Positions 1 to 64,000 of a DNA stretch of 64,000 nt are shown here, piece after piece. Every line of letters starts with the position of its first letter. Position 1 is the stretch's first letter. The notes below the pieces were generated by a model. The model was not told the DNA's origin and did no database searches. It saw nothing but the letters and a program-made list of their open reading frames with translations. Source of the stretch: Gimesia algae (GTDB lineage: Bacteria; Planctomycetota; Planctomycetia; Planctomycetales; Planctomycetaceae); assembly GCF_007746795.1 (NCBI RefSeq), contig NZ_CP036343.1, positions 4,439,357-4,503,356 of the forward strand. Reading direction: 5' to 3'. The position numbers and the translations under genes were made by a program.

Positions 1-2
1 GT

Positions 3-188
3 TGGGGGTACAAGGACATGGAAGAGTCTTGTGGTCCTTACTTCTTCAGTTGCCCGCTCAAATATTTGGCAATGGTGCCACTTGAAGAATTCGGCGGCAA
101 TGCAGAGTGGCGTGAGCAAGTCGTCCTGCATCATCAGCGGCAGAGAAACGTCGGCAGCGGCGTGCAGCGAAGTGCCAGTGATCGGTAA
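3..188 (+). CDS. C-terminal end of an orphan protein (5' partial)
   Basis: An open frame runs from the window edge to a TAA at 186-188 (61 residues). It contains WGYKDMEESCGP, then a cysteine in SCPLKYL and a late WREQV. From memory, 'GYKDM-E--GP....CP...L' followed by a WR motif is typical of the C-terminus of small plasmid/island proteins of the DUF6927 type; no function is known to me. The N-terminus lies outside the window. The last ~20 residues are Arg/Ser/Gly-rich and low in complexity, so the true conserved part may end before them. A 13-bp repeat starts 2 bp after the stop codon. Confidence 0.5.
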   Translation, partial: WGYKDMEESCGPYFFSCPLKYLAMVPLEEFGGNAEWREQVVLHHQRQRNVGSGVQRSASDR

Positions 189-190
189 GT

Positions 191-203
191 AGGACACCGG
201 CAA
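191..203 (+). repeat. 13-bp leader motif, copy A
   Basis: aggacaccggcaa, identical to the copies at 532 and 1504 and, on the minus strand, 12434. It ends 40 nt before the ATG of the 81-aa gene at 244 and lies on the same strand. Copies D and E stand 39 and 42 nt before their own start codons, so a leader or promoter role is as likely as a recombination site. Confidence 0.6.
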
Positions 204-243
204 GCAAGTTGTAACAACAACTCACTCAATCAAAGGAACGAAA

Positions 244-489
244 ATGTCTGATCCAACTGAAACAACTCGCCGTGAAATGGTTGCCCAACTGAATGCCGTT
301 GAAGGAAGTCGGGAATATTTGGAATCGAAGCATGGAGAAGTGTGGGACACGACCGAGCTTCAGGAGCAATTCGAGGTCTTGGGTTTCATGTCCCCATTTG
401 TGGGAGTTCGTCGTCGCAGCGATAATTTGAAGGGCAGTGTGCTTTTCCAAGCAAGCCCTCGTTATTACTTCGGCTTCCAGCCTGAGTAG
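244..489 (+). CDS. Small orphan protein of island type (81 aa)
   Basis: The ATG is preceded by AAGGAAC about 7 nt upstream. The product is 81 aa and acidic at the N-terminus (MSDPTETTRREMVAQLNA). It has the segment EVWDTTELQEQFEVLGFMSPFVGVRRR and a C-terminal aromatic 'SPRYYFGF'. I believe near-identical small proteins recur in plasmids, phages and islands of many bacteria, with no assigned function. It has no signal peptide or membrane segment, so it is probably cytosolic. It sits alone between two copies of the 13-bp motif (191 and 532), which makes it look like a one-gene cassette. Confidence 0.7.
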   Translation: MSDPTETTRREMVAQLNAVEGSREYLESKHGEVWDTTELQEQFEVLGFMSPFVGVRRRSDNLKGSVLFQASPRYYFGFQPE

Positions 490-531
490 CCTGTGGGTGG
501 TGGAGTTCTCAAGGATGGGAGCCTCACCTAT

Positions 532-544
532 AGGACACCGGCAA
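532..544 (+). repeat. 13-bp leader motif, copy B
   Basis: A perfect copy of aggacaccggcaa, 42 bp after the stop of the 81-aa gene. The next ATG on this strand (607) opens only an 18-codon frame (MPRKPANGAS...) ending at 663. That may be the remnant of a lost gene start, because the following SUKH gene comes in from the opposite strand. Confidence 0.6.
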
Positions 545-670
545 TTTCGCATAACAGACAGATCACGAAATAGAAACGGCCTTTTGACTACCTCGGGAGC
601 ACAATTATGCCCAGAAAACCCGCCAACGGCGCATCACAAAACGGAAAGGCGAAAATCTGCTGATCTCTTA

Positions 671-1300
671 TCACGACACCAAATCACTCCAGAATGGAAT
701 GCAGCGGTGAACGGAATGGTATTGCTCTGGCGTGAAGTCAGCGTATCGTTGGCCACCGTACCATCCCTCTTCATGTTCGCCAAATTCCTGCTCAATGTAA
801 TCCCACAAGTCTTGGCCGTAGTAGATAATGTCGGTTTGGTGAACTGAAAAGACTGGATTCCCTGCAATGTTCGGCTCTGCCGGAATGTACCGATGCGCAT
901 AGAGAGGGATGAGCTTCGGGGCGGCTTCGACGTGATCCCGTGCAATCTTGATGGCTTCAGCAAGATCAATTGGCTTGGCTCCCCACTCATCCAACCAAAA
1001 CACATTATTCTCGATGTCGAATGCCATTCCATCGAACGGCCAATTGAGTCGTTCCAATAGTGTATTGAAATCACATGACCGCCAGTCAGGGAATGTGCCA
1101 CCTTGTCTATTCGGATCGACTCCAACCGGAACGGCAGATTGCAATAGGGAACGTAAATCGGGGGGAAATTGAAAATCGAATCTCGTTTCTAAAACTTCAA
1201 ATTCTGAATCCGAAAGTCCTCTGTCGAGTTGGATGCCTCTCTTGTGAAGTAACGTCAGCGCATCCTGCAACTTATCAGCCTCTGTCTTGTCGCCAGACAT
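671..1300 (-). CDS. SUKH (SMI1/KNR4)-like immunity-type protein
   Basis: 209 aa from the ATG at 1300, which is preceded by GAGAGGA with 7-nt spacing; an upstream in-frame start six codons earlier has no such site. The N-terminal half is typical of the SMI1/KNR4 superfamily: 'LSDSEFEVLETRFDFQFPPDLRSLL', then GTFPDWRSCDFNTLLERLNWP and an acidic 'FDIENNVFWLDEWG'. SUKH proteins commonly act as immunity proteins against secreted polymorphic toxins; some bind other partners. No toxin gene adjoins it in this window, so it is an orphan or a broad protective gene. It lies inverted between motif copies B and C. Cytosolic, with no signal peptide. Confidence 0.72.
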   Translation of the reverse strand: MSGDKTEADKLQDALTLLHKRGIQLDRGLSDSEFEVLETRFDFQFPPDLRSLLQSAVPVGVDPNRQGGTFPDWRSCDFNTLLERLNWPFDGMAFDIENNVFWLDEWGAKPIDLAEAIKIARDHVEAAPKLIPLYAHRYIPAEPNIAGNPVFSVHQTDIIYYGQDLWDYIEQEFGEHEEGWYGGQRYADFTPEQYHSVHRCIPFWSDLVS

Positions 1301-1614
1301 TTGAAATCCTCTCGTCACAGATCAGTCGTCGTTCACTCGCAAATGTGTGCATTATTTGACTATCGCTGTGAGTGTAAACTGTAAGTCTTCTCAAAATCTA
1401 TCCTCTAAGCCGTCTGTATCGACAGCGTTTCTTGCCCATCACAACTGTAACGTGTCACGTGAAAGGATAGCTTACACTATTGAGCCTCTTTTGTCTTTCT
1501 ATGAGGACACCGGCAAGAATTTAGGAAGGACACATTCATCAAAAAACCAGTGGTAAGAAGCCATGACCGTTCGTTGAAGGCTCTTTACCACCCCGTGATA
1601 TTGGGAGAAATCCA
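1301..1614. other. Intergenic stretch carrying motif copy C
   Basis: 314 bp between the divergent SUKH and recombinase genes with no supported ORF. A small hairpin CTGT-atcg-ACAG lies near 1415, a dyad around cacgtg near 1455, and separated arms gtgtaa (about 1374) and ttacac (about 1473). These may be operators for either gene. The 13-bp motif at 1504-1516 is the only clear repeat. Confidence 0.4.
1504..1516 (+). repeat. 13-bp leader motif, copy C
   Basis: A perfect copy of aggacaccggcaa. It ends 98 nt before the TTG start of the serine recombinase, further than copies A, D and E are from their genes (39-42 nt). A short 'aggacaca' echo follows about 12 nt later. Confidence 0.6.
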
Positions 1615-2298
1615 TTGAAACTCGTGCCTTACTACCGTGTGTCCACTTCAAAGCAAGCCAAGTCTGGACTTGGGCTCGAAGGGCAAGAAGCCACCGTCAG
1701 TCAGTTCGCTAACGCTCACGGGGCACAAGTCCTCAAGTCGTACATCGAGGTCGAGACCGGCAAGTGGTCAGAACGACCAGAGTTGGCGAAGGCAGTTTCT
1801 CATGCCCGACGATCCAAAGCCACACTCGTCATTGCCAAGCTCGACAGACTGGCCCGTAACGTCCACTTCCTGAGTGGTCTCATGGAGGCAGGCGTCAAGT
1901 TCCTTGCCTGCGATCAGCCAAGTGCCAACGATCTAACTATTCACATCTTGGCGGCGGTTGCACAGGATGAAGCCCATCGGATCAGCGAGCGTACCAAGGC
2001 TGCGCTCAAAGCTTACAAGGCTCGTGGTGGTAAACTTGGAGCGTCCAGACCAGAGTGTCGTAACCTGACTATGGATGCGAGTAGAAGAGGCGCAACAGCG
2101 GCAGGTAAAGCCGCACGAAGAGAGGCCGACACTGCTTATACTGATCTGTATCCAATCATGAGGGAACTTCGGGATAAAGGTGTTTCACTGCGAGCCATTG
2201 CCAGACACCTTAACGACGATGGATACGAGACTCGCCGTGGCCGACCATGGAATCACGTGCAGGTGCGGTCTGTCTTGAGGCGGTACGAAGTTGGTTAA
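1615..2298 (+). CDS. Serine recombinase (resolvase/invertase family)
   Basis: 227 aa, small-serine-recombinase size. The N-terminal resolvase domain (about 1-135) opens with YYRVSTSKQ, where Ser10 is the expected nucleophile. 'KLDRLARN' near residue 80 supplies catalytic arginines, and 'LAAVAQDEAHRISERTKAAL' is the long E helix. The C-terminal part (about 180-227) has a helix-turn-helix-like 'GVSLRAIARHLNDDGYETRRG' ending in W-x-x-x-x-V. It should cut and rejoin DNA at a short dyad site through a 5' phosphoserine. The start is TTG, chosen because GGGAGA lies 7 nt upstream and the catalytic motif begins at once. It may act on the dyads just downstream (2356-2412) or on the 13-bp repeats; neither is shown. 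It is a candidate resolvase rather than the tRNA-site integrase. Confidence 0.88.
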   Translation: MKLVPYYRVSTSKQAKSGLGLEGQEATVSQFANAHGAQVLKSYIEVETGKWSERPELAKAVSHARRSKATLVIAKLDRLARNVHFLSGLMEAGVKFLACDQPSANDLTIHILAAVAQDEAHRISERTKAALKAYKARGGKLGASRPECRNLTMDASRRGATAAGKAARREADTAYTDLYPIMRELRDKGVSLRAIARHLNDDGYETRRGRPWNHVQVRSVLRRYEVG

Positions 2299-2733
2299 TC
2301 GGCAGGATCAGCTTCGGTCTTCGATCCGACGTTGCAAAAAAAGAAATCGAGTTTCTCGAATTCGAAATTCTGGTAAGAAAGGGGGTGGGGAAGGCTGGCT
2401 ACACACTGTGTACCCCCCTATCTTTTATTACAATCGAAGAATTCAAGATTCACCTGCGCCAAGCTGAAAAACTGATGCAGATTGAAGATCGAAAAAATCG
2501 CCGCCGCAAAAATATGTAGAATGTGATTGCGTCGATTGAAATCACGAGTATTCTCTTATCTTCAAACCAGCTTTCGCTGACCAACGACGGATGACACTTT
2601 GCCCCTTCACAGTTGATTTTTCCTCGAATCTGACAGATTAGCCGTGAGCCACCTCGAACTCGATTGTGAGTACCTTTTCATCGCAATTGATTCAGGCAGT
2701 GTTCATAGCATATCATCAAAACATATCCTGCTA
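2299..2733. other. Intergenic stretch with two DNA palindromes
   Basis: No gene is supported over 435 bp; a 90-codon frame that begins inside the recombinase has no ribosome site or recognisable motif. Two perfect dyads stand out: TCGAATTCGA at 2356-2365 and TACACACTGTGTA at 2400-2412. The second is flanked by a G-run before and a C-run after. They lie 60-115 bp after the recombinase stop, a plausible place for resolvase or repressor binding, but this is inference only. Confidence 0.35.
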
Positions 2734-3696
2734 TCACCTGTGGTGAGTGGTTTTAACTTTGAGTTCTCCGGTTCTGGCACACATTACCATTTGTTGCACA
2801 GTGATCTGCATTTTCACATTGCTGTCATCAAGAATTTCGAAACATTCATCTGGGCAGGTAGGTAACTTCGAACTCAAGCATCGTGATGCAGCGTCAAACC
2901 GGCCACATGCCGTTTCATAGATGTCACCGGTGGCGTCACCGCCGTTGCAGTCGAGTGCTCGATAGTCGTTTGTGACTACAAGGAAATCTTCTTCAGTTGT
3001 TCGAATTGCAGAACGAGTTGGTGTTCTTTCGATGACAGCCATCTCACCTCGACGAGTTCCAGTTACCAGCAGGAGACAGTCGGAAGTAATCGGGCGAGTG
3101 CTCAAAATGTTTACGGCTTCTTCATAATTGTTGGCAATTTGACAGACTTCTCGAATCAGTAGAGCAGACGAGGTTGCAGCCTGAATGGGTTCGTCAGACA
3201 ACACGGCATTGAGTGTCACAGTAAAGCGACCGGGTGCCATCCCCGAAAGTACACTCACACTCCCCGGCCAACCAACTGATTGAAACCGGAGTTTGCCATC
3301 GGACTCTACGAAGTTCACAATAGTTGTGAATTCCGACAGAGAATTATTGTGAGAGAACCAGTCCATGTTTCGTGCGTGGATTGGTCCGCTATCAGTATTC
3401 ACAGCGAATGCAGTGCAACCAAGCAATAGCTTTACAAAGTCATAATACAGGTTGGCGGCGAGGGCCTGAATGAAGTCTGTACCCGACTGCGCAGCCAATC
3501 CCTCAATCTCAGCAATATATTCGTCTTTAACGAAGTGAGAGGAATATGTCGTGAGAAGTTCTTTGTACGGCGCAATGTCACCAACCTCATCCACTGTTCG
3601 GCGAATGAGTTCGCCCGCCCAATCCACTTGTTGCTCAGACAGTCTCCACCGATTGCGTGGCAGATCAAAGAGTGAAACCGTAATTTCTGGAACCAT
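2734..3696 (-). CDS. C45/NAAA-like Ntn amidase (acid-ceramidase fold)
   Basis: 320 aa from ATG 3696. The core motif is GCTAFAV...GPIHARNMDWF, with Cys94 as the likely N-terminal nucleophile after self-cleavage and Arg109/Asp112 conserved near it. This is the pattern of the choloylglycine hydrolase / N-acylethanolamine acid amidase / acid ceramidase branch of Ntn hydrolases, which hydrolyse linear amide bonds of acyl conjugates. An in-frame TTG at 3741 would add 15 residues and cannot be excluded (AAGGA lies 3 nt before it). No signal peptide is visible, so it may act in the cytosol on N-acyl compounds. The substrate cannot be told from sequence. It is isolated from its neighbours and reads against the recombinase. 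Confidence 0.75.
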   Translation of the reverse strand: MVPEITVSLFDLPRNRWRLSEQQVDWAGELIRRTVDEVGDIAPYKELLTTYSSHFVKDEYIAEIEGLAAQSGTDFIQALAANLYYDFVKLLLGCTAFAVNTDSGPIHARNMDWFSHNNSLSEFTTIVNFVESDGKLRFQSVGWPGSVSVLSGMAPGRFTVTLNAVLSDEPIQAATSSALLIREVCQIANNYEEAVNILSTRPITSDCLLLVTGTRRGEMAVIERTPTRSAIRTTEEDFLVVTNDYRALDCNGGDATGDIYETACGRFDAASRCLSSKLPTCPDECFEILDDSNVKMQITVQQMVMCARTGELKVKTTHHR

Positions 3697-4014
3697 GAAT
3701 CTATTCCGATATCTTGAATTTTGAGGTGAGCCAACCGGCAATCATCCTTGCCTTATGAGTGTAGAAATTTCGCCAGAACACTATGGACAAAGGAGATACA
3801 TTGAGGTTCACTGACGATGGAAGAAATATATCAATATCATAACTAATGATATGACCCTAGTTGTCACCGGAAGATGACTGGGAGATTTGGTTTTCCAATA
3901 CTTTTATAAGTGAACCTTCCCTAACAATCGGTGTCCGTTGAGAAACTACAAACCCGAAAGGAAGGTGCGCCATGCAAAATCAAGACTTTAACGAACAGCC
4001 GTTTTTTCGAGACG

Positions 4015-4182
4015 ATGAGTAAACGTCGTCGAGGGTTCCCATCTGAAACGCAAGTGAAGCGGGGTGTCCGCATCGTTCACGGCGACAAGTTGTTGGAAGA
4101 AAAACTCGGTCGTAATGACCTGTGCCCATGTGGTTCTGGCAAGCGATTCAAAAAGTGCTGCCTCAAGTCAGGCCGCTTTTGA
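4015..4182 (+). CDS. SEC-C zinc-motif mini-protein (55 aa)
   Basis: The C-terminus carries the SEC-C zinc-binding pattern [14 protein letters not shown] (Cys37, Cys39, Cys48, Cys49), as in the tail of SecA and many small regulators. The N-terminus is very basic (MSKRRRG), with '[19 protein letters not shown]' leading into the motif. I chose the ATG at 4015; a GTG at 3931 in frame would add 28 poorly conserved residues. Stand-alone SEC-C proteins are small zinc proteins thought to mediate contacts with RNA, ribosome or partner proteins; the role here is unknown. A perfect 10-bp hairpin terminator follows. Confidence 0.7.
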
Positions 4183-4223
4183 CGGCGTGACCCGAGACCA
4201 CTTCTTTTAGAGACTGAATTTCC

Positions 4224-4258
4224 AAACCCACTCCGTGTATTCCATGCTGAGTGGGTTT
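4224..4258 (+). terminator. Hairpin terminator after the SEC-C gene
   Basis: AAACCCACTC at 4224-4233 pairs perfectly with GAGTGGGTTT at 4249-4258 across a 15-nt loop. The T-run after it is weak. It separates the SEC-C gene from the RNA-repair operon. Confidence 0.6.
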
Positions 4259-4306
4259 GTTGTAAATTGAACAAATGATTCGCACAGAGAACATAGGTAA
4301 ATAGCA

Positions 4307-5044
4307 ATGAGTCAATCGCACAATGAATTCGTCAAATATCCGAGGACACCGCATTTGTTCGGTTCGACGGGGACGGACGATGATAAACATCTTGGTGAAA
4401 ACGAGTCGAATCAATTCATTGCTAATGAGTCTCTCATTATAGAAGAGAAGATCGACGGGACTAACGTGGGCATTCATTTCACGGATGATGAATTGGTTCT
4501 GCAATGTCGAGGGCACCTAATTACCGAAGGAATGCACCCCCAGTACGACTTGTTCAAACAATGGGTGGTTGTGAAACGAAAAGTTCTCGAAGAGATGCTG
4601 GGGAGTAGGTATATCTTGTTTGGAGAATGGGTGTATGCAAAACATTCCATTCATTATCGTCAACTCCCTCATTATTTTTTCGAGTTTGATATTTATGACA
4701 AACAAAATCAGGCATTCCTCAGCTTAGAACGCCGCCTTAATTTGCTTGAAGGTACTGGGGTGCAAACTGTTCCCGTCATTCATACAGGGAAAGTAAAGAA
4801 AAGCCAGTTGGATAAAATGATTGGCCCATCAGCGTTTGACAGTGAGTTTGACAACCCAATGACGAACCAAACCGATATTCTCATGGAAGGACTTTATTTT
4901 AGAACGGAAATGGATGGGACTGTCAGCAGTCGGGCCAAATTTGTTCGACCGGAATTTGTGGAAAAAATTAAACAGAGCACTCACTGGCAACATCAGCAGA
5001 TGGTGCCAAATCTACTAGCAGCAGAGGCAGATGTCTGGGCATGA
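4307..5044 (+). CDS. ATP-dependent RNA ligase (RNA-repair operon, gene 1)
   Basis: 245 aa, nucleotidyltransferase-superfamily RNA ligase (PF09414 type). Motif I is [13 protein letters not shown] with Lys48 as the AMP-accepting lysine. Later motifs include '[15 protein letters not shown]' (motif III-like), '[10 protein letters not shown]' (motif IV-like) and '[15 protein letters not shown]' (motif V-like lysine). It should seal 3'-OH/5'-phosphate RNA ends via an AMP-ligase adduct. Its stop overlaps the next start as ATGA (5041-5044), giving translational coupling to HD-Pnk, the enzyme that prepares such ends. The N-terminal [21 protein letters not shown] is characteristic of this ligase group and precedes the catalytic core. 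Likely role: repair of tRNAs or other RNAs cut by toxins or phage-triggered nucleases. Confidence 0.87.
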
Positions 5045-6153
5045 ATTGGAATGAGCTATCGCAGGCTTCTCTTAATGGCATCATGGATTGGGCAAGCAGC
5101 CAGCCATGGTCCCAAGAGATGGCTAATTGTAACCAAGACGCTGAGTGGCATTCCGAGGGGGATGTATGGACTCATACGAAGATGGTCTGCTCTCAATTAC
5201 CTCTGCTTGATGAGTGGAGTTCTTTGACTTCACATGAGCAACTCGTGTTAATTTTTACCGCTCTCCTCCACGATTCAGGCAAACCTCTCACTTCACAGAT
5301 CGATCCCGAAACCAATCGAATCAGGTCGCCCAAACATGCAGTCAAAGGGGAGCATCTTGCTCGTTCAATTCTCCGTGATGTCGGCTGTGATCTGCAAACT
5401 CGTGAAGAGATTTCTCGACTCGTTCGATTTCATGGTCGCCCGGCGTTTCTTCTTGAAAAGTCTGATCCAAATCATGAGGTCGTTTTTCTCTCATGGCTCG
5501 TCAATAACAAGTTGTTATATCTATTCGCACTCGCTGATACTCGTGGTCGAGCGACTAAGGAAATGGGACGGCCAGAAGAAAATCTCCATTTGTGGAAACT
5601 CGCATCGGAGGAGAATGGTTGTTTCGAGGAACCTTACGATTTTGCAAACGATCAAGCCCGATTTGAATTTTATCGGCAACGTGAGCCCAGTTTGCACTAT
5701 GTCCCACACGAGGAATATTCTTGCACCGTTATCTTGTTATCAGGATTACCGGGCAGTGGAAAAGATACTTGGCTGTCGAATGCTCGGAATGAAATCCCTG
5801 TCGTTTCGCTGGATGAAATTCGATCTGAACTACAAATTGATCCCACTGATAATCAAGGGGAAGTTGTCCAAGAGGCACGAGAACGCTGTCGAGAATTACT
5901 ACGAAAGAAAGTGTCCTTCGCTTTCAATGCCACAAATCTTATGAGGCAAACTCGGCAACGATGGGTTGACCTGTTTGCCGATTACGGTGCTCGGATCGAA
6001 GTCATATATGTCGAACCACCCTTTGAACTTATTCTTCAGCAAAACAAGCAAAGAGAACAGTCGGTTCCAGAAAAAGTGATTCACGAACTTGCAAGAAAAT
6101 GTGAGCCGCCTACTTGGACGGAATCTCATTCGCTTGTATTAGCAGATAGTTAG
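5041..6153 (+). CDS. HD-Pnk: RNA end-healing enzyme (HD phosphoesterase + polynucleotide kinase)
   Basis: 370 aa with two domains. The HD domain (about 30-200) has His45 (WTHTK), the His77-Asp78 doublet (LLHDSGK), His99, His131 (FHGRP) and Asp166, the metal-ligand set of HD phosphohydrolases. The kinase domain (about 227-370) has a P-loop [10 protein letters not shown] (235-244), an Asp in [10 protein letters not shown], and NATN. This is the architecture of Runella slithyformis HD-Pnk (Munir and Shuman), in which the HD part removes 2',3' phosphates and the kinase phosphorylates 5'-OH ends. Together with the overlapping upstream ligase it forms a complete heal-and-seal RNA repair pathway. 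The functional assignment comes from that homologue and from intact motifs. Confidence 0.88.
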
Positions 6154-6165
6154 CAATTAAGACCA

Positions 6166-6285
6166 ATGAATAAATGTGTCCATCACAATCCAAACCTCAT
6201 CTTCTCGGACGGCACTCAAGTTGTGTCGCTTCGGGATGTCATTGGTCAGAATGGTCGGAGGTTGCATCCTCGGGGGTTTAGATGA
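6166..6285 (+). pseudogene. Truncated 39-codon gene after HD-Pnk
   Basis: ATG at 6166, 13 bp after the HD-Pnk stop, reads MNKCVHHNPNLIFSDGTQVV, then SLRDVIGQNGRRLHPRGFR and stops in an ATGA overlap with the next gene. From memory, the start of a longer RNA-repair-neighbourhood protein has this pattern (HH-P-LIF--GTQVV, later HPRG-VG followed by a small beta-barrel). Here everything after HPRG is gone, so I read it as a remnant joined to the following ORF by a deletion or recombination. It could instead be a real leader peptide coupling translation to the ORF at 6282. Too short for a firm family call. Confidence 0.5.
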
Positions 6286-7295
6286 ATAAAATGATTAAAG
6301 ACTTGTGTTTAATTGAAGAATTGGAATCGTCTCACAAGTTGATTGTTGCAGGATTAGGTGATCTTCAAGATATAGATATGGAGAACGACTTCTACCATTT
6401 GCCTCATCAATTGCTTGCCAGTGGTTTAGAGCGTTTAATGAAGTGTTTTATTTGCTTAGTGTGTGAGGCTCGAAATGGTAGTTATCCAACTTTCAAATAC
6501 CTAAAAAAACTCGGTCACGATCTATCATCTCTGAATTACAAGATTTATACAGAATTCTACAACACTCAGAATATCCAACTACTAGAGGAAGATTTGGCAT
6601 ACTTAAAGGAAGATTCCAGCTTACATCAAATAATTCATATACTATCTGAATTTGGAAAATATGCACGCTACTACAATCTTGATGTCATCACCGGAAATCA
6701 AAATATTCCCATCAACCCTACGGACGAATGGGAAGAATTAGAAGCGAGCATAGAGGATAAGACACCGTACCTTCATGAAGACGACATGCAATTACTTTAC
6801 CGAGATTATTACCCTCGTGTTCATAGCAAAATCATCAGCAAGCTGGAGCGGTTCCTTCGAGCAATTGCAATGCAATTCACACTTGGAAATCACGGTGTAA
6901 AATTGCAGCGATACTCTATGACTTACTCATCTTTCAGAAACCTGAAAGATGAAGACTTTGGCAACACGGACTACAGACGGTCTGTCAAAATATTAAAACA
7001 AGATCAAAAGAATTGGACTCGACGTTCATCTGAAGAAATAAAAGCCAGCAATTGGCCGAAGAAACGAATATTGAAATCCGATTATCCGGGAGAATGGCCG
7101 TTTCGATCCGAAGAAGTGACCCTTGAATGTCGTAATTCTCTGATTTGTATCATTAACATTGCGGGTTTCGATTTTGCATTAAACGGAATGGCAGCGGGGC
7201 ATCTAAACCTGCCTTTCCCGCATGATGCAGGAATAGCAATTTTTGGAAAATCAGTAGGGCCATTTATCGATATGGCTCTTGAGCTTGGAAAGTAA
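6282..7295 (+). CDS. Unrecognised AT-rich protein of the RNA-repair neighbourhood (337 aa)
   Basis: I do not recognise this protein. It is helical, charged and more AT-rich in codon use than its neighbours, which suggests a separate origin. The N-terminal segment (about 40-85), 'LASGLERLMKCFICLVCEARNG' followed by LKKLGHDLSSLNY, resembles the helical layout of HEPN-like proteins, but the catalytic RX4-6H of HEPN RNases is not evident. The C-terminal third has hydrophobic beta-like stretches (SLICIINIAGFDFALNGM). No signal peptide or clear membrane helix. It starts in an ATGA overlap with the 39-codon remnant and is followed 2 bp later by the NADAR gene, so it is probably co-transcribed with the ligase/HD-Pnk operon. 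A toxin, sensor or scaffold role is inference. Confidence 0.6.
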   Translation: MNKMIKDLCLIEELESSHKLIVAGLGDLQDIDMENDFYHLPHQLLASGLERLMKCFICLVCEARNGSYPTFKYLKKLGHDLSSLNYKIYTEFYNTQNIQLLEEDLAYLKEDSSLHQIIHILSEFGKYARYYNLDVITGNQNIPINPTDEWEELEASIEDKTPYLHEDDMQLLYRDYYPRVHSKIISKLERFLRAIAMQFTLGNHGVKLQRYSMTYSSFRNLKDEDFGNTDYRRSVKILKQDQKNWTRRSSEEIKASNWPKKRILKSDYPGEWPFRSEEVTLECRNSLICIINIAGFDFALNGMAAGHLNLPFPHDAGIAIFGKSVGPFIDMALELGK

Positions 7296-7297
7296 GA

Positions 7298-7753
7298 ATG
7301 TCCGACAACAAGACTATCAACTTTTACAGCGTTAGCGATGAGTACGGCGAGTTTTCGAACTTTGCCCCGTTTCCAGTACGGATAGACGGCAAGAAATGGC
7401 CTACGTCCGAGCATTACTTTCACGCTCAAAAGTTTGTTGGTGATGAACACCTCGAAGCAATACGCAAGGCGAAATCACCCATGATTGCCGCTCGTATGGG
7501 CCGTAGTCGTAAACGGCCTTTGAGAAAAGACTGGGAGTCGGTCAAAGTTTCGATTATGCGGAAAGCGGTGCTTGCAAAATTTAGTCAACACGAAGACTTG
7601 TGTACAATGCTCATTTCGACTGGCAATGCGAAAATCGTAGAACATACCTCAAACGACTCCTACTGGGGTGATGGTGGCAACGGAAGCGGCAAGAACATGC
7701 TTGGGCAAATCCTGATGCAAGTTCGAGAACAGCTTCAGGACGAGCGTGGATAA
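7298..7753 (+). CDS. NADAR family (YbiA-like) N-glycosidase
   Basis: 151 aa, full length for the family. It shows the NADAR signature set: FYSVSDEYGEFSNFAPFP, WPTSEHYFHAQKF (Glu38-His39), 'SPMIAARMGRSR' and the C-terminal DSYWGDGGNGSGKNMLG. NADAR proteins cleave N-glycosidic bonds. YbiA acts on early riboflavin-pathway intermediates, and other members remove ADP-ribose from guanine as antitoxins of DarT1-type toxins. The start follows the previous stop by 2 bp. The position right behind an RNA-repair operon suggests a repair or detoxification role with nucleotide-modified ends, but a riboflavin-related role cannot be excluded. Cytosolic. Confidence 0.85.
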   Translation: MSDNKTINFYSVSDEYGEFSNFAPFPVRIDGKKWPTSEHYFHAQKFVGDEHLEAIRKAKSPMIAARMGRSRKRPLRKDWESVKVSIMRKAVLAKFSQHEDLCTMLISTGNAKIVEHTSNDSYWGDGGNGSGKNMLGQILMQVREQLQDERG

Positions 7754-7782
7754 ATTTGTGGCACGGAAGAGTAGATATTATC

Positions 7783-8403
7783 ATGATCAACAACATCCTT
7801 GAACTCCTTCGCACGTTCGCCCTTCGGACTGATCCCGACCGGGTATTCGATGCCGAGCAAGCACTTCAGCAACTCGGTGAAGCAGCAATCCACGCTTTGA
7901 TAGAATCTCTCAACGACTCTGACGAAGACCTGCGTATTCTTGCACTACAAATACTCGAACACATCGACCAAAATACCGAACCAGCACTCCCAGCCATGAT
8001 CAATGCTCTGAAAGATCCCGACCGCAATGTAAGAATTGCTGCCCTCACACCAATAGCTTCGTTTGGGGCAAAGGCGATTGATGCCGTTCCAATTCTGGAG
8101 AAATGGATCGGTAGCGATGACGAGTTCAGTCATGTTAGCGCAGTCGGCCACATCTTGATGATTGATTCCACAAGATCCAAAGAACTCATGCCGGTTCTGA
8201 TCAAGTCATTGAAGAGCGACGACTTCGGCATTCGATGTCAGACAGTATGGCTCCTTGGGCAACTCGGCGAGTTGGCCAAAGAAGCCATGCCTGAATTAAA
8301 GCGGCTGCTAAACGATGATGGCTCATCTGTGCAGGGTGTTGCAGCAGAAGCGATTCGGGATATTACGGACAACGATCCAAGTCATGTGGCAATTCGGAAC
8401 TGA
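7783..8403 (+). CDS. HEAT-repeat protein
   Basis: 206 aa from the ATG at 7783; a TTG at 7756 would add nine residues. It is made of about five alpha-helical HEAT repeats, with recurring patterns such as ALIESLNDSDEDLRILAL, 'AMINALKDPDRNVRIAAL' and 'VLIKSLKSDDFGIRCQTV'. Such solenoids bind other proteins or nucleic acids and have no enzymatic residues. It lies 30 bp after the NADAR gene on the same strand and may be the last gene of that operon; the next gene is convergent and ends 8 bp away. No signal peptide. Confidence 0.82.
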   Translation: MINNILELLRTFALRTDPDRVFDAEQALQQLGEAAIHALIESLNDSDEDLRILALQILEHIDQNTEPALPAMINALKDPDRNVRIAALTPIASFGAKAIDAVPILEKWIGSDDEFSHVSAVGHILMIDSTRSKELMPVLIKSLKSDDFGIRCQTVWLLGQLGELAKEAMPELKRLLNDDGSSVQGVAAEAIRDITDNDPSHVAIRN

Positions 8404-8410
8404 ACGAGCT

Positions 8411-10021
8411 TCAGCGAATTATCTTGCAATTTGGAAGTGCCCGTTTCAGCTTTTGGACGCCAGCCCCCGTAATGGACGTGTTATTGATCTGGAGTACGGT
8501 CAGTTTCTTCATGCCCGTCAAGTGTTCCACACCACTGTCCCCGATGCCTTTGTTTCCATTGATGCGAAGCCCCTTGAGATTCTTCAGCCCCTTCAGATGG
8601 CGCAGGCCATCGCTTGTAATTCTTGTCTTTCCAAGAGATAGATATTTCAGTTTCGTCAGCTTCCCGATGATTTCGAGGTTCTCGTTAGTCACGTTGGTCT
8701 GCCGAAGCGCCAATGATCCCAAAGAACGGAGTGTTCCGATTGCAGCGAGATGTGATTCGGTAAGTGAAGCCCCCGTCAGGTCCAGATCGAATATTTCCCC
8801 CTTGGTATTTACCTTCTCTGAGTTTGCAAGTTTTCGAAGGGATGTAAGGTCCACAGGTGTTGTGCGAGGGGTTGGCTGTGTTGATGTTGTGTCGCTGTCT
8901 TTGCCCAAATTGATCGTAATGGTCCGCTTTGCCAAATGGTGGGGCTGGTTCGGTGCTTTGGTTCCCCATCGTGGTGTGTAAGCGTATAACAGCCAGCCAG
9001 ATACCCGATTGACAGTCGCTCGGGTGATCAGCAGATGGGGATGCCCCACATATTTTCTTCCCTGATAAGGCACAGGATGGCCCGTCACCAATGATTTTGG
9101 TTCTGACCAGTTGATTCCATCATCCGAGAAGCAGAAGTAAATTCCCCCTTTTTCGGCTCGCTGTTTCTCGTGGTCCGAATAGACCATGACGTTGCAGACC
9201 ATCATATACTTCTTCAATTCCCGGATGTAAGTAACGTGTGGAGCGTAGACATCACAAGGAAATGAGGCAGGGGGGAATACCACCGGACTTTCCATGCCAC
9301 CACGTCCCTTTTCAGTAAATCCGCCGTTGTGGAATTTGTACCAGCTTCCGGGCTTGCCACCGTCCACAATCCGGCTCCTAGCCATGCCAATTTTTGCAGG
9401 TTTGCTGCCCTGTTTTCGAGTCAAATCGGTGAAATAGGCGTATAAATATGTATTGGTTGAGTCGGTTATTACGCAAACATCCCCGATTCCTTGATGATCA
9501 TGGGTAACATCAGATTTTCTAACACTTGGGGTGAGTATCTGGCCTGATTTTGTAAATACGTTGCTGTCGGCGTTCAACACTGCCATTCCGATAGACCAAT
9601 ACGCTCCCTGTATATCTTTGTTGTATGACACCTTGGGCATTCCGACGTGGTCTTCGGCGTGGTAGAAGGCAAGAAGTTGTTTTCTTTTATTGTTATACAC
9701 TGTGGAAGTAATTCCGGCATAACCGTTATCAAATTCTGTTTTTGCGCCGGGAACGAGAACCTTCTTGATTGGAACAGCATTGTCTAAGGTACGACCTTGC
9801 ATCAAATATGTTGAATCGCCAGCAGTCATAAGATACTGAAACGGATTTTTCTTGATCACGCTAATTGGCTCATCGGGAAAGTAGTTCAGTCCTCGATAAC
9901 CGGCTGGGAAGACAACCCTATGCTGCCCAAGCGTCACAGTAATTTTAGGATCTGCGGCCTCTGTATTGAATAGAGGAAGGAAAAGTAGAATCAGCCATAT
10001 GGTCTGCTTGTAAAATGTCAT
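8411..10021 (-). CDS. Secreted beta-propeller/LRR fusion protein
   Basis: 536 aa with an N-terminal signal peptide (about 1-22: hydrophobic LILLFLPLFNTEA then AADP). Residues ~30-375 have the repeated 'W/Y...DG..W' layout of a five-bladed propeller of glycosidase or DUF4185-like type (for example FCFSDDGINWSEPKSLVTGH and GHPHLLITR). Residues ~390-536 are leucine-rich repeats of the planctomycete kind (LRSLGSLALRQTNVTNENLE, LTKLKYLSLGKTRITSDGL), ending in LPNCKIIR. Exported. The propeller may bind or cleave a sugar, while the LRR may bind a partner. Catalytic acids cannot be assigned from sequence alone. It is a stand-alone gene near the right part of the island. Confidence 0.7.
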   Translation of the reverse strand: MTFYKQTIWLILLFLPLFNTEAADPKITVTLGQHRVVFPAGYRGLNYFPDEPISVIKKNPFQYLMTAGDSTYLMQGRTLDNAVPIKKVLVPGAKTEFDNGYAGITSTVYNNKRKQLLAFYHAEDHVGMPKVSYNKDIQGAYWSIGMAVLNADSNVFTKSGQILTPSVRKSDVTHDHQGIGDVCVITDSTNTYLYAYFTDLTRKQGSKPAKIGMARSRIVDGGKPGSWYKFHNGGFTEKGRGGMESPVVFPPASFPCDVYAPHVTYIRELKKYMMVCNVMVYSDHEKQRAEKGGIYFCFSDDGINWSEPKSLVTGHPVPYQGRKYVGHPHLLITRATVNRVSGWLLYAYTPRWGTKAPNQPHHLAKRTITINLGKDSDTTSTQPTPRTTPVDLTSLRKLANSEKVNTKGEIFDLDLTGASLTESHLAAIGTLRSLGSLALRQTNVTNENLEIIGKLTKLKYLSLGKTRITSDGLRHLKGLKNLKGLRINGNKGIGDSGVEHLTGMKKLTVLQINNTSITGAGVQKLKRALPNCKIIR

Positions 10022-10113
10022 TATTCAACATCCTTTGTTTTAATTGTTGAGGCGAAATTAAACCTTAGCGCTCACTATCTTTCGTGTAAAACTATTCTTG
10101 TGTAATAGCGATC

Positions 10114-11283
10114 TCACAATTTCGCCTTCGAGAACACTTTTCCGTTCGTGTAATTTACAGTAATCACCCCGTCAGGCACGAAGTAGTTGACAATAACCAT
10201 CGAGACGCTTCCGGCTTCGGTATTCGAAACTTCCGTACCGGAACCAAGAATTGCTTCAACCTCTGCCTGTGACATCCCAGAATGGATACTGTCGTAATCT
10301 GCGAGCGATGCCGTCTTTTGTGGCACCACACCGCCTGTATCCGATCCCGACGAATCAATGAAATTACTCATCATCTTATCCATCAGACTCACTCTCATGA
10401 TTTCATTCTGAACGATTCCGTTAAATTCAAGAGCGGTAAATTCAAAGCGATCATCAACGACAAGAAATTGGAGCAATGCTTTCACAGGATTTTCCTGATA
10501 CGTCATTCCGCCAGAGATATTGACGAAGTGATTGCCGTCTTCACTTTCGATAACCGACCATTCGGGATCAGATAGAAACTCATCGATGGCATTCCCAATG
10601 CCGATGCCCGGATAAGCGTCGAGTTTTCCATACCGGACTGTGAGAATTTCTGCCGGTGTACCAAGCAGCGTAGGAAGCACGGTATACGCAAGCAGAAAGC
10701 ATAAACACGCCGACACAATGCCAATTGGTTTACCCCAAGAACGTCTTTGATAGTCATTTTCAAAACGCTTTTTGATATAATTTATTTGAGGCTGTGCCGA
10801 AAATATTGACCAAACCGCAAGAATTCCAAGTCCTACAAAACGAAATATTTTCAGCGTGAAATCATCATCAGGAGTAATCAGCCCAAGAAAGATGAATCCA
10901 AATATTGAATAAAACCATATCATCGATTTCTTTGCTTTTTCATGCTCCCCCAATGACTTCCAATTCTGAGCCATCAAAAATCCACCAAAGCCCCACGTAA
11001 AAAGCAAACTCCATAATCGAATAGCAGTTGGATTCCAAAGAGCAGGTGCCGTATCCATTTTGGCTGTATTCATTGAACCGGGGACCGGTGGTGGCGTTGA
11101 TGAATCTGGCTTTGTAGGGAACAATCCCTTGATGCCGCTCGCTGGTTTCCACTCATCATTTCCTTCAGTCCAAACGAGATCAGTCGGCTGAAGTTCGCCG
11201 GAAGTAGCGAGTTTCTTCAACTGCTGGGACGTGACAGGGCCGTGTCTTTCGCCGTCTTTTGCATAATGCCATTCTTTCGCCAT
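10114..11283 (-). CDS. GYF_2-domain membrane protein with SmpA/OmlA-like tail
   Basis: 389 aa from the ATG at 11283 (GGGAGA nearby); a longer frame upstream is GC-rich and is really the structured leader. Residues 1-50 form a GYF_2 domain (EWHYAKDGERHGPVT...LVWTEGNDEWKP). Then follow a Pro-rich linker and about four hydrophobic helices between ~95 and 215 (WSLLFTWGFGGFLMA; MIWFYSIFGFIFLGLI; IGIVSACLCFLLAYTVL). A soluble domain comes next, and the tail (about 325-389, DYDSIHSGMSQAEVEAILG) has the pattern of SmpA/OmlA-like folds. A role in envelope protein assembly is guesswork. The leader holds the folded RNA and motif copy E, so expression is probably controlled at transcript level. Confidence 0.68.
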   Translation of the reverse strand: MAKEWHYAKDGERHGPVTSQQLKKLATSGELQPTDLVWTEGNDEWKPASGIKGLFPTKPDSSTPPPVPGSMNTAKMDTAPALWNPTAIRLWSLLFTWGFGGFLMAQNWKSLGEHEKAKKSMIWFYSIFGFIFLGLITPDDDFTLKIFRFVGLGILAVWSIFSAQPQINYIKKRFENDYQRRSWGKPIGIVSACLCFLLAYTVLPTLLGTPAEILTVRYGKLDAYPGIGIGNAIDEFLSDPEWSVIESEDGNHFVNISGGMTYQENPVKALLQFLVVDDRFEFTALEFNGIVQNEIMRVSLMDKMMSNFIDSSGSDTGGVVPQKTASLADYDSIHSGMSQAEVEAILGSGTEVSNTEAGSVSMVIVNYFVPDGVITVNYTNGKVFSKAKL

Positions 11284-11325
11284 TGTGTTCTCCCAAATTT
11301 TGTGCGTTGGACGGTTTTCGTCGTC

Positions 11326-11338
11326 TTGTCGGTGTCCT
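11326..11338 (-). repeat. 13-bp leader motif, copy E (one mismatch)
   Basis: On the minus strand this reads aggacaccgacaa, differing from the other copies at one base. It ends 42 nt before the ATG of the GYF_2 gene and lies downstream of the folded element's terminator, so it would be the first conserved block of a transcript that reads through. Confidence 0.5.
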
Positions 11339-11359
11339 GTACCACGATCAGCAGCGCAC

Positions 11360-11390
11360 AAAAAAAGGAGCGCCGAACCACGACCGCTCC
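11360..11390 (-). terminator. Intrinsic terminator overlapping the P1 helix
   Basis: On the minus strand, GGAGCG (11390-11385), a 12-nt loop, CGCTCC (11372-11367) and then seven T (11366-11360). It is a GC-rich 6-bp stem with a perfect tract. It uses bases 11386-11390, which are also needed by helix P1 of the folded leader. Confidence 0.68.
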
Positions 11391-11540
11391 CACTACCCCG
11401 ACCAAGGGGCGCACAAGAACAGCGCATGGCCGACGCCCCCGTTTCGGGAGCGTCCACCAAGCACTGCTTCTTGTGCATCAAGAGCCTTTCGGCTCAGGTT
11501 GGTCGGTTAGTGGGAAGCAAAACTTGACGTTCGCACGTCA
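11360..11540 (-). ncRNA. Candidate structured RNA / attenuator leader
   Basis: Read on the minus strand, five helices nest. P0 is TGACGT-gcga-ACGTCA (11540-11525). P1 pairs 11518-11499 with 11405-11386 (18 pairs with one bulge and a small internal loop). P2 is GAGCC-gaaa-GGCTC (11495-11482). P3 pairs 11476-11461 with 11425-11411, with a bulge. P4 is 11454-11432, capped by AAA. Two loops are GNRA (gcga, gaaa) only when read on the minus strand, which argues for RNA on that strand. The distal P1 arm shares bases with a terminator stem (11390-11367), so P1 and the terminator exclude each other, as in riboswitch or attenuator leaders. I cannot match it to a known class. It may also be an independent small RNA ending at the T7 run. 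Confidence 0.6.
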
Positions 11541-11776
11541 TTCAAATTGTCAGATTGGCCATAACAGGCCGTTAAATAAATCTCCTATATGTTTTAATTG
11601 TGATAGCTACGACGAATTGCCGAAGCATTCGTGTATCAATAGTACAGTTCCGATCCAGCGTCATCCACAGCTATTGACTGAAATTTTGGGATGGTGTTGG
11701 TTTTTGAGACAGGCTTGTCAACGAAAAGACAATTTCATTTAATACCCAGTCTACTCTGGAAAGTTTTCAGAACTTA
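11541..11776. other. Spacer upstream of the folded leader
   Basis: 236 bp with no supported ORF, AT-rich. It may hold the promoter of the folded RNA on the minus strand. A short hairpin GGCC-tgttat-GGCC occurs at 11570-11557, but I see no clear -35/-10 pair. Confidence 0.35.
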
Positions 11777-12394
11777 TCAACTCCCCCATCGCTCGAAGTA
11801 TTCCCTCTCGTCACCGGGACAACTTCCGTAGGAACAATTCCAACACACACCAAAAGAGTGCTCGACTCGAACGAGACACCTTGGGCACTGATATTGCCAG
11901 TGAGCAGGCGGCACAAAGTCTGTGTATTCTGGCTCTTCAAATCCACCATTTTTGATCAATTCGCTATCGTGATTGAAAGACGAACCGTCCCAAATTGGAC
12001 TCCACCCTGCTTTACGAATCGTTTCATAATTATGATCCACATACGGATACACAAGATGATGAGCGATAGAATGAGCGACCCATTGCCAGAATAAAGCTAT
12101 CCATACCATAGAATGCGCCATCATGTACCACATGAACCAGCCCATTCCTAAAAGTTTAAGCGGGAAGAATACACAACAGAATGTCAGTCCCATATTTCTG
12201 ATAATTACGGATACAGAAGATCGTGGTGCTCGATTAGAATCCTTCCATGCCAAGATCGCATAAAACACGACCGACATAAATATCATTGTGCTGAAACTCA
12301 TCCGTTCGTGCATCGGACCGTCATATGTCTCGTGAAAATTATACGCCACCCAAAATGGACTGATGACGAATAGTCTGGCAATGAGGTCTTTCAT
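11777..12394 (-). CDS. Membrane protein with C-terminal zinc-ribbon-like tail
   Basis: 205 aa. ATG at 12394 follows AAAAGGAG with close spacing. Hydrophobic helices lie at about 4-20, 34-50, 65-85 and 86-110 (LLGMGWFMWYMMAHSMVWIALFW). The tail has CPRC (Cys170, Cys173) and CWNC (Cys184, Cys187), plus Cys192, a compact zinc-ribbon layout facing the cytosol or periplasm. The His-rich 'WVAHSIAHHLVYPYVDHNYE' before it could bind metal. I do not recognise the family. Motif copy D lies 39 nt upstream of the start on the same strand, and the folded leader is downstream, toward the GYF_2 gene. Confidence 0.65.
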   Translation of the reverse strand: MKDLIARLFVISPFWVAYNFHETYDGPMHERMSFSTMIFMSVVFYAILAWKDSNRAPRSSVSVIIRNMGLTFCCVFFPLKLLGMGWFMWYMMAHSMVWIALFWQWVAHSIAHHLVYPYVDHNYETIRKAGWSPIWDGSSFNHDSELIKNGGFEEPEYTDFVPPAHWQYQCPRCLVRVEHSFGVCWNCSYGSCPGDEREYFERWGS

Positions 12395-12433
12395 TTAGTT
12401 CTCCTTTTAGAGAGGGGATGAAATTTGCTCGAA

Positions 12434-12446
12434 TTGCCGGTGTCCT
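12434..12446 (-). repeat. 13-bp leader motif, copy D
   Basis: On the minus strand it reads aggacaccggcaa exactly, 39 nt before the ATG of the membrane-protein gene at 12394. It is the only copy near the tRNA-Leu end of the island, about 410 bp inside it. Confidence 0.6.
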
Positions 12447-12607
12447 GTTAGCCAATTAGCATTGGATGACGTAGGGATACAAACGGGTATTTCTTATCAA
12501 CTTCCGTTATGATGTGTTGAATTTATGCCGCTGGATTTTTATTAAAGTGAGTACAGTTTTCACAAGTCTTGACCTTATTACGACTTACTGATATCCAGCA
12601 AACAAAC

Positions 12608-12729
12608 CGGCGCAGATCCAACGCATTTCCGGCGCATTTCCGGCGCAAGGTAGATCAATTTCTGAAAATGCTTGGTGTGGAAACCTAGTGAGGAAAATCC
12701 GGCGCAATTCCGGCGCAATTCCGGCGCAA
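12608..12729 (+). repeat. Six direct copies of ttccggcgcaa-type repeat
   Basis: ccggcgca occurs six times, in two clusters: at 12608, 12630 and 12641, then at 12699, 12710 and 12721. Within clusters the copies are spaced 11 bp apart (ttccggcgcaa), so they face the same side of the helix. They lie 130-250 bp inside the tRNA-Leu end, where integrases and excisionases usually have arm-type sites. An iteron-like origin function is an alternative. Confidence 0.65.
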
Positions 12730-12859
12730 AATTGGCAATATTTGACTAATGTTGGTCCAACTCAAAATCAACGGAGAGATCATCACAAACCATACCCAAA
12801 CAGTTACTTCCAACCCAAGTGTCCTGTAAAGTCAATACAAGATAAATACGGGATTTCCA

Positions 12860-12914
12860 GATTCAAAATCCAGTGAGGGTAAACCTCGTGGGGGTTCAAG
12901 TCCCCCCTCCGGTA
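12860..12914 (+). tRNA. 3' half of tRNA-Leu(CAA), island attachment site
   Basis: Starting at 12860 the sequence reads as anticodon loop ttCAAaa with 3' stem tccag. Then comes a Leu-type long variable arm (gagg-gtaaa-cctc), a T arm GGGGG-ttcaagt-CCCCC (12890-12906), the acceptor 3' strand ctccggt (12907-12913) and discriminator A (12914). CCA is not encoded. Upstream bases do not form the 5' anticodon stem (ccaga is seen where ctgga is expected), a D arm or an acceptor 5' strand. The gene is therefore not functional here. It is the displaced 3' piece made when an element integrates at the anticodon stem-loop; the working copy should lie at the other end of the element. Confidence 0.78.
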
Positions 12915-12918
12915 CTAT

Positions 12919-12966
12919 AAAAAACCCGACGGGAAATGGTGTGAAAACCGTTCCTGTCGGGTTTTT
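12919..12966 (+). terminator. Intrinsic terminator behind the tRNA-Leu fragment
   Basis: aaaacccgac-ggga...ttcc-tgtcgggttttt: a long stem with an A-run before and a T-run after. It follows the acceptor end by a few bases and was probably the native tRNA-Leu terminator. It can also work for the lactonase gene converging from the right. Confidence 0.75.
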
Positions 12967-13013
12967 GTATTTGAGACTGGTCATTGCAGAGACCCAATCT
13001 ATCGCTCTATCAG

Positions 13014-14285
13014 CTATTGCTTTTTAGCCAGATCCAGAAAGACGATATGAGAAGGGTTGCCCACTGCGGCATACTGATCGGTGAACGTCAATTTCCCGGA
13101 GTTTCTGTCTACCTTAAAAATGGCGATGTTGTCCGCTCGCTGATTACCGCAGTACAGGAATTCTCCTGTGGGATCGAAACTGAAACTGCGGGGGTAATTG
13201 CCGCGGGTCCATTCGTCGGCAACCCAGGTCAATTCCCCCTGTGGGCCGACCGCGAAGATGCCAATACTGTCATGCAGTCGGTTGCCTGCATACACAAACT
13301 TTCCATCAGGCGAAACCAGAATTTCTGAGCAGAAGTTGCTGCCTTTAAAACCGGCTGGGAGAGTCGAAATGGTCTGTCGGGAAGTCAGTGTCCCCGCTTT
13401 CGAATCGTAATCAAACAGCACCAGGGTTGAGCCCTCTTCCTGAATGGAATAGAACCAGCGCCCATTGGGATGAAAATGGAAATGCCGGGGGCCATCACCG
13501 GGAGGCAGCGAGACGGTTGGGGGATCATTTGGGGTCAGTTTTCCTGTGTTCTCATCGAACTTCCAGATATAGATTTTATCCAGCCCCAGATCAACGTGCA
13601 GTACAAACCGCCCGCTCGGGTCGGCCTGAATCATATGTGCGTGCGTGTGATCATGTCCGCTGAAAGCGAAGCTGCCTTCTGGTGCATTTTCAGCCGTGGT
13701 GGGACCAATTTCGCCTGAATCATTTTTCACATCAGTCGCCTCGCCCAGTCGTCCGTCTTCCAGAATGGGAAGCACGGAAACCGAGCCACCAAAATAATTG
13801 GCGATCAGCAGATATTTACCTGAAGGATGAATGCTCACGTAAGTGGGTCCGTCTCCCCCAGAGCTGACCTTGTTGAGAGGTGTCAGTGATCCGTCCTGTT
13901 GATTAATCGCAAACGCGGAGACAGAACCATGCTTCTCTTTTCCCACGCGATCAGTTTCATTCGTCGAATAGAGTCGCGTGCCAACTGCGTTGACGGCCAG
14001 ACAACTGGGGCTAGTTCCCATACGCTGGATGCCGGCGGGTGCCATGGCTCCAGTCTGGCGATCAATTTGAAACAAGTGAATGCCACGTCCATTGCCGGGC
14101 GGCAGATCAACCTGAGTATCTAATACATCTTGAAGCGGAGAACTGAAAGTGCCCACATACGCCATCAGTGGTTTGCCCGCCGACTTTGATTCTGCCTGAG
14201 CCAGACCAGCGACAAGCGGAATTGCTCCTGACATCGCCAGAGAAGATTTCAGAAAAGAACGACGAGACTGCTCGGTAAAATTCAT
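13014..14285 (-). CDS. Lactonase-family seven-bladed propeller (6-phosphogluconolactonase-like), Tat-exported
   Basis: 423 aa. A twin-arginine leader (SRRSFLKSSLAMSGAIPLVAG) is followed by propeller blades with the family's recurrent pattern of 'F.....GxLTPL...SGGxGPTYVSIHPSGKYLLIANY' and the late 'GDGPRHFHFHPNGRWFY'. This is the YbhE/muconate-cycloisomerase-like lactonase family (PF10282), whose cytosolic member Pgl opens 6-phosphogluconolactone. Secreted planctomycete versions are of unknown substrate. It is the first non-island gene after the tRNA scar and is read toward it, ending 48 bp from the terminator. Confidence 0.88.
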   Translation of the reverse strand: MNFTEQSRRSFLKSSLAMSGAIPLVAGLAQAESKSAGKPLMAYVGTFSSPLQDVLDTQVDLPPGNGRGIHLFQIDRQTGAMAPAGIQRMGTSPSCLAVNAVGTRLYSTNETDRVGKEKHGSVSAFAINQQDGSLTPLNKVSSGGDGPTYVSIHPSGKYLLIANYFGGSVSVLPILEDGRLGEATDVKNDSGEIGPTTAENAPEGSFAFSGHDHTHAHMIQADPSGRFVLHVDLGLDKIYIWKFDENTGKLTPNDPPTVSLPPGDGPRHFHFHPNGRWFYSIQEEGSTLVLFDYDSKAGTLTSRQTISTLPAGFKGSNFCSEILVSPDGKFVYAGNRLHDSIGIFAVGPQGELTWVADEWTRGNYPRSFSFDPTGEFLYCGNQRADNIAIFKVDRNSGKLTFTDQYAAVGNPSHIVFLDLAKKQ

Positions 14286-14656
14286 CGGTGGGTTTCTATA
14301 TTTGTCAGTGGGTGAGATATTTGAAGAAGATTAGAGCACCATACTATAGTGATTGCTGACACATTGCATTTGTTATCAGCAAGAAATCAGTACACAAATC
14401 CAAGTCTGAGATTAATTTTCCTCACTGCTTTATTTCTCATCCTCTCTGCAAAGACACTTCGAATTGCTTCTCTGGTACATTCTTTACCTGTCATTAACTT
14501 GCTTCAAGTATCACGAGCGGATAGACTTAAGTCACTTCATTCTGATAATGCCAAAGTGCAGAATCTTAACGAAGGCAGGCACAAAACTTCATTTTTTTTA
14601 CAGATCCGTTGCGTACCGGATCTCAACATTAAACGCGAAATCTGGAAGTTCACACG
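14286..14656. other. Intergenic region, no gene seen
   Basis: 371 bp between divergent genes. Several short overlapping open frames exist on both strands, but none has a ribosome site or family pattern. It should hold both promoters; I see no clear consensus, operator or hairpin. Confidence 0.4.
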
Positions 14657-16141
14657 ATGCCTGCCATTCGAAATACCGTAATAACGCTGGGTACAATCCT
14701 GCTCATTGCTTTCTCTTCTGGCTGCCAGAAGAATCAATCAACCGATCCCAAAACTGAGCAGACATCTGCGACTGAAGAAAAAAAGGCTACTGCTGCCTCT
14801 GAAGAAAAACCCATTGATCCCAAGATGGTGACTAAGCCAGGCGAGCCGATGACTGCAGAGCGTTATCAGGCGGTCAAAGCACGTCTCAAGCAGATTGGAT
14901 TAGCAATGCATAACTTTGCTGATCAGAATCGTACCTTCCTTCCCTCTGTAGAGGAACATCCTGAATACTATGATGAGAATGGTCGTCTGAAAGTCAGCTG
15001 GCGCGTGCATCTCCTGCCTTTCCTTGAACAGAAAAAACTGTACGGGCAATTCAAACTGGACGAAGCCTGGGACAGTCCTCACAATGCGCTACTGGCGAAA
15101 AACATGCCTGATGCCTTCCGTTCCCCTGATACTCCGGCAGGTTCAGACAAAACCCGCTTCCGGGTATTTGAAGGAACACGGGAAGAAAACCAACAAAAAG
15201 AAAAAGCCCCCACTACAATGTTTCCACTGGGGACTCCCCTTGGGTTTCGCGATATTCTGGACGGAACATCCAATACGGTGATGGCCGTCGAAGTCGGGCC
15301 TGATAAAGCGGTCGAATGGACGAAACCTGGCGGTCTGAACATTGCGCATCCCAGAGCAGAGTTCGGAGATGCCGCCAGAGGGATTCCCGTCCTGATTGGT
15401 GACGGATCAATCATATGTTTCAAGCGGGACATTGATGACGTAATATGGAAAGCGTTGATCGGCCCGGATGACGAAACCAGGATTGACTGGAGAGACATTG
15501 AAATTAAGCATTCGACCCTGTCAGCCAAACAGTCTCAGCTATTAAATCAGTTAAAGCAGATCGTTGTTGCTTTTTTTAACTACCATGAAACATTCCAGCG
15601 ATTTCCACCCGCTGAGAAAGATTTAGTTGATGGAAAACCCAATTTAAGCTGGCGCGTGCACCTGCTGCCTTTTCTTGATCAGAAAAAACTGTACGACCAG
15701 TTTAAACTGGATGAGGCTTGGGACAGTCCCCACAATAAAACACTGCTCGATCAAATGCCCGATCTTTTTCAGTTTAATCCACAAGTTAAGCCAGGCGCTA
15801 CGCAGGTGATGACTTTTTCCGGCGAGAACACCCCCTTTCCAGGAGGACTGGGTCCCAGAATCAGAGACATTACTGACGGCACTTCGAATACCATTTTCTT
15901 TGTGATTGCAGGCCCAGATAAAGCAGTCCCCTGGACAAAACCGGAAGATCTAGCCTTTGATCCGGCCGACCCAGCCCAAGCGCTGGGTAAGCTATCTTCT
16001 CCTGCCTATGTTGCAGTCATGATGGATGGTTCGATTCGATCTGTCCCTGTGAATCTACCAGCCAAAACACTGGTCAAGCTGATTCAACCCGCTGACGGTA
16101 TGATAGTCGATGTTGAACTCAAACCTTACCGTCCCCAATAA
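14657..16141 (+). CDS. DUF1559 lipoprotein with two DUF1559 modules
   Basis: 494 aa. The leader (TLGTILLIAFSSGC) ends in a lipobox with Cys23, so this is a lipoprotein rather than a prepilin-like DUF1559 protein. A Thr/Glu/Lys-rich linker follows. Two DUF1559 modules (about 70-285 and 290-490) repeat the motif SWRVHLLPFL-QKKLY-QFKLDEAWDSPHN and each have DGTSNT plus a C-terminal GDGS/MDGS-type segment. The family is abundant in Planctomycetes and its function is unknown. It heads a run of three paralogues (14657, 16202, 17300), all on the plus strand. The internal duplication is more divergent at the N-terminal half of each module. Confidence 0.82.
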   Translation: MPAIRNTVITLGTILLIAFSSGCQKNQSTDPKTEQTSATEEKKATAASEEKPIDPKMVTKPGEPMTAERYQAVKARLKQIGLAMHNFADQNRTFLPSVEEHPEYYDENGRLKVSWRVHLLPFLEQKKLYGQFKLDEAWDSPHNALLAKNMPDAFRSPDTPAGSDKTRFRVFEGTREENQQKEKAPTTMFPLGTPLGFRDILDGTSNTVMAVEVGPDKAVEWTKPGGLNIAHPRAEFGDAARGIPVLIGDGSIICFKRDIDDVIWKALIGPDDETRIDWRDIEIKHSTLSAKQSQLLNQLKQIVVAFFNYHETFQRFPPAEKDLVDGKPNLSWRVHLLPFLDQKKLYDQFKLDEAWDSPHNKTLLDQMPDLFQFNPQVKPGATQVMTFSGENTPFPGGLGPRIRDITDGTSNTIFFVIAGPDKAVPWTKPEDLAFDPADPAQALGKLSSPAYVAVMMDGSIRSVPVNLPAKTLVKLIQPADGMIVDVELKPYRPQ

Positions 16142-16201
16142 TACTGCACTGCCTGATTCGGGCTACTTGCTCAATCCCTGAAACGAAACAATCAGTTTTC
16201 G

Positions 16202-17104
16202 ATGAAAGTCTTATCAATGAAAATTTCACGCAGCATCCCACTTCTGTTTCTGACCATCCTCTTCAGTACCAACAATGGTGGCTGCCAGAAGAATGCCCCC
16301 CCAAGCCCGGAAACGGATGCGGAACAGGTCGCCGCCGAGAGTCCTGCAGAAAATACTGCTGAGGAAAAAACTTCTTCAACGACGACTCCGGAAGAAAAGC
16401 CCATTGATCCAAAGCTGGTGGTCAAGCCAGGTGAGCCGATGACAGCAGAGCGATTTAATGCCGTGAAAGAAAATCTCAAGCAGTTGGGGCTGTCGCTGCA
16501 CAACTTCCATGACGAATACAGCATGTTCTTACCCTCTCCGGAAGACCATCCGGAATACTATGATGAAAACGGCCTTTTGAAGGTGAGCTGGCGGGTGCAC
16601 CTTCTGCCTTTCCTCGATCAGAAGGATCTGTACAAGCAATTCAAACTGGATGAAGCCTGGGACAGTCCCCACAATGCTCCCCTGGCAAAAAACATGCCTG
16701 AGACCTTCCGCTCTCCAGATACTCCAACTGGTGCAACTAAGACGCGCTTCCGCATTTTTCAAGGCAAGCGTGAAAAGGACAGCGAAGGTAAAATGAGAAT
16801 GACCTCCCTGTTCCCCCTGGGAACACCTGCCCGTATGAGAGATACCCTTGATGGGACTTCCAACACGATTATGGTGGTCGAAGTGGGTCCCGATAAAGCC
16901 GTCGAATGGACCAAGCCTGGCGGACTGAGCCTGACACAACCCAAAGAGGAGCTGGGGGCTACCGCCTCTACAGTTGCCGTTCTGAAAGGTGACGGTTTGG
17001 TCTCCCTGATCAAACAGGATCTGGACGAGATTCAATGGAAAGAACTTGTGGGCCCACAAGACATGACCCGGATTGACTGGGATGTCATTGAAGTTCAACC
17101 GTAG
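16202..17104 (+). CDS. DUF1559 lipoprotein, single module
   Basis: 300 aa. Leader 'SIPLLFLTILFSTNNGGC' with lipobox Cys. Then a Glu/Thr-rich spacer, the shared segment 'EEKPIDPKLVVKPGEPMTAERFNAV', and one DUF1559 module with VSWRVHLLPFLDQKDLY, DEAWDSPHN, DGTSNT and a C-terminal LKGDGLVSLIKQ. It is close to the first module of the preceding gene, showing a tandem duplication. The start may be the ATG at 16202 or the one at 16217; no strong ribosome site separates them. Probably anchored to a membrane facing the periplasm-like space. Confidence 0.8.
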   Translation: MKVLSMKISRSIPLLFLTILFSTNNGGCQKNAPPSPETDAEQVAAESPAENTAEEKTSSTTTPEEKPIDPKLVVKPGEPMTAERFNAVKENLKQLGLSLHNFHDEYSMFLPSPEDHPEYYDENGLLKVSWRVHLLPFLDQKDLYKQFKLDEAWDSPHNAPLAKNMPETFRSPDTPTGATKTRFRIFQGKREKDSEGKMRMTSLFPLGTPARMRDTLDGTSNTIMVVEVGPDKAVEWTKPGGLSLTQPKEELGATASTVAVLKGDGLVSLIKQDLDEIQWKELVGPQDMTRIDWDVIEVQP

Positions 17105-17299
17105 AAAGCATCCCCTGAGGCATGTCTCTCGTTTCTCTCAGATCAGACGAGGAGTGAATCGTCTGTTGTGGTTCACTCCTGTCGGCTGTGATTTGACGGC
17201 AACGATATTGAATTACCAAAACAAAAATGAACATCCCTGCGATGTAATCCAGATCGCCCCCCAACTCCTTCATTTATTCTCAAAGACACCCAGACGATC

Positions 17300-18319
17300 A
17301 TGACTATCAGTTTTAAATGTAAAAAGTGTGGTAAGAACTACAAAGTCAGTGACGACAAAGCGGGTAAAAAATTCAAATGTCGCCAGTGTGAAGCGCCTGT
17401 CAGAATTCCGGAACTTGAAACTGATGACTTTTCAGAGGACTGGGAAGAACCAGAGCCGGAGTATGAAGCCCCTGCCCGACGTCGCAAAAGCAGCGCACCA
17501 AAAAATAAGTCGAAATCCAAAGGTCGAAAAAAAACATCTCCAGGCTCAAACCAGAATAAGTTGATTGCGGGAGGCGCAATAGCGCTCGTCCTGATTGGCG
17601 GCGGACTGTTATTTTTGTTCTCTTCCAGTAAACCTGGTGGAGGACTCATGAAGTCAATCACGGACAAAGTTGATGTGGTCATCAATTCGCAATTAAATAA
17701 GTCTGGTGGGAATTCGGGAAATGGATCTGCTGCCTCTGACATTGATAACATGAAGAAAATCGGTCAGGCGTTTCATGACTTCCATGATTCCTTTACCCGT
17801 TTCCCTCCCGCAGATGCGCATCTGGTCGATGGAAAACCTCTGCTCAGTTGGCGCGTACACATGCTTCCATTTCTTGGACAGAAAGAGCTTTATCAACGTT
17901 TTAATCTGCAGGAAGCCTGGGACAGTCCTCACAATTCTGCTCTACTGAAAGAAATGCCTGATATCTACCAGACCGAAGGAGTCAATCAAGCTGGCTATAC
18001 TTCGATCATGACCTTCAGTGGCGAGGGAACCCCCTTCACCGGAGACAAAGGGCCACAAATGCGCAAGTTTACTGACGGTACGGGAAATGTCATCCTCTGC
18101 GTTCAGGCAGGCTCGGACAAAGCAGTCCCCTGGACAAAACCTGTGGACCTGCCCTTCAATCAGGCCAATCCGGTCAGCGTACTGGGACAGACCTCACGGG
18201 GCGCATTTCTCTGTATCATGGCTGACGGATCGATCAGAAAAATCCCAGCTGGCATTGCATCTCAGACACTTAAGAACGCGATCCAGCACAACGACGGAAA
18301 TGTCACTCCTCTTTTTTAA
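17300..18319 (+). CDS. Zinc-ribbon / TM / DUF1559 protein
   Basis: 339 aa. N-terminal zinc ribbon 'FKCKKCGKNYKV...KFKCRQCEAPVRIPE' (MJ0042-like, residues 5-37), a basic Lys-rich stretch, one membrane helix (about 90-110, IAGGAIALVLIGGGLLFLF) and then a DUF1559 module with LLSWRVHMLPFLGQKELY and 'EAWDSPHNSALL'. So the third paralogue of the cluster changed its N-terminus to a cytosolic zinc ribbon plus membrane anchor, a domain swap compared with the lipoprotein versions. It could sense or scaffold across the membrane; no enzymatic residues are evident. Confidence 0.8.
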   Translation: MTISFKCKKCGKNYKVSDDKAGKKFKCRQCEAPVRIPELETDDFSEDWEEPEPEYEAPARRRKSSAPKNKSKSKGRKKTSPGSNQNKLIAGGAIALVLIGGGLLFLFSSSKPGGGLMKSITDKVDVVINSQLNKSGGNSGNGSAASDIDNMKKIGQAFHDFHDSFTRFPPADAHLVDGKPLLSWRVHMLPFLGQKELYQRFNLQEAWDSPHNSALLKEMPDIYQTEGVNQAGYTSIMTFSGEGTPFTGDKGPQMRKFTDGTGNVILCVQAGSDKAVPWTKPVDLPFNQANPVSVLGQTSRGAFLCIMADGSIRKIPAGIASQTLKNAIQHNDGNVTPLF

Positions 18320-18605
18320 GCGAAACAATTGAGTGCAACATATTTTTTCGCCTCTCCATTCGCACCATACATAAAACATCTCATTTTACAGATTAATGAA
18401 GATAAATAATCTGGCATTGAGCTGACACGTTTTGTATGCTGATGAACATAGACACAAGACACTTAAGATACTTTTGTATACATGTTTTATCCCGTGGCGT
18501 GAAATACTTCCTCACTGTCTCGCATTACCATCATGCTCTATGGTTTCAGCAGCTTTATTTCCGAGATACCTGAATTCTAAATACATTAGAAAGATCCAGA
18601 CGCTC

Positions 18606-21600
18606 ATGCTGTTGACCTACTGGCTAAGGTCGATTTCACTCTGCCTCCGACCTCTCCGCCGTCCCCAATCTAAACGCCGTGCTCGTTCCCGGTGTGGCAA
18701 CCATGCGATTCAGAACAATCGTATACGACCTGTCACTGTCGAAGAACTTGAGGACCGCACGCTATTGACGTCAATCATCAGCGTTGCGGATCGTGGCAGT
18801 GTGGAAGGAGACACTGGTTTACAAACTCTTGTATTTACAGTCACGAGAACCGGAGTCAATGCGGGTGACCTGAATGAAAGTGTGACGATTGACTTCACCA
18901 CTCAGGATGGATCAGCTACCAGTGCTGATAATGATTACCTGGCTGCAAGCGGATCGTTTGAATTCGCAGCTTCCAGCACCGCGACAAGGCAAGAAAAAAC
19001 GTTTCAAGTAAAAGTCCAGGGTGATTACAGGAAAGAAGGTGATGAAAGTTTTCAGATCCTGCTTTCGACTCAAATGTCCGGCGTCACTATTGAAAATGAA
19101 TCTGTGACTCTCACCATTTACGACGATGAGTATCGTCGTTTTGAAGAAACACAATTACTCTCCCCGCCAGCTCCTGTAAGCGATGGAGATCACTTCGGGC
19201 AAATTATCGAAGTCGATGGTGACTATATGGTAGTGGGAGCACCGGACAGTGACCTGGTTGCCAGTGATGCAGGAGCGGTCTTTCTCTATGAACGTAACCG
19301 CCAGGGGACTGCTGATGAAACCGATGACACATGGTCTTACTATTCCACCTTAACTGCTTTTGACGGTGCTGCAGACGACCATTTTGGCAGCAGTATCGCC
19401 ATATCAGGTGAGACCATCGTGATTGGCGCTTACGGTGCTGACCTGAATCAGTCTGATGAGGGTGCTGCGTATGTTTTCCGTCTGGCTGGTGGAACGTGGC
19501 AACTGGAAACAAAACTCATCGCCTCCAACGCGGAGGCAGATGATTCTTTTGGTACAGATGTGGCCATCGAGAATGACCTCATCGTAATCGGGGCTCCTTT
19601 GCATAACGTGCCTTCTTATAACAATTCGGGTGCTGCCTACATTTTTACCCGCTCAGGCAGTACCTGGTCTGAAGATCAAATCCTGACAGAAACCGAATTT
19701 TACAGCTATGAGAACAGGCTCGGCACATCCGTTGCCATTGAAAATGGAGAAGTATTTGTTGCTGCCAGGAGAGCCAAAGTTGATGATGCTGGCGCTGGTG
19801 TGGGAAGCGTCTTTACATATCACACCAACGCGGGAACCTGGGAAACACAGCAACAACTCACATTGACCTTTACCTATAGTTATGACTATGCCGGCTCGGA
19901 TCTAACTGTCTCGGGGAACCATCTGGCTGTCATCGCAGCAGATAACAGTTATGTCTATCTGTTTGAACTTACCGAAGGAAACTGGGAATATCAGCATAGA
20001 GTCAATCCTGCTTCATCAATCTCTTCGATTCGGATCAACTCAATTGATTTGAGTGATAACACACTGGTCGTTGGTTCTATCAAAACAAACGGCACTACCA
20101 ACTCCTCAGGGATCGTGACTGAATATCAATGGATTAGAGACCAATGGATCCGTACAGAGGACTATTACGGTGAAAGCAGCACTAACACGACAGGCTTTGG
20201 CACGGGAGTCGCGTTGGCAGACTCACAGATCATCGTCGGAGAGCCTGATGTTGATGCAAGTGCTCTCGAATCCGGGCTGATTCACGTATTGGGACCATTC
20301 ATCCCCAGATATGAAATCTATGATGTCACCGAATACGAAGGGGACAGCGGTCAGACTCTGTTCGAATTTACCATCGAACGCAAAGCCAGCGAAGCGGGTG
20401 ATCTGAACTTCGCTTCGACTATCAGTTTCGCCACAATTGACGGTACAGCGACTGTTGCGAACAATGATTATGCAGCGCAGTCGGGAACATTGACCTTTGA
20501 AGCTGACCCTGATGTGATTTCTCAATTTCAGACAGTCGCGATTGTAGTTAACGGCGATGGCACCTACGAAGGGGATGAAAATTTTTATCTTCAACTCTTC
20601 AATCCCACGAATGGTACTCAACTATTCGACTCACAGGGCGAAGCCAATATCTTAGCAGATGATAGGGCGATCGTGGAATTAGTCGAAGCCGAAATCTCGG
20701 TAGACGAAGGAGATGGCAAGGTCTGGCTGACTCTGGAATTGGATGAAGTCTTCGTAGAGGATGTTACTGTTTATATGAAATTCGAAGGAGGTTCCGCCTA
20801 CCCATTCTCTGATTTTGACGCGACTCTTCTGTATGTGACGATCCCTGCCGGTCAGTTAACACAGACCTTTTCTGTCGACATTGTCGAAGATACGAAGCTG
20901 GAAGACAGCGAAGATTTCTGGGTACTACTGGCAGCACCACACGACGATAACTACAAAATAGGTCGGAACCGCAAATCCGTTGTTACAATTGTCAACGACG
21001 ACATCATAGACATCTGGATCGATGACATTGTCGTATATGAAAATCAGCAATATGCCACTTTATATCTTCACGCTTCGGAACCGGTGAATATTGCATTACT
21101 GGTTGATTATACAACTCAACAGGATACCGCAACAGAAGAGGTCGACTACTCATCGTTTACAAGCTATGTCCGCTTCGCTGGTTCTCAAACCAGTGGTCCA
21201 ATTATTATTCCCATCATTAATGATGGAGAGTGGGAGTCAGATGAATCCTTTTTTGTGAACCTGACCGGATTCAGCGTATATAATTATGACATTCCACCCG
21301 CCAACTTTTTAGACAATCAGGCTCAAGTGACGATTATTGATGTTGATCAACCTGACATCTCGATAGACGATGCGACAATTAATGAAGATGCAGGTTCGGT
21401 AACTCTCACAGTCTCTCTCAGCAATTCGGCTTCAACCCCGATTCAGATTGATTACTCCACTGCTGAGGACACCGCAGTTCAAACCGAAGATTATTCTCTC
21501 ATTTCCGGAACACTTACTTTTGCTCCGGGCGAAGTCACAAAAACAATCATTGTCCCGATCACCGATGACTATCAAGCGGAAGAACAGGAACAATTTTTCG

Positions 21601-24600
21601 TCAACCTGAGTAACCTGCAAACGAGTATTCCTGACAGCTCAATCCAAAAAAGCAAAAGCGTCATCACCATCCTTGACAATGATCAATATTACCTCACGAT
21701 TGATGACCAGACCGTAAACGAAGCGGATGGAACAGCGACACTGACCGTGACTCTAGATCGCGCCCTCCCGGCACTTTTAACCGTTGAATATTCCACCCTC
21801 AACCAGTCAGCGACAGCCGACAATGATTATCAGGAGACATCGGGCACGCTGACGATTGCCTCTGGCGCGCTGACGGGCACCATAACAGTACCAATCAACG
21901 ATGACCAAACTGCTGAAGACCTGGAAACGTTTCTGATCAACCTGAGCAACCCTCAGTCAACCGGGGGCGACGTCTCATTGACAAAAAGTCAGGGACAGAT
22001 TTCCATCACCGATAATGACCAGGCCGGCATCTCAATACATGATGTTGTTATTAATGAAGGGGTTAGTTACGTCCTGGTCACAATCACTTTGGATCAGCCT
22101 GCAGAAACTGAAATCAATATTGGCTACTCTACTTCCGGTCAGACTGCAACCTCGTCTGTTGATTTTCGTTCGACGTCAGATACGCTCACGTTTGCTCCAG
22201 GCGAAACCTCCAAACAAATCACAGTCAGCCTCATTAATGATAACCTGGTCGAAGCAGATGAAACCTTCCTGGTCACTCTTGACCTGAACAATCAGCAAAA
22301 TAGTGCCGACGTCCAACTGGCAGACAGTCAGGGTGTCGTCACAATCAAAGAGACTGACCAGGCTCACATGTACATTCAAGATGTTTCAGTTGATGAATCG
22401 ACTTCGACCGCTGTCGTGATTGTCTACCTTGACTACTACATGGACACGGTTTTCAGTGTCGACTATACCACAGCTGATTTGACCGCAGTCAGCCCTGATA
22501 ATTACCAGGCGACATCGGGCACTCTCAATTTCAATCTTAATCAGAAACAGCAGGCGGTTTATGTACCCATTATCGATAATTCATTAATTGATGACGACAA
22601 ATCGTTTCTGATCAACTTGAGTAACCTGGTTGTTTCCGGAAACCGTAATGTAACTCTGTCGGATAACCAGTCGGAGGTAACGATCCTCAATGATGACTAT
22701 AACGGCAGGTTCTCCATAGCCGACCTCAGTGTCGATGAATCCGTGGGTATGGCAAATATAACTGTCTCATTAAGCCAATCTGCCGAAACCACGGTCAGCG
22801 TTGACTTCACCACAGAAGGTACCACGTGGGCGATTGCTCCAGACGACTATCTAAACCAGTCTGGTACTCTGACCTTTAACCCTGGTGACCAGTATAAAAC
22901 GATTTCAATCCCAATTGTTGATGATAATCTGGTAGAGAGAAATGTTGAAATCATTCGTGTCGACTTATCCAATATCCAGGCAAGCACCGGCAGATATATT
23001 TTCGATAATGATCAGGCCGAAATCTACCTAAACGATAATGATCACGCGACCCTGACAGTCGACCATGTCACGGTCAATGAAGGCGATGGTGTCGCAACTC
23101 TTGTGTTTTCACTGGACAACCCGGTAGATGTATCCCTTTCCGTTAACTTCCAGACAGAGTCAAGGAGTGCCCAGGTTTCTTCTGATTTCCATGGTCGAAG
23201 TGGAAACATCTTATTCCATTCAGGAGAACAAACCGTTACGCTTGATGTACCCATCGTGGACTCCGATTCAATCGAAACCGATGAATATTTTTTCTTCAAG
23301 GTGAGTAACTTTCGCACATCTTTTTTCTTCGACAGACGCAGTATCAGCCTTGATGGTTTCGGGGCAAGTGTCACAATACTCGATGACGACCAGGCTCATA
23401 TTTCCATCAGCGATCTCACTGTCAATGAAGCTGCAGGAACAGCTGAAGTCACCGTATCTCTTGATCAACCACTCGACGCTCCCATCAGCCTGAGTTATAC
23501 CACTGCCGACCAGTCTGCTGTTTCAACGGAAGATTACTTGTTCCAGTCAGGGACTTTGACTTTTGATACGGGGGAACAGTCAAAAACTATCAGTATCAGC
23601 CTGGTCGATTCTGATCTTATTGAAGCTGACGAAAAGTTTCTGATCAATCTGCTGAACGTACAGAGCAAAGCCTTCAATGTAGTTCTCACAGATACTCAGT
23701 CTGAAGTCACCATCATCGATGATGACCAGGCACGGGTGACTATTAACGATATTACAGTCGACGAAACAGCAGGTACTGCGACTCTGACAGTTTCACTAGA
23801 CCATCCGGTTGCGGAATCAGTCAGTCTCGATTTTCAAACGGCAGATGCCTCCGCTACCAGTCCGGATGATTATACCAGCCAGTCAGGAACCCTGACATTT
23901 GCACCATTTGAAGTTGAAAAGACAGTTACGATCTCGATTGTCGATTCTGATCTCGTGGAAACAGATGAAAGTTTTCTGGTCAATCTGTCGAATCTTCAGG
24001 CCGGTACTGCAGATGTCAGTTTTGCAGATATCCACGGCGTCATCACGATTCTTGATGATGATCAGTCCAATCTGCGAATCAGTGATCTCACAGTCCAGGA
24101 AGATACCGGCACTGCGTATGTGACTGTCTCCCTGGACAAGCCGCTGCAGACTCCGGTTTCCATCAATTTCAGCACCATCGGTCAATCAGCCACATCGTCT
24201 GTTGATTTCGAACAACTGTCAGGTACTTTGACATTTGCCCCTGGTGAACTCACCAAGTCCATCCCCATCGTCATCAATGACGATGAATACACGGAAATGA
24301 CAGAGACTCTGCTGATCAATCTCTCCAATTTACAAACGGCCAGTCCCGACGTAATCCTAGCGGACGGACAATCTGTTGTTATGATCGAGAATGATGATCA
24401 GGCGAAGGTTTCAGCCGATAGCCTGACAGTGAATGAGGATGCAGGGTCAGTTCTCATTCAGGTAACCCTGGATCATCCGGTGTCGTCCACTGTTACACTC
24501 GACTATACCACTGCCGATGATTCTGCTTCGAACGCGTCAGACTATTTCGAAATTTATGGCACCCTGACCTTCTTTGCTGGACAACAGACTAAATTCATTT

Positions 24601-24908
24601 CTATTCCCATTCTCAACGACAAGCTCGTAGAAGGCAACGAATCATTTTTATTCAATCTGACTAAACTCCAGGCCAATGGTTATGACGTTGATTTCCTCAC
24701 CGCACAGGCACACATCACGATTCAGGATAATGACTCGGCCAGTATGTCGATCGGCGATATTGCGGTGGATGAAGACGCAGGAACGGCATTCATCACAGTG
24801 ACACTGGACAAGGCTGTCGAAACTGAAATCTCTGTTGACTATTCAATTCAACAGCCGAACTATCTGCACTTGGCACGCTCGACTTTATCTCGGCTTCAGG
24901 AACTCTGA
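18606..24908 (+). CDS. Giant Calx-beta surface protein, N-terminal part (frameshifted gene)
   Basis: About 2100 aa from the ATG at 18606; an in-frame TTG at 18432 would add 58 residues. After a basic leader with a hydrophobic stretch (MLLTYWLRSISLCL) comes VEELEDRTLL, a motif common at the N-terminus of exported planctomycete proteins. Then FG-GAP-like repeats (GDHFGQIIEVDGDYMVVGAP, 'DDHFGSSIAISGETIVIGAY') and a long series of Calx-beta repeats, each with 'VNE..G.A.VTVSLD', 'SGTLTFAPGE' and 'DETFLINLSN'. Such repeats bind Ca2+ and make elongated surface stalks. The frame ends prematurely in a mid-repeat shift caused by a 5-bp duplication at 24841. The normal reading continues in the other frame to 26713 (dockerin and metalloprotease). 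Cell-surface adhesion or biofilm role is inferred. Confidence 0.85.
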   Translation: MLLTYWLRSISLCLRPLRRPQSKRRARSRCGNHAIQNNRIRPVTVEELEDRTLLTSIISVADRGSVEGDTGLQTLVFTVTRTGVNAGDLNESVTIDFTTQDGSATSADNDYLAASGSFEFAASSTATRQEKTFQVKVQGDYRKEGDESFQILLSTQMSGVTIENESVTLTIYDDEYRRFEETQLLSPPAPVSDGDHFGQIIEVDGDYMVVGAPDSDLVASDAGAVFLYERNRQGTADETDDTWSYYSTLTAFDGAADDHFGSSIAISGETIVIGAYGADLNQSDEGAAYVFRLAGGTWQLETKLIASNAEADDSFGTDVAIENDLIVIGAPLHNVPSYNNSGAAYIFTRSGSTWSEDQILTETEFYSYENRLGTSVAIENGEVFVAARRAKVDDAGAGVGSVFTYHTNAGTWETQQQLTLTFTYSYDYAGSDLTVSGNHLAVIAADNSYVYLFELTEGNWEYQHRVNPASSISSIRINSIDLSDNTLVVGSIKTNGTTNSSGIVTEYQWIRDQWIRTEDYYGESSTNTTGFGTGVALADSQIIVGEPDVDASALESGLIHVLGPFIPRYEIYDVTEYEGDSGQTLFEFTIERKASEAGDLNFASTISFATIDGTATVANNDYAAQSGTLTFEADPDVISQFQTVAIVVNGDGTYEGDENFYLQLFNPTNGTQLFDSQGEANILADDRAIVELVEAEISVDEGDGKVWLTLELDEVFVEDVTVYMKFEGGSAYPFSDFDATLLYVTIPAGQLTQTFSVDIVEDTKLEDSEDFWVLLAAPHDDNYKIGRNRKSVVTIVNDDIIDIWIDDIVVYENQQYATLYLHASEPVNIALLVDYTTQQDTATEEVDYSSFTSYVRFAGSQTSGPIIIPIINDGEWESDESFFVNLTGFSVYNYDIPPANFLDNQAQVTIIDVDQPDISIDDATINEDAGSVTLTVSLSNSASTPIQIDYSTAEDTAVQTEDYSLISGTLTFAPGEVTKTIIVPITDDYQAEEQEQFFVNLSNLQTSIPDSSIQKSKSVITILDNDQYYLTIDDQTVNEADGTATLTVTLDRALPALLTVEYSTLNQSATADNDYQETSGTLTIASGALTGTITVPINDDQTAEDLETFLINLSNPQSTGGDVSLTKSQGQISITDNDQAGISIHDVVINEGVSYVLVTITLDQPAETEINIGYSTSGQTATSSVDFRSTSDTLTFAPGETSKQITVSLINDNLVEADETFLVTLDLNNQQNSADVQLADSQGVVTIKETDQAHMYIQDVSVDESTSTAVVIVYLDYYMDTVFSVDYTTADLTAVSPDNYQATSGTLNFNLNQKQQAVYVPIIDNSLIDDDKSFLINLSNLVVSGNRNVTLSDNQSEVTILNDDYNGRFSIADLSVDESVGMANITVSLSQSAETTVSVDFTTEGTTWAIAPDDYLNQSGTLTFNPGDQYKTISIPIVDDNLVERNVEIIRVDLSNIQASTGRYIFDNDQAEIYLNDNDHATLTVDHVTVNEGDGVATLVFSLDNPVDVSLSVNFQTESRSAQVSSDFHGRSGNILFHSGEQTVTLDVPIVDSDSIETDEYFFFKVSNFRTSFFFDRRSISLDGFGASVTILDDDQAHISISDLTVNEAAGTAEVTVSLDQPLDAPISLSYTTADQSAVSTEDYLFQSGTLTFDTGEQSKTISISLVDSDLIEADEKFLINLLNVQSKAFNVVLTDTQSEVTIIDDDQARVTINDITVDETAGTATLTVSLDHPVAESVSLDFQTADASATSPDDYTSQSGTLTFAPFEVEKTVTISIVDSDLVETDESFLVNLSNLQAGTADVSFADIHGVITILDDDQSNLRISDLTVQEDTGTAYVTVSLDKPLQTPVSINFSTIGQSATSSVDFEQLSGTLTFAPGELTKSIPIVINDDEYTEMTETLLINLSNLQTASPDVILADGQSVVMIENDDQAKVSADSLTVNEDAGSVLIQVTLDHPVSSTVTLDYTTADDSASNASDYFEIYGTLTFFAGQQTKFISIPILNDKLVEGNESFLFNLTKLQANGYDVDFLTAQAHITIQDNDSASMSIGDIAVDEDAGTAFITVTLDKAVETEISVDYSIQQPNYLHLARSTLSRLQEL
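24841..24850 (+). repeat. Tandem duplication ATTCA x2 that shifts the frame
   Basis: attcaattca. Removing one 5-bp copy restores VDYSTAELSALGTLDFISA, which matches other Calx-beta repeats in the same protein, and joins the two frames. This is a +5 insertion typical of strand slippage, although a read error remains possible. Confidence 0.75.
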
Positions 24909-24952
24909 CATTTGATTCCGGAGAGCAGAGCAAAACGATTGCCGTCTCACTG

Positions 24953-26713
24953 GTGAATACCGAACTTGTTGAATTAGACGAAACGTTTCTGATCAATCTG
25001 TATAACATTCAAGCCAACCAGGCTGACATTCTTCTGGCAGATGATCAGGCGGTCGTTACGATCAGGGATGAAGATCAGGCCCAGATCTCTGTGGAAGACA
25101 TTTCCGTAAATGAAAATGCGGGAACTGCAGTTATCACTGTATCATTGAACGCCCCAGTCGATGCCCCCATCAGTGTAGATTATTCTACGTCTGATCAGAC
25201 CGCAAATAACCCCGCCGACTACCACTCCGCTTCGGGTACTCTGATTTTCAATCCCGGTATCCTGTCGCAGACGATCACAGTTTCAATCGTTGATTCTGAT
25301 TATTTTGAAGTCAATGAAACATTTCAGGTCGATTTATCTAATGTTCAGGACCTGGATCGCAATGTCACTCTTTCAGACGATCAGGCAGTTGTCACAATTC
25401 AAGACAAGGAAATCGGAGCTGCGGACATTCACTTCAGAGTAGTGAACCAACCGACCAGCACCAGTTTGACCGGTGAAGCAGACTCAATTCCTGTCAATCA
25501 AAGTATCATCAGTGAATGGTCTATGTATTGGGTTGAAATCTGGGTCGAGCTCACCAGCCGTATCGAGCAGGGCATATTTTCTGCTCAGGTCGATTTAAGT
25601 TACAACTCTGAATTTACCTCCGCTGCAGAAATTGAACTTGGAGCTGGTTTTACACAGAACCAGGCTGGCATCATCAATGACCCGAACGGAACTGTCACAG
25701 GAATCACAGCAGAAAGCACGTCTGCTGATCTGGGAACAGACAGACCGCTGTTGTTCGCGCGCATTCGTTTCGCACCTGGATCTGAAGATCAGGTTTTTCT
25801 CGATACTGAGTCGCAAATAATTGGCCCCTATGATCTGAACTTTGAACTCTCAAACGCTCAAGTCAGCTTAACTGGTAATACTCCAGTGACAGTCAATGCA
25901 GGATTATCCCCAGGAGCTTCTATCTACGCCAATCCCTTCGATCTGAATGACGATGATGTAATCAATTATCGCGATCTGATCCGCTTTGTTGGTTTGTTCA
26001 ACACGGTACCCAGCCAGTCTGATTCCGATGAAGCCTGGTTCGCTGATTTCAACCAGGATGATCGTATCAACTACCGGGACTTAATCGCACTCATTGGGAA
26101 TTACGGCAAAAGTAAACCAGCCCCGTCTCCGGTCAACTATTCACAAAACTATCCGGATGCATGGAATCATTTACTGCTCGCCAACACTTTAATTACAGCA
26201 CCAGTGACTGCAGATTCAGTTTCGCAGCCCAACGTCGTTTCCACATTTGACAGTGCCGTCTCACTGACAAGCCCCGCACTCTCCAGTGAACAGCAGGAAA
26301 CTCTGAAACACATCGATATTCAGGTCCTCGATCTGGGTGGTGATATACTGGGTCGTGCAGCTGGCAGTACCATTTATATTGACGTTAACGCCGCCGGTTA
26401 TGGCTGGTTTGTCGATTCGACACCTGCCGACTACAGCGAATATTACTGGTCCAGTGAACTGACTCTGATCGCCCTGCCTGACAGCGACGCTGCTGATGGC
26501 ATCGATCTCTGGACCGTCATTCAGCATGAACTCGGTCACCTGCTGGATTACGAACATTCAGAAACCGGACTGATGCAGGAAACCCTCGCCCCTGGAATTC
26601 GTAAACTCCCAGAGTGGGAATTGAATTATGAATATGAAGATGCGATTGACCCTGAAACCATCGACCCCTACTTTTCTACCATACAGGATGGAAACAACCT
26701 GCTTCCGTTTTGA
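24953..26713 (+). pseudogene. C-terminal part of the giant Calx-beta protein: dockerin and metzincin-type protease
   Basis: This frame continues the previous gene. Its GTG at 24953 is internal rather than a true start; reading upstream in the frame reaches the ATTCA duplication. It holds two more Calx-beta repeats, a cohesin-like beta region (about 25430-25900), a dockerin type I pair with two calcium loops (LNDDDVINYRDLIRF and FNQDDRINYRDLIAL, about 25940-26110), and a C-terminal domain with HELGHLLDYEH (about 26524), which fits the zinc-protease HExxHxxxxxH pattern. The dockerin suggests docking to a surface cohesin, outside any classic cellulosome. In the current sequence this part lacks a secretion signal and is probably not made. 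Confidence 0.75.
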
Positions 26714-26753
26714 GCTTTAATCAGAGAATCTTATCAGCTGAATGAAGAGCTTA

Positions 26754-27167
26754 TTACATCGAAGTCATGGCTTCCATCAAATCCACTTCATACCTTGGCG
26801 GAATGGTTATTATGATGGTATTTGAACCATCATCTTCAAACTTGATGGAATTGAGAGGCATATTAACGTCCCCCCGATTACAGAGGATCACATTCTTGTT
26901 TCGGACCTGAAAATAATGTTCTCTTAATCCCCCTTCTTCCTGAATAGTAACGAACACCAGTACGCCATCTTTCAACTCGACTGCCTGTACTTTTTTAAAG
27001 AGTTTTGAACTGGAAAAAGGTTTTTCATTCTGTGGGCTGTTCACTTTTAAGTCAGATATCTGTCCCGAGATGTTTTGACCCGCATCCGGTTCTTCAGACG
27101 CTAGAAAACTACAGAAGCAGCACGCAATAATAATCAGAGAAGATATGGTGGTGATCATTTCTCTCAT
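26754..27167 (-). CDS. Small secreted protein of unknown function
   Basis: 137 aa with a hydrophobic leader (ISSLIIIACCFCSFLA) that may be a signal peptide. The remainder is beta-rich: 'VQAVELKDGVLVFVTIQEEGGL', NKNVILCNRGD and NTIIITIPPRYEVD. No recognised family. It lies between the giant surface gene (convergent) and the kinase gene on the same strand, and could share the kinase transcript. Only 40 bp separate it from the surface gene. Confidence 0.6.
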   Translation of the reverse strand: MREMITTISSLIIIACCFCSFLASEEPDAGQNISGQISDLKVNSPQNEKPFSSSKLFKKVQAVELKDGVLVFVTIQEEGGLREHYFQVRNKNVILCNRGDVNMPLNSIKFEDDGSNTIIITIPPRYEVDLMEAMTSM

Positions 27168-27240
27168 ATTACTTTCTCCATGTGCAGAATGAATTCATGC
27201 TGGTTCAGTAAATGCATTTTCGTATACTCACCCTGGTCAT

Positions 27241-30200
27241 TTAGAAACGGGCCTGATTTTTTCGATTTATTTCGGTAAGAATTGGCTCATTTAATCGCCA
27301 GGTACCCTCTGATTTCCCGGGAACAATCAATGTATCCCAGGTTGGATACTGAACTGTGCTGAATATTTCTTTTAGTGAGGCGTACGGTACGAGTTCAAAA
27401 TGGAAATTCGCTGTCTTGAGCAATTCCGACTCTGCCACATCCGGTTTTCCAGCAGCAAACGCAGCCAGTAACTGTTGCACGACCTTCGCCTGAGACGTGG
27501 AGAGGGTATAAGGCAAATGTATCCCCATCCCCATCCCTGTCTCTTTCCTGGGCCCAGGCCAGCGGAACCTAAAACTATCTCCCTTGGACCAGTCGGGATG
27601 CTGCTCCGCGAGTTTCCGGAAATCATGACGAATCGTTTTCCTGACAATTTCACCAGACTTCACCGTGACCTGCGAATCAACATATTGAACTGGTTGTCCT
27701 TCGATTACCCAACCAGCAGTATTACTGACGACTTTCAGCATGTAGTTGCCGGGAGTCATTTCGAAAATAGATTTGCCCGCCATAGACTTTTTCATCATCC
27801 AGGGTTTCTCTACCGGATTCTGTGGAGCATCCACTAGATTGACCTCTACCTGCAAGCCAGTCTCTTTCGATAGAATGAGTGCCCCCCCTGCTGCTCTCTT
27901 TTTTGCAGGCTGATTACTGACATTTCCAAACGGATTCCCTGTCGATGGCCTATTAATTTGAGGCTCCGCCAGTCGCCAGGCACCTGTTTCTTTCCCAGGG
28001 ACGATCAGTAGATCCCAGGCGGGATGCTGTCCGTCATTAAACACGTCTTTCAGTGATTGCAAAGACTCTGCCTCCTCGCCTGCCGGGACCACTGGCAGGA
28101 GGACCTTCTCAGAGACTTCCGGTTGATTGGTGGCATAGGCCTTGAGCAGTTCCTGCACGACCTTTGCCTGAGGCGCGGTAAGTGTAAATATCTGAGCCCC
28201 CCCCATTTTCCAGTCAGGCCAGCGAAACTTGAACAGCCCTCCTGTGGACCAGTCCGGGGGATTCTCAGCCAGTTTTGCATAGTCCCGTTTAAGCGTGACG
28301 GGAACCACGATCGCCCCCGGCTTCACTTCGACCTCAGCCAGATCATATTTTGGATTTCCTCCCTCAACTTCCCAACCGGCGTTTTTACTGGAAACGCGGA
28401 TGAGATACTTCCCAGCGGGTAGTTCCACCAGCTGTGGCTCCAGAGTAAAGAATCGATCGGCAAAACCGAAGACACCATCTTCCGGGCCCACCTGCATCGG
28501 ATCAACCGGGAAAACGCCGGCCCGCAGACCGGGCTCTTGCCCACTGAGTAAGATCGCCCCAAGCTGATCCTTACCTGTTGCAGATTCCTGTTTATTCAGC
28601 TTATTCTTCTGAACTAAAATACGCGGAGAATAAACCTCCCTCTTCTCACCGGTTTCTGGTGAAATGAGCGTCACTGGTTCCTGGTCATCAATTTCAAAAA
28701 CCTTTTGCTCTCTATTGACATACTCTGCTGGACCAATTTGCCCCATCAACCACGTGAGTGCAAACATGGCCGCCAGCAACGCGGTCACCCAGCCCATGAT
28801 ATTCCAGGGATTATTTTTCGCAACAGAAGCTGCATTCCGTTTAATGAAATACGCGGCGACAAACATTCCGCTGAATACAGCCAGCCTCAATCCCCAGGTA
28901 CTGATCCAGATTTTCTCAAATTCTTGCAGATGAATCCAGATATGTACGTAAATCATCGAAACCAACAGCATGGAGAGGACAAACATGCCCCCCAGGATGA
29001 CCCGCTTATTGGAGCGACGATGCTCGCGAACAAACGGGGCATCGCCGGAGGTGACAGGTGGTTGCTCAAGGTTACCTGCCACCGGAGTATCACGTCGTTT
29101 TAAGTAATGCGCAATGTACAATAAAATGCCAATCGGCCCCAAACATAAACAAGCCAGCAAAAACAGGCCATCCAGAATCTTCTGTGATTTTGATCCCGGT
29201 TTCACAATTTTCTGCGCCCCATATAGCAGTACCAACATTCCTACCGGGCCAAAGATCAGCAGAGAAAGTAATGCCGTTTCCATGATTTTGGACTGCATAT
29301 GCATTCCGGCTGACATTCCAGAGATCCAGATGAACAACGGCAGGAGCATCATAATGCCCCCTACCCAGACAGCGGCCCAGTGATTCCAGCTTCCCCGGGG
29401 TGCTTCCGTGGGAACCGATTTCGTCACAGAATAGGCGGACGTCCCCTGCAATTGATCATTGCGCGATGCAGTTCCCAATGCCCGACTGCGTTCCATCAGA
29501 TACCCTGCTGTCACAAACACTCCCCCCACCAGGGAGAAAATCAAGACCGGCACAAAATACCTTTCTCCCTGAACCAGGAACGCAGGCTGGTAGACTCCTG
29601 TCGTAAACATCCAGTAAAACAAAACCATCATCACCCAGATCACAATTCCGGTCCCCGTCAGAGTACGAGCATCTTTCTGTTTCACTGCCGCGACATATTC
29701 AGCTCCCTGTTTTGAAATATGCTGCCACTGTCCCCAGATAGCGAACCCGGCAACAGCCAGCACGCCCAACACCGAAGCCGCCAGGATCGATGCATGCACC
29801 GATTGAAATTCTGATCCGGGGGGGGCAGAACGGATGACTGCGGTAGTGATAAATGACAACGCCAACGTCATAAACATCGCCAGTATTGACAGAAACCATG
29901 TTAAGAAAGGGAGCGGTTTTTTATCTGCTCGATTCCAATAGACTATTGAGGCTATAGACAAAATAACTATGAGCATGACCGTGAATTTCATAATTTTATT
30001 CATGGTCTCAAAAGTCATACTCGATTCGGGAGTGCTGGGACTGATCATCTTCAATCCGATGATCGTTCCTAATACCAGGCCCATCACAATGGCAATGATG
30101 TAATTTGCCGGTGTTTGCCCTCTTTCCAACACCACAGAGGTCGCAGTCCTGACCGACTCTGTTTGTTTATCCTGCACTTCGACAGGCTCTACTGATTGTT

Positions 30201-31842
30201 GCTGTGACTGCCCCCACTGAGGATAACGTTTACGCAATCCCCCCACAAAATAAATTGTGAACCCAATCGCAAACAGAATATAGAGCAGAACTCTCGGAAA
30301 ATCGGGAATCATCCCCAGATAAAACAGCATCTGCATCACCCACGTTCCGCCAGCTGCTGCAGCGGGCATGAAAAGGGCATCAGACATACGCAATGACAAA
30401 AAAGGTTCAGCCTGACGGTGTTCTGCTTCATAAACAATCAAAGCAATCAAAATCCCCAGGAAGATACTACTTGCTGCAGTCATCAGAAATGAATATGCAG
30501 CATGCGCTTCCGAAAACAAAATCATCCCCGCCAGAAATAATATGGCGTATCCGACTGGCATAAATACCCGCGGATCAGTCTCCATTGTGAATGGATTTTC
30601 TCCCTGTGGATGATCCACAGAAACGGTTCCTGTGTCGGGTGCCATTGTTTCCTGTGGCTGTGGTTGCGGCGGTTTTCTCTCAATCCGTGGTACTGCACCT
30701 GGCTGCTGCACAAGAGCCAGATGTGCCCCCAGCAATTCGGCAACTTCACTCGCAGTCTGTAAACGATCTTCGGGGCGTTTTTCGAGCAGACAGTTGATAA
30801 TTTCGCTCAACCAGGGCGGAATATCTTCGTTGACATCTGCAATCGGGCGCGGAGTATCATCACACACACGACGAACCACCGCAGCCAGGTTACTGGCACG
30901 AAATGGCGAACGTCCCGTACACATTGCATACAGCACAGCCCCCAGGCTGAATAAATCACTCCGCTGGTCAATCCGATCCCCTGTCGCCTGCTCGGGAGAC
31001 ATATATTGGGGAGTGCCTGAGACTTCTCCGGTCTTCGTGATTGTGACATCATCGACGGCCCGGGCCAGTCCGAAATCGGTAATTTTGACCCGCTCGACAC
31101 CGTTTTCCAGAAGAATATTGGCTGGTTTGATATCGCGATGAATCAACCCCTGTTTGTGAGCAGCCGCCAGCCCCTCTGCGATCTGACTGCCAATCCGCAG
31201 GATCTCTGTTACTTTGAGCGACCCCACCTTATCGAGCTTCTCCTGCAGTGACTGGCCGACGACATACTCCATTACGAGGTAAGGCAGTTTGTCTTCATCA
31301 ACGGCATGAATCGTCACAATATGGGGATGGCTCACCGCAGCGGCTGCTTGTGCTTCCCTGATAAACCGTTTCTTCGCATTTGGATTCACCGCCAGTAAAG
31401 GTGACATGACTTTAATAGCCACAATGCGATTCAATTTGGGATCCAGGGCACGAAAGACAATTCCCATGCCCCCCTGTCCGATAATATTGTAGATCTGGTA
31501 TTCACCGAGTGTCCCCAGCAGATTCGGGTCAGCTGAGGGCGTCAGAAATTCCAGACTAAAAGGTTGCACTTCTCCTGAATCGACGGGCGACTTTTCCAGG
31601 AAACTACCGGCATCATCATAAGCCAGCAGCAGCGCTTCGACGCGACGACGTTGTTCCCGATTGTCGCCGCACATCTCTTCCAGAAAAGCGGCCCGCTCTG
31701 CTGGTGTCTTTTTTTCTAACGCGACCAGAAATAAACCTTCGACTGATTGTGGATTTACATTCTCACGCGTCGGTTCAAATTCCGGATTTTCGGATGCAGG
31801 ATCGGACATGATTTCATTTTTCGTCAGGATGGAGGACCCCAT
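27241..31842 (-). CDS. Large membrane Ser/Thr protein kinase (Hanks type)
   Basis: 1533 aa from ATG 31842 (an ATG at 31809 is an alternative). The kinase domain spans about 114-375: IGQGGMGIVF P-loop (121-130), Lys144, HRDIKPAN (235-242) and DFG (256-258), with the APE-like SPEQATGDR region intact. The middle of the protein (about 420-1035) has more than ten hydrophobic helices, unusual for this family, which more often has one. The C-terminus repeats a module twice, each with 'G..ILS...GL.AGV', 'DWS.G..F.FRWP' and 'TLTxxQAKVVQELL.A', probably beta domains. Two kinase-associated features upstream (a Glu/Pro-rich tail and DNREQRRRVEALL) are typical of planctomycete kinases that sit behind an ECF sigma factor gene, as here. 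Confidence 0.88.
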   Translation of the reverse strand: MGSSILTKNEIMSDPASENPEFEPTRENVNPQSVEGLFLVALEKKTPAERAAFLEEMCGDNREQRRRVEALLLAYDDAGSFLEKSPVDSGEVQPFSLEFLTPSADPNLLGTLGEYQIYNIIGQGGMGIVFRALDPKLNRIVAIKVMSPLLAVNPNAKKRFIREAQAAAAVSHPHIVTIHAVDEDKLPYLVMEYVVGQSLQEKLDKVGSLKVTEILRIGSQIAEGLAAAHKQGLIHRDIKPANILLENGVERVKITDFGLARAVDDVTITKTGEVSGTPQYMSPEQATGDRIDQRSDLFSLGAVLYAMCTGRSPFRASNLAAVVRRVCDDTPRPIADVNEDIPPWLSEIINCLLEKRPEDRLQTASEVAELLGAHLALVQQPGAVPRIERKPPQPQPQETMAPDTGTVSVDHPQGENPFTMETDPRVFMPVGYAILFLAGMILFSEAHAAYSFLMTAASSIFLGILIALIVYEAEHRQAEPFLSLRMSDALFMPAAAAGGTWVMQMLFYLGMIPDFPRVLLYILFAIGFTIYFVGGLRKRYPQWGQSQQQSVEPVEVQDKQTESVRTATSVVLERGQTPANYIIAIVMGLVLGTIIGLKMISPSTPESSMTFETMNKIMKFTVMLIVILSIASIVYWNRADKKPLPFLTWFLSILAMFMTLALSFITTAVIRSAPPGSEFQSVHASILAASVLGVLAVAGFAIWGQWQHISKQGAEYVAAVKQKDARTLTGTGIVIWVMMVLFYWMFTTGVYQPAFLVQGERYFVPVLIFSLVGGVFVTAGYLMERSRALGTASRNDQLQGTSAYSVTKSVPTEAPRGSWNHWAAVWVGGIMMLLPLFIWISGMSAGMHMQSKIMETALLSLLIFGPVGMLVLLYGAQKIVKPGSKSQKILDGLFLLACLCLGPIGILLYIAHYLKRRDTPVAGNLEQPPVTSGDAPFVREHRRSNKRVILGGMFVLSMLLVSMIYVHIWIHLQEFEKIWISTWGLRLAVFSGMFVAAYFIKRNAASVAKNNPWNIMGWVTALLAAMFALTWLMGQIGPAEYVNREQKVFEIDDQEPVTLISPETGEKREVYSPRILVQKNKLNKQESATGKDQLGAILLSGQEPGLRAGVFPVDPMQVGPEDGVFGFADRFFTLEPQLVELPAGKYLIRVSSKNAGWEVEGGNPKYDLAEVEVKPGAIVVPVTLKRDYAKLAENPPDWSTGGLFKFRWPDWKMGGAQIFTLTAPQAKVVQELLKAYATNQPEVSEKVLLPVVPAGEEAESLQSLKDVFNDGQHPAWDLLIVPGKETGAWRLAEPQINRPSTGNPFGNVSNQPAKKRAAGGALILSKETGLQVEVNLVDAPQNPVEKPWMMKKSMAGKSIFEMTPGNYMLKVVSNTAGWVIEGQPVQYVDSQVTVKSGEIVRKTIRHDFRKLAEQHPDWSKGDSFRFRWPGPRKETGMGMGIHLPYTLSTSQAKVVQQLLAAFAAGKPDVAESELLKTANFHFELVPYASLKEIFSTVQYPTWDTLIVPGKSEGTWRLNEPILTEINRKNQARF

Positions 31843-31998
31843 CAGGCTCAGAATTGATTACGGAACATTCCTTGTTCCCCCTCTATTGAATCATGCGATT
31901 TTCAGATCTGGCGCGCCTCACTAAATCAGAAATAAAAAGTGTTTCTATCAGAAATGATTTATTGGCGGGCAGGTAGAATTCGCCGTAAACACATACTA

Positions 31999-32571
31999 TC
32001 AAATCGTTTGATCAGTGTCAGACTTTATTTGAGAAAACAGCCACGCACGCGAATAAGCCCAGTATCGCGCTGCAGTCGCGCGTGAAATCCCCAGTACCTC
32101 GGCCGCTTCCTGCTCACTTAAGCCAGCAAAGTAGCGCAGCTTCACCAGTTCTGCTTTTTCCGGACTCTCTTTCGCAAACTGAGTCAACGCCTCATCCAGC
32201 GCCAGCAGGTCGTCAGGACGTTCCAGCGCCGGTGCTGCAATCTCGGGCAGATCGACCCGCGCATGCTCGCCGCCATGTTTCAACCGTTTTTTTCTGCGGG
32301 CGTTTTCAATCAGGATCCGCCTCATAGATTCCGCAGCAGCTGAGAAAAAATGTCCCCGATGATCCCATCGCTGTTCGCTTACATCCCCAACCAGTCTCAA
32401 ATAAGCTTCATGAACCAGTGCCGTCGCCGTCAGTGTCTGTCCCGGCGGTTCGTTTGAAAGCTTATGCCGCGCCAGTCGCTGCAGTTCCGCATACACGATT
32501 GGCAGCAGCTGATCCGTCGCCGCGACATCGCCTGCTTCCAGAGCCTGTAAGATTTGGGTTACATCCTGCAT
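31999..32571 (-). CDS. ECF sigma factor (Sigma70_ECF / TIGR02999 type)
   Basis: 190 aa. The region-2 pattern 'LTATALVHEAYLRLVGD' is preceded by 'LLPIVYAELQRLARHKL', and a region-4 helix-turn-helix 'LSEQEAAEVLGISRATAARYWAYSRAWL' follows. This is the PF07638 family, common in Planctomycetes and typically adjacent to Ser/Thr kinases. The kinase gene is on the same strand 157 bp downstream, so kinase-dependent control of the sigma factor is likely (inference from other planctomycetes, not visible here). No anti-sigma motif next to it. Confidence 0.92.
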   Translation of the reverse strand: MQDVTQILQALEAGDVAATDQLLPIVYAELQRLARHKLSNEPPGQTLTATALVHEAYLRLVGDVSEQRWDHRGHFFSAAAESMRRILIENARRKKRLKHGGEHARVDLPEIAAPALERPDDLLALDEALTQFAKESPEKAELVKLRYFAGLSEQEAAEVLGISRATAARYWAYSRAWLFSQIKSDTDQTI

Positions 32572-32792
32572 GCGTTGAACTCGAGTAATTTAAAAGTTAG
32601 AGACGGGTAAAACAAAATGTTACTGGCCAGTGTAACCTGTGGGACAGCCCATGCAAATCAGAATTACATTTCCCACCAGGCCTGTGATCAGTTAACATGA
32701 GAGCTGATGCGTTGGATGACTGTCTTCGGTCATCTTCTGAATTTTGATTTTCAAACTCAATAGCGACCTTCAATCAGAGAAAGTTCAGAACC

Positions 32793-33554
32793 TTGTACCG
32801 TCCTCAACAGTGTTTTGCCTGGTGCCTGCTGATCAGTGGGCTGGTCATGTTTGGGGGGCAGTCCGTGGCAGCAGCCGAGTGGGGGACATTGTCGGGAAAG
32901 TTCGTCTATACAGGCACTCCTGTCAAACAAACGGATCCCAGAATCCCTGAGGACCAGTCATTGATCATCGGACCACAGGGGGGCATCAAGAATATCTTTG
33001 TGTTTATCAAGGACCGAAGATTCAAACAGGAACTGATTCATCCGGACTATCAGAAGCTGCCGGATCAGGTTGTGATTCAACATCAGGGAGACCACATCGA
33101 ACCGCATGCTGCCGGTCTCTGGCAGCCGCACCAGAAACTGGTGGTCCTGAATAAAACCCCGCATCTGCATCTGACACACTTATTTCCCCTTAAAAATCAC
33201 CTGCCTGATTCGCTTCATGAAATCCCGAATCGTAAGAAACTCATCCAGTTTGAACATGCAGAACTCCTTCCCATGCAAATCAAATGCGATATCCACCCCT
33301 GGGAAAGCAGTTACCTGCTCGTTCAGAATCATCCTTATTTTTCCATCACGGATGAAACCGGCACGTTCCAGATTAAAAACCTGCCTGTCGGGGAATGGGA
33401 GTTTCGTGTCTGGCATGAAAGTGCAGGACATCTGGCGGCCCGGGAAGAATGGCAGCGAGGACGAATCAAAATACAGATCAAACCCGGTAAAAATGATCTG
33501 GGCTTGGTTAAAGTTTCTCCCGAATTATTTGAGAAAAAGACTGTCGGCAAATAA
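32793..33554 (+). CDS. Secreted cupredoxin/carboxypeptidase-regulatory-like protein
   Basis: 253 aa from a TTG start, chosen because AGAGAAAG lies near and the leader (CFAWCLLISGLVMFGGQSVAAAEWG) follows at once. The C-terminal part has IKCDIHPWESSYLLV and 'DETGTFQIKNLPVGEWEFRVWHESAG', which pair a metal-ligand-rich 'CDIHPW' segment with a regulatory beta domain as in planctomycete 'methylamine utilisation' proteins. Histidines are frequent (HLHLTHLF). It probably binds copper outside the cytoplasm. Enzymatic role unknown. Its 3' end is 54 bp before the polysaccharide deacetylase on the same strand. Confidence 0.65.
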   Translation: MYRPQQCFAWCLLISGLVMFGGQSVAAAEWGTLSGKFVYTGTPVKQTDPRIPEDQSLIIGPQGGIKNIFVFIKDRRFKQELIHPDYQKLPDQVVIQHQGDHIEPHAAGLWQPHQKLVVLNKTPHLHLTHLFPLKNHLPDSLHEIPNRKKLIQFEHAELLPMQIKCDIHPWESSYLLVQNHPYFSITDETGTFQIKNLPVGEWEFRVWHESAGHLAAREEWQRGRIKIQIKPGKNDLGLVKVSPELFEKKTVGK

Positions 33555-33608
33555 GAATCAGTGACATCTTCATGTTTCTGTGAATCCTCTTTTATGTAAA
33601 GTTAGCTG

Positions 33609-34394
33609 ATGCGATCATTCCTCTCCCTGCTCTGCCTGACTCTGATCACGCCGGTCGCTCCCGCTGCAGAAAAACCGGCCACAATCAAAAAATCATTTGA
33701 ATCCGGCATTGTTTTGACATTCGACGACCGGTATGTCGACCAGTGGGTCCAGCAGATCCCTCTCTTCAAAAAGTATGACGCGCATGTCACATTCTTTGTC
33801 GATCACTTTTACACACTGAAACCCGCGCAGATTGCCGGATTGAAAAAGCTGCAGAACGCCGGCCATGCCATAGGCAGTCATAGCGTCAATCATATTAAAG
33901 CCGTCGACTATGTCGGTACGAAAGGCATGAAAGCGTATCTGCAGAATGAAATCGATCCTTCCGTCAAACGGCTGACAGAAGCTGGCTTTAAGCCAACAGC
34001 CTTCGCCTATCCCAGCAGTTCCCACAGTGAGGAAATTGATGTAGCGCTACTCAAAACGTTCCGTCACTTAAGGGGAGGAACAGGCCTCACTCCTGGCCAG
34101 CGGATGCGCGATCTGAAAACCATCTTTACTCCCGTCGACCAAATCGCCAGTCGAGGCTGTCTGATCGGAACCGGCATTGATTACGCCGGGACGGATAAAC
34201 GACCTGACTGTCTCACTGAAATTAAAGATGCGATGGACCACGCCAAACAGCGCGGCGAAATCGTGGTGTTTTATGCGCACAACATCAGCGACAAGGGACC
34301 AGGACATCATCTACAGCCGCGGGCACTCGAAGAAATCCTGGCACACGCGCAACAGATCGGACTGCCGACACTGACTTATGATGACCTGCCATAA
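33609..34394 (+). CDS. Secreted polysaccharide deacetylase
   Basis: 261 aa. Signal peptide about 1-20. NodB-homology core: LTFDD (Asp39-Asp40), 'GHAIGSHSVNH' with His91 and His95 as the metal ligands, FAYPSSSH, and a late 'VVFYAHNIS' that supplies the catalytic His region. It should remove N- or O-acetyl groups from glycans using a bound metal ion. It precedes the convergent sulfatase at 34400 with a 5-bp gap and belongs to the glycan-processing neighbourhood. Confidence 0.86.
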   Translation: MRSFLSLLCLTLITPVAPAAEKPATIKKSFESGIVLTFDDRYVDQWVQQIPLFKKYDAHVTFFVDHFYTLKPAQIAGLKKLQNAGHAIGSHSVNHIKAVDYVGTKGMKAYLQNEIDPSVKRLTEAGFKPTAFAYPSSSHSEEIDVALLKTFRHLRGGTGLTPGQRMRDLKTIFTPVDQIASRGCLIGTGIDYAGTDKRPDCLTEIKDAMDHAKQRGEIVVFYAHNISDKGPGHHLQPRALEEILAHAQQIGLPTLTYDDLP

Positions 34395-34399
34395 GCGAC

Positions 34400-35995
34400 T
34401 TATTTCTGCTTGACCTTCGTACCCAGCTCCACTTTCTCCGCCCAGGCAAACCAGTCTTTCGACATCTGCTGCACCCGTTCCGGCTGCTGCTTTGCCAGAT
34501 TTTTCGTTTCACACCGGTCGGCACTGATATCGTACAGCTCCCACTCCCCGACTCCTTTGTCCCATACCAGTTTCCATGGCCCCTGCCTTAACGCCCGATT
34601 CCCAGACCAGTACCAGGCCAGCGAATCGTGCAAGGTTTTTTCTTCCCCTTGTAAGAGAGGAAGTATGCTGGTTCCTTCCACAGGTAGAATCTCATGCCCC
34701 TGGTATGTTTTTGGATATTCTGCTCCTGCCATCTCCAGAAAACTGGGCATCAAGTCAATGATATGAGCCGGGCTACGGTTGATGGATCCCGCTGGTACTT
34801 TGCCCGGCCACCAGGCAATCAGGGGTGTGGAGATGCCTCCCTCATGCACCCACGATTTGTACCTGCGGAACGGGGAATTCTGAGCCCAGCCCCAGGCAGG
34901 GCCGACGGCGACGTAATCATCTTTCGGCCCGGGAGTTCTCTCCTGGGGATTGCGACCTCCAGGTTCTTCACTGCAGCCCCCATTATCGGAAAGAAACAGT
35001 ACCAGCGTATTGTCGAGCTGCCCCGTCTCTTTGAGCGTCGTCATGATGCGGCCGATATTCTGATCCATACTGTCAATCATCGCTGCATAGACGGCCATCC
35101 GCTGATCTTCAAATTCCTGATTCGCCGTCTCCCAGTCATAGGCACGACTGTCACCTTCCGAAAGAGACCAGTTCTCTCCGGCAATTCCCATTTCCTGTAG
35201 ACGTTTCCAGCGATCCTTTCGCATCTGATCCCAGCCCATTTTGAACTTACCCACATACTTCTTTATGTCAGCCGGTTTCGCATGTAGCGGATAATGAGGT
35301 GCTGTATAACACAGATGGATAAAGAAAGGCTGCTCGTTGTCGCTGTATTCTTTGATCATACCCAGCGTATGATCGGTAAACGCATCGGTCGTATAATAGC
35401 CTTCTTTAAATTCGGTAACCGCCTTGTCATCGTGACCGAAGCTGCGAATACCCGCCCGCTTGTAGGGAGGATCGGAAATCGTCGGGTCGAAGAAATTACA
35501 GCAACCGTCCAGCACACCATAATACGAGTCAAAACCACGAAAGAACGGATGTGTGGTCTTGTCGTAACGATTCAACCAGCCCCCCGGCTTTTCGCTCTTG
35601 GCATAGCCCTGCGTCTTCATCAAATGCCATTTACCACTCAGGCCAGTATGATATCCAGCCGTTTTCATCGCTTCCCCCAGTGTTACCATGTTCTGACGCA
35701 TGTGCCCCCCTTTACCGAAGCGGGGATACAGGCCGGTCAAAATCGACGCCCGGGTCGTCGTGCATTTTGCATTGTTATAAAACTGCGTGAACCGCATCCC
35801 TTCCTCTGCCAGTCGGTTCAGATGCGGCGTTTGTACTTCACCGCCATAACAGCCGATATCGGAAAAGCCCATGTCATCACACATGATGAGAATGATATTC
35901 GGCTTCTCCGCAGCGGACAGCGAAACGGGTGAAATAAATAGAAGAAAGTAAATCAGACAAATTGACATGGCAGGGAGCGAGCGTCGGTAAAGCAT
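34400..35995 (-). CDS. Secreted sulfatase (arylsulfatase family)
   Basis: 531 aa. Signal peptide about 1-28. Asp40-Asp41 bind Ca2+ (IILIMCDDMGFSDIGCYGG). The formylglycine signature is CTTTRASILTGLYP, with Cys78 modified by the sulfatase-modifying enzyme; CTTTR replaces the classic CxPSR. Further conserved metal and sulfate residues lie in 'FLSDNGGCSEEPGG' and 'KSWVHEGGISTPLIAWWPG'. It cleaves sulfate esters from a carbohydrate or aryl substrate outside the cytoplasm. The product fits the sulfated-glycan theme of this region. Confidence 0.9.
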   Translation of the reverse strand: MLYRRSLPAMSICLIYFLLFISPVSLSAAEKPNIILIMCDDMGFSDIGCYGGEVQTPHLNRLAEEGMRFTQFYNNAKCTTTRASILTGLYPRFGKGGHMRQNMVTLGEAMKTAGYHTGLSGKWHLMKTQGYAKSEKPGGWLNRYDKTTHPFFRGFDSYYGVLDGCCNFFDPTISDPPYKRAGIRSFGHDDKAVTEFKEGYYTTDAFTDHTLGMIKEYSDNEQPFFIHLCYTAPHYPLHAKPADIKKYVGKFKMGWDQMRKDRWKRLQEMGIAGENWSLSEGDSRAYDWETANQEFEDQRMAVYAAMIDSMDQNIGRIMTTLKETGQLDNTLVLFLSDNGGCSEEPGGRNPQERTPGPKDDYVAVGPAWGWAQNSPFRRYKSWVHEGGISTPLIAWWPGKVPAGSINRSPAHIIDLMPSFLEMAGAEYPKTYQGHEILPVEGTSILPLLQGEEKTLHDSLAWYWSGNRALRQGPWKLVWDKGVGEWELYDISADRCETKNLAKQQPERVQQMSKDWFAWAEKVELGTKVKQK

Positions 35996-36234
35996 AAGGT
36001 CTCTTCAAATCCAGAGGATGATTGAAAACAACAGGGAATGACCTTCCATTATAAGTCCACTTCAAACACCTTACAACAATCGAATCTCGGAACCGTTCCC
36101 GCATCTCCGGAAATGCAGGAACCTGCGAGTTCCGAATTGATTCCGGTACTCACTCAGGTTACAGTTTACTGATACGGGCTCTGATTCTGTATATCCGTTT
36201 TCATACGTCAGTCAGCCTCTCCGGGAGCAAAGAG

Positions 36235-37338
36235 ATGAGTTTTTCCAGACACACACAGTCACGTCGGGATTTTCTGAAAACCACAGCCGCTGGCACCACA
36301 GCGGCTCTGTTCGGGGCGCCGGCCATCCACGCTGATTCCAAAACCGATTCCCGCGTCATTCTCGGCTCAGGAGATCACAAATATGAGGTCACACACGACT
36401 GGGCCCAACTGCCTTCCGAATTCACCTGGCAGACAACACACAATGTTGCCGTCGATAAAGACGGATTCGTCTATGTAATACATGAAGGTCGCGCCGAGCA
36501 GACTGATCATCCTTCGATCTTCGTATTTGATCCCAAGGGAAAATATGTTCGTTCGTTCGGAAAACAGTTCCAGGGAGGCGGGCATGGACTGGAAGTGCGC
36601 CAGGAGGGGACTGACCAGTTCCTGTATGTGACCGCCTATCAGCATCTGAAAACGTTTGCCAAGCTGGATCTCAAAGGGGAAACCGTCTGGCAGAAATATG
36701 CCCCCATGATTTCAAAATGTTATGCCGAAGGGGAAGCGACCAATCCGGAGAAAGTCTGGGGCCGCGATCGTTTCCTGCCGACCAACTTTGCTTTCCATCC
36801 CGATGGTGGTTTTTATCTGGCCGACGGCTATGGCGCGTATCAGATCCACCGCTACGACAAAAACGGACTCTGGCTGTCTGCCTTCGGAGGAGAAGGAAAA
36901 GAAGATGGTAAATTCAAACTGCCCCACGGTCTGTGGATTGATGACCGAACAGGACGCGAACCGTCAGTCGTCGTCGCCGACCGCGCAAACGCCCGCCTGC
37001 AGTGGTTCACGCTGGATGGCAAGCATCTGCAGACCATGACCGGCTTCATTCTCCCCGCCAACCTTGATACCTACCAGGACCTGCTGCTCGTCCCTGACCT
37101 GGCTTCCCGCATCACACTGCTTGATAAAGACAATCAAGTGATTGCGCAGCTGGGCCAGGACAAGGAATGGGAAAAAACCATGAAATCTGCCAAGCCTCGC
37201 ATGCGGGAAACCCCGGATCAATGGCAGGTTGGACGCTTCGTACATCCCCATGACGCCTGTTTCGATCAGAATGGAGATATTTTCGTCGCCGAGTGGGTTG
37301 CCACCGGACGCGTCAGTAAACTGAAACGACTCAGCTGA
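36235..37338 (+). CDS. Tat-exported NHL-type propeller protein
   Basis: 367 aa. Twin-arginine leader SRRDFLKTTAAGTTAALFGA. Residues ~45-365 repeat the NHL/six-bladed pattern 'NVAVDKDGFVYVIHEG', 'LYVTAYQHLKTFAKLD', 'LPTNFAFHPDGGFYLADGYG', GKFKLPHGLWIDD and FVHPHDACFDQNGDIFVAEW. Such proteins bind ligands or form scaffolds; the related peptidyl-alpha-hydroxyglycine lyase shares the fold. Expected function is periplasmic or surface binding. The RBS is GGGAGC before ATG 36235. The next gene follows on the same strand. Confidence 0.8.
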   Translation: MSFSRHTQSRRDFLKTTAAGTTAALFGAPAIHADSKTDSRVILGSGDHKYEVTHDWAQLPSEFTWQTTHNVAVDKDGFVYVIHEGRAEQTDHPSIFVFDPKGKYVRSFGKQFQGGGHGLEVRQEGTDQFLYVTAYQHLKTFAKLDLKGETVWQKYAPMISKCYAEGEATNPEKVWGRDRFLPTNFAFHPDGGFYLADGYGAYQIHRYDKNGLWLSAFGGEGKEDGKFKLPHGLWIDDRTGREPSVVVADRANARLQWFTLDGKHLQTMTGFILPANLDTYQDLLLVPDLASRITLLDKDNQVIAQLGQDKEWEKTMKSAKPRMRETPDQWQVGRFVHPHDACFDQNGDIFVAEWVATGRVSKLKRLS

Positions 37339-37419
37339 CAACGGCCTGCTGAATCGTCATTCGCCTCACCTGAATCATTGAATGCCACTAGACTCTCACT
37401 TAACAATAGAAGCCACAAC

Positions 37420-39336
37420 ATGAAACAGATCTCACTGGTACTGACACTCTTGCTGTTTTACTGTATCCCCTCACTGGCAAACGTTGATTCACCGACCCCC
37501 AAAATTAAATTGAGTCCGGAAACGGAAAAACGCTGCCTGGAAGTTCTACGGGAAGCTATAAACAGCGATGAGTTCTGGCCATCAATGCATGCCGCAGAAG
37601 CGTTGACCCTGGCTGGCAAAGGGGATGAAGTCCGTCAGATTATTGAACCCAAACTCAAAACCGAAAAGGACGACCAGCACCGCTGTGGCCTGGCTCGCGA
37701 ACTGGTCCGTGCCGGCGACCGCTCCAAGGCCGCCATCATGTTTCAGATTCTCGCCGGTAAAGATTCCCATGGCCACGTACATGCCTGCGAATCGCTCTAC
37801 AAAGTCAACGAACTGGGCGATGGGATTCTGATTCGTGAAGCGATGAAATCTGACAATCCTAAAAAGGCAATGATGGCTGCCGCCCTGCTCTGTCGCTGGG
37901 GCAATCCGGAGGCCTTTAAAGTCGTTCGTAAATTCCTGCAAGACGATGATGTCAGCATTGCCGCGACGGCTGCCTGGATCATCGCTCGCATAGGCGATAA
38001 ACAGGACATTCCCGCTCTCAAAGCCAATCTGAAACGGACCAACGATCCCTTCACCCGCGCGTATTTTGAGACGGCACTCGCCATGCACGGTGATCCGGAG
38101 GGCTTAGCAGCCGTCAAAGCTAATCTCTCCAGCGATAATGCAGCCGTCAAAACGTATTCTGCCATCTTTGCCGGCGAAGCGGGAGCGACCAACCTTAAAG
38201 AAAAACTGATCAAACAGCTCAGCGATAAAAACCGGGATGCCCGTATTCGCGCCGCCCAGGCTTTGATCGTCTTAGCCAAAAGTGAACCTCCCCAAGACGA
38301 AATTGTTGTCAATGATGTCTATGAAGCATCCAAAGAATATCCCCGCTACAGCGAAGGCTCCATCCTCCCCTTAAACGATGGTTCGCTACTGTATGCCACA
38401 ACTCAGTTTATCGGCAGTGGCTCAGACTTTGCGACCGCACGCATCATCGCGAAAAAATCTACGGACGGCGGTCGTACCTGGGGAAAACAGCGTGTCCTGC
38501 AGGAAAATACGGGTAAGAAAAACGTGATGTCGGCGACACTGCGATACCTGGCTGGACCGATGCAGGAAAAACGCCCCATCGGACTGTTTTATCTCAAGAA
38601 AAATACGCTGTCCGACCTCAAAGCCTATCTCAAAGTTTCAGAAGATAACGGCAAAACCTTCGGACCACCCATCGAAATTACAACGCCCCCCGGTTATCAC
38701 GTGATGAACAACGACCGAATTACGATTCTCTCAAATGGTCGCTGGCTGGCCCCGGTGGCTTCGACCCCCGATGTCCACAAGAACAATCACTTTGTCTGCA
38801 CTTGTTTCATTTCAGATGATCAGGGAAAAACCTGGAAGCAGTCCAAAGACAACGTCGACTATGCCAAACGGGGTGCGATGGAACCGGAAGTCTTTGAATT
38901 GAAAGACGGCAATGTGCTGATGATTTTCCGTACGCAGTCTGGTCATATCGGTTCCAGTCTCTCGAGTGACAAAGGTGATACCTGGAGCAAACCCGTTTCC
39001 TGGGGTGTGCGGGCTCCTGAAGCCCCAGCCACACTGCGCCGCATTCCTTCCACTGGCGATCTACTACTAATCTGGAATGATAACTTTGAACCCGGCGCTG
39101 GACACAGCGGAAAACGAACACCGCTGACTGCTGCCATCAGCGATGATGAAGGCAAAACCTGGAAGCTCAAAAAGAATCTGGAGACGGATGCAGACCACAC
39201 CTATTCTTACATCAGTCTCACATTTTACCACGGGCGCGCCGTCATGAGCTACTATGTGGGAGACGAAAACCGCATGATCTCATCCCGCTTTCGTTCAATG
39301 CCACTCGCCTGGTTCTATCAACCAGAGGCGGACTGA
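37420..39336 (+). CDS. HEAT-repeat/sialidase (BNR) fusion protein
   Basis: 638 aa from the ATG at 37420, with a signal peptide (QISLVLTLLLFYCIPSLA); a TTG 14 codons earlier is less likely. Residues ~60-275 are HEAT repeats ('KAMMAAALLCRWGNPEAFKVV', 'VSIAATAAWIIARIGDK', 'VKTYSAIFAGEAG'). Residues ~300-635 form a sialidase-like propeller with Asp-box motifs (STDGGRTWGKQ, SEDNGKTFG, SDDQGKTWKQ, SSDKGDTWSK, SDDEGKTWKL). The substrate could be sialic-acid-like or another sugar, and not all active-site arginines can be checked by eye. The HEAT-sialidase fusion is an uncommon arrangement. Confidence 0.8.
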   Translation: MKQISLVLTLLLFYCIPSLANVDSPTPKIKLSPETEKRCLEVLREAINSDEFWPSMHAAEALTLAGKGDEVRQIIEPKLKTEKDDQHRCGLARELVRAGDRSKAAIMFQILAGKDSHGHVHACESLYKVNELGDGILIREAMKSDNPKKAMMAAALLCRWGNPEAFKVVRKFLQDDDVSIAATAAWIIARIGDKQDIPALKANLKRTNDPFTRAYFETALAMHGDPEGLAAVKANLSSDNAAVKTYSAIFAGEAGATNLKEKLIKQLSDKNRDARIRAAQALIVLAKSEPPQDEIVVNDVYEASKEYPRYSEGSILPLNDGSLLYATTQFIGSGSDFATARIIAKKSTDGGRTWGKQRVLQENTGKKNVMSATLRYLAGPMQEKRPIGLFYLKKNTLSDLKAYLKVSEDNGKTFGPPIEITTPPGYHVMNNDRITILSNGRWLAPVASTPDVHKNNHFVCTCFISDDQGKTWKQSKDNVDYAKRGAMEPEVFELKDGNVLMIFRTQSGHIGSSLSSDKGDTWSKPVSWGVRAPEAPATLRRIPSTGDLLLIWNDNFEPGAGHSGKRTPLTAAISDDEGKTWKLKKNLETDADHTYSYISLTFYHGRAVMSYYVGDENRMISSRFRSMPLAWFYQPEAD

Positions 39337-39344
39337 TTTCGAAT

Positions 39345-39384
39345 CATGCTCCCCGTTTCATTTCGGATGCGGGGAGCATGTTCG
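39345..39384. terminator. Bidirectional hairpin terminator between convergent genes
   Basis: CATGCTCCCCG (39345-39355) pairs with CGGGGAGCATG (39370-39380), an 11-bp stem with a 14-nt loop, followed by a T-rich tail. It serves the HEAT-sialidase gene and the convergent PQQ propeller gene. Confidence 0.75.
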
Positions 39385-39399
39385 TTTTAGCGAGTCGAG

Positions 39400-40677
39400 C
39401 TACTTCCTGCCGATGCAGTACAGCATTTCCTGTCGCTTGCCGTCCCCTTCCTGAGATACCCGCATATAAATCCGGCTGTCACAGAACGTGGGAGTCGCAA
39501 AAACTTCGGTTCCCAGTTTGTTTTCCCCCAGCAGTTCAAATTCTTTGGGACTTGCTTTGAAGATATAGGTTTCGCCTGCTTCGTTGGTCACATAAATTCG
39601 ATCATCCACCAGAACCGGAGACGAACTGAACGTGCCCCCCAGACGCCCTTTCCAGATCTCTTTACCGGTTTTCACATCCCAGCAGACCGCGACCCCGTTG
39701 TCAGTCACCGAATAAATTTTGTTATCCTGAATCAACATGGAAGGCACATACATGCGGTTGCTGTTCTCCCAGACGACCTCACCTGAACCATCGGCTTTGA
39801 CAGCAGCGATGTGATTCTTGGGATAACCGCCACTGGTCAGAATCAACTCTCCGTTCGTCACCGTCGATGTCACACATTCAGTCGTAGCTCCTTCAATTTC
39901 CCAGAGTTTCTTCCCGGTCAGCGGCGCGATCCCGGTCACCAGATTACAGCCGGTCATCAGTACCTGTTCTTTGCCCGCCACTTCCAGAATAATGGGCGAG
40001 GGATAATTAGCGGTAGCGGGACGATCTATTTTCCAGACCACCATTCCGGTCGCGCGGTTCAGTGCAGCAACCGCACCGCCCCCTTTGTTGTCCGCTGATA
40101 CAATGACCAGATCCTGATAAATGGCGGGCGAAGAGCCATAGCCCTGGTGAATGATGTAGTCTGTGATCTTCGTCTGCCAGATCAATCGACCCTCCAGCGA
40201 CAGTGCGCTCGTATACGCGGCTCCGTTGTTGATGAAGTTGATATAGACTTTCGTCCCATCACAGGCGACCGTTGATGAGGCGTGCGTTGATTTCTTATTC
40301 CCCTTTTTGCTTAAACCACCGGTGAAGACTACGGTTTTCCAGAGTTGTTTTCCGGTCTCCCGGTCATAACACAATACAAACTGGGTCTCGTTTTCCGTAT
40401 CAGCCGAAGCCAGAAAGATCCGGTTTCCCACAACCGTCGGTGAGCTATAACCTCGACCTTGAATCGGCGATTTCCAGAGAATGTTCTCCGTCGCGCTCCA
40501 TTGGAGCGGTGGATTCTGACTTGAATCAGCAATGCCGTTTCGTGCGGGGCCCCGCCACCAGGGCCAGTCAGACGCTTCCACCTGGATCGGTTTCGGCTTC
40601 AAAGGTTCCTGTTCTTCAGCAGGGCAACTGATTGAAACTGAGAGAATCGACAGGCAGAAAATCAGGGCTCGAAACAT
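39400..40677 (-). CDS. Secreted PQQ-like beta-propeller protein
   Basis: 425 aa from the ATG at 40677, preceded by GAAGAAAG. Signal peptide (LIFCLSILSVSIS...CPAEEQ). The sequence is a chain of PQQ-repeat blades: 'WPWWRGPARNGIADSSQNPPLQW', 'LCYDRETGKQLWKTV', AALNRATGMVVWKID, APLTGKKLWEIEGA, VCWDVKTGKEIWKGR. Related to BamB and quinoprotein dehydrogenases, but no dehydrogenase active-site set is evident, so binding rather than oxidation is likelier. Start differs from the longest frame by 35 codons, because that frame has no leader. Confidence 0.84.
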   Translation of the reverse strand: MFRALIFCLSILSVSISCPAEEQEPLKPKPIQVEASDWPWWRGPARNGIADSSQNPPLQWSATENILWKSPIQGRGYSSPTVVGNRIFLASADTENETQFVLCYDRETGKQLWKTVVFTGGLSKKGNKKSTHASSTVACDGTKVYINFINNGAAYTSALSLEGRLIWQTKITDYIIHQGYGSSPAIYQDLVIVSADNKGGGAVAALNRATGMVVWKIDRPATANYPSPIILEVAGKEQVLMTGCNLVTGIAPLTGKKLWEIEGATTECVTSTVTNGELILTSGGYPKNHIAAVKADGSGEVVWENSNRMYVPSMLIQDNKIYSVTDNGVAVCWDVKTGKEIWKGRLGGTFSSSPVLVDDRIYVTNEAGETYIFKASPKEFELLGENKLGTEVFATPTFCDSRIYMRVSQEGDGKRQEMLYCIGRK

Positions 40678-40892
40678 GGGTGTGCTTTCTTCAGGAAGGT
40701 ACGACTGCGAAGTTGTCCAGATTGTGGCAAGAATGGACTTTATTGTAAGCGGTCTGTACTCAATCGCAAGCATTTTGACCATTCAACAAACAATCAGACC
40801 ATGATTGCTCAGAGGAAAGCAAGGGGTTAAGATGAATCTCTGATCATCACGCTACTACATGACTCTTACGACATTGACCAGGGAGCTGAATC

Positions 40893-42167
40893 ATGCCATT
40901 GAATGCTGTTGTCTATATCATATTCACACTCATCCTGTTTTGTGCTCCCCACAGCAATCTATTCGCTCAGAAAAAAGCGGATTTGAAACGGGAGTCTCTC
41001 GACTTTCGTATTCAGCTCACTACTGCCACCAAGGGTTATGACGGCAAGACCTGCTGGGTGCATGCCCGAGCCGGTGCGATTCCCGTGGGCGCGCCCGGCA
41101 ATGATCTCGACAATCCGATTGTCGTAATGACAATGCAGAAATTGCTGCTCTCAGGTAGCGATATCTTCTATGCCTTGAATTCCATGCGGACCAATGACCT
41201 GGGAATTACCTGGCAAGGTCCTGTCGAACAGAAAAACCTCAGTCGTCACAATCTTCCCGATGGAGGCGAAGTGGTTGTCTCCGACTTCTGGCCACAATGG
41301 CACGCCAAATCAAAAACCCTACTCGGTATCGGGCATACTGTCCGTTATTACAATAACCGTATTGACAAGAAAAAGAACATCCGCGTTTCCTCCTATGCGA
41401 TATATGATCCTGATAAGAACCTCTGGTCCCCCTGGAAATCTCTTAAGCTTCCAGATGGTCCGGAATTCATCAGCAGCGGTGCCGGCTCGGTGCAACGTTA
41501 TGATCTGCCGAACGGTGACATCCTGCTCCCTGTCTATTATCAACGCCCTGAAAGAAAATACTCTGACGTGATGGTACTCCGCTGTCGCTTTGATGGTCAC
41601 ACACTGAAATACATTGAGCATGGTAACGAACTCTCCATCGACGATGGCAGAGGTTTTGCGGAACCTTCCATTGCGAAATTTGGGGACTGGTTCTATCTCA
41701 CGCTGCGGAACGACAATGCCGCATATGTCACTCGCAGTAAAGATGGACTGCATTTTCCAGCGCCACAAAAGTGGACGTTCGAAGACGGCAAGGATTTAGG
41801 CAGTTACAACACTCAGGCCCATTGGGTTACTCACACGGACGGACTGTATCTGGTCTACACCCGCCGCGGTGCAAACAACGATCATATCATCCGTCACCGC
41901 GCCCCGCTGATTCTGGGCCGTGTTAATCCCGAAAAGATGGCCATCATTCGCGACTCTGAACGTATTCTGGTTCCGGAACGTGGCGCCCGCCTGGGCAACT
42001 TCGGCGTCGTCGATGTCAACGAGAACGAAACCTGGGTCATCGTCAGCGAATGGATGCAGCGCTTCGGCCCGGATTATGTGATGCCCGTCGACAATAAGTA
42101 CGGTTCGGATAATAGTGTATACGTCTCCAAAATTCTCTGGAAACGTCCCAACAAGTTTATGAAATAA
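40893..42167 (+). CDS. Secreted sialidase-like propeller (exo-glycosidase family)
   Basis: 424 aa. RBS GGGAGC before ATG 40893. Signal peptide to about residue 25 (YIIFTLILFCAPHSNLFAQ). The body is a five/six-bladed sialidase-like propeller ('SMRTNDLGITWQGPVEQKN', 'GGEVVVSDFWPQWHAKSKT', 'LPNGDILLPVYYQRPE', VTRSKDGLHFPAPQ, WVTHTDGLYLVYTRRG). It is a second glycoside-hydrolase-like gene close to the HEAT-sialidase fusion. Whether it cleaves sialic acid, uronic acid or another sugar is open. Good linkage to the glycan cluster. Confidence 0.72.
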   Translation: MPLNAVVYIIFTLILFCAPHSNLFAQKKADLKRESLDFRIQLTTATKGYDGKTCWVHARAGAIPVGAPGNDLDNPIVVMTMQKLLLSGSDIFYALNSMRTNDLGITWQGPVEQKNLSRHNLPDGGEVVVSDFWPQWHAKSKTLLGIGHTVRYYNNRIDKKKNIRVSSYAIYDPDKNLWSPWKSLKLPDGPEFISSGAGSVQRYDLPNGDILLPVYYQRPERKYSDVMVLRCRFDGHTLKYIEHGNELSIDDGRGFAEPSIAKFGDWFYLTLRNDNAAYVTRSKDGLHFPAPQKWTFEDGKDLGSYNTQAHWVTHTDGLYLVYTRRGANNDHIIRHRAPLILGRVNPEKMAIIRDSERILVPERGARLGNFGVVDVNENETWVIVSEWMQRFGPDYVMPVDNKYGSDNSVYVSKILWKRPNKFMK

Positions 42168-42318
42168 ATATCAATCGAACTGATTTTCTGACACATCAGA
42201 GCGAAAACAAAGCCTAACATAAACGGCACTTGATATATCATTCGTACGCATGGTAGGATAACAGCCATCCAAAGAGACGAAGTATCTACAGTCAGCACGC
42301 CCCTGAAGGAGAATCGTT

Positions 42319-43608
42319 ATGAGTCGCTTGAACCGTCGTGAGTTTCTGGGAACCGTTCCTGTAGTCTGGGCCGGGATGTCTTCTCTCAGTCAGGCTGCTT
42401 ACACTGCGAATGACAAAGTAAATGTTGCACTCGTTGGCTGCGGTGGACGAGGACGGGGGCTGGGCAGTTGGTTTTCGAAACTTCCCGACAGTCAGCTGGT
42501 TGCGGTCTGCGATCCCGACCAGAGCCGTTCAGGACAGATGGCCGATCAGATTGAAAAATCAGGAGCGAAGCGTCCCAGACAGGTTGAAGATTTCCGCACG
42601 CTGCTCGACGGGAATGAAATTGATGCGATCGCCATCGCCACCCCCGATCACTGGCACACACCGGCTGCCATCGTGGCCTGCCAGGCCGGTAAGGATGTGT
42701 ACGTTGAAAAGCCCTGTTCACATAATATTCATGAAGGTCGGCAGCTGGTGAATGCGGCTCGTAAATACAAACGCGTCGTGCAGCATGGCACGAATCTCCG
42801 CGCGACTCCCGTATATCAGAAAGCCTGGAAACAGATTCAGGATGGCGCCATCGGCAAAGTAATGATGGTGAAAGCCATCAACAATCAGCGCCGAGCCTTG
42901 TATCCTGTCCGCCCCGATGAACCAGTCCCCAGTGGAGTGAACTATGATCTCTGGCTGGGTCCTGGAAAAAAACAACCATTCAACCGCAATCGATTCCATA
43001 CGGCCTGGCATTGGACCTGGGAATTCGGAACCGGTGATATCGGCAATGATGGAGTACACCAGATCGACATCGGTCGCTGGGGCATGAATCTGAAAGCACC
43101 GAACGCGGTCTCCTGCAGTGGCGCCAAGCTGGGTTCCAAAGGGGATGCGCAACAGACACCGGACACAATGGTCGTTACCTGGGAATACGATGACCTGCTC
43201 TACGTCTATGAACAGCGCGATTTCACTCCTTATCGTCTGCAGGCCCATCGACACGATAATGACAACATATTCTATGGCGATAAGGGTTTCATGATGGTCG
43301 ATCGTTCGGGTTACCGTATCTTCTACAAACACGAGCGCGGCCCTGCATTTGAAGAGAAATGGCAGGACACGCCGACTCATTACCAGAACTTCATCGATTG
43401 TGTGAAGAGCCGTAAATCAGCCGATCTGCTGGCAGAAATTGAAGAGGGGCACTATTCCGCCATGCTCAGTCACCTCGGCAATATTTCGTATCGTACCGGC
43501 AGGCGACTGGTCTTCGATCCCAAAACCGAAACTTTCCCCGAAGACAAAGAGGCCAATCAATATTTGTCCCGCCAGTATCGAGACGGGTATGAACTGCCTC
43601 AAGTTTAA
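42319..43608 (+). CDS. Gfo/Idh/MocA oxidoreductase with Tat signal
   Basis: 429 aa. AAGGAG precedes ATG 42319. Twin-arginine leader NRREFLGTVPVVWAG, then a Rossmann NAD(P) motif VNVALVGCGGRGRGLG (about 34-48) and 'AIAIATPDHWHTPAAI', 'AGKDVYVEKPCSHNIHEGR' with EKP, and the C-terminal dimer/sugar domain (GTGDIGNDGVHQIDIGRWG). A family of sugar dehydrogenases and oxidoreductases. Export of a dinucleotide enzyme is unusual but common in Planctomycetes; the cofactor is probably tightly bound before export. Followed by a related gene 48 bp downstream. Confidence 0.88.
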   Translation: MSRLNRREFLGTVPVVWAGMSSLSQAAYTANDKVNVALVGCGGRGRGLGSWFSKLPDSQLVAVCDPDQSRSGQMADQIEKSGAKRPRQVEDFRTLLDGNEIDAIAIATPDHWHTPAAIVACQAGKDVYVEKPCSHNIHEGRQLVNAARKYKRVVQHGTNLRATPVYQKAWKQIQDGAIGKVMMVKAINNQRRALYPVRPDEPVPSGVNYDLWLGPGKKQPFNRNRFHTAWHWTWEFGTGDIGNDGVHQIDIGRWGMNLKAPNAVSCSGAKLGSKGDAQQTPDTMVVTWEYDDLLYVYEQRDFTPYRLQAHRHDNDNIFYGDKGFMMVDRSGYRIFYKHERGPAFEEKWQDTPTHYQNFIDCVKSRKSADLLAEIEEGHYSAMLSHLGNISYRTGRRLVFDPKTETFPEDKEANQYLSRQYRDGYELPQV

Positions 43609-43656
43609 ATTCCGAATGATCTTCAACAAAGATACAGATAAAGAGAAAGCAGATTC

Positions 43657-44697
43657 ATGGCAGACAAAGCAAAGGTTGCACTTATCATCAGTGAAACGTC
43701 TGCGCATCTCGGCGCGTATTTCCCGGCACTCGCCTCTTGTGAAGACATCAGCGAAGTCATCCTCAGCGATGAAGGTCAGAAGCATGTCGAGGAAGCCCGC
43801 AAAAAGCTGGGTGATAAACTCACGCGGGTCTATAACAGCCCTGCAGAACTTTTTCAGAAAGAGAAGCCGGATCTGGCGCTGATTACGCTCGAAGCCGGTA
43901 AAGCCCCCGCAGCGATTGACATCGCGCTGGATCACGACTGCCCTGTCTTTGCAGAAAAACCTGCCTGTACGAATATCGATGCCTTTGAAGCTCTGGTGCA
44001 GAAAGCGGACAGCAAACATCTCAATCTGATGCTGGCGCTGGCCAATCGGAACAATCCCGAAGTCAAAGCTGCCCGCCGCATGATTCGCAAAGGGACGCTC
44101 GGAAAGATTTACGGCATCGAACTCAATTTCATTGCCGACCAGACCCGCTTGACCAGCAAGAGCTATCAGTCCGGCTGGTTTGCACAGAAAGCACGCGCAG
44201 GGGGCGGACACCTGATCTGGCTGGGCATTCACTGGCTTGACCTGGGCATGTATATTACCGATTCCAAAATTACCGATGTCAGCGGTTTCATCACCAATAT
44301 CGGTGGTCAGCCTCTCGATGTGGAAGATTCAGCCGCTCTCAGCCTCAAGTTCGACAAAGGCTTCCTGGGGACGATGACCTCCGGATATTATACCAATCGA
44401 GGTAAACAGTCGCTGATTAAAATCTGGGGCTCCAAAGGCTGGCTGGAAATGGATTACTCCACCGGCAAGCACCTGCAATGGTCTCTCAATTCAGATAAAC
44501 CAGGCACGGTCCATAAATTCGAAGAATCCATTCAACCTCGTGGCTACTCCCCCTGTGTGCATGCCGCCGTGCGATCGGTTCTGGATAAGGAACCTCCCAC
44601 GCTCGACAGCCACGACAGTCTGCAGGTGTTAAGAACCATCTATGCAGCTTACAAGGCTGCTGAGATCGGAGAGACGCAACACATCCGTATCGACTGA
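43657..44697 (+). CDS. Gfo/Idh/MocA oxidoreductase, cytosolic
   Basis: 346 aa with no signal. N-terminal Rossmann region ('KVALIISETSAHLGAYFPAL'), where the usual GxGxxG is weak, so cofactor binding may differ. The EKPACTN motif keeps the catalytic Lys/Pro context. The C-terminal domain has 'GGGHLIWLGIHWLDLGMYITD' and GGQPLDVEDSAALSL. It lies right after the Tat-borne paralogue and probably works in the same sugar-oxidation step. AGAGAAAG precedes the start. Its 3' end is 18 bp before the convergent sulfatase gene. Confidence 0.82.
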   Translation: MADKAKVALIISETSAHLGAYFPALASCEDISEVILSDEGQKHVEEARKKLGDKLTRVYNSPAELFQKEKPDLALITLEAGKAPAAIDIALDHDCPVFAEKPACTNIDAFEALVQKADSKHLNLMLALANRNNPEVKAARRMIRKGTLGKIYGIELNFIADQTRLTSKSYQSGWFAQKARAGGGHLIWLGIHWLDLGMYITDSKITDVSGFITNIGGQPLDVEDSAALSLKFDKGFLGTMTSGYYTNRGKQSLIKIWGSKGWLEMDYSTGKHLQWSLNSDKPGTVHKFEESIQPRGYSPCVHAAVRSVLDKEPPTLDSHDSLQVLRTIYAAYKAAEIGETQHIRID

Positions 44698-44715
44698 AGG
44701 GTTCTTCGCAACTAC

Positions 44716-46176
44716 TTAACGCTGTGAATAGGTGTGTCCCAGATCATTCGTGCGAATGTCTTTTAATTTCTCGGCGAGTTTCTCTTTAAACACCTTCACT
44801 GTCAACTGGTTTTCCGGTCGTTCAGCCAGATTGGTAAACTGCCGTGGATCATTCTGCATGTCATACAATTCGATTCCACCGGAAGCATCTTCCTTGTATT
44901 GGATATAGGCCCAGCGTTCATCTCGCAGTAGAAAGCCACGGTTCCCCTTGTTTCGCGGGTCCACGCTGAATGCGGTATCACGCACGCGCCTGGTGGGATC
45001 ATCCAGGAGTGGTGACAGATCTTTGCCCTGAATACCAGCCGGAATCTTTAAACTACATAGGCTGCTGATGGTGGGATATAAGTCCAGCAACTCAACCAGC
45101 GAATTACAAACCGCGGGCTGCTTGCCGGGTACACTGATGATCAAAGGAACTGCCGCCGACTCTTCATGCAGACTCACCTTGGCCCAAAAGTCATGTTCGC
45201 CTAGATGATAGCCGTGATCGCTGGTGAAGATCACGATCGTCCGATCCTCAATGCCCGCCTGTTTGACGGCATCTAGAACTTTTCCCACCTGTGCATCCAT
45301 GTAGGCCACCGATGCCAGGTATCCACCCACCGCTTTTTTCTGACGTCTGACATCCATTTTCATATTCAAACTGGTTTTGTAATTAATCCCCAGCTTGGGA
45401 ATGTCAGCCCAGTCTCCATCCACTTTTTCAGGCAGCACATGTTTGGAATAGGGCAGAAAAGGAGGAAAGTAGGTCTGCGGCGCGACAAATGGTACATGCG
45501 GTCTCACAAAACCAACGCCCAGAAAGAAAGGTTCGTCTTTATGTTTCGCGATCAGTTCGACTGCTTTCCGCGCAGTCTTACCGTCAGAGTGCACCAGATC
45601 ATCGCCGTCTGCTTCAACTACTACGAACGTATTTCCTCCGACCGCGGGTTTCTTTCCATCCGGGTTGTTTTCCAGTGTTTCCCCATTCCCGGGAGCAGTC
45701 CATTCAGGGCCCTGGCTGTTGAATCGCTCGGTCCATGAAGCAGGATCATCAGTGCCATCGTTTCCTTTTTCAATATCACCGGGAACACCCATGTGATAAA
45801 TTTTACTGACGCGGGCTGAGTAATAGCCGTGATTTTTGAAATGTTGCGCCCAGGTAGGACGGTCACCAATATACGCCCGCGGGCTTACATAACCGTACGC
45901 TTTAGAGGCATGGGGATAATACCCCGACATAAAAGAAGCTCGGGAAGGACCGCAATACGTCGCCTGACAGTAAGCATGCGTGAAACGCGTCCCCCGGGCT
46001 GCGATGCTATCGATGTGGGGAGTCTGACATACCTGATTCCCATAACAGGAGAGCGCGGTTGCCGTCAGATCGTCTGAGATAATAAACAGCACGTTATATG
46101 GTTTTTCGGCCGCATGAATCTGGTTCGAGCAGAACAGCAGGCAGCAGGCAATAAACTGAAAAGCAGACAATTTCAT
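44716..46176 (-). CDS. Secreted sulfatase (iduronate-2-sulfatase-like)
   Basis: 486 aa. Signal peptide about 1-22. Asp35-Asp36 (FIISDDLTATALSCYG) bind metal. CGPSRASFMSGYYP is the classic formylglycine signature (Cys75). Further family segments: GHHLGEHDFWAK-like 'HGYHLGEHDFWAKVSLHEES' and GVGFVRPHVPFVAPQ. This looks like the sulfatase subgroup that includes iduronate- and choline-sulfatases. It removes sulfate from polymeric or small esters outside the cytoplasm. Together with the first sulfatase and the deacetylase it suggests use of a sulfated, acylated glycan. Confidence 0.9.
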   Translation of the reverse strand: MKLSAFQFIACCLLFCSNQIHAAEKPYNVLFIISDDLTATALSCYGNQVCQTPHIDSIAARGTRFTHAYCQATYCGPSRASFMSGYYPHASKAYGYVSPRAYIGDRPTWAQHFKNHGYYSARVSKIYHMGVPGDIEKGNDGTDDPASWTERFNSQGPEWTAPGNGETLENNPDGKKPAVGGNTFVVVEADGDDLVHSDGKTARKAVELIAKHKDEPFFLGVGFVRPHVPFVAPQTYFPPFLPYSKHVLPEKVDGDWADIPKLGINYKTSLNMKMDVRRQKKAVGGYLASVAYMDAQVGKVLDAVKQAGIEDRTIVIFTSDHGYHLGEHDFWAKVSLHEESAAVPLIISVPGKQPAVCNSLVELLDLYPTISSLCSLKIPAGIQGKDLSPLLDDPTRRVRDTAFSVDPRNKGNRGFLLRDERWAYIQYKEDASGGIELYDMQNDPRQFTNLAERPENQLTVKVFKEKLAEKLKDIRTNDLGHTYSQR

Positions 46177-46274
46177 CGTTCACCCTGGCGATCAGAAGAA
46201 AAGAATACCGATGCAACATTTTTCGTCACAGCAAACATTCATTCTATGATCCGCAGGAACAGGTCACAACTCTC

Positions 46275-47573
46275 TCAGTCATAATCGCCAGCTGGAATGA
46301 CATCTACGAATGAGACCCCCACGCGCAGTTCATCGAAGTCCGTGGAATAATTACTGACGATCTTAACCCGTTCGATACGCAGGTCAGGTGCCATCAGTCG
46401 GAGATCCACATCTTCCAGATCAGGATTCTGATTCAGGGGGGGATTCAACCAGAGATCCACTTCCTCCGCGCCCGGGCGAAACAGAATCCGCACAATAATT
46501 AATGCAGCCTGTCCGGAGAGGACCTCACTCGAGGCGGTATTGATTTCGGTACCATTCACCTGGCCCGCCGCCGCCCAGTTACCGCGGTCCGCAGACGCCA
46601 GTTTGCCAATTCGCAAGCTGGATTCTTCATTTCCGAAATCGAGATAAGCATAACGACCACCGCCAGCGTTGTCATAGGACTGCGCCATGAAGCTCAGCCA
46701 CAGAATTTCTCCGTCGGCTCCAAATCCTTTGGAGTCTGACAGTGCATTAGGCACCTGTTGCAAATCGATATGACGAACGGCGATGGTTTCAGAACCTGCC
46801 CCCGAACGATACTGTCCTCCTTTGGTTAACAGCATGTTGCCATACTGATCGGAAAACCCGAGCTGTCCAAACAGCCGCATATCGTTTTTCCCAAGATTCG
46901 CTTTCTTGGTATCGTGCACAATCGCAGATCGATTTCGTCCTTCATCATCCCAGGAACCAGCCCAGCCGACTCCACCTGTCAGATCGTTAATTCCCTCTGA
47001 TTGTTTTTCACCCAGGAGATTCTCAGAATAATTGAAGCCTTCATAGATAAATGGCTGAGCTGCTTTCCGCGCCATGAGAAATGTTTTTTTGACATAGTTC
47101 GACTCGAAGTTGATCGGTTCGAATGCCTTGTCTTCATCATAAGGCAACTGAAAGTCTTTGATGAACATCACCGAGAGATTAATGGTCGACACAATGCCAA
47201 TCCCGATTAACAGAAACCAGCGCCAGGTCAGGATTCGCTGTCCTGGCGCTGGTTTCTGTTTTGTTTTAGGTTCAGGCTTTGGTGGCACGGAATTAATCTC
47301 AATTTCCGTTTCCGCCGGCAGAATCAATGGCTCTTTGAGTTGTTTTTCCCGCTCACGTGCCTGTGCTTCACCAATCGAGCGAACCTGGAAACGCTCTCGC
47401 AGGTAGGAATGCAAAAACACGCGACGAAAGGCCTGGTCAGCATTTTCGCTGTCCGTCTTGATCCACTGCTCGAGCTGTCGCGCCTTTTCTTCGGAGAGCT
47501 CTTCCCCATCAAGATAGGCATCAATATCTTCGAGTGCAGTGCTTTCTGTGAGTTCCGTTTTAGTTTCCGACAT
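46275..47573 (-). CDS. Membrane anti-sigma-like protein with extracytoplasmic lectin-like domain
   Basis: 432 aa from ATG 47573, which lies inside the end of the upstream sigma gene (14-nt overlap), so the two are translationally coupled. Residues 1-70 are a cytosolic 'DAYLDGEELSEEKARQLEQWI' region as in FecR-like anti-sigma proteins. One membrane helix lies at about 120-145 (ILTWRWFLLIGIGIVSTINL). The rest is extracytoplasmic (IYEGFNYSENLLG...GGVGWAGSWDDEG), resembling LamG-like or jelly-roll domains that bind carbohydrates. It should hold its sigma partner at the membrane until an external signal arrives. The C-terminus has no known catalytic motif. Confidence 0.78.
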   Translation of the reverse strand: MSETKTELTESTALEDIDAYLDGEELSEEKARQLEQWIKTDSENADQAFRRVFLHSYLRERFQVRSIGEAQAREREKQLKEPLILPAETEIEINSVPPKPEPKTKQKPAPGQRILTWRWFLLIGIGIVSTINLSVMFIKDFQLPYDEDKAFEPINFESNYVKKTFLMARKAAQPFIYEGFNYSENLLGEKQSEGINDLTGGVGWAGSWDDEGRNRSAIVHDTKKANLGKNDMRLFGQLGFSDQYGNMLLTKGGQYRSGAGSETIAVRHIDLQQVPNALSDSKGFGADGEILWLSFMAQSYDNAGGGRYAYLDFGNEESSLRIGKLASADRGNWAAAGQVNGTEINTASSEVLSGQAALIIVRILFRPGAEEVDLWLNPPLNQNPDLEDVDLRLMAPDLRIERVKIVSNYSTDFDELRVGVSFVDVIPAGDYD

Positions 47574-48123
47574 TCGCTTCACCGGCAGCCCGCTTTTGAA
47601 CACAATCCATCAATGTGGTCCGAATTCGGGATAATGTTACTCGCACTGATCCCATCGAGGTTCCCAATTCGTCGGCAATCTGCTTTGGTTTTAAATCATC
47701 TGAATAGCGTAAACCAAGTAAACGCCGCGAACGCTCTGTTAACTGATCCAGGCAATACTCCAGTAAATCACGTTCTTCTGTCATTAACTGCTGAACCCGG
47801 GAGCAGGCATCTGCTAAAGCATCCATCGCTTCTCCCATGAACAATACCCGGTCACGACGCTTGCCACGATAAAAATCAGCGATTTTAATCTTTGCGATCC
47901 ACAGGGCCCAAGGCAGGAACGGACGAGAGTTGTCATATTCGTCATAGCGGATTGCAATTTCCGCAGCAACATCCTGGAGCAGATCCTCTGCATCACTGAA
48001 TTGAGGCGTGGAAGCCACTACAAATGCCATCAGAGAGGGTTGAACTTTCACCCAGTTTCGTGCGAGTTCAGCGCGGCTTCGCGCAGACTCTGTTTGCAGC
48101 GTTCTTGTTTGTGTCGCATCCAT
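47560..48123 (-). CDS. ECF sigma factor (Rhodopirellula/Verrucomicrobium type)
   Basis: 187 aa. Region 2 'FSDAEDLLQDVAAEIAIRYDEY' and 'FLPWALWIAKIKIADFYRGK', region 4 'LTERSRRLLGLRYSDDLKPK', then HTH 'QIADELGTSMGSVRVTLSRIRTTL'. This matches the TIGR02989 group that commonly comes with a membrane anti-sigma protein and DUF1501-type genes. Its stop overlaps the anti-sigma start. It is divergent from the DUF1501 gene at 48790, and could drive that promoter, but the binding site cannot be assigned. Confidence 0.88.
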   Translation of the reverse strand: MDATQTRTLQTESARSRAELARNWVKVQPSLMAFVVASTPQFSDAEDLLQDVAAEIAIRYDEYDNSRPFLPWALWIAKIKIADFYRGKRRDRVLFMGEAMDALADACSRVQQLMTEERDLLEYCLDQLTERSRRLLGLRYSDDLKPKQIADELGTSMGSVRVTLSRIRTTLMDCVQKRAAGEANVGN

Positions 48124-48789
48124 CGGGCACGTACATCTTTTCTTTAACAGTTAGTTTATTTTTTAAAGTAATGCCACCAGATGAAACAGAGCGATAGCGA
48201 AATTCTGGTCTGAGAGAAAAACTGTAATCTGGGCATTCACCAATAGCAATATTTTATATTGTAGTAGAATGTATTAAGATTAAATGAAGATACCGGAAGA
48301 ACTTTAAATCATTCAGGTAAAATTCCGAGGTTAGCACAATTCTCACTTTTTTAGAAATTTGTTGTTAACGTTTTGGGCTCTTTTGCGATATACAATAGAA
48401 GGCAGAATACCCCCTGCTGCAAAATCAGTTAATTCTGATAAAAATACACCTCATTCCCGCAGGATAAAGCTCTCAACAATTCGATTGCAGGCTGACTTTT
48501 CCTGACTCTCCTCACCGCGTTCAGTGCAATAAACACGTAAACGGACTATATTTTCAGGCTCTCAGTTTTGGGGAGACTGGACAACTCCTTACTACACCCA
48601 TCGATTTACAGAGACTCTCTGAGATAACGTCATACCCCCCCCCCCGGAGGCGGAATCGCGCTTGAGTTAAACCCACACATTCTGGTATAAACATACGCTG
48701 ATCCATAAGTCTGCCAGAAGCTTCATATTCAAAGAGCCAACCGCTGGCCCATTTGAATATGAACTCGCGAAAATAAACAGGGGGAATCG
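48124..48789. other. Long divergent promoter region with poly-C tract
   Basis: 666 bp between the sigma gene and DUF1501 with no supported gene; minus-strand frames here are chance. It includes a near-perfect dyad CAATAT-ttt-ATATTG near 48248, AT-rich stretches and an 11-C run at 48635-48645. It should hold both promoters and perhaps the sigma factor's own target. Confidence 0.4.
48635..48645 (+). repeat. C11 homopolymer tract
   Basis: Eleven consecutive C about 145 bp upstream of the DUF1501 start. Long poly-C runs slip easily and can vary promoter spacing; it might also be an artefact of assembly. Confidence 0.5.
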
Positions 48790-50199
48790 ATGCTGTCATT
48801 CTATAATGTACAGAATCAGCACTACTCCAGCACACGACGAAAGTTCCTGCAGATGGGAACACTCGGCTTTGCCGGACTGACTCTGACCGATCTTTTACGC
48901 GCGGAAGCACAATCAGGTATTGTCAATTCAAACAAATCCATCATCAATGTGCATCTGGATGGTGGCCCTCCACATATGGATATGATTGACCTGAAACCGG
49001 AAGCTCCCCCTGAAATCCGCGGAGAGTTTCTGCCGATCTCCACAAATGTCTCTGGTGTGCAATTATGCGAACTTCTGCCTCGCATGGCGGCCCAGGCAAA
49101 CCAGTTTGCCTTTATCAGATCGCTGGTCGGTTCTGCTGGCGCCCACGACGCATTCCAATGCCAGTCTGGGTTCAGCAAAAAAGATCTGGGCTCAACGGGC
49201 GGACGCCCTGCCCTGGGATCCGTCGTTTCGAAATTGAAAGGTACGCCAGAAGACCGTACCCCTTTATTCGTCGACCTGATGCAGGGTCGTGGACTGGTTC
49301 GAAACAGTGCCCGCCCTGGATTCCTCGGACCATCTTTCCAGCCATTCCGGCCCGATCTCTCGGACCTGTTTGAACGCCAGTTGGAAAAAGGGATGCAAAG
49401 TGAACTGAAGCGACTCGGCAATGATCACCAAGTCAGCCTGAAACTGAACCCCACTCTCAGCCTGCAACGACTGGAAAACCGCACGACACTGCTTTCCGAG
49501 TTGGATACGATCCGTAGCAGAGTGGACGCCAGCGGTATGATGGACGCCATGGACCGTTTTTCGCAACAAGCGGTCAGCATTCTCACATCGGGCCGCCTGG
49601 CGGATGCGCTGGACCTGTCGCAGGAAGATCCCGCTACCCTGGCGCGCTACACCCCGGCAAATCAAATAGAAAAACCTCGCTTTTATACCAGTGAAGGTCC
49701 TCAGGCTGTGAAAAAGTTTCTGCTGGCGCGACGTCTTGTAGAAGCGGGTGTCCGCTGTGTCAGTCTTTCCATCAGCGATTTTGATACGCACTCCAGCAAC
49801 TTCGATCGCCTCCGCCAGTTACTCCCGATTGTCGATCATGGATTGACTGCCCTCGTTACCGATCTGGAAGAACGAGGTATGCTGGACGATGTGACCATCA
49901 TCGCCTGGGGTGAGTTTGGACGTACTCCCCGCGTCAACTCCAAAAAAGGAGGTCGTGACCACTGGCCTCGCGTGGGGCCCGCCATTCTTGCCGGCGGCGG
50001 AATGCGCACCGGACAGGTCATCGGTGCGACGGATCGAACAGCCAGCGCCGTAAAAGAACGCCCCGTGCATTACAAAGATATCTTCGCCACGCTCTATCGT
50101 AATCTGGGTATCGATCCGCACGCTGTCACGATCGAGGATCCCCACGGTCGCCCGCAATATCTGCTCGACGCCGGCAGACATATCGCGGAACTCTCCTGA
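48790..50199 (+). CDS. DUF1501 protein, Tat-exported
   Basis: 469 aa. RBS GGGGGA. Twin-arginine leader TRRKFLQMGTLGFAGLTL. DUF1501 landmarks: 'INVHLDGGPPHMDMIDLKPEA', 'AGAHDAFQCQSGF', 'IAWGEFGRTPRVN' and 'GRDHWPRVGPAILAGGG'. The fold is alkaline-phosphatase/sulfatase-like (DUF1501 resembles AP-superfamily enzymes), but substrate and activity are unknown. Highly abundant in Planctomycetes, often with DUF1549/1553 partners. No such partner is adjacent here; it stands with DUF1080 and the DUF1592/1552 pair. Confidence 0.88.
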   Translation: MLSFYNVQNQHYSSTRRKFLQMGTLGFAGLTLTDLLRAEAQSGIVNSNKSIINVHLDGGPPHMDMIDLKPEAPPEIRGEFLPISTNVSGVQLCELLPRMAAQANQFAFIRSLVGSAGAHDAFQCQSGFSKKDLGSTGGRPALGSVVSKLKGTPEDRTPLFVDLMQGRGLVRNSARPGFLGPSFQPFRPDLSDLFERQLEKGMQSELKRLGNDHQVSLKLNPTLSLQRLENRTTLLSELDTIRSRVDASGMMDAMDRFSQQAVSILTSGRLADALDLSQEDPATLARYTPANQIEKPRFYTSEGPQAVKKFLLARRLVEAGVRCVSLSISDFDTHSSNFDRLRQLLPIVDHGLTALVTDLEERGMLDDVTIIAWGEFGRTPRVNSKKGGRDHWPRVGPAILAGGGMRTGQVIGATDRTASAVKERPVHYKDIFATLYRNLGIDPHAVTIEDPHGRPQYLLDAGRHIAELS

Positions 50200-50334
50200 A
50201 CCGTCTTCGGCATGAATGCGGCTACTACTTGTTTCGCTCGATTGCGACCGGTATGATCAAATTTACTTTGAGGGAACCCTCGCATGGTAGCCGCATCACT
50301 GAAACAACCGCTTTCGAACAGGAAAGATTCGACG

Positions 50335-51057
50335 ATGAAACAAAGACTCACAATCGGAATGGTTCTAATTGTTCTCAGCAGTTCTATCGCAGTACAAGCC
50401 GCTGACCTGCCGCAATATAAACCACTCTTCAACGGCAAAGATCTCACCGGCTGGGTGAATGTCAACACCGACAAAGATACCTGGTATGTTAAAGATGGCA
50501 TGCTGGTTTGCACGGGACATCCCATCGGCGTGATGCGCAGCGACAAGCAGTATGAAAATTTTCTATTGCATATCGAATGGCGTCACATGGAAGCGGGTGG
50601 CAACTCGGGTGTTTTCGCCTGGAGCGAAGGAACCGTTCCGGAGGGCAGACGACTTCCTAAAGGGATGGAGATCCAGATGCTCGAACTCGACTGGGTCAAT
50701 CAGCATAAACACAAAGATGGTAGCCTGCCTCCGATTGCGTATGTGCACGGTGAACTCTTCGGCGCCAACGGCCTCATTACTACACCTGATAACCCACGGG
50801 GTACACGCAGCAAATCGATTGAAAACCGTTGCAAAGGGAAAGGACAATGGAACGTGTATGATGTCGTCTGTGTGGATGGGGTGGTCAAACTTTCCGTCAA
50901 CGGAAAATTTGTCAACGGTGTACGCAACGCGTCGATCAAAAAAGGCTATCTCTGCCTGGAATCAGAAGGAGCGGAAATCCAGTTCCGCAATATCCAGATT
51001 ATGGAACTCCCCCCCGGGATCACAACTCAGGAACAAACCGCACCTCGGCTGAAATAA
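50335..51057 (+). CDS. DUF1080 (3-keto-disaccharide hydrolase-type) secreted protein
   Basis: 240 aa from the ATG at 50335 (GGAAAG upstream); a longer frame to 50284 lacks a leader. Signal peptide ([17 protein letters not shown]). DUF1080 landmarks: '[13 protein letters not shown]', '[16 protein letters not shown]', '[16 protein letters not shown]', '[11 protein letters not shown]' and '[13 protein letters not shown]'. The family is a concanavalin-like sandwich; some members hydrolyse 3-keto-disaccharides, linking to Gfo/Idh/MocA sugar oxidation in this window. Exact substrate unknown. Confidence 0.88.
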
Positions 51058-51139
51058 CGTAGACCTGCTGATAACATAAACACAGCCAGTTCCTAAACTA
51101 ACCTCAGTAATTCAAAGGAGTTGTGGCTGGTCCAGATTC

Positions 51140-51168
51140 TTGACGATCGGTTTGGGACAGTATATAAT
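51140..51168 (+). promoter_or_regulatory. Near-consensus sigma-70 promoter for the DUF1592/1552 genes
   Basis: TTGACG at 51140-51145, a 17-bp spacer and TATAAT at 51163-51168. Transcription should begin near 51175, leaving a ~95-nt leader before ATG 51271. Confidence 0.78.
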
Positions 51169-51177
51169 AGGGACATA

Positions 51178-51232
51178 CAGGTCCGCTGCCCAGCGGGCCT
51201 GTCTGCGTAACCTCTATATAAGGGCTTACGCA
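51178..51232 (+). promoter_or_regulatory. Two hairpins in the 5' leader
   Basis: Hairpin 1 (51178-51201) pairs CAGGtCCGCT with AGCGGgCCTG around gccc. Hairpin 2 (51204-51232) pairs TGCGTAA with TTACGCA with an inner CCT/AGG pair. They sit just downstream of the expected transcript start and could stabilise or regulate the mRNA. No T-run follows, so classical attenuation is unlikely. Confidence 0.5.
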
Positions 51233-51270
51233 AACGCATTCCCTCCTTATTTTTCCTGCCTGAGACTGTG

Positions 51271-53586
51271 ATGCGATTTATGATTCCCAACCCGCAATCG
51301 AAGCCTCTCCGAATTTGGACTACTGCTGTTTCCCTGCTCGGATCAGTCGGCTGTCTCCTGATGAACGCACAGACTGCATCTGCTGGTTCTGAATCCAAAC
51401 CTCAAACAGGCGCGGCCATCTATCGTAAACTCTGCATTACATGTCACGCGACAAATGGGAAGGGTGTGACTGACAAAGCCAATCCCTTCCACGGCCGAAA
51501 AACACTCGACGAGCTGACCATGCTCATCGAAAAAACCATGCCCGAAGAAGATCCCGAACTCTGCGAAGGGGAAGACGCCCGGCAGGTGGCAGCATATGTC
51601 CTGCAGCATTTTTTCACATCCCCTGCCGAGCAGGACAATCAGAGCGCACGGGTTCAATTATCTCACATGACGGTACGACAGTACCTGTATACTACGGCGG
51701 ACCTGATATCATCGTTTCTGGGAACCGCAAAAACCACCACCAGCGAACGGGGATTACGCGCGGAATATTTCTCAACGCGTAATTTCCGCGGTGACAAACG
51801 GGTTGAAAAACGTATTGATCCCGTCGTGAACTTTCAGTTTGGTGATAAGACGCCTGTCGACAAAATCACGAACGCTGAAGAATTTTCCATGAAATGGGAA
51901 GGCTCAGTGCTGGCTGAGGAAACGGGCGACTACGACTTCATTCTCAAAACAGAAAACGGGGCGCGACTGTGGGTGAACGAGCAGGAACCAATCATTGATG
52001 AATGGGTCAGTTCTCAGGGACGCGCTAAAGAACACAAAGCGACGATCCGTCTGCTGGCAGGCAAACCCTATACTTTGAAATTACATGTATTCAAATACAA
52101 AGAGAAATCTTCGTCCGTCGTACTTGAGTGGAAACCACCTCATAAGGCTCAGGAAGTCATCCCGGCCAGGAACCTGACTCCACAACAGGTGCCCGGCACC
52201 TTTATCTGTTCGACTATTTTCCCTCCTGATGACAGTGTCTCCGGTTACGAACGCGGTATTGCAGTATCCAAATCATGGGACGAAGCGACTACCTCCGCGG
52301 CGCTCGAAGTCATGGCAATCGTAATCAAACATCTGGATCGGATGGCGGGTACAAAACAGGATGATAAGAACAGAGCCGAAAAAATCAGACAGTTCTGCCA
52401 GCGCTTTGCAGAACAGGCATTTCGTCGTCCTCTGACAGACGAGCAGAAAGCCTTTTTCGTCGATCAACATTTCCAACAGAAGTTACCCCTGGAGTTTGCT
52501 ACCAAGCGGTCCATTCTGCTGATCTTAAAGTCTCCCCGTTTCCTCTATACCGACCGCGAGTTTACTGCGCCAGACGGTTTTGACATCGCTTCACGTCTCT
52601 CTTATGGCTTATGGGATTCCATGCCTGATCGGCAACTGTATGATGCTGCCAAAGCAGGACGGCTGAAAACTCCAGAGCAGATCAGACAGCAGTCCCAGCG
52701 GATGCTTAAAGATCCACGCGCCCAGGCGAAGCTGCGTTATTTCTTCCATCACTGGCTGCAACTCGATGAAAAAGAAGAACTCGCGAAAGACAAAGAACTC
52801 TTTCCCGATTTTGATGGGCAGGTCGTTTCCGACCTGAGAACTTCACTCGACCTGTTTATTGATGATGTGGTCTGGAGTGGTGGTTCCGATTACCGTCAGT
52901 TACTGCTGGCAGATTATGTTTATCTCAACCCGCGTCTGGCGAAAGTTTATGGCGTGGAGCCGCCTGAGGATCAGGAATTCCAGAAAGTATCCCTCGACCA
53001 GGACAAACGGGCTGGCGTAATTACGCACCCCTACCTGATGGCCAACTTCGCATATCACAACTTGAGTTCGCCTATCCACCGTGGTGTGTTTGTGACCCGT
53101 CGGCTATTGGGGCGATCCCTCAAGCCGCCACCTCAGGCTACCGAATTTAAAGACGGTGATTTCAAACCAGGTATGACCACCCGCGAAAAAGTGGCGCTCA
53201 TTACAAAACCATCTGCCTGTATGTCCTGCCACAGTATCATTAATCCACTTGGTTTTAGCTTGGAGCACTTTGACGCGATTGGCCGATACAGAGAAAAAGA
53301 AGCAGAACGAACCATTAACGCCTCATCCGAGCTGCCGGCTCTCTCGGGTGTCCCCGCCAGATTTAATGGCGCACGTGATCTGGCAGAGTTTATTGCCAGC
53401 GATCACCAGGCGCATGCTGCCTTTGTTGATCAGTTGTTCCACCAGGCGGTTAAACAACCGATTAACGCCTATGGACAGAATATCCGTGAAGAATTAACCA
53501 CAAATTTTGAAAAATCCGGTTATAATATACAACAGCTTTTGATCGAAATCATGCAGGTTGCTGCCTTACATCAACCTCAATCCTGA
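51271..53586 (+). CDS. Cytochrome c / PA14 / DUF1587-1592-1588-1585 protein
   Basis: 771 aa from ATG 51271 (a GTG is one codon earlier). Signal peptide to about residue 38. A haem-binding [11 protein letters not shown] follows (Cys55, Cys58, His59). A PA14-like carbohydrate-binding domain (about 165-295, '[20 protein letters not shown]'...'[19 protein letters not shown]') is inserted. The rest (about 300-771) holds the planctomycete cytochrome DUF1592 and DUF1588 segments ([22 protein letters not shown]; '[20 protein letters not shown]'; [19 protein letters not shown]) and a C-terminal DUF1585-like tail. Exported, electron transfer plus carbohydrate binding likely. It is translated just before its usual partner DUF1552. 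Confidence 0.87.
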
Positions 53587-53600
53587 GAAAGAGACAGACC

Positions 53601-54920
53601 ATGGCTTTTCAATCCCGCCGCGCATTTTTAAAAGAACTGGGACTCTCCACTGCCGTCCTTCCGCTGGTGATGCATTTACCCAGTCTTGGCTTTGCCGCCG
53701 ATGCCCGTATCCGTAAACAGCGCCTCATCGTGATGTTCAGTCCCAACGGTATCGTACCCAAAGCCTACTGGCCCGATGAAACAGGCGATAAATTCGAACT
53801 CAAAGAAATTATGGAGCCTCTGAAACCATATCAGGATCAGATGCTGGTCATCAAAGGGATCGCCGACCGCGTTCGCGGAGATGGCGACAGCCACATGCGG
53901 GGTATGAGCTGCCTGCTGACCGGAATCGAATTACTGCCCGGAAATATCCAGGGTGGCTCCCATACGCCCGCCGGCTGGGCCAGTGGAAATTCGATCGACC
54001 AGGAAATCAAACGATTCCTGCAAAGTCAGAAGGAAACCCACACGCGATTCGGGTCGCTGGAATTTGGCGTGAACGTTCCGCATCGCGCCGATCCCTGGAC
54101 ACGGATGGTCTACGCGGGTTCCAATAAACCGATCGCGCCCATCGATGACCCCTACCAGATGTTTGAAAAAATCTACGGATCAATGAAAGACCGCAAGAGC
54201 CTCGCCAGCATTCTGGACGACGTCCGCGAAGACCTGAAGAAGGTACGCACGAAACTCAGCAAAGCGGACCGCCAGTTACTGGAAGAACATGAGAGCTATG
54301 TCAGACAGATGGAACAGGAATTGAAAGCCAGCCAGGATCAGAAACTGGCCGTCGAAGTTCCCATTCAGGAAGTCGGCATCAAAAATGACAATGACCATAT
54401 GCCGGTCACCAGCAAGATGCAGATTGATCTGATGGTCAACAGCCTTGCCAACGATATGGCACGAGTCGCGACGCTGCAGTACACCAACTCCGTCGGTCAG
54501 GCACGCATGAAGTGGCTGGGCATCGATGACGGTCACCATTCGCTTTCACATAAACCAGACAGCGATGAAGACTCACAGCAGAAACTCACAAAAATCAATA
54601 AATGGTTCTGTGAGCAACTCGCTTACCTTGTGAAAAAACTCGATACCACTCCGGAATCCAACGGCGAAGGCACACTGCTTGATAACACGACCATCGTCTG
54701 GACCAACGAACTGGGTAAAGGGAATTCACACACGCTGAATGATGTGCCCCTGGTTCTGATCGGAAAAGGACTGGACTTTAAAATGGGACGTTCCCTGCAG
54801 TTCAAAAACCTGGCACACAACCGCCTGCTGATGTCTTTCGCTCACGCCATGGGGCATCGGGTCAAAACCTTCGGGAATCCGGATTTCTGCGGTGATGGCA
54901 TCATTTCTGAACTGACCTGA
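53601..54920 (+). CDS. DUF1552 protein, Tat-exported partner of the DUF1592 protein
   Basis: 439 aa, 14 bp after the DUF1592 gene. Twin-arginine leader [22 protein letters not shown]1552 landmarks: '[20 protein letters not shown]', '[20 protein letters not shown]', [20 protein letters not shown] and '[30 protein letters not shown]'. Function is unknown; the AP-superfamily-like histidines resemble those of DUF1501. The pair is a conserved planctomycete unit. A terminator follows at 54954-54996. Confidence 0.88.
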
Positions 54921-54953
54921 ATTCATTCTCTCCACCATAAACGACAGTCACTC

Positions 54954-54996
54954 AACTGCGTGTTCCTTCGTTCTAAGAGGGACACGCAGTTTTTTC
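54954..54996 (+). terminator. Intrinsic terminator after DUF1552
   Basis: AACTGCGTGTtCC pairs with GGgACACGCAGTT around a 13-nt loop, followed by T6. A clean end of the cytochrome operon. Confidence 0.82.
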
Positions 54997-55099
54997 ATAC
55001 CTTTGACGATCTCGTATCGCGCTGTCATAATCTGAATTCAAAATGATATCAAAACGAGGACCAAACAGATTTACTGACGAGACGAAAGGAAGCTGCAGT

Positions 55100-55471
55100 A
55101 TGGATCACATTACCCGCCCGAATGAGCAAGACGAATACTTCTTCGAAGAAGGATGCTTTATTCTGGAAATGTCACAGGCTGATATCGACCCGGAAGTGTC
55201 CATTGCCCGCGCCCGTGTGGAGCCCGGCAGAACCACGCGGTTCCATCGTTTGAAAGGCACGTTTGAACGTTACATCATGCTCTCGGGAACAGGACTGGTC
55301 GAAGTCGGCAACTACGAGCCGACGAAAGTCTATCCCGGAGATGTAGTGCGCATCCCTCCAATGACCGATCAGCGGATCACCAATATCGGAGACGAGGACC
55401 TGGTTTTCCTCGTAATCTGTAACCCGCATTTCCTCAAATCATGCTATATCGATACAGAAACTGGACAATAA
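55100..55471 (+). CDS. Cupin-domain protein
   Basis: 123 aa from the ATG at 55100 with AAGGAAG upstream. Single small cupin: 'VEPGRTTRFHRLKGTFERYIMLSGTGLVEVG' is cupin motif 1 with one His (HR), then 'VYPGDVVRIPPMTDQRITNIGDEDLVFLVICNPHF' is motif 2. A reduced metal ligand set suggests a binding or isomerase role, for example toward sugar phosphates. Cytosolic. No operon partner evident. Confidence 0.82.
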   Translation: MDHITRPNEQDEYFFEEGCFILEMSQADIDPEVSIARARVEPGRTTRFHRLKGTFERYIMLSGTGLVEVGNYEPTKVYPGDVVRIPPMTDQRITNIGDEDLVFLVICNPHFLKSCYIDTETGQ

Positions 55472-55789
55472 CATATACAACCCAAAGCCTTGTCACTATA
55501 CACTTTAACCATTGTTAAGATAATATACTATTATTTAACAATTTTGTTGCCAAATCCCCCTTCTTTCCGTTAGAAATTTAGTACGATATTCATCTTATCT
55601 TTAAGAATTCTTTTCATTTCACCAGTTCTAAAACGCGTCACATTTAACCCTAGCGCCTCTCAATCTATCGTACTCGGTCGCATTGACCCTGGAGGCACTA
55701 CAGTCAAACTGGACACACTCTAAATTATCCATCCACATATCAGCTTCAACACTTTTTTAATCCTGTAAATTTTAAGGGGGAGTTATTTG
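55472..55789. other. Intergenic region upstream of DUF1559 pair
   Basis: 318 bp, AT-rich, no gene. It holds the dyad at 55511-55542, a long leader before the pilin-like gene and the ribosome site aaggggg. Short runs of T suggest weak termination after the cupin gene. Confidence 0.45.
55511..55542. repeat. Near-perfect 14-bp AT-rich inverted repeat
   Basis: ATTGTTAA-g-ATAATA (55511-55525), a tac spacer, TATTATTTAACAAT to 55542. Fourteen pairs with one bulged base. It could be an operator or a weak terminator; no T-run follows. Confidence 0.6.
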
Positions 55790-56653
55790 ATGTCGAGGAA
55801 CGTACAGAGTAAGAAGGGATTCACCCTGATTGAGCTACTCGTGGTGATTGCTATCATCGCCATATTGATTGCATTACTGTTACCAGCGGTGCAGCAGGCA
55901 CGCGAAGCGGCACGTCGCAGCACATGCAAAAACAATATGAAACAAATCGGGCTGGCATTACACAACTACCACGAAACACACCGCATCTTCCCCTATGGCT
56001 ATAATACCGTTCCCGGAGGTGGCTGTGCCGACGGAACCGGAGACATCCGCACTGGCTGGGGCTTCTTTATTCTGCCCTTCATTGATCAGGCTCCACTCTA
56101 CCAGTACTGTAATTCGAAAGGAGCCTCAGACTGTCCAATCTGGCATACCACAACTGCTTTGATTGACACCGGTGGCACAGGAGCCAGGGCTTCCATTCCT
56201 GTCTACAACTGCCCTTCCGATCCTATGGGTGGCATCAATACAGATATCTCTACCAAAGTTTTTGGTAAATCCAACTACAAGGGTGTCACCAACGAAGCCA
56301 CCAGCCAGGCTTATACTTTTGGTACTAGCGCGGTCACTTCTCGTATGCGTGACTTCACCGACGGGACCAGTAATACCATCCAGGTGGGCGAAGCTGCAAC
56401 CATGGGTAATTATGTAGGGGCCGTCTGGATGGGCGTGATTGATGACGTCCATGATAACATGGCCAACGCGACCAATACTGCTACCTGGGCCATCAATGGA
56501 ACCGATTCTGACGCGTTCAACAGTACTCACACTGGTGGATGCCACTTCCTGCTGGGAGACGGAAAAGTCCGCTTTATCTCCGAGAACATCAATCGCGATC
56601 TCTACGTAGATCTGGCAACAAAGAATGGTGGAGAAGTCATCGGCGAATATTAG
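55790..56653 (+). CDS. DUF1559 prepilin-like protein
   Basis: 287 aa from ATG 55790; a TTG one codon earlier is in frame. Type IV prepilin N-terminus KKGFTLIELLVVIAIIAILIALLLPAV (cleavage before Phe), then the DUF1559 body 'CKNNMKQIGLALHNYHETHRIFP', 'FILPFIDQAPLY', 'RDFTDGTSNTIQVGE' and a C-terminal GGCHFLLGDGKVRFIS. Assembled through the type II/IV secretion path into a pseudopilus-like structure or held in the membrane. Function of DUF1559 unknown. First of a three-gene run. Confidence 0.9.
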   Translation: MSRNVQSKKGFTLIELLVVIAIIAILIALLLPAVQQAREAARRSTCKNNMKQIGLALHNYHETHRIFPYGYNTVPGGGCADGTGDIRTGWGFFILPFIDQAPLYQYCNSKGASDCPIWHTTTALIDTGGTGARASIPVYNCPSDPMGGINTDISTKVFGKSNYKGVTNEATSQAYTFGTSAVTSRMRDFTDGTSNTIQVGEAATMGNYVGAVWMGVIDDVHDNMANATNTATWAINGTDSDAFNSTHTGGCHFLLGDGKVRFISENINRDLYVDLATKNGGEVIGEY

Positions 56654-56710
56654 TCGTTCTCCAGCCTCGCGACCTGTGGGTTGCTAAGCTGAAACCAATT
56701 CGATCTTCTG

Positions 56711-56740
56711 AGAGCCATAGACCTGTCTGTGGCTCTTTTT
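56711..56740 (+). terminator. Intrinsic terminator between the DUF1559 genes
   Basis: AGAGCCAtaGAC-ctGTC-tgTGGCTCT then TTTTT, a 10-bp stem with one mismatch region. Confidence 0.78.
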
Positions 56741-56883
56741 ATTGGGTATTCCAAATATTAACATTACTTATTTATTATTATTGCGTTAAATATCATTCCA
56801 TCTTAAAATGACTGATATAAACAATTTGTGATTGTTTTCCCACCTGATATTTTTCCTACCTGATGATTTTAAAAAGGCTTCCC

Positions 56884-57882
56884 ATGATTGCGTTCTCTCC
56901 GCGCCCGGCGCGTCGTTTTGGATTCACATTGATCGAGTTGCTGGTCGTCATCGCGATTATTGCGATTCTGATTGCCCTGCTCTTACCAGCCGTACAACAG
57001 GCCCGCGAAGCAGCCCGTCGCAGTCAGTGTAAAAATAACATGAAGCAGATCGGGCTGGCTCTGCACAATTACCATGATGTATATATCACATTCCCAATCG
57101 GATCACGGACCCCTAACGACCAGCCCAACAACTGGCGTTTTGCTTTATTGCCTTATATGGATCAGGCCAATATTTATGAGAAAGCCAAAACCGGCCCGGG
57201 TTCTGATGTCGATTTCTGGGAAGGGGGCGGCGGCACCTACAATGGAGACACGCTGCTCTTCAAAGACAAAGTCATTACACCAATCTATATGTGCCCCTCC
57301 AGTGCAGACCCCGCGATCAGCTATGCCAACGGAGAGTTGGGGCAGGGTTCACAGTCACACATGTATGTCGGCATCATGGGTGCTTACCCTGACCCCGCCG
57401 GCAACTCTAATGTCTCCTACGAAACACAGTACAACAGTTTCGCCACAAACAATGGAACCCTGTTAATCAACGAATGTCGTGGTTTGCGAGATATCACCGA
57501 CGGCAGTTCAAATACAATTGTCATCGGAGAACAATCACGTATTTCCAACAGCAGTCCAGTTCTCAAACGCTCTGATTATACCTCAGGCTGGGCAGGCACA
57601 AGTGTCGCAGGCACCGTTGCCCAATGGATCGCCGGTTCACCAATGCAACATAAGTTCGGAACCGGAGTCACTTCAGTCTTCCACAGTCCGAACCCCAGTT
57701 CCACGGGCAGCGAAGCCAATGCGCAGTGGGACTGGAACACACCGCTCACATCCTATCACACCGGCGGCGTCCACGTACTGTTGGGAGATGGCGCAGTCCG
57801 CTTCCTGGGCGACAATACGGACCTTGTTCTGATCCAGAAACTATGTGTCCGCAATGATGGCCAGACGATCGGGGAATGGTAA
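56884..57882 (+). CDS. DUF1559 prepilin-like protein
   Basis: 332 aa from ATG 56884 (AAAAAGG 6-7 nt upstream); an ATG at 56863 would add seven residues. Prepilin leader RRFGFTLIELLVVIAIIAIL, then the body 'CKNNMKQIGLALHNYHDVYITFP', 'FALLPYMDQANIYEKA', 'RDITDGSSNTIVIGEQ' and GGVHVLLGDGAVRFLGD. It is 30% longer than the first paralogue in the middle, where the insert 'SADPAISYANGELGQG...' lies. Probably a pseudopilin-type surface protein. Confidence 0.9.
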   Translation: MIAFSPRPARRFGFTLIELLVVIAIIAILIALLLPAVQQAREAARRSQCKNNMKQIGLALHNYHDVYITFPIGSRTPNDQPNNWRFALLPYMDQANIYEKAKTGPGSDVDFWEGGGGTYNGDTLLFKDKVITPIYMCPSSADPAISYANGELGQGSQSHMYVGIMGAYPDPAGNSNVSYETQYNSFATNNGTLLINECRGLRDITDGSSNTIVIGEQSRISNSSPVLKRSDYTSGWAGTSVAGTVAQWIAGSPMQHKFGTGVTSVFHSPNPSSTGSEANAQWDWNTPLTSYHTGGVHVLLGDGAVRFLGDNTDLVLIQKLCVRNDGQTIGEW

Positions 57883-57925
57883 GTAGTACGCTTTGACTTT
57901 CTGTCTGAAATTCCTCTGGCATTCC

Positions 57926-57969
57926 GTGATTCGATCAGAATTCACTTTGATCGAATCACCTGTTTTTTA
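57926..57969 (+). terminator. Intrinsic terminator after the second DUF1559 gene
   Basis: GTGATTCGATCA (57926-57937) pairs perfectly with TGATCGAATCAC (57948-57959), then ctgTTTTTT. It reduces read-through into the lipoprotein gene. Confidence 0.82.
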
Positions 57970-57983
57970 ACCGGATACTAATT

Positions 57984-58427
57984 ATGCATTTTTTTAAGAT
58001 CGACCAATTGAAATATATCGCCTGCCTGCTCTTCTCGACTGTCTTTCTATCAGGCTGTGGTAGTGATCTCGACTCCCGACCTACAGTAGAAATTATGGGG
58101 ACCGTAACAATGGACGGTTCTCCCTTGCAAGAAGCCAGCATCCAGTTCACGTCTCCCAAAACCGGGGAAAGCGCCTACGCGAACCTGGATAAAAATGGCA
58201 AGTACTCGATCACGTTCCCTAAAGCTGACATTGGTTCTGCTTACGAAATTACCATCACCCCGCCGGTCGTCGAGGAAGAAAACGCGATGGCACTTGCAGA
58301 ACAGTCCCAGAATAAATCAACCACGAAGATCCCGGCAAAATACTCTGATCGCACTACCAGCGGTCTTTCCGCCCGCGTTGAACAGGCGGGAACAAACGAA
58401 GCCAATTTTGATTTGAAAAGTAAATAA
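57984..58427 (+). CDS. Small lipoprotein with regulatory beta domain
   Basis: 147 aa. Leader 'YIACLLFSTVFLSGC' with lipobox Cys26. The body (about 35-145) is a carboxypeptidase-regulatory-like beta sandwich: 'VEIMGTVTMDGSPLQEASIQFTSPKTGE', 'YANLDKNGKYSITFPKADIG' and AKYSDRTTSGLSARVEQ. Such lipoproteins regularly follow DUF1559 prepilin genes in Planctomycetes and may help assembly at the membrane. The gene starts just after the terminator, so it may have its own promoter. Confidence 0.84.
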   Translation: MHFFKIDQLKYIACLLFSTVFLSGCGSDLDSRPTVEIMGTVTMDGSPLQEASIQFTSPKTGESAYANLDKNGKYSITFPKADIGSAYEITITPPVVEEENAMALAEQSQNKSTTKIPAKYSDRTTSGLSARVEQAGTNEANFDLKSK

Positions 58428-58458
58428 GTCTCTCACACAATTTCGGCAGATATTCTGT

Positions 58459-59418
58459 TTATTCCATAGAAATGTAATTAGCAGGCGTTGTTGGTTCAGG
58501 CCCCTTCCAGTCCGGAAATGGATATGGGGGACGCACTTTCAAGGGGGGCAGGTTCTGATCATTTAAAAACTTGAGGTTCAGTTTCAGATCTGTTTTTTTG
58601 TCTTGATTACGTTTCCAATACCAGGTTTCAGGGTCGGCCCGTAAAAACAGTCCATTTTGATAAAACCAGTTGTACCATTCTTGAAAACGTGGTTTCAGTT
58701 CTTCCGGTTTCACATCTTTCAATAAATCATCACGGCCTGTGGCATGAACCATCAGCACAAACTGGAAGGCGTGCCACCAGTAGTCATCATCCGGATTTTC
58801 TTTTTGAAACTGCCGGTAGATCGTTCCATGATAAACCGAGTAATTAATAGGCTTAAACAAATTATCAAACCAGATAACCGCCTGATAATAACGTCTTAAA
58901 GCAGCAGGGGATTTTAGAAATTTTCGGACCATCAGTTCCGCAAATATTAATTGTACTTTTCGTTCCTGCAGCGTTTTTTCTTCACGATGAGGGTGAAGTG
59001 ATTTATCTGGATTAAGATTCCAGGTTCGGACAGCTAATAACCAGCGCATATCAGAGTGTGCATCATCTTTGCCGAATTGATCGACATAATATTTCAGTCC
59101 CTGTCTGGGATTAGATGAATCGATGATTTTCTTGAGTTCATCAAAACCAACTTTCGTGACTTCCAGCCAGTATCCCTCTGACCCTGCTGGCAACCGCCTT
59201 ATCCCCGGAAATCCAACTGTCTTGATGTTATGCCAGACAAGATGGATTTCTTCAGTCGATAATGACTTTGCTGAGTCGTCTTTCTTTTCTACTGTTTGCT
59301 GCTTCGCGAGAGATGCATTCTGCTGCAGATTCGTCAGCACTGTCCCCGTAGTAAGTAATACACACAGCACTCTGACGGTGAAGTACCAACTGATCCTGCG
59401 AGGTAATTCCACACTCAT
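58459..59418 (-). CDS. Membrane-anchored protein of unknown function
   Basis: 319 aa from ATG 59418; a GTG 11 codons earlier is possible. A hydrophobic leader (WYFTVRVLCVLLTTGTVLTNL) may be a signal or anchor. The rest is helical and rich in Trp, Asp and Lys ('LKYYVDQFGKDDAHSDMRWLLAVRTWN', 'YWWHAFQFVLMVHATG', 'EWYNWFYQNGLFLRAD'). I do not recognise it. It is alone between two plus-strand units and shares no operon. Confidence 0.65.
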   Translation of the reverse strand: MSVELPRRISWYFTVRVLCVLLTTGTVLTNLQQNASLAKQQTVEKKDDSAKSLSTEEIHLVWHNIKTVGFPGIRRLPAGSEGYWLEVTKVGFDELKKIIDSSNPRQGLKYYVDQFGKDDAHSDMRWLLAVRTWNLNPDKSLHPHREEKTLQERKVQLIFAELMVRKFLKSPAALRRYYQAVIWFDNLFKPINYSVYHGTIYRQFQKENPDDDYWWHAFQFVLMVHATGRDDLLKDVKPEELKPRFQEWYNWFYQNGLFLRADPETWYWKRNQDKKTDLKLNLKFLNDQNLPPLKVRPPYPFPDWKGPEPTTPANYISME

Positions 59419-59740
59419 CTTTTCCAATTTCCCCAAGAAGTAGTTTCCCACCAGTTCAAAACGTCATCTCTGAGCATAACGCATTGCATCAGGAATGAAA
59501 TTCTAAACGAGAAACAATGAATGCTTTCCGAGTTATCCGAGACAACTTACCTGAGCTAAAAGCATACTCCAGAAGAGTCTGAGCTCAGTATGAAAATCGC
59601 ATAAATATTACCTGTGAATTTTACTTAAGAAGTCTAATTATCTCGGTTTCCCTGTGTGATTCCGGAAGTTATACTCGAATGATCGGTGATGATTTATCAA
59701 AACCAACCTCTATTGGCTGACCATCAAAAAGGATCCTCTT
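59419..59740. other. Divergent promoter region, no gene
   Basis: 322 bp with AT-rich stretches and no supported ORF. It should drive the unknown protein and the ceramidase. I see no consensus promoter or strong dyad. Confidence 0.35.
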
Positions 59741-61864
59741 ATGAAATCGCCACTCGCCCCGCTCCTGCTTGCCGCCCTGGCATTATTGATACCCACGCAG
59801 GTCTTCGCTGAATTACAGGCTGGTGCCACCATCGTGGATGTCACCCCCACCAAATTTCCCGTACTCGTCAATGGCAGTATGACCAGCCGCAGCGTGAGCA
59901 CGGTCAAAACCAAAGTCAACGCGCGGGCCATCGTGGTCGCTGATGGAGAGGAACGTCTGGCGATTGTCGTCGTAGACAGTTGCATGCTGCCGCGTCCCCT
60001 GCTGGATGAAGTCAAAACGTTAACGGCACAACGTACTAAAATCCCTGCCGATCATATTCTGATTTCTGCCACGCATGCTCACTCGGCTCCCTCCAGCCTG
60101 GCCTGTTTGGGAACCGACGCCGATCCTGAATATGTACCCTTCCTCAGAGGAAAACTGGTGGATGCGATCGCCGCCGCAGAAGCGAATCTGGAACCCGCTC
60201 AGGTCGGCTGGGGATCGGAAAACGCCGCCGACTACACTGCGCTCAGACGCTGGATCCTACGATCCGATCGACTCAGAGATGATCCCTTCGGCAACCCCAC
60301 CGTTCGTGCCACCATGCACGCCGGTACCAAATGGGATAACGCCGTCGGTGAATCGGGTCCGGAAGATCCTGAATTATCGCTGATTTCATTCCGTGCAAAA
60401 AATGGTCGCCCCATCGCTCTGCTGGCGAATTTCTCCATGCATTACTTCGGCGATGGTGCGCTCTCCGCCGATTACTTCGGATTGTACTGTAACGGTCTAC
60501 AGGAACAGCTAAGCAAAAAAGATGTGAAGGATGCACCTTCGTTTGTCGCGATCATGTCGCATGGCTGCAGTGGTGACATCTACCGTCGTGACTATACGAA
60601 ACCCAAAGATCAATGGGCGATTACCGATGACATTAACGAATATGCTAAAGGTCTGATCAAAATCACCATGCAGGCCTATAAGAATATTAAGTACCTCGAA
60701 GACGCCGACATCGAAATGGCAGAAAACCGCCTGCAGATGAATTACCGCGTCCCCAATAAACAGCTGCTGGAGTGGTCACAACGCATTGTGAAAGAATTAG
60801 GCGACCGTCTACCGAAGACCGCCGAAGAAATTTACGCACGTGAGCAGGTAATTCTGCACGAACGCCAGTCTACGGAAATCGTCACACAGGCACTTCGTAT
60901 CGGCGATATCGCGATTACTACGACTCCCAATGAAACCTATGCCTTGACCGGCCTGAAACTGAAACGACAAAGCCCACTTAAACAGACAATGGTCATCGAA
61001 CTGGCCAATGGCGGCGACGGCTACATTCCCCCTCCCGAACAGCATCTGCTGGGTGGCTACAACACCTGGGCAGCCCGTTCGGCTGGTCTCGAAGTTTTAG
61101 CGGAACCGCGCATTGTAGAGTCCGATCTGGAACTACTGGAAAAAGTCACCAGTCAGCGTCGCAAATTCTATCAGCAGAGTCGAGGACCGGCGGCAGAAGC
61201 GATTCTCTCGCTCAAACCAGCCGCGTACTGGCGTCTCGATGAATTTAATGGCCCCCGTGCCCGCGATCTTTCCGGCAATCAACGCGATGCCTTTTATGAA
61301 CCGGCAATCGCTTACTTTCTGGAAGGCCCCAAATCGAAATCATTCTGTAAAGACGGGGAAACCAACCGCGCAGTCCACTTCGCCGGGGATCGTCTGCAGT
61401 CTCGCATCAACGATCTCAGCGATCAGTTTACGATCTCACTCTGGCTCTGGAATGGCATGCCTCTGGATGCACGTGACATCAGTGGCTGGATGATTTCACA
61501 AGGCCCCGACCATGGGCTGGCCGCTTACGGAGATCATCTGGGTGTCGGCGGTAAAGAGTTTCCCGGCAAACTGGTCTTCATGAATGGAGCCGACCGTAAG
61601 CTACACGCAGGCAAAACAGCCATCGAACGCTGGACCTGGAACCAGGTCACGCTGGTTCGCGACGGGAAATCGCTCAAAGTCTTCTTGAACGGTAAACTCG
61701 AAATCGATCTGGAAACCGCATCCGCCAAAGCGGGTCCCCTGCTCGACCAGCTCTTCTTTGGGGGACGCACTGACAATCAATCCAACTGGGAAGGTCGCCT
61801 GGATGAAATCGCCGTCTTCAATCGTGCCCTTAGCGACGCTGAAGTAAAAAAACTGGCAAAATAG
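59741..61864 (+). CDS. Secreted ceramidase-like / LamG fusion protein
   Basis: 707 aa. AAGGA precedes ATG 59741. Signal peptide about 1-23. Residues ~24-470 are the neutral/alkaline ceramidase N-terminal family: 'LQAGATIVDVTPTKFPVLVNG', 'RAIVVADGEERLAIVVVDS', the ATHAHSAPS zinc segment, 'VAIMSHGCSGDIYRRDY' and 'IGDIAITTTPNETYALTGLKLK'. Residues ~490-707 form a LamG/concanavalin-type domain ('AAYWRLDEFNGPRARDLSG', 'TISLWLWNGMPLDARDIS', 'GRLDEIAVFNRALSDAEV'). Possibly a secreted amidase whose LamG domain binds carbohydrate. A C-terminal ceramidase immunoglobulin-like domain is replaced by LamG. Confidence 0.83.
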   Translation: MKSPLAPLLLAALALLIPTQVFAELQAGATIVDVTPTKFPVLVNGSMTSRSVSTVKTKVNARAIVVADGEERLAIVVVDSCMLPRPLLDEVKTLTAQRTKIPADHILISATHAHSAPSSLACLGTDADPEYVPFLRGKLVDAIAAAEANLEPAQVGWGSENAADYTALRRWILRSDRLRDDPFGNPTVRATMHAGTKWDNAVGESGPEDPELSLISFRAKNGRPIALLANFSMHYFGDGALSADYFGLYCNGLQEQLSKKDVKDAPSFVAIMSHGCSGDIYRRDYTKPKDQWAITDDINEYAKGLIKITMQAYKNIKYLEDADIEMAENRLQMNYRVPNKQLLEWSQRIVKELGDRLPKTAEEIYAREQVILHERQSTEIVTQALRIGDIAITTTPNETYALTGLKLKRQSPLKQTMVIELANGGDGYIPPPEQHLLGGYNTWAARSAGLEVLAEPRIVESDLELLEKVTSQRRKFYQQSRGPAAEAILSLKPAAYWRLDEFNGPRARDLSGNQRDAFYEPAIAYFLEGPKSKSFCKDGETNRAVHFAGDRLQSRINDLSDQFTISLWLWNGMPLDARDISGWMISQGPDHGLAAYGDHLGVGGKEFPGKLVFMNGADRKLHAGKTAIERWTWNQVTLVRDGKSLKVFLNGKLEIDLETASAKAGPLLDQLFFGGRTDNQSNWEGRLDEIAVFNRALSDAEVKKLAK

Positions 61865-61895
61865 TCTGCGGCTTTTAAAATAGTTTTGAGTGTTA

Positions 61896-61931
61896 CAGCC
61901 CGATCACCTTTGCGATCGGGCTGTTTTTTTT
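61896..61931 (+). terminator. Strong intrinsic terminator after the ceramidase gene
   Basis: CAGCCCGATC pairs with GATCGGGCTG (61896-61905/61914-61923), 8-nt loop, then T8. A textbook stem and tract. Confidence 0.88.
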
Positions 61932-62071
61932 ATTCGTTCTTGAATTAGTTTTTTATCGATCACGAGCAGGAATCCAGCATATTCATACGCCTCCATCGAC
62001 TCTATAATAGAAGAATACACCATCTCTTAATCAATAGGGTTTCTCATTTTCCACTCTGATTCCAGCGTCCC

Positions 62072-64000
62072 ATGATTGAACACGATTACTCCACGATCGA
62101 CCAGAGACTGCGCCGCAGTTTGCTCTTCGTGATCACAGTCAGTTTTGCACTGACACCGATCGCAGCGCCGGATTTCTGGTGGCAGTTGAGCCGGGGACGT
62201 GTGGCCTTCTCCGAATTGGCCCCCCCGGGCCCTCTGCTGACTACAGACACAAGCTTCGCTGAGGCAGACTGGCTGGGTGGACTCCCCTTTTTCCTGACCA
62301 TACAGTTTGCCGGCGTTTCGGGACTGATGCTGATAAAGTTTATAGCTGCAGGCCTGCTGGCTTACTGGATCCTGCGACATTTTGAAGCACGCCTGAACTG
62401 GACCGTATTTACTATCGTCGTGTTAGCATTCGTGACCGCAAACTCCGCCTGGCAACCCACGCCAAGACTTTTCGACTGTTGGTTTCTCCTGTTGACCTGG
62501 CTCTTTACGGAACGCTGGGCTAACACTCTCGAAACAAAAAAAATGCTACCAGTGTTGCTGTCGCTGCTGGCATGGGCCAATCTGGCTCCTTTGAGTCTGT
62601 TAGGAATGGGGGTCGTCGTCTGTGTTCCGTGGTTGCCGGGAATCCGGACTGAAACTGCTGTGCTACGAAAACAAGCTGGTCTGCTCGTCCTGTCTGCTCT
62701 GTTCGCGATCATGCTCACGCCGCGAGGCTGGTTGACTCCCTATGATTCGTTTATCCAGCTGTTCCCCGGCTTGTTTTATGAACAGAGTCTGCTTGCGCTG
62801 ACCGTCTGGAAACCCACATTTCTATACGGTGCCACAATCGAAGTGGTCGGGCTGAGCATTTTGACCGTGGGCATGGTGGTCTACCTGCTGGTTGCCTCTC
62901 GCGGGTGGATCGAGAGCATCGCTTTTATCCTGTTTGCGATTCCTGCCTGGACAAATCACGACTGCCTGGGCCCCTGTGTGACCGGTATCTGCCTGCTCGC
63001 CAGCCAATGCCTGTCTACATACCCGGTTTCGTTCCACAGGCTGAAATTAACCCGGTACGTCTCTCCCTTAATGGGAAGAACATTACTGGCGATCGGGATT
63101 CTCGTTCTATGTTTTAAATCCGCCTCGGGAACTTTACCGGGTCAGCCACAGCGTCTCGGCTGGGGAATCACTCCCGAACTGGACATCACACTGCTGGCAC
63201 AAACCATCGGCCCCATCGACTATATAGGCACCGCGCACGGGATGAACATCGCTGCCACCGGCATGCTGACCTGGATCAAAGCTGACCGTAAAATCCGCCC
63301 CGTCAGAACTCTCCGGCAGGCATTACTGCAGGGCAAACTGTATGAAGAGCTTTCACTGAATGCAGAACTTTCCCATGGATGGGAGTTTCAACATCCCCGT
63401 GCCGATAACAGCTGGGGCGGCTGGTGGATTCGCCTGAAAAATAGAAACTGCCAACTCCTACTCGTTCCCAATGGAGATGCGCAAACGATCCGCGCGCTGG
63501 TCGACAGTCGCTGGCAGCCTATGTCTATCGATGCATCCGTTATCCCGTTTGGCTGGGCGGGAGAACTGTTGAGCAGTCCCCCAATTGTGGCACTGTTACC
63601 TGTCAAAGATTTCCTGAACCGGAAACAGTATACCTACTCTCTCCCCAAACCGTCTGGTACACCTGAGTGTTCCGACTGGTGGGGTATTCTGACCGGCTCC
63701 CCTTATCTGCCGCCAGCGATATTGCAGGCGAGAACACTTCGCGCCATGAAGCTGTATACCGCCGCGCTGCGGGTGCTGCATCCACTGCTGCAGTATTATC
63801 CTTCGCCAGCGGTTCGCCGGGAATTCCACCTCTGTCAAAAAGAGTTGGCCTACCAGGAGAAACTGGATATCGGGCTGCGAGATCCCAGCTACTTAAGGTC
63901 CAATGCCAGTTATGATTCAGCGAGCGCAGCTGATGACGGTCTGATCTATGCTGGTCCTGTTATACAGGAACTGGTGGAGCCTCGTCCTGAACCTGATTCA
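62072..64000 (+). CDS. Multi-pass membrane protein with C-terminal soluble domain (3' partial)
   Basis: ATG at 62072 opens a frame that stays open to the window edge (643 codons shown). The first ~370 residues have about ten hydrophobic helices (for example 'SLLFVITVSFALTPIA', 'MLIKFIAAGLLAYWILRH', FTIVVLAFVTANSAW, 'LLVLSALFAIMLTPRG', 'ESIAFILFAIPAW'). The soluble tail begins near residue 370 and includes 'LPGQPQRLGWGITPELDITLLAQ' and a late acidic end. It looks like a planctomycete integral-membrane protein of unknown function, possibly a glycosyltransferase-like or O-antigen-type membrane enzyme by layout only. The gene is incomplete at the right edge. Confidence 0.72.
   Translation, partial: MIEHDYSTIDQRLRRSLLFVITVSFALTPIAAPDFWWQLSRGRVAFSELAPPGPLLTTDTSFAEADWLGGLPFFLTIQFAGVSGLMLIKFIAAGLLAYWILRHFEARLNWTVFTIVVLAFVTANSAWQPTPRLFDCWFLLLTWLFTERWANTLETKKMLPVLLSLLAWANLAPLSLLGMGVVVCVPWLPGIRTETAVLRKQAGLLVLSALFAIMLTPRGWLTPYDSFIQLFPGLFYEQSLLALTVWKPTFLYGATIEVVGLSILTVGMVVYLLVASRGWIESIAFILFAIPAWTNHDCLGPCVTGICLLASQCLSTYPVSFHRLKLTRYVSPLMGRTLLAIGILVLCFKSASGTLPGQPQRLGWGITPELDITLLAQTIGPIDYIGTAHGMNIAATGMLTWIKADRKIRPVRTLRQALLQGKLYEELSLNAELSHGWEFQHPRADNSWGGWWIRLKNRNCQLLLVPNGDAQTIRALVDSRWQPMSIDASVIPFGWAGELLSSPPIVALLPVKDFLNRKQYTYSLPKPSGTPECSDWWGILTGSPYLPPAILQARTLRAMKLYTAALRVLHPLLQYYPSPAVRREFHLCQKELAYQEKLDIGLRDPSYLRSNASYDSASAADDGLIYAGPVIQELVEPRPEPDS

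Follow-up and report, generated by a model that had tools for sequence, protein, structure and literature searches.

A structured RNA with a terminator overlapping its closing helix, candidate orphan riboswitch and putative 5′ leader class in Planctomycetota

Results and Discussion

A Structured RNA Upstream of a GYF_2 Gene in Gimesia algae

The minus strand of the window, i.e., the whole stretch of 64,000 nucleotides of Gimesia algae that was analyzed, carries an RNA with a core of about 190 nt, located 5′ of a gene encoding a GYF_2 membrane protein (Table 1). An earlier note, made from the letters alone, had taken the product of this gene for a membrane protein. Its sequence indeed contains a GYF_2 domain and a hydrophobic segment starting at residue 185, and its ATG lies 76 nt after the T tract. 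No tRNA or tmRNA was found within the window.

All of the helices P0 to P4 proposed in the earlier note were present on the minus strand. The region 11340-11560 of this strand folded with a minimum free energy of -112.9 kcal/mol, far below that of 200 dinucleotide shuffles (mean -78.4, sd 4.57, z = -7.55), none of which was as low. The two GNRA tetraloops expected were also recovered, with GCGA closing P0 and GAAA closing P2; among relatives, such loops are frequent and not universal (48/79 copies for P0, 36/79 for P2). The helices of the proposed fold stand; the nested description left out a pseudoknot that the loop of P5 can form. P5, the P5-loop helix and P1 are compatible with one another as a pseudoknot, with the exception of two pairs at the edge of the nested drawing, which reuse P5 bases.

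Table 1. Features of the RNA and of its surroundings in the Gimesia algae window, listed 5′ to 3′ along the minus strand.
Feature	Position	Strand	Basis
-10-like hexamer TACTAT, putative promoter	11639..11644	-	sequence; weak for the window itself
H1, 5′ hairpin region	11606..11626	-	folding energies of relatives
GGAG motif in A/U-rich linker	11582..11585	-	enrichment in copies
H2 hairpin GGCC-UGUUAU-GGCC	11557..11570	-	folding energies of relatives
Conserved ACAAUUUG	11543..11550	-	alignments
P0 hairpin GACGU-GCGA-ACGUC	11526..11539	-	fold and covariation
P1, 5′ arm, conserved bulged U at 11516 (11520-11508 paired with 11395-11384)	11508..11520	-	covariation
Pseudoknot helix, 5′ strand GACCAA (partner 11405-11400)	11499..11504	-	covariation on A1; in the model
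P2 hairpin GAGCC-GAAA-GGCUC	11482..11495	-	covariation
P3/P4, long irregular hairpin (P4 tip 11454-11432)	11411..11477	-	fold and covariation
P5 hairpin GCCCC-UUGGUC-GGGGU, loop is a pseudoknot strand	11395..11410	-	covariation, though outside the model
P1, 3′ arm UAGUGGGAGCGG, common to the terminator 5′ arm	11384..11395	-	covariation, constrained folding
Intrinsic terminator stem-loop GGAGCG...CGCUCC	11367..11390	-	folding, conserved in relatives
T7 tract	11360..11366	-	T-run conserved among copies
Gene with GYF_2 domain and membrane segment, 389 aa	10114..11283	-	Pfam PF14237, E = 2.3e-18

Covariation Supports the Core

Homologues were analyzed on two alignments. A1 comprises 29 copies, was built without structure and is also the source of the covariance model R1; A3, which was fitted to the model and hence leans towards it, comprises 95 matches; 90 of these are distinct, and copies that are split or truncated were retained. 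On A1, 96.6% of the cells were paired and two-sided changes occurred in 24 of the 46 pairs (140 cells), a level reached by 0/500 shuffles, while sliding the partner by 1-3 columns brought pairing down to 40-49%. On A3, two-sided changes extended to 44 of the 46 pairs (577 cells), again with 0/500 shuffles reaching this level. The compensatory changes that the earlier note had named as a check are thus present, and they affect the conserved, complex, aptamer-like kind of fold that is looked for in riboswitches.

The helices absent from the nested description behaved in the same way. P5, which lies outside the covariance model, was paired in 97.7% of the cells; double changes were seen in 14 cells, compared with 1.1 in shuffles (0/300 as high), and on A1 it was paired in 97.9% with two-sided change in 3 of its 5 pairs. 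The pseudoknot helix, which is in the model, was paired in 99.6% of the cells with 68 double-change cells vs. 20.1; on the unfitted A1 the values were 98.3% and 4/6 pairs with two-sided change. The tip of P4 is variable in size: with columns mapped from the window, its pairing (78.4%) stayed at the level of shuffles (78.0%), and on the alignment fitted to the model it reached 98.5%. Within P1, the bulged base is a U in 72/79 copies and a U.G wobble is conserved in 69/79, both of which speak for an RNA and not for a DNA palindrome.

A scan for further covarying column pairs returned isolated columns, with no helix apparent among the best 25. RNAalifold also paired P0 with the 3′ arm of the terminator; by eye, this helix looked poor in several A1 sequences, including that of the window.

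A Terminator That Excludes P1

In the earlier note, the last arm of P1 was said to share bases with a GC-rich stem followed by seven T. This was confirmed: the P1 3′ arm UAGUGGGAGCGG at 11395-11384 includes GGAGCG, the 5′ arm of the terminator (11390-11385). The two helices are therefore mutually exclusive and both are kept among relatives, which is the arrangement of an expression platform competing with a riboswitch core; the GC-rich stem followed by a U tract is that of an intrinsic terminator.

The terminator stem showed a slight excess of pairing (84.2% of cells vs. 82.0% in shuffles, 0/300 as high), as well as 14 double-change cells vs. 7.3 expected (1/300 as high). Persistence of the terminator in homologues, another check named beforehand, was evident from the T-run on its 3′ side: at least 5 T within an 8-nt window followed the stem in 75/76 copies, against 5/76 for a control stretch 20 nt further on. 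A generic terminator scan of the window missed it, since that scan is limited to loops of 3-8 nt and the loop here has 12 nt; the same scan did call P0 and the T-poor stretch after it terminator-like.

In constrained folding of the window sequence, P1 was favored by 1.9 kcal/mol (-102.7 vs. -100.8), or by 0.3 kcal/mol under a slightly different constraint. For the 64 of 79 homologues evaluated, the median difference was 4.75 kcal/mol in favor of P1, the pseudoknot being ignored in the energies. Of these homologues, 54 preferred P1 with a margin above 1 kcal/mol, 7 had the two states within 1 kcal/mol of each other and 3 preferred the terminator; in 35/64 the states lay no more than 5 kcal/mol apart. 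Given this preference for P1, which exceeds 1 kcal/mol in 54/64 homologues, co-transcriptional kinetics may be required for termination.

Two other features of the terminator deserve mention. Its loop (11384-11373 in the window) has a UGGUU core which is conserved in homologues, a feature not usual in plain terminators, and for which the search for a pairing partner gave none. Also, in L013 and L030, two copies of the genus g48, the terminator is lengthened by a long palindrome, GGTTTGACGCTCCTCTC-GTTTT-GAGAGGAGCGTCAAACC, which extends beyond the T-run and is shorter in L020 and L028.

Downstream Genes Are Varied and Mostly Membrane-Anchored

In 54/76 copies, the terminator is followed within 280 nt by the start of a same-strand ORF with a length of 200 aa or more, against 12/76 for the divergent control on the other side, these copies including orthologues and thus not all being independent. 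Lower cut-offs weaken the contrast in orientation (57 vs. 18 at 150 aa, 68 vs. 37 at 90 aa; n = 76). With a rougher gene caller, the nearest downstream gene was on the same strand in 66/76 copies and the nearest upstream gene in 48/80; within 250 nt downstream, it returned 42 same-strand genes and 0 opposite ones. By position, the RNA would lie in the 5′ leader of a gene, as riboswitches do. For 8/80 copies, there was no downstream ORF.

The downstream proteins are mostly dissimilar. Among 72 ORFs, the largest cluster linked by blastp had 21 members and the next one 4. Pfam searches on 59 of these 72 ORFs gave GYF_2 in 10 and the next families in 2 each, few families being held in common. What most of them do have in common is a hydrophobic segment: after removal of redundancy, it was predicted for 46/51 downstream proteins, against 155/592 for the other ORFs of the vicinity (p = 6e-20), a count which omits 11 of the 72 ORFs that were doubtful by eye (4 with such a segment, 7 without). 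The segment is single in 33/51. Over all 72 raw first ORFs the proportion was 58/72, and the same method gave 28/47 for second genes, so that the membrane signal may be partly operon-wide or derived from the gene finder. A zinc-ribbon-like pattern was also present in 9/51 downstream proteins vs. 5/592 other nearby ORFs.

The earlier note had left the choice between a new leader RNA and a new small RNA. The placement just 5′ of a same-strand ORF, together with the type of gene, favors the first option, a cis-acting leader, and the second is disfavored.

The Region Upstream of the Core

In relatives, -10-like hexamers cluster about 80-110 nt upstream of the core, and in the genome G432, 6 of 6 copies show, by eye, TTGACA-17-TAnnnT at the promoter position; a consensus scan of the window found no promoter on the minus strand. 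The first hairpin region, H1 (-90 to -45), had a mean energy of -10.0 kcal/mol vs. -7.5 for mononucleotide shuffles and was among the lowest 10% or so in 35/75 copies. For H2 (the last 34 nt 5′ of the core), the corresponding values were -9.4 vs. -5.1 kcal/mol and 57/75. Between them, GGAG occurs within a 30-nt stretch of the linker in 51/78 copies, against 6/78 in a stretch 60 nt further upstream. Taken together, these sequence features suggest a putative promoter about 80-110 nt upstream of the core, with two hairpins and GGAG in between.

GGAG resembles a Shine-Dalgarno sequence and stands 35-46 nt 5′ of the core (quartiles). A conserved leader peptide behind it was considered and rejected, as a start codon is rare 4-14 nt past GGAG (ATG in 7/53; ATG, GTG or TTG in 15/53). 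The idea that GGAG pairs with the 3′ arm of the terminator was likewise rejected. The energy with the copy's own arm, -6.78 kcal/mol, compares with -5.76 when the upstream sequence is scrambled and with -6.66 when arms of other copies are used (4/20 shuffles as low); the own arm being no better than those of others, there is no covariation.

Distribution and Copies

The single-contig genome of Gimesia algae (7.93 Mb) has one copy, seven other matches being at chance level. Occurrence is patchy, 11/17 genomes of the genus Gimesia carrying the RNA. At the DNA level, 50 of the 170 family genomes searched had matches at E ≤ 0.01, not all of full length, as some were short. The covariance model found the RNA in 51/170 genomes of the family (E ≤ 0.01), in 67/297 genomes of the class (E ≤ 1e-5) and in 31/392 genomes drawn across the phylum (E ≤ 0.01); these three samples overlap, and the model searches were run with stricter filters, so that weak matches were lost. 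A blastn search with one copy gave 0 matches in 72,556 plasmid and 50,697 phage records. A phage origin was also considered from 10 stretches of viral contigs that fit a short pattern, and was rejected as the covariance model found the RNA in 0/10 of them at E ≤ 0.1.

The highest number of copies per genome is six, in G432. For several of these copies, which are 84-91% alike, the similarity is confined to a block that runs from about -95 to about +70; between L125 and L126 the similarity extends much further than the block. Each of the six cores (L125 to L130) is 84-99% identical to its nearest fellow, and most pairs diverge about 70 nt after the terminator. In the genome G109, the cores L157 and L158 are 97% alike, and the two ORFs behind them (477 and 625 aa) are not connected by any blastp match; this pair of cores is not among the DNA matches extending more than 60 nt past the core. 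Such near-identical cores before unrelated genes look as though the leader had been recruited repeatedly.

Concerted evolution within genomes was considered for multi-copy genomes and rejected, since of 48 copies only 14 have their nearest copy in their own genome; recent duplication does occur, and is not the rule. At one locus (L075:11293-14858), RNA and gene are repeated in tandem as RNA-gene-RNA-gene, and the second core follows about 30-40 nt after the first gene without the usual 5′ leader.

Proposed Mechanism and Alternative Explanations

The computations above give a conserved structure, lying before genes, whose closing helix P1 overlaps an intrinsic terminator. On this basis, we consider that the RNA most likely represents a new class of 5′ leader that acts in cis in Planctomycetota, and regard it as an orphan riboswitch candidate in which formation of P1 would lead to read-through. 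Its position, the strand it shares with the next gene and the terminator that is kept fit a leader with P1 as the antiterminator. The core, some 190 nt long, would be part of the leader of the next gene; P1 closes it, and the P5-loop pseudoknot would hold it together. When the core is stable, P1 would hold the shared arm and the polymerase would read into the gene; when it is unstable, the terminator would form and transcription would stop. We infer that the putative leader does probably switch, and in this direction.

For targets that are mostly membrane-anchored proteins, a factor binding the core would then be an ON signal; this factor is most likely a small molecule or an ion, and a protein is possible. 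That a small molecule or an ion is the ligand has, in our estimation, about an even chance; it is our first guess for the binder, a general RNA-binding protein being the second. The targets suggest no ligand, since most downstream genes are non-homologous. More speculatively, the RNA might be a riboswitch class for a general signal, for example a second messenger of the nucleotide type, or an ion or metabolite through which the state of the envelope is sensed, and so a portable ON leader for unrelated membrane-anchored proteins; we regard this extension as possible and rather doubtful. If the ligand were indeed a signaling molecule, the RNA would represent a new class of sensor. To our knowledge, few structured regulatory RNAs have been described from Planctomycetota. 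The envelope biology of this phylum is unusual, and with targets that are mostly membrane-anchored, the RNA offers an entry to genes of unknown function.

Among the alternatives, the one that fares best is a variant of the leader itself, an attenuator under the control of a trans-acting RNA-binding protein which would stabilize P1 or block the terminator. The GGAG of the linker, mostly without a start codon behind it, could be a site of contact, as a CsrA-like motif; the conserved UGGUU of the terminator loop could be another. Autoregulation by the downstream product is unlikely on this account, because the downstream proteins are mostly unrelated (largest cluster 21/72, next 4), and we find control by a protein rather unlikely overall.

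It is less probable still that the RNA is an independent, trans-acting small RNA that has a promoter and a terminator of its own, and to which the next gene would be a mere neighbor. Consistent with such an RNA are the promoter-like hexamers, whose distance varies rather little, the intrinsic terminator present in almost every copy, the very stable fold (z = -7.55) and the usual preference for P1 over the terminator in isolation. However, the contrast in ORF orientation (54/76 vs. 12/76) and the enrichment of membrane proteins among downstream genes are against it, and the terminator overlaps the closing stem rather than coming after it. The cis-acting leader remains the preferred reading.

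Relation to Known RNA Families

The earlier note could match the fold to no established class, and Rfam 15 agreed, giving 0 matches at the gathering cut-off in the window and 0 in 20 homologous loci. At E ≤ 10, the window had only two matches, both at chance level. The best weak match on the minus strand, RAGATH-16 RNA (RF03047), scored 15.7 bits against a gathering score of 65.6, and its E of 3.4 is that of chance. Structural matches to c-di-GMP riboswitches and ydaO motif RNAs were absent in Rfam.

In its logic, the RNA resembles the pfl and crcB motifs. These are reported to have a conserved core before genes and predicted terminators that overlap its 3′ region, from which raised expression was inferred (Weinberg, 2010; PMC2864571). 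The present RNA has the same arrangement, a core 5′ of genes with a terminator overlapping its 3′ region, and the same read-through logic. Unlike these motifs, it forms a separate family without Rfam match, its targets are mostly non-homologous and membrane-anchored, and it is known so far from Planctomycetota, the phylum to which our chromosome searches were confined.

The comparison that bears most on novelty is with the Rhodopirellula-1 motif, which Table 1 of PMC2864571 reports from Planctomycetes and Proteobacteria, with a 'y' for cis-regulatory, a '?' for RNA and no Rfam number. The RNA described here could be this motif or a part of it, which would concern its novelty and be compatible with the leader reading; we judge such an identity improbable, slightly more so than the small RNA. 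Going by that table row only, the two are alike in occurring in Planctomycetes, in being judged cis-regulatory and in having no Rfam number, and since Rhodopirellula-1 has no Rfam model there, the empty Rfam result says nothing against identity. On the other hand, the row places Rhodopirellula-1 in Proteobacteria too, and blastn with one copy of our RNA matched no plasmid or phage record; also, the RNA status of Rhodopirellula-1 is ambiguous in the row, whereas the present RNA covaries strongly. Apart from PMC2864571, no paper naming Rhodopirellula-1 was found in the literature searched. No RNA of this kind from Planctomycetes was among the literature matches listed, as judged from the openings of their abstracts, and for the terms used, no planctomycete name appeared in the main text of the ncRNA surveys PMC11109978 and PMC8632094 or of the review PMC7266159. 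Thus, the RNA looks new, barring identity with Rhodopirellula-1, compared by its table row only.

Finally, a recombination site acting at the DNA level, i.e., an attC-like palindrome used by tyrosine recombinases in place of a regulatory RNA, could be invoked from an element with three recombinases inserted beside the P4 palindrome in two genomes, but it is hardly credible, as a close relative (at least 85% identity) of the first recombinase occurs in only those 2 of 170 family genomes (the rest at most about 36%), and as the U.G wobble, the bulge, the terminator and the gene orientation are conserved.

In the two genomes with this insertion (G074 and G075; L068:5993-9717 and L069:5995-9707), an insert of about 3.5 kb with three consecutive tyrosine-recombinase genes, which we take to be a RIT-like element, splits the core on the 3′ side of P4. 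The insertion target, CGCCGG or CGTCGG, reappears inverted inside the left end of the element, with the matching base in both cases.
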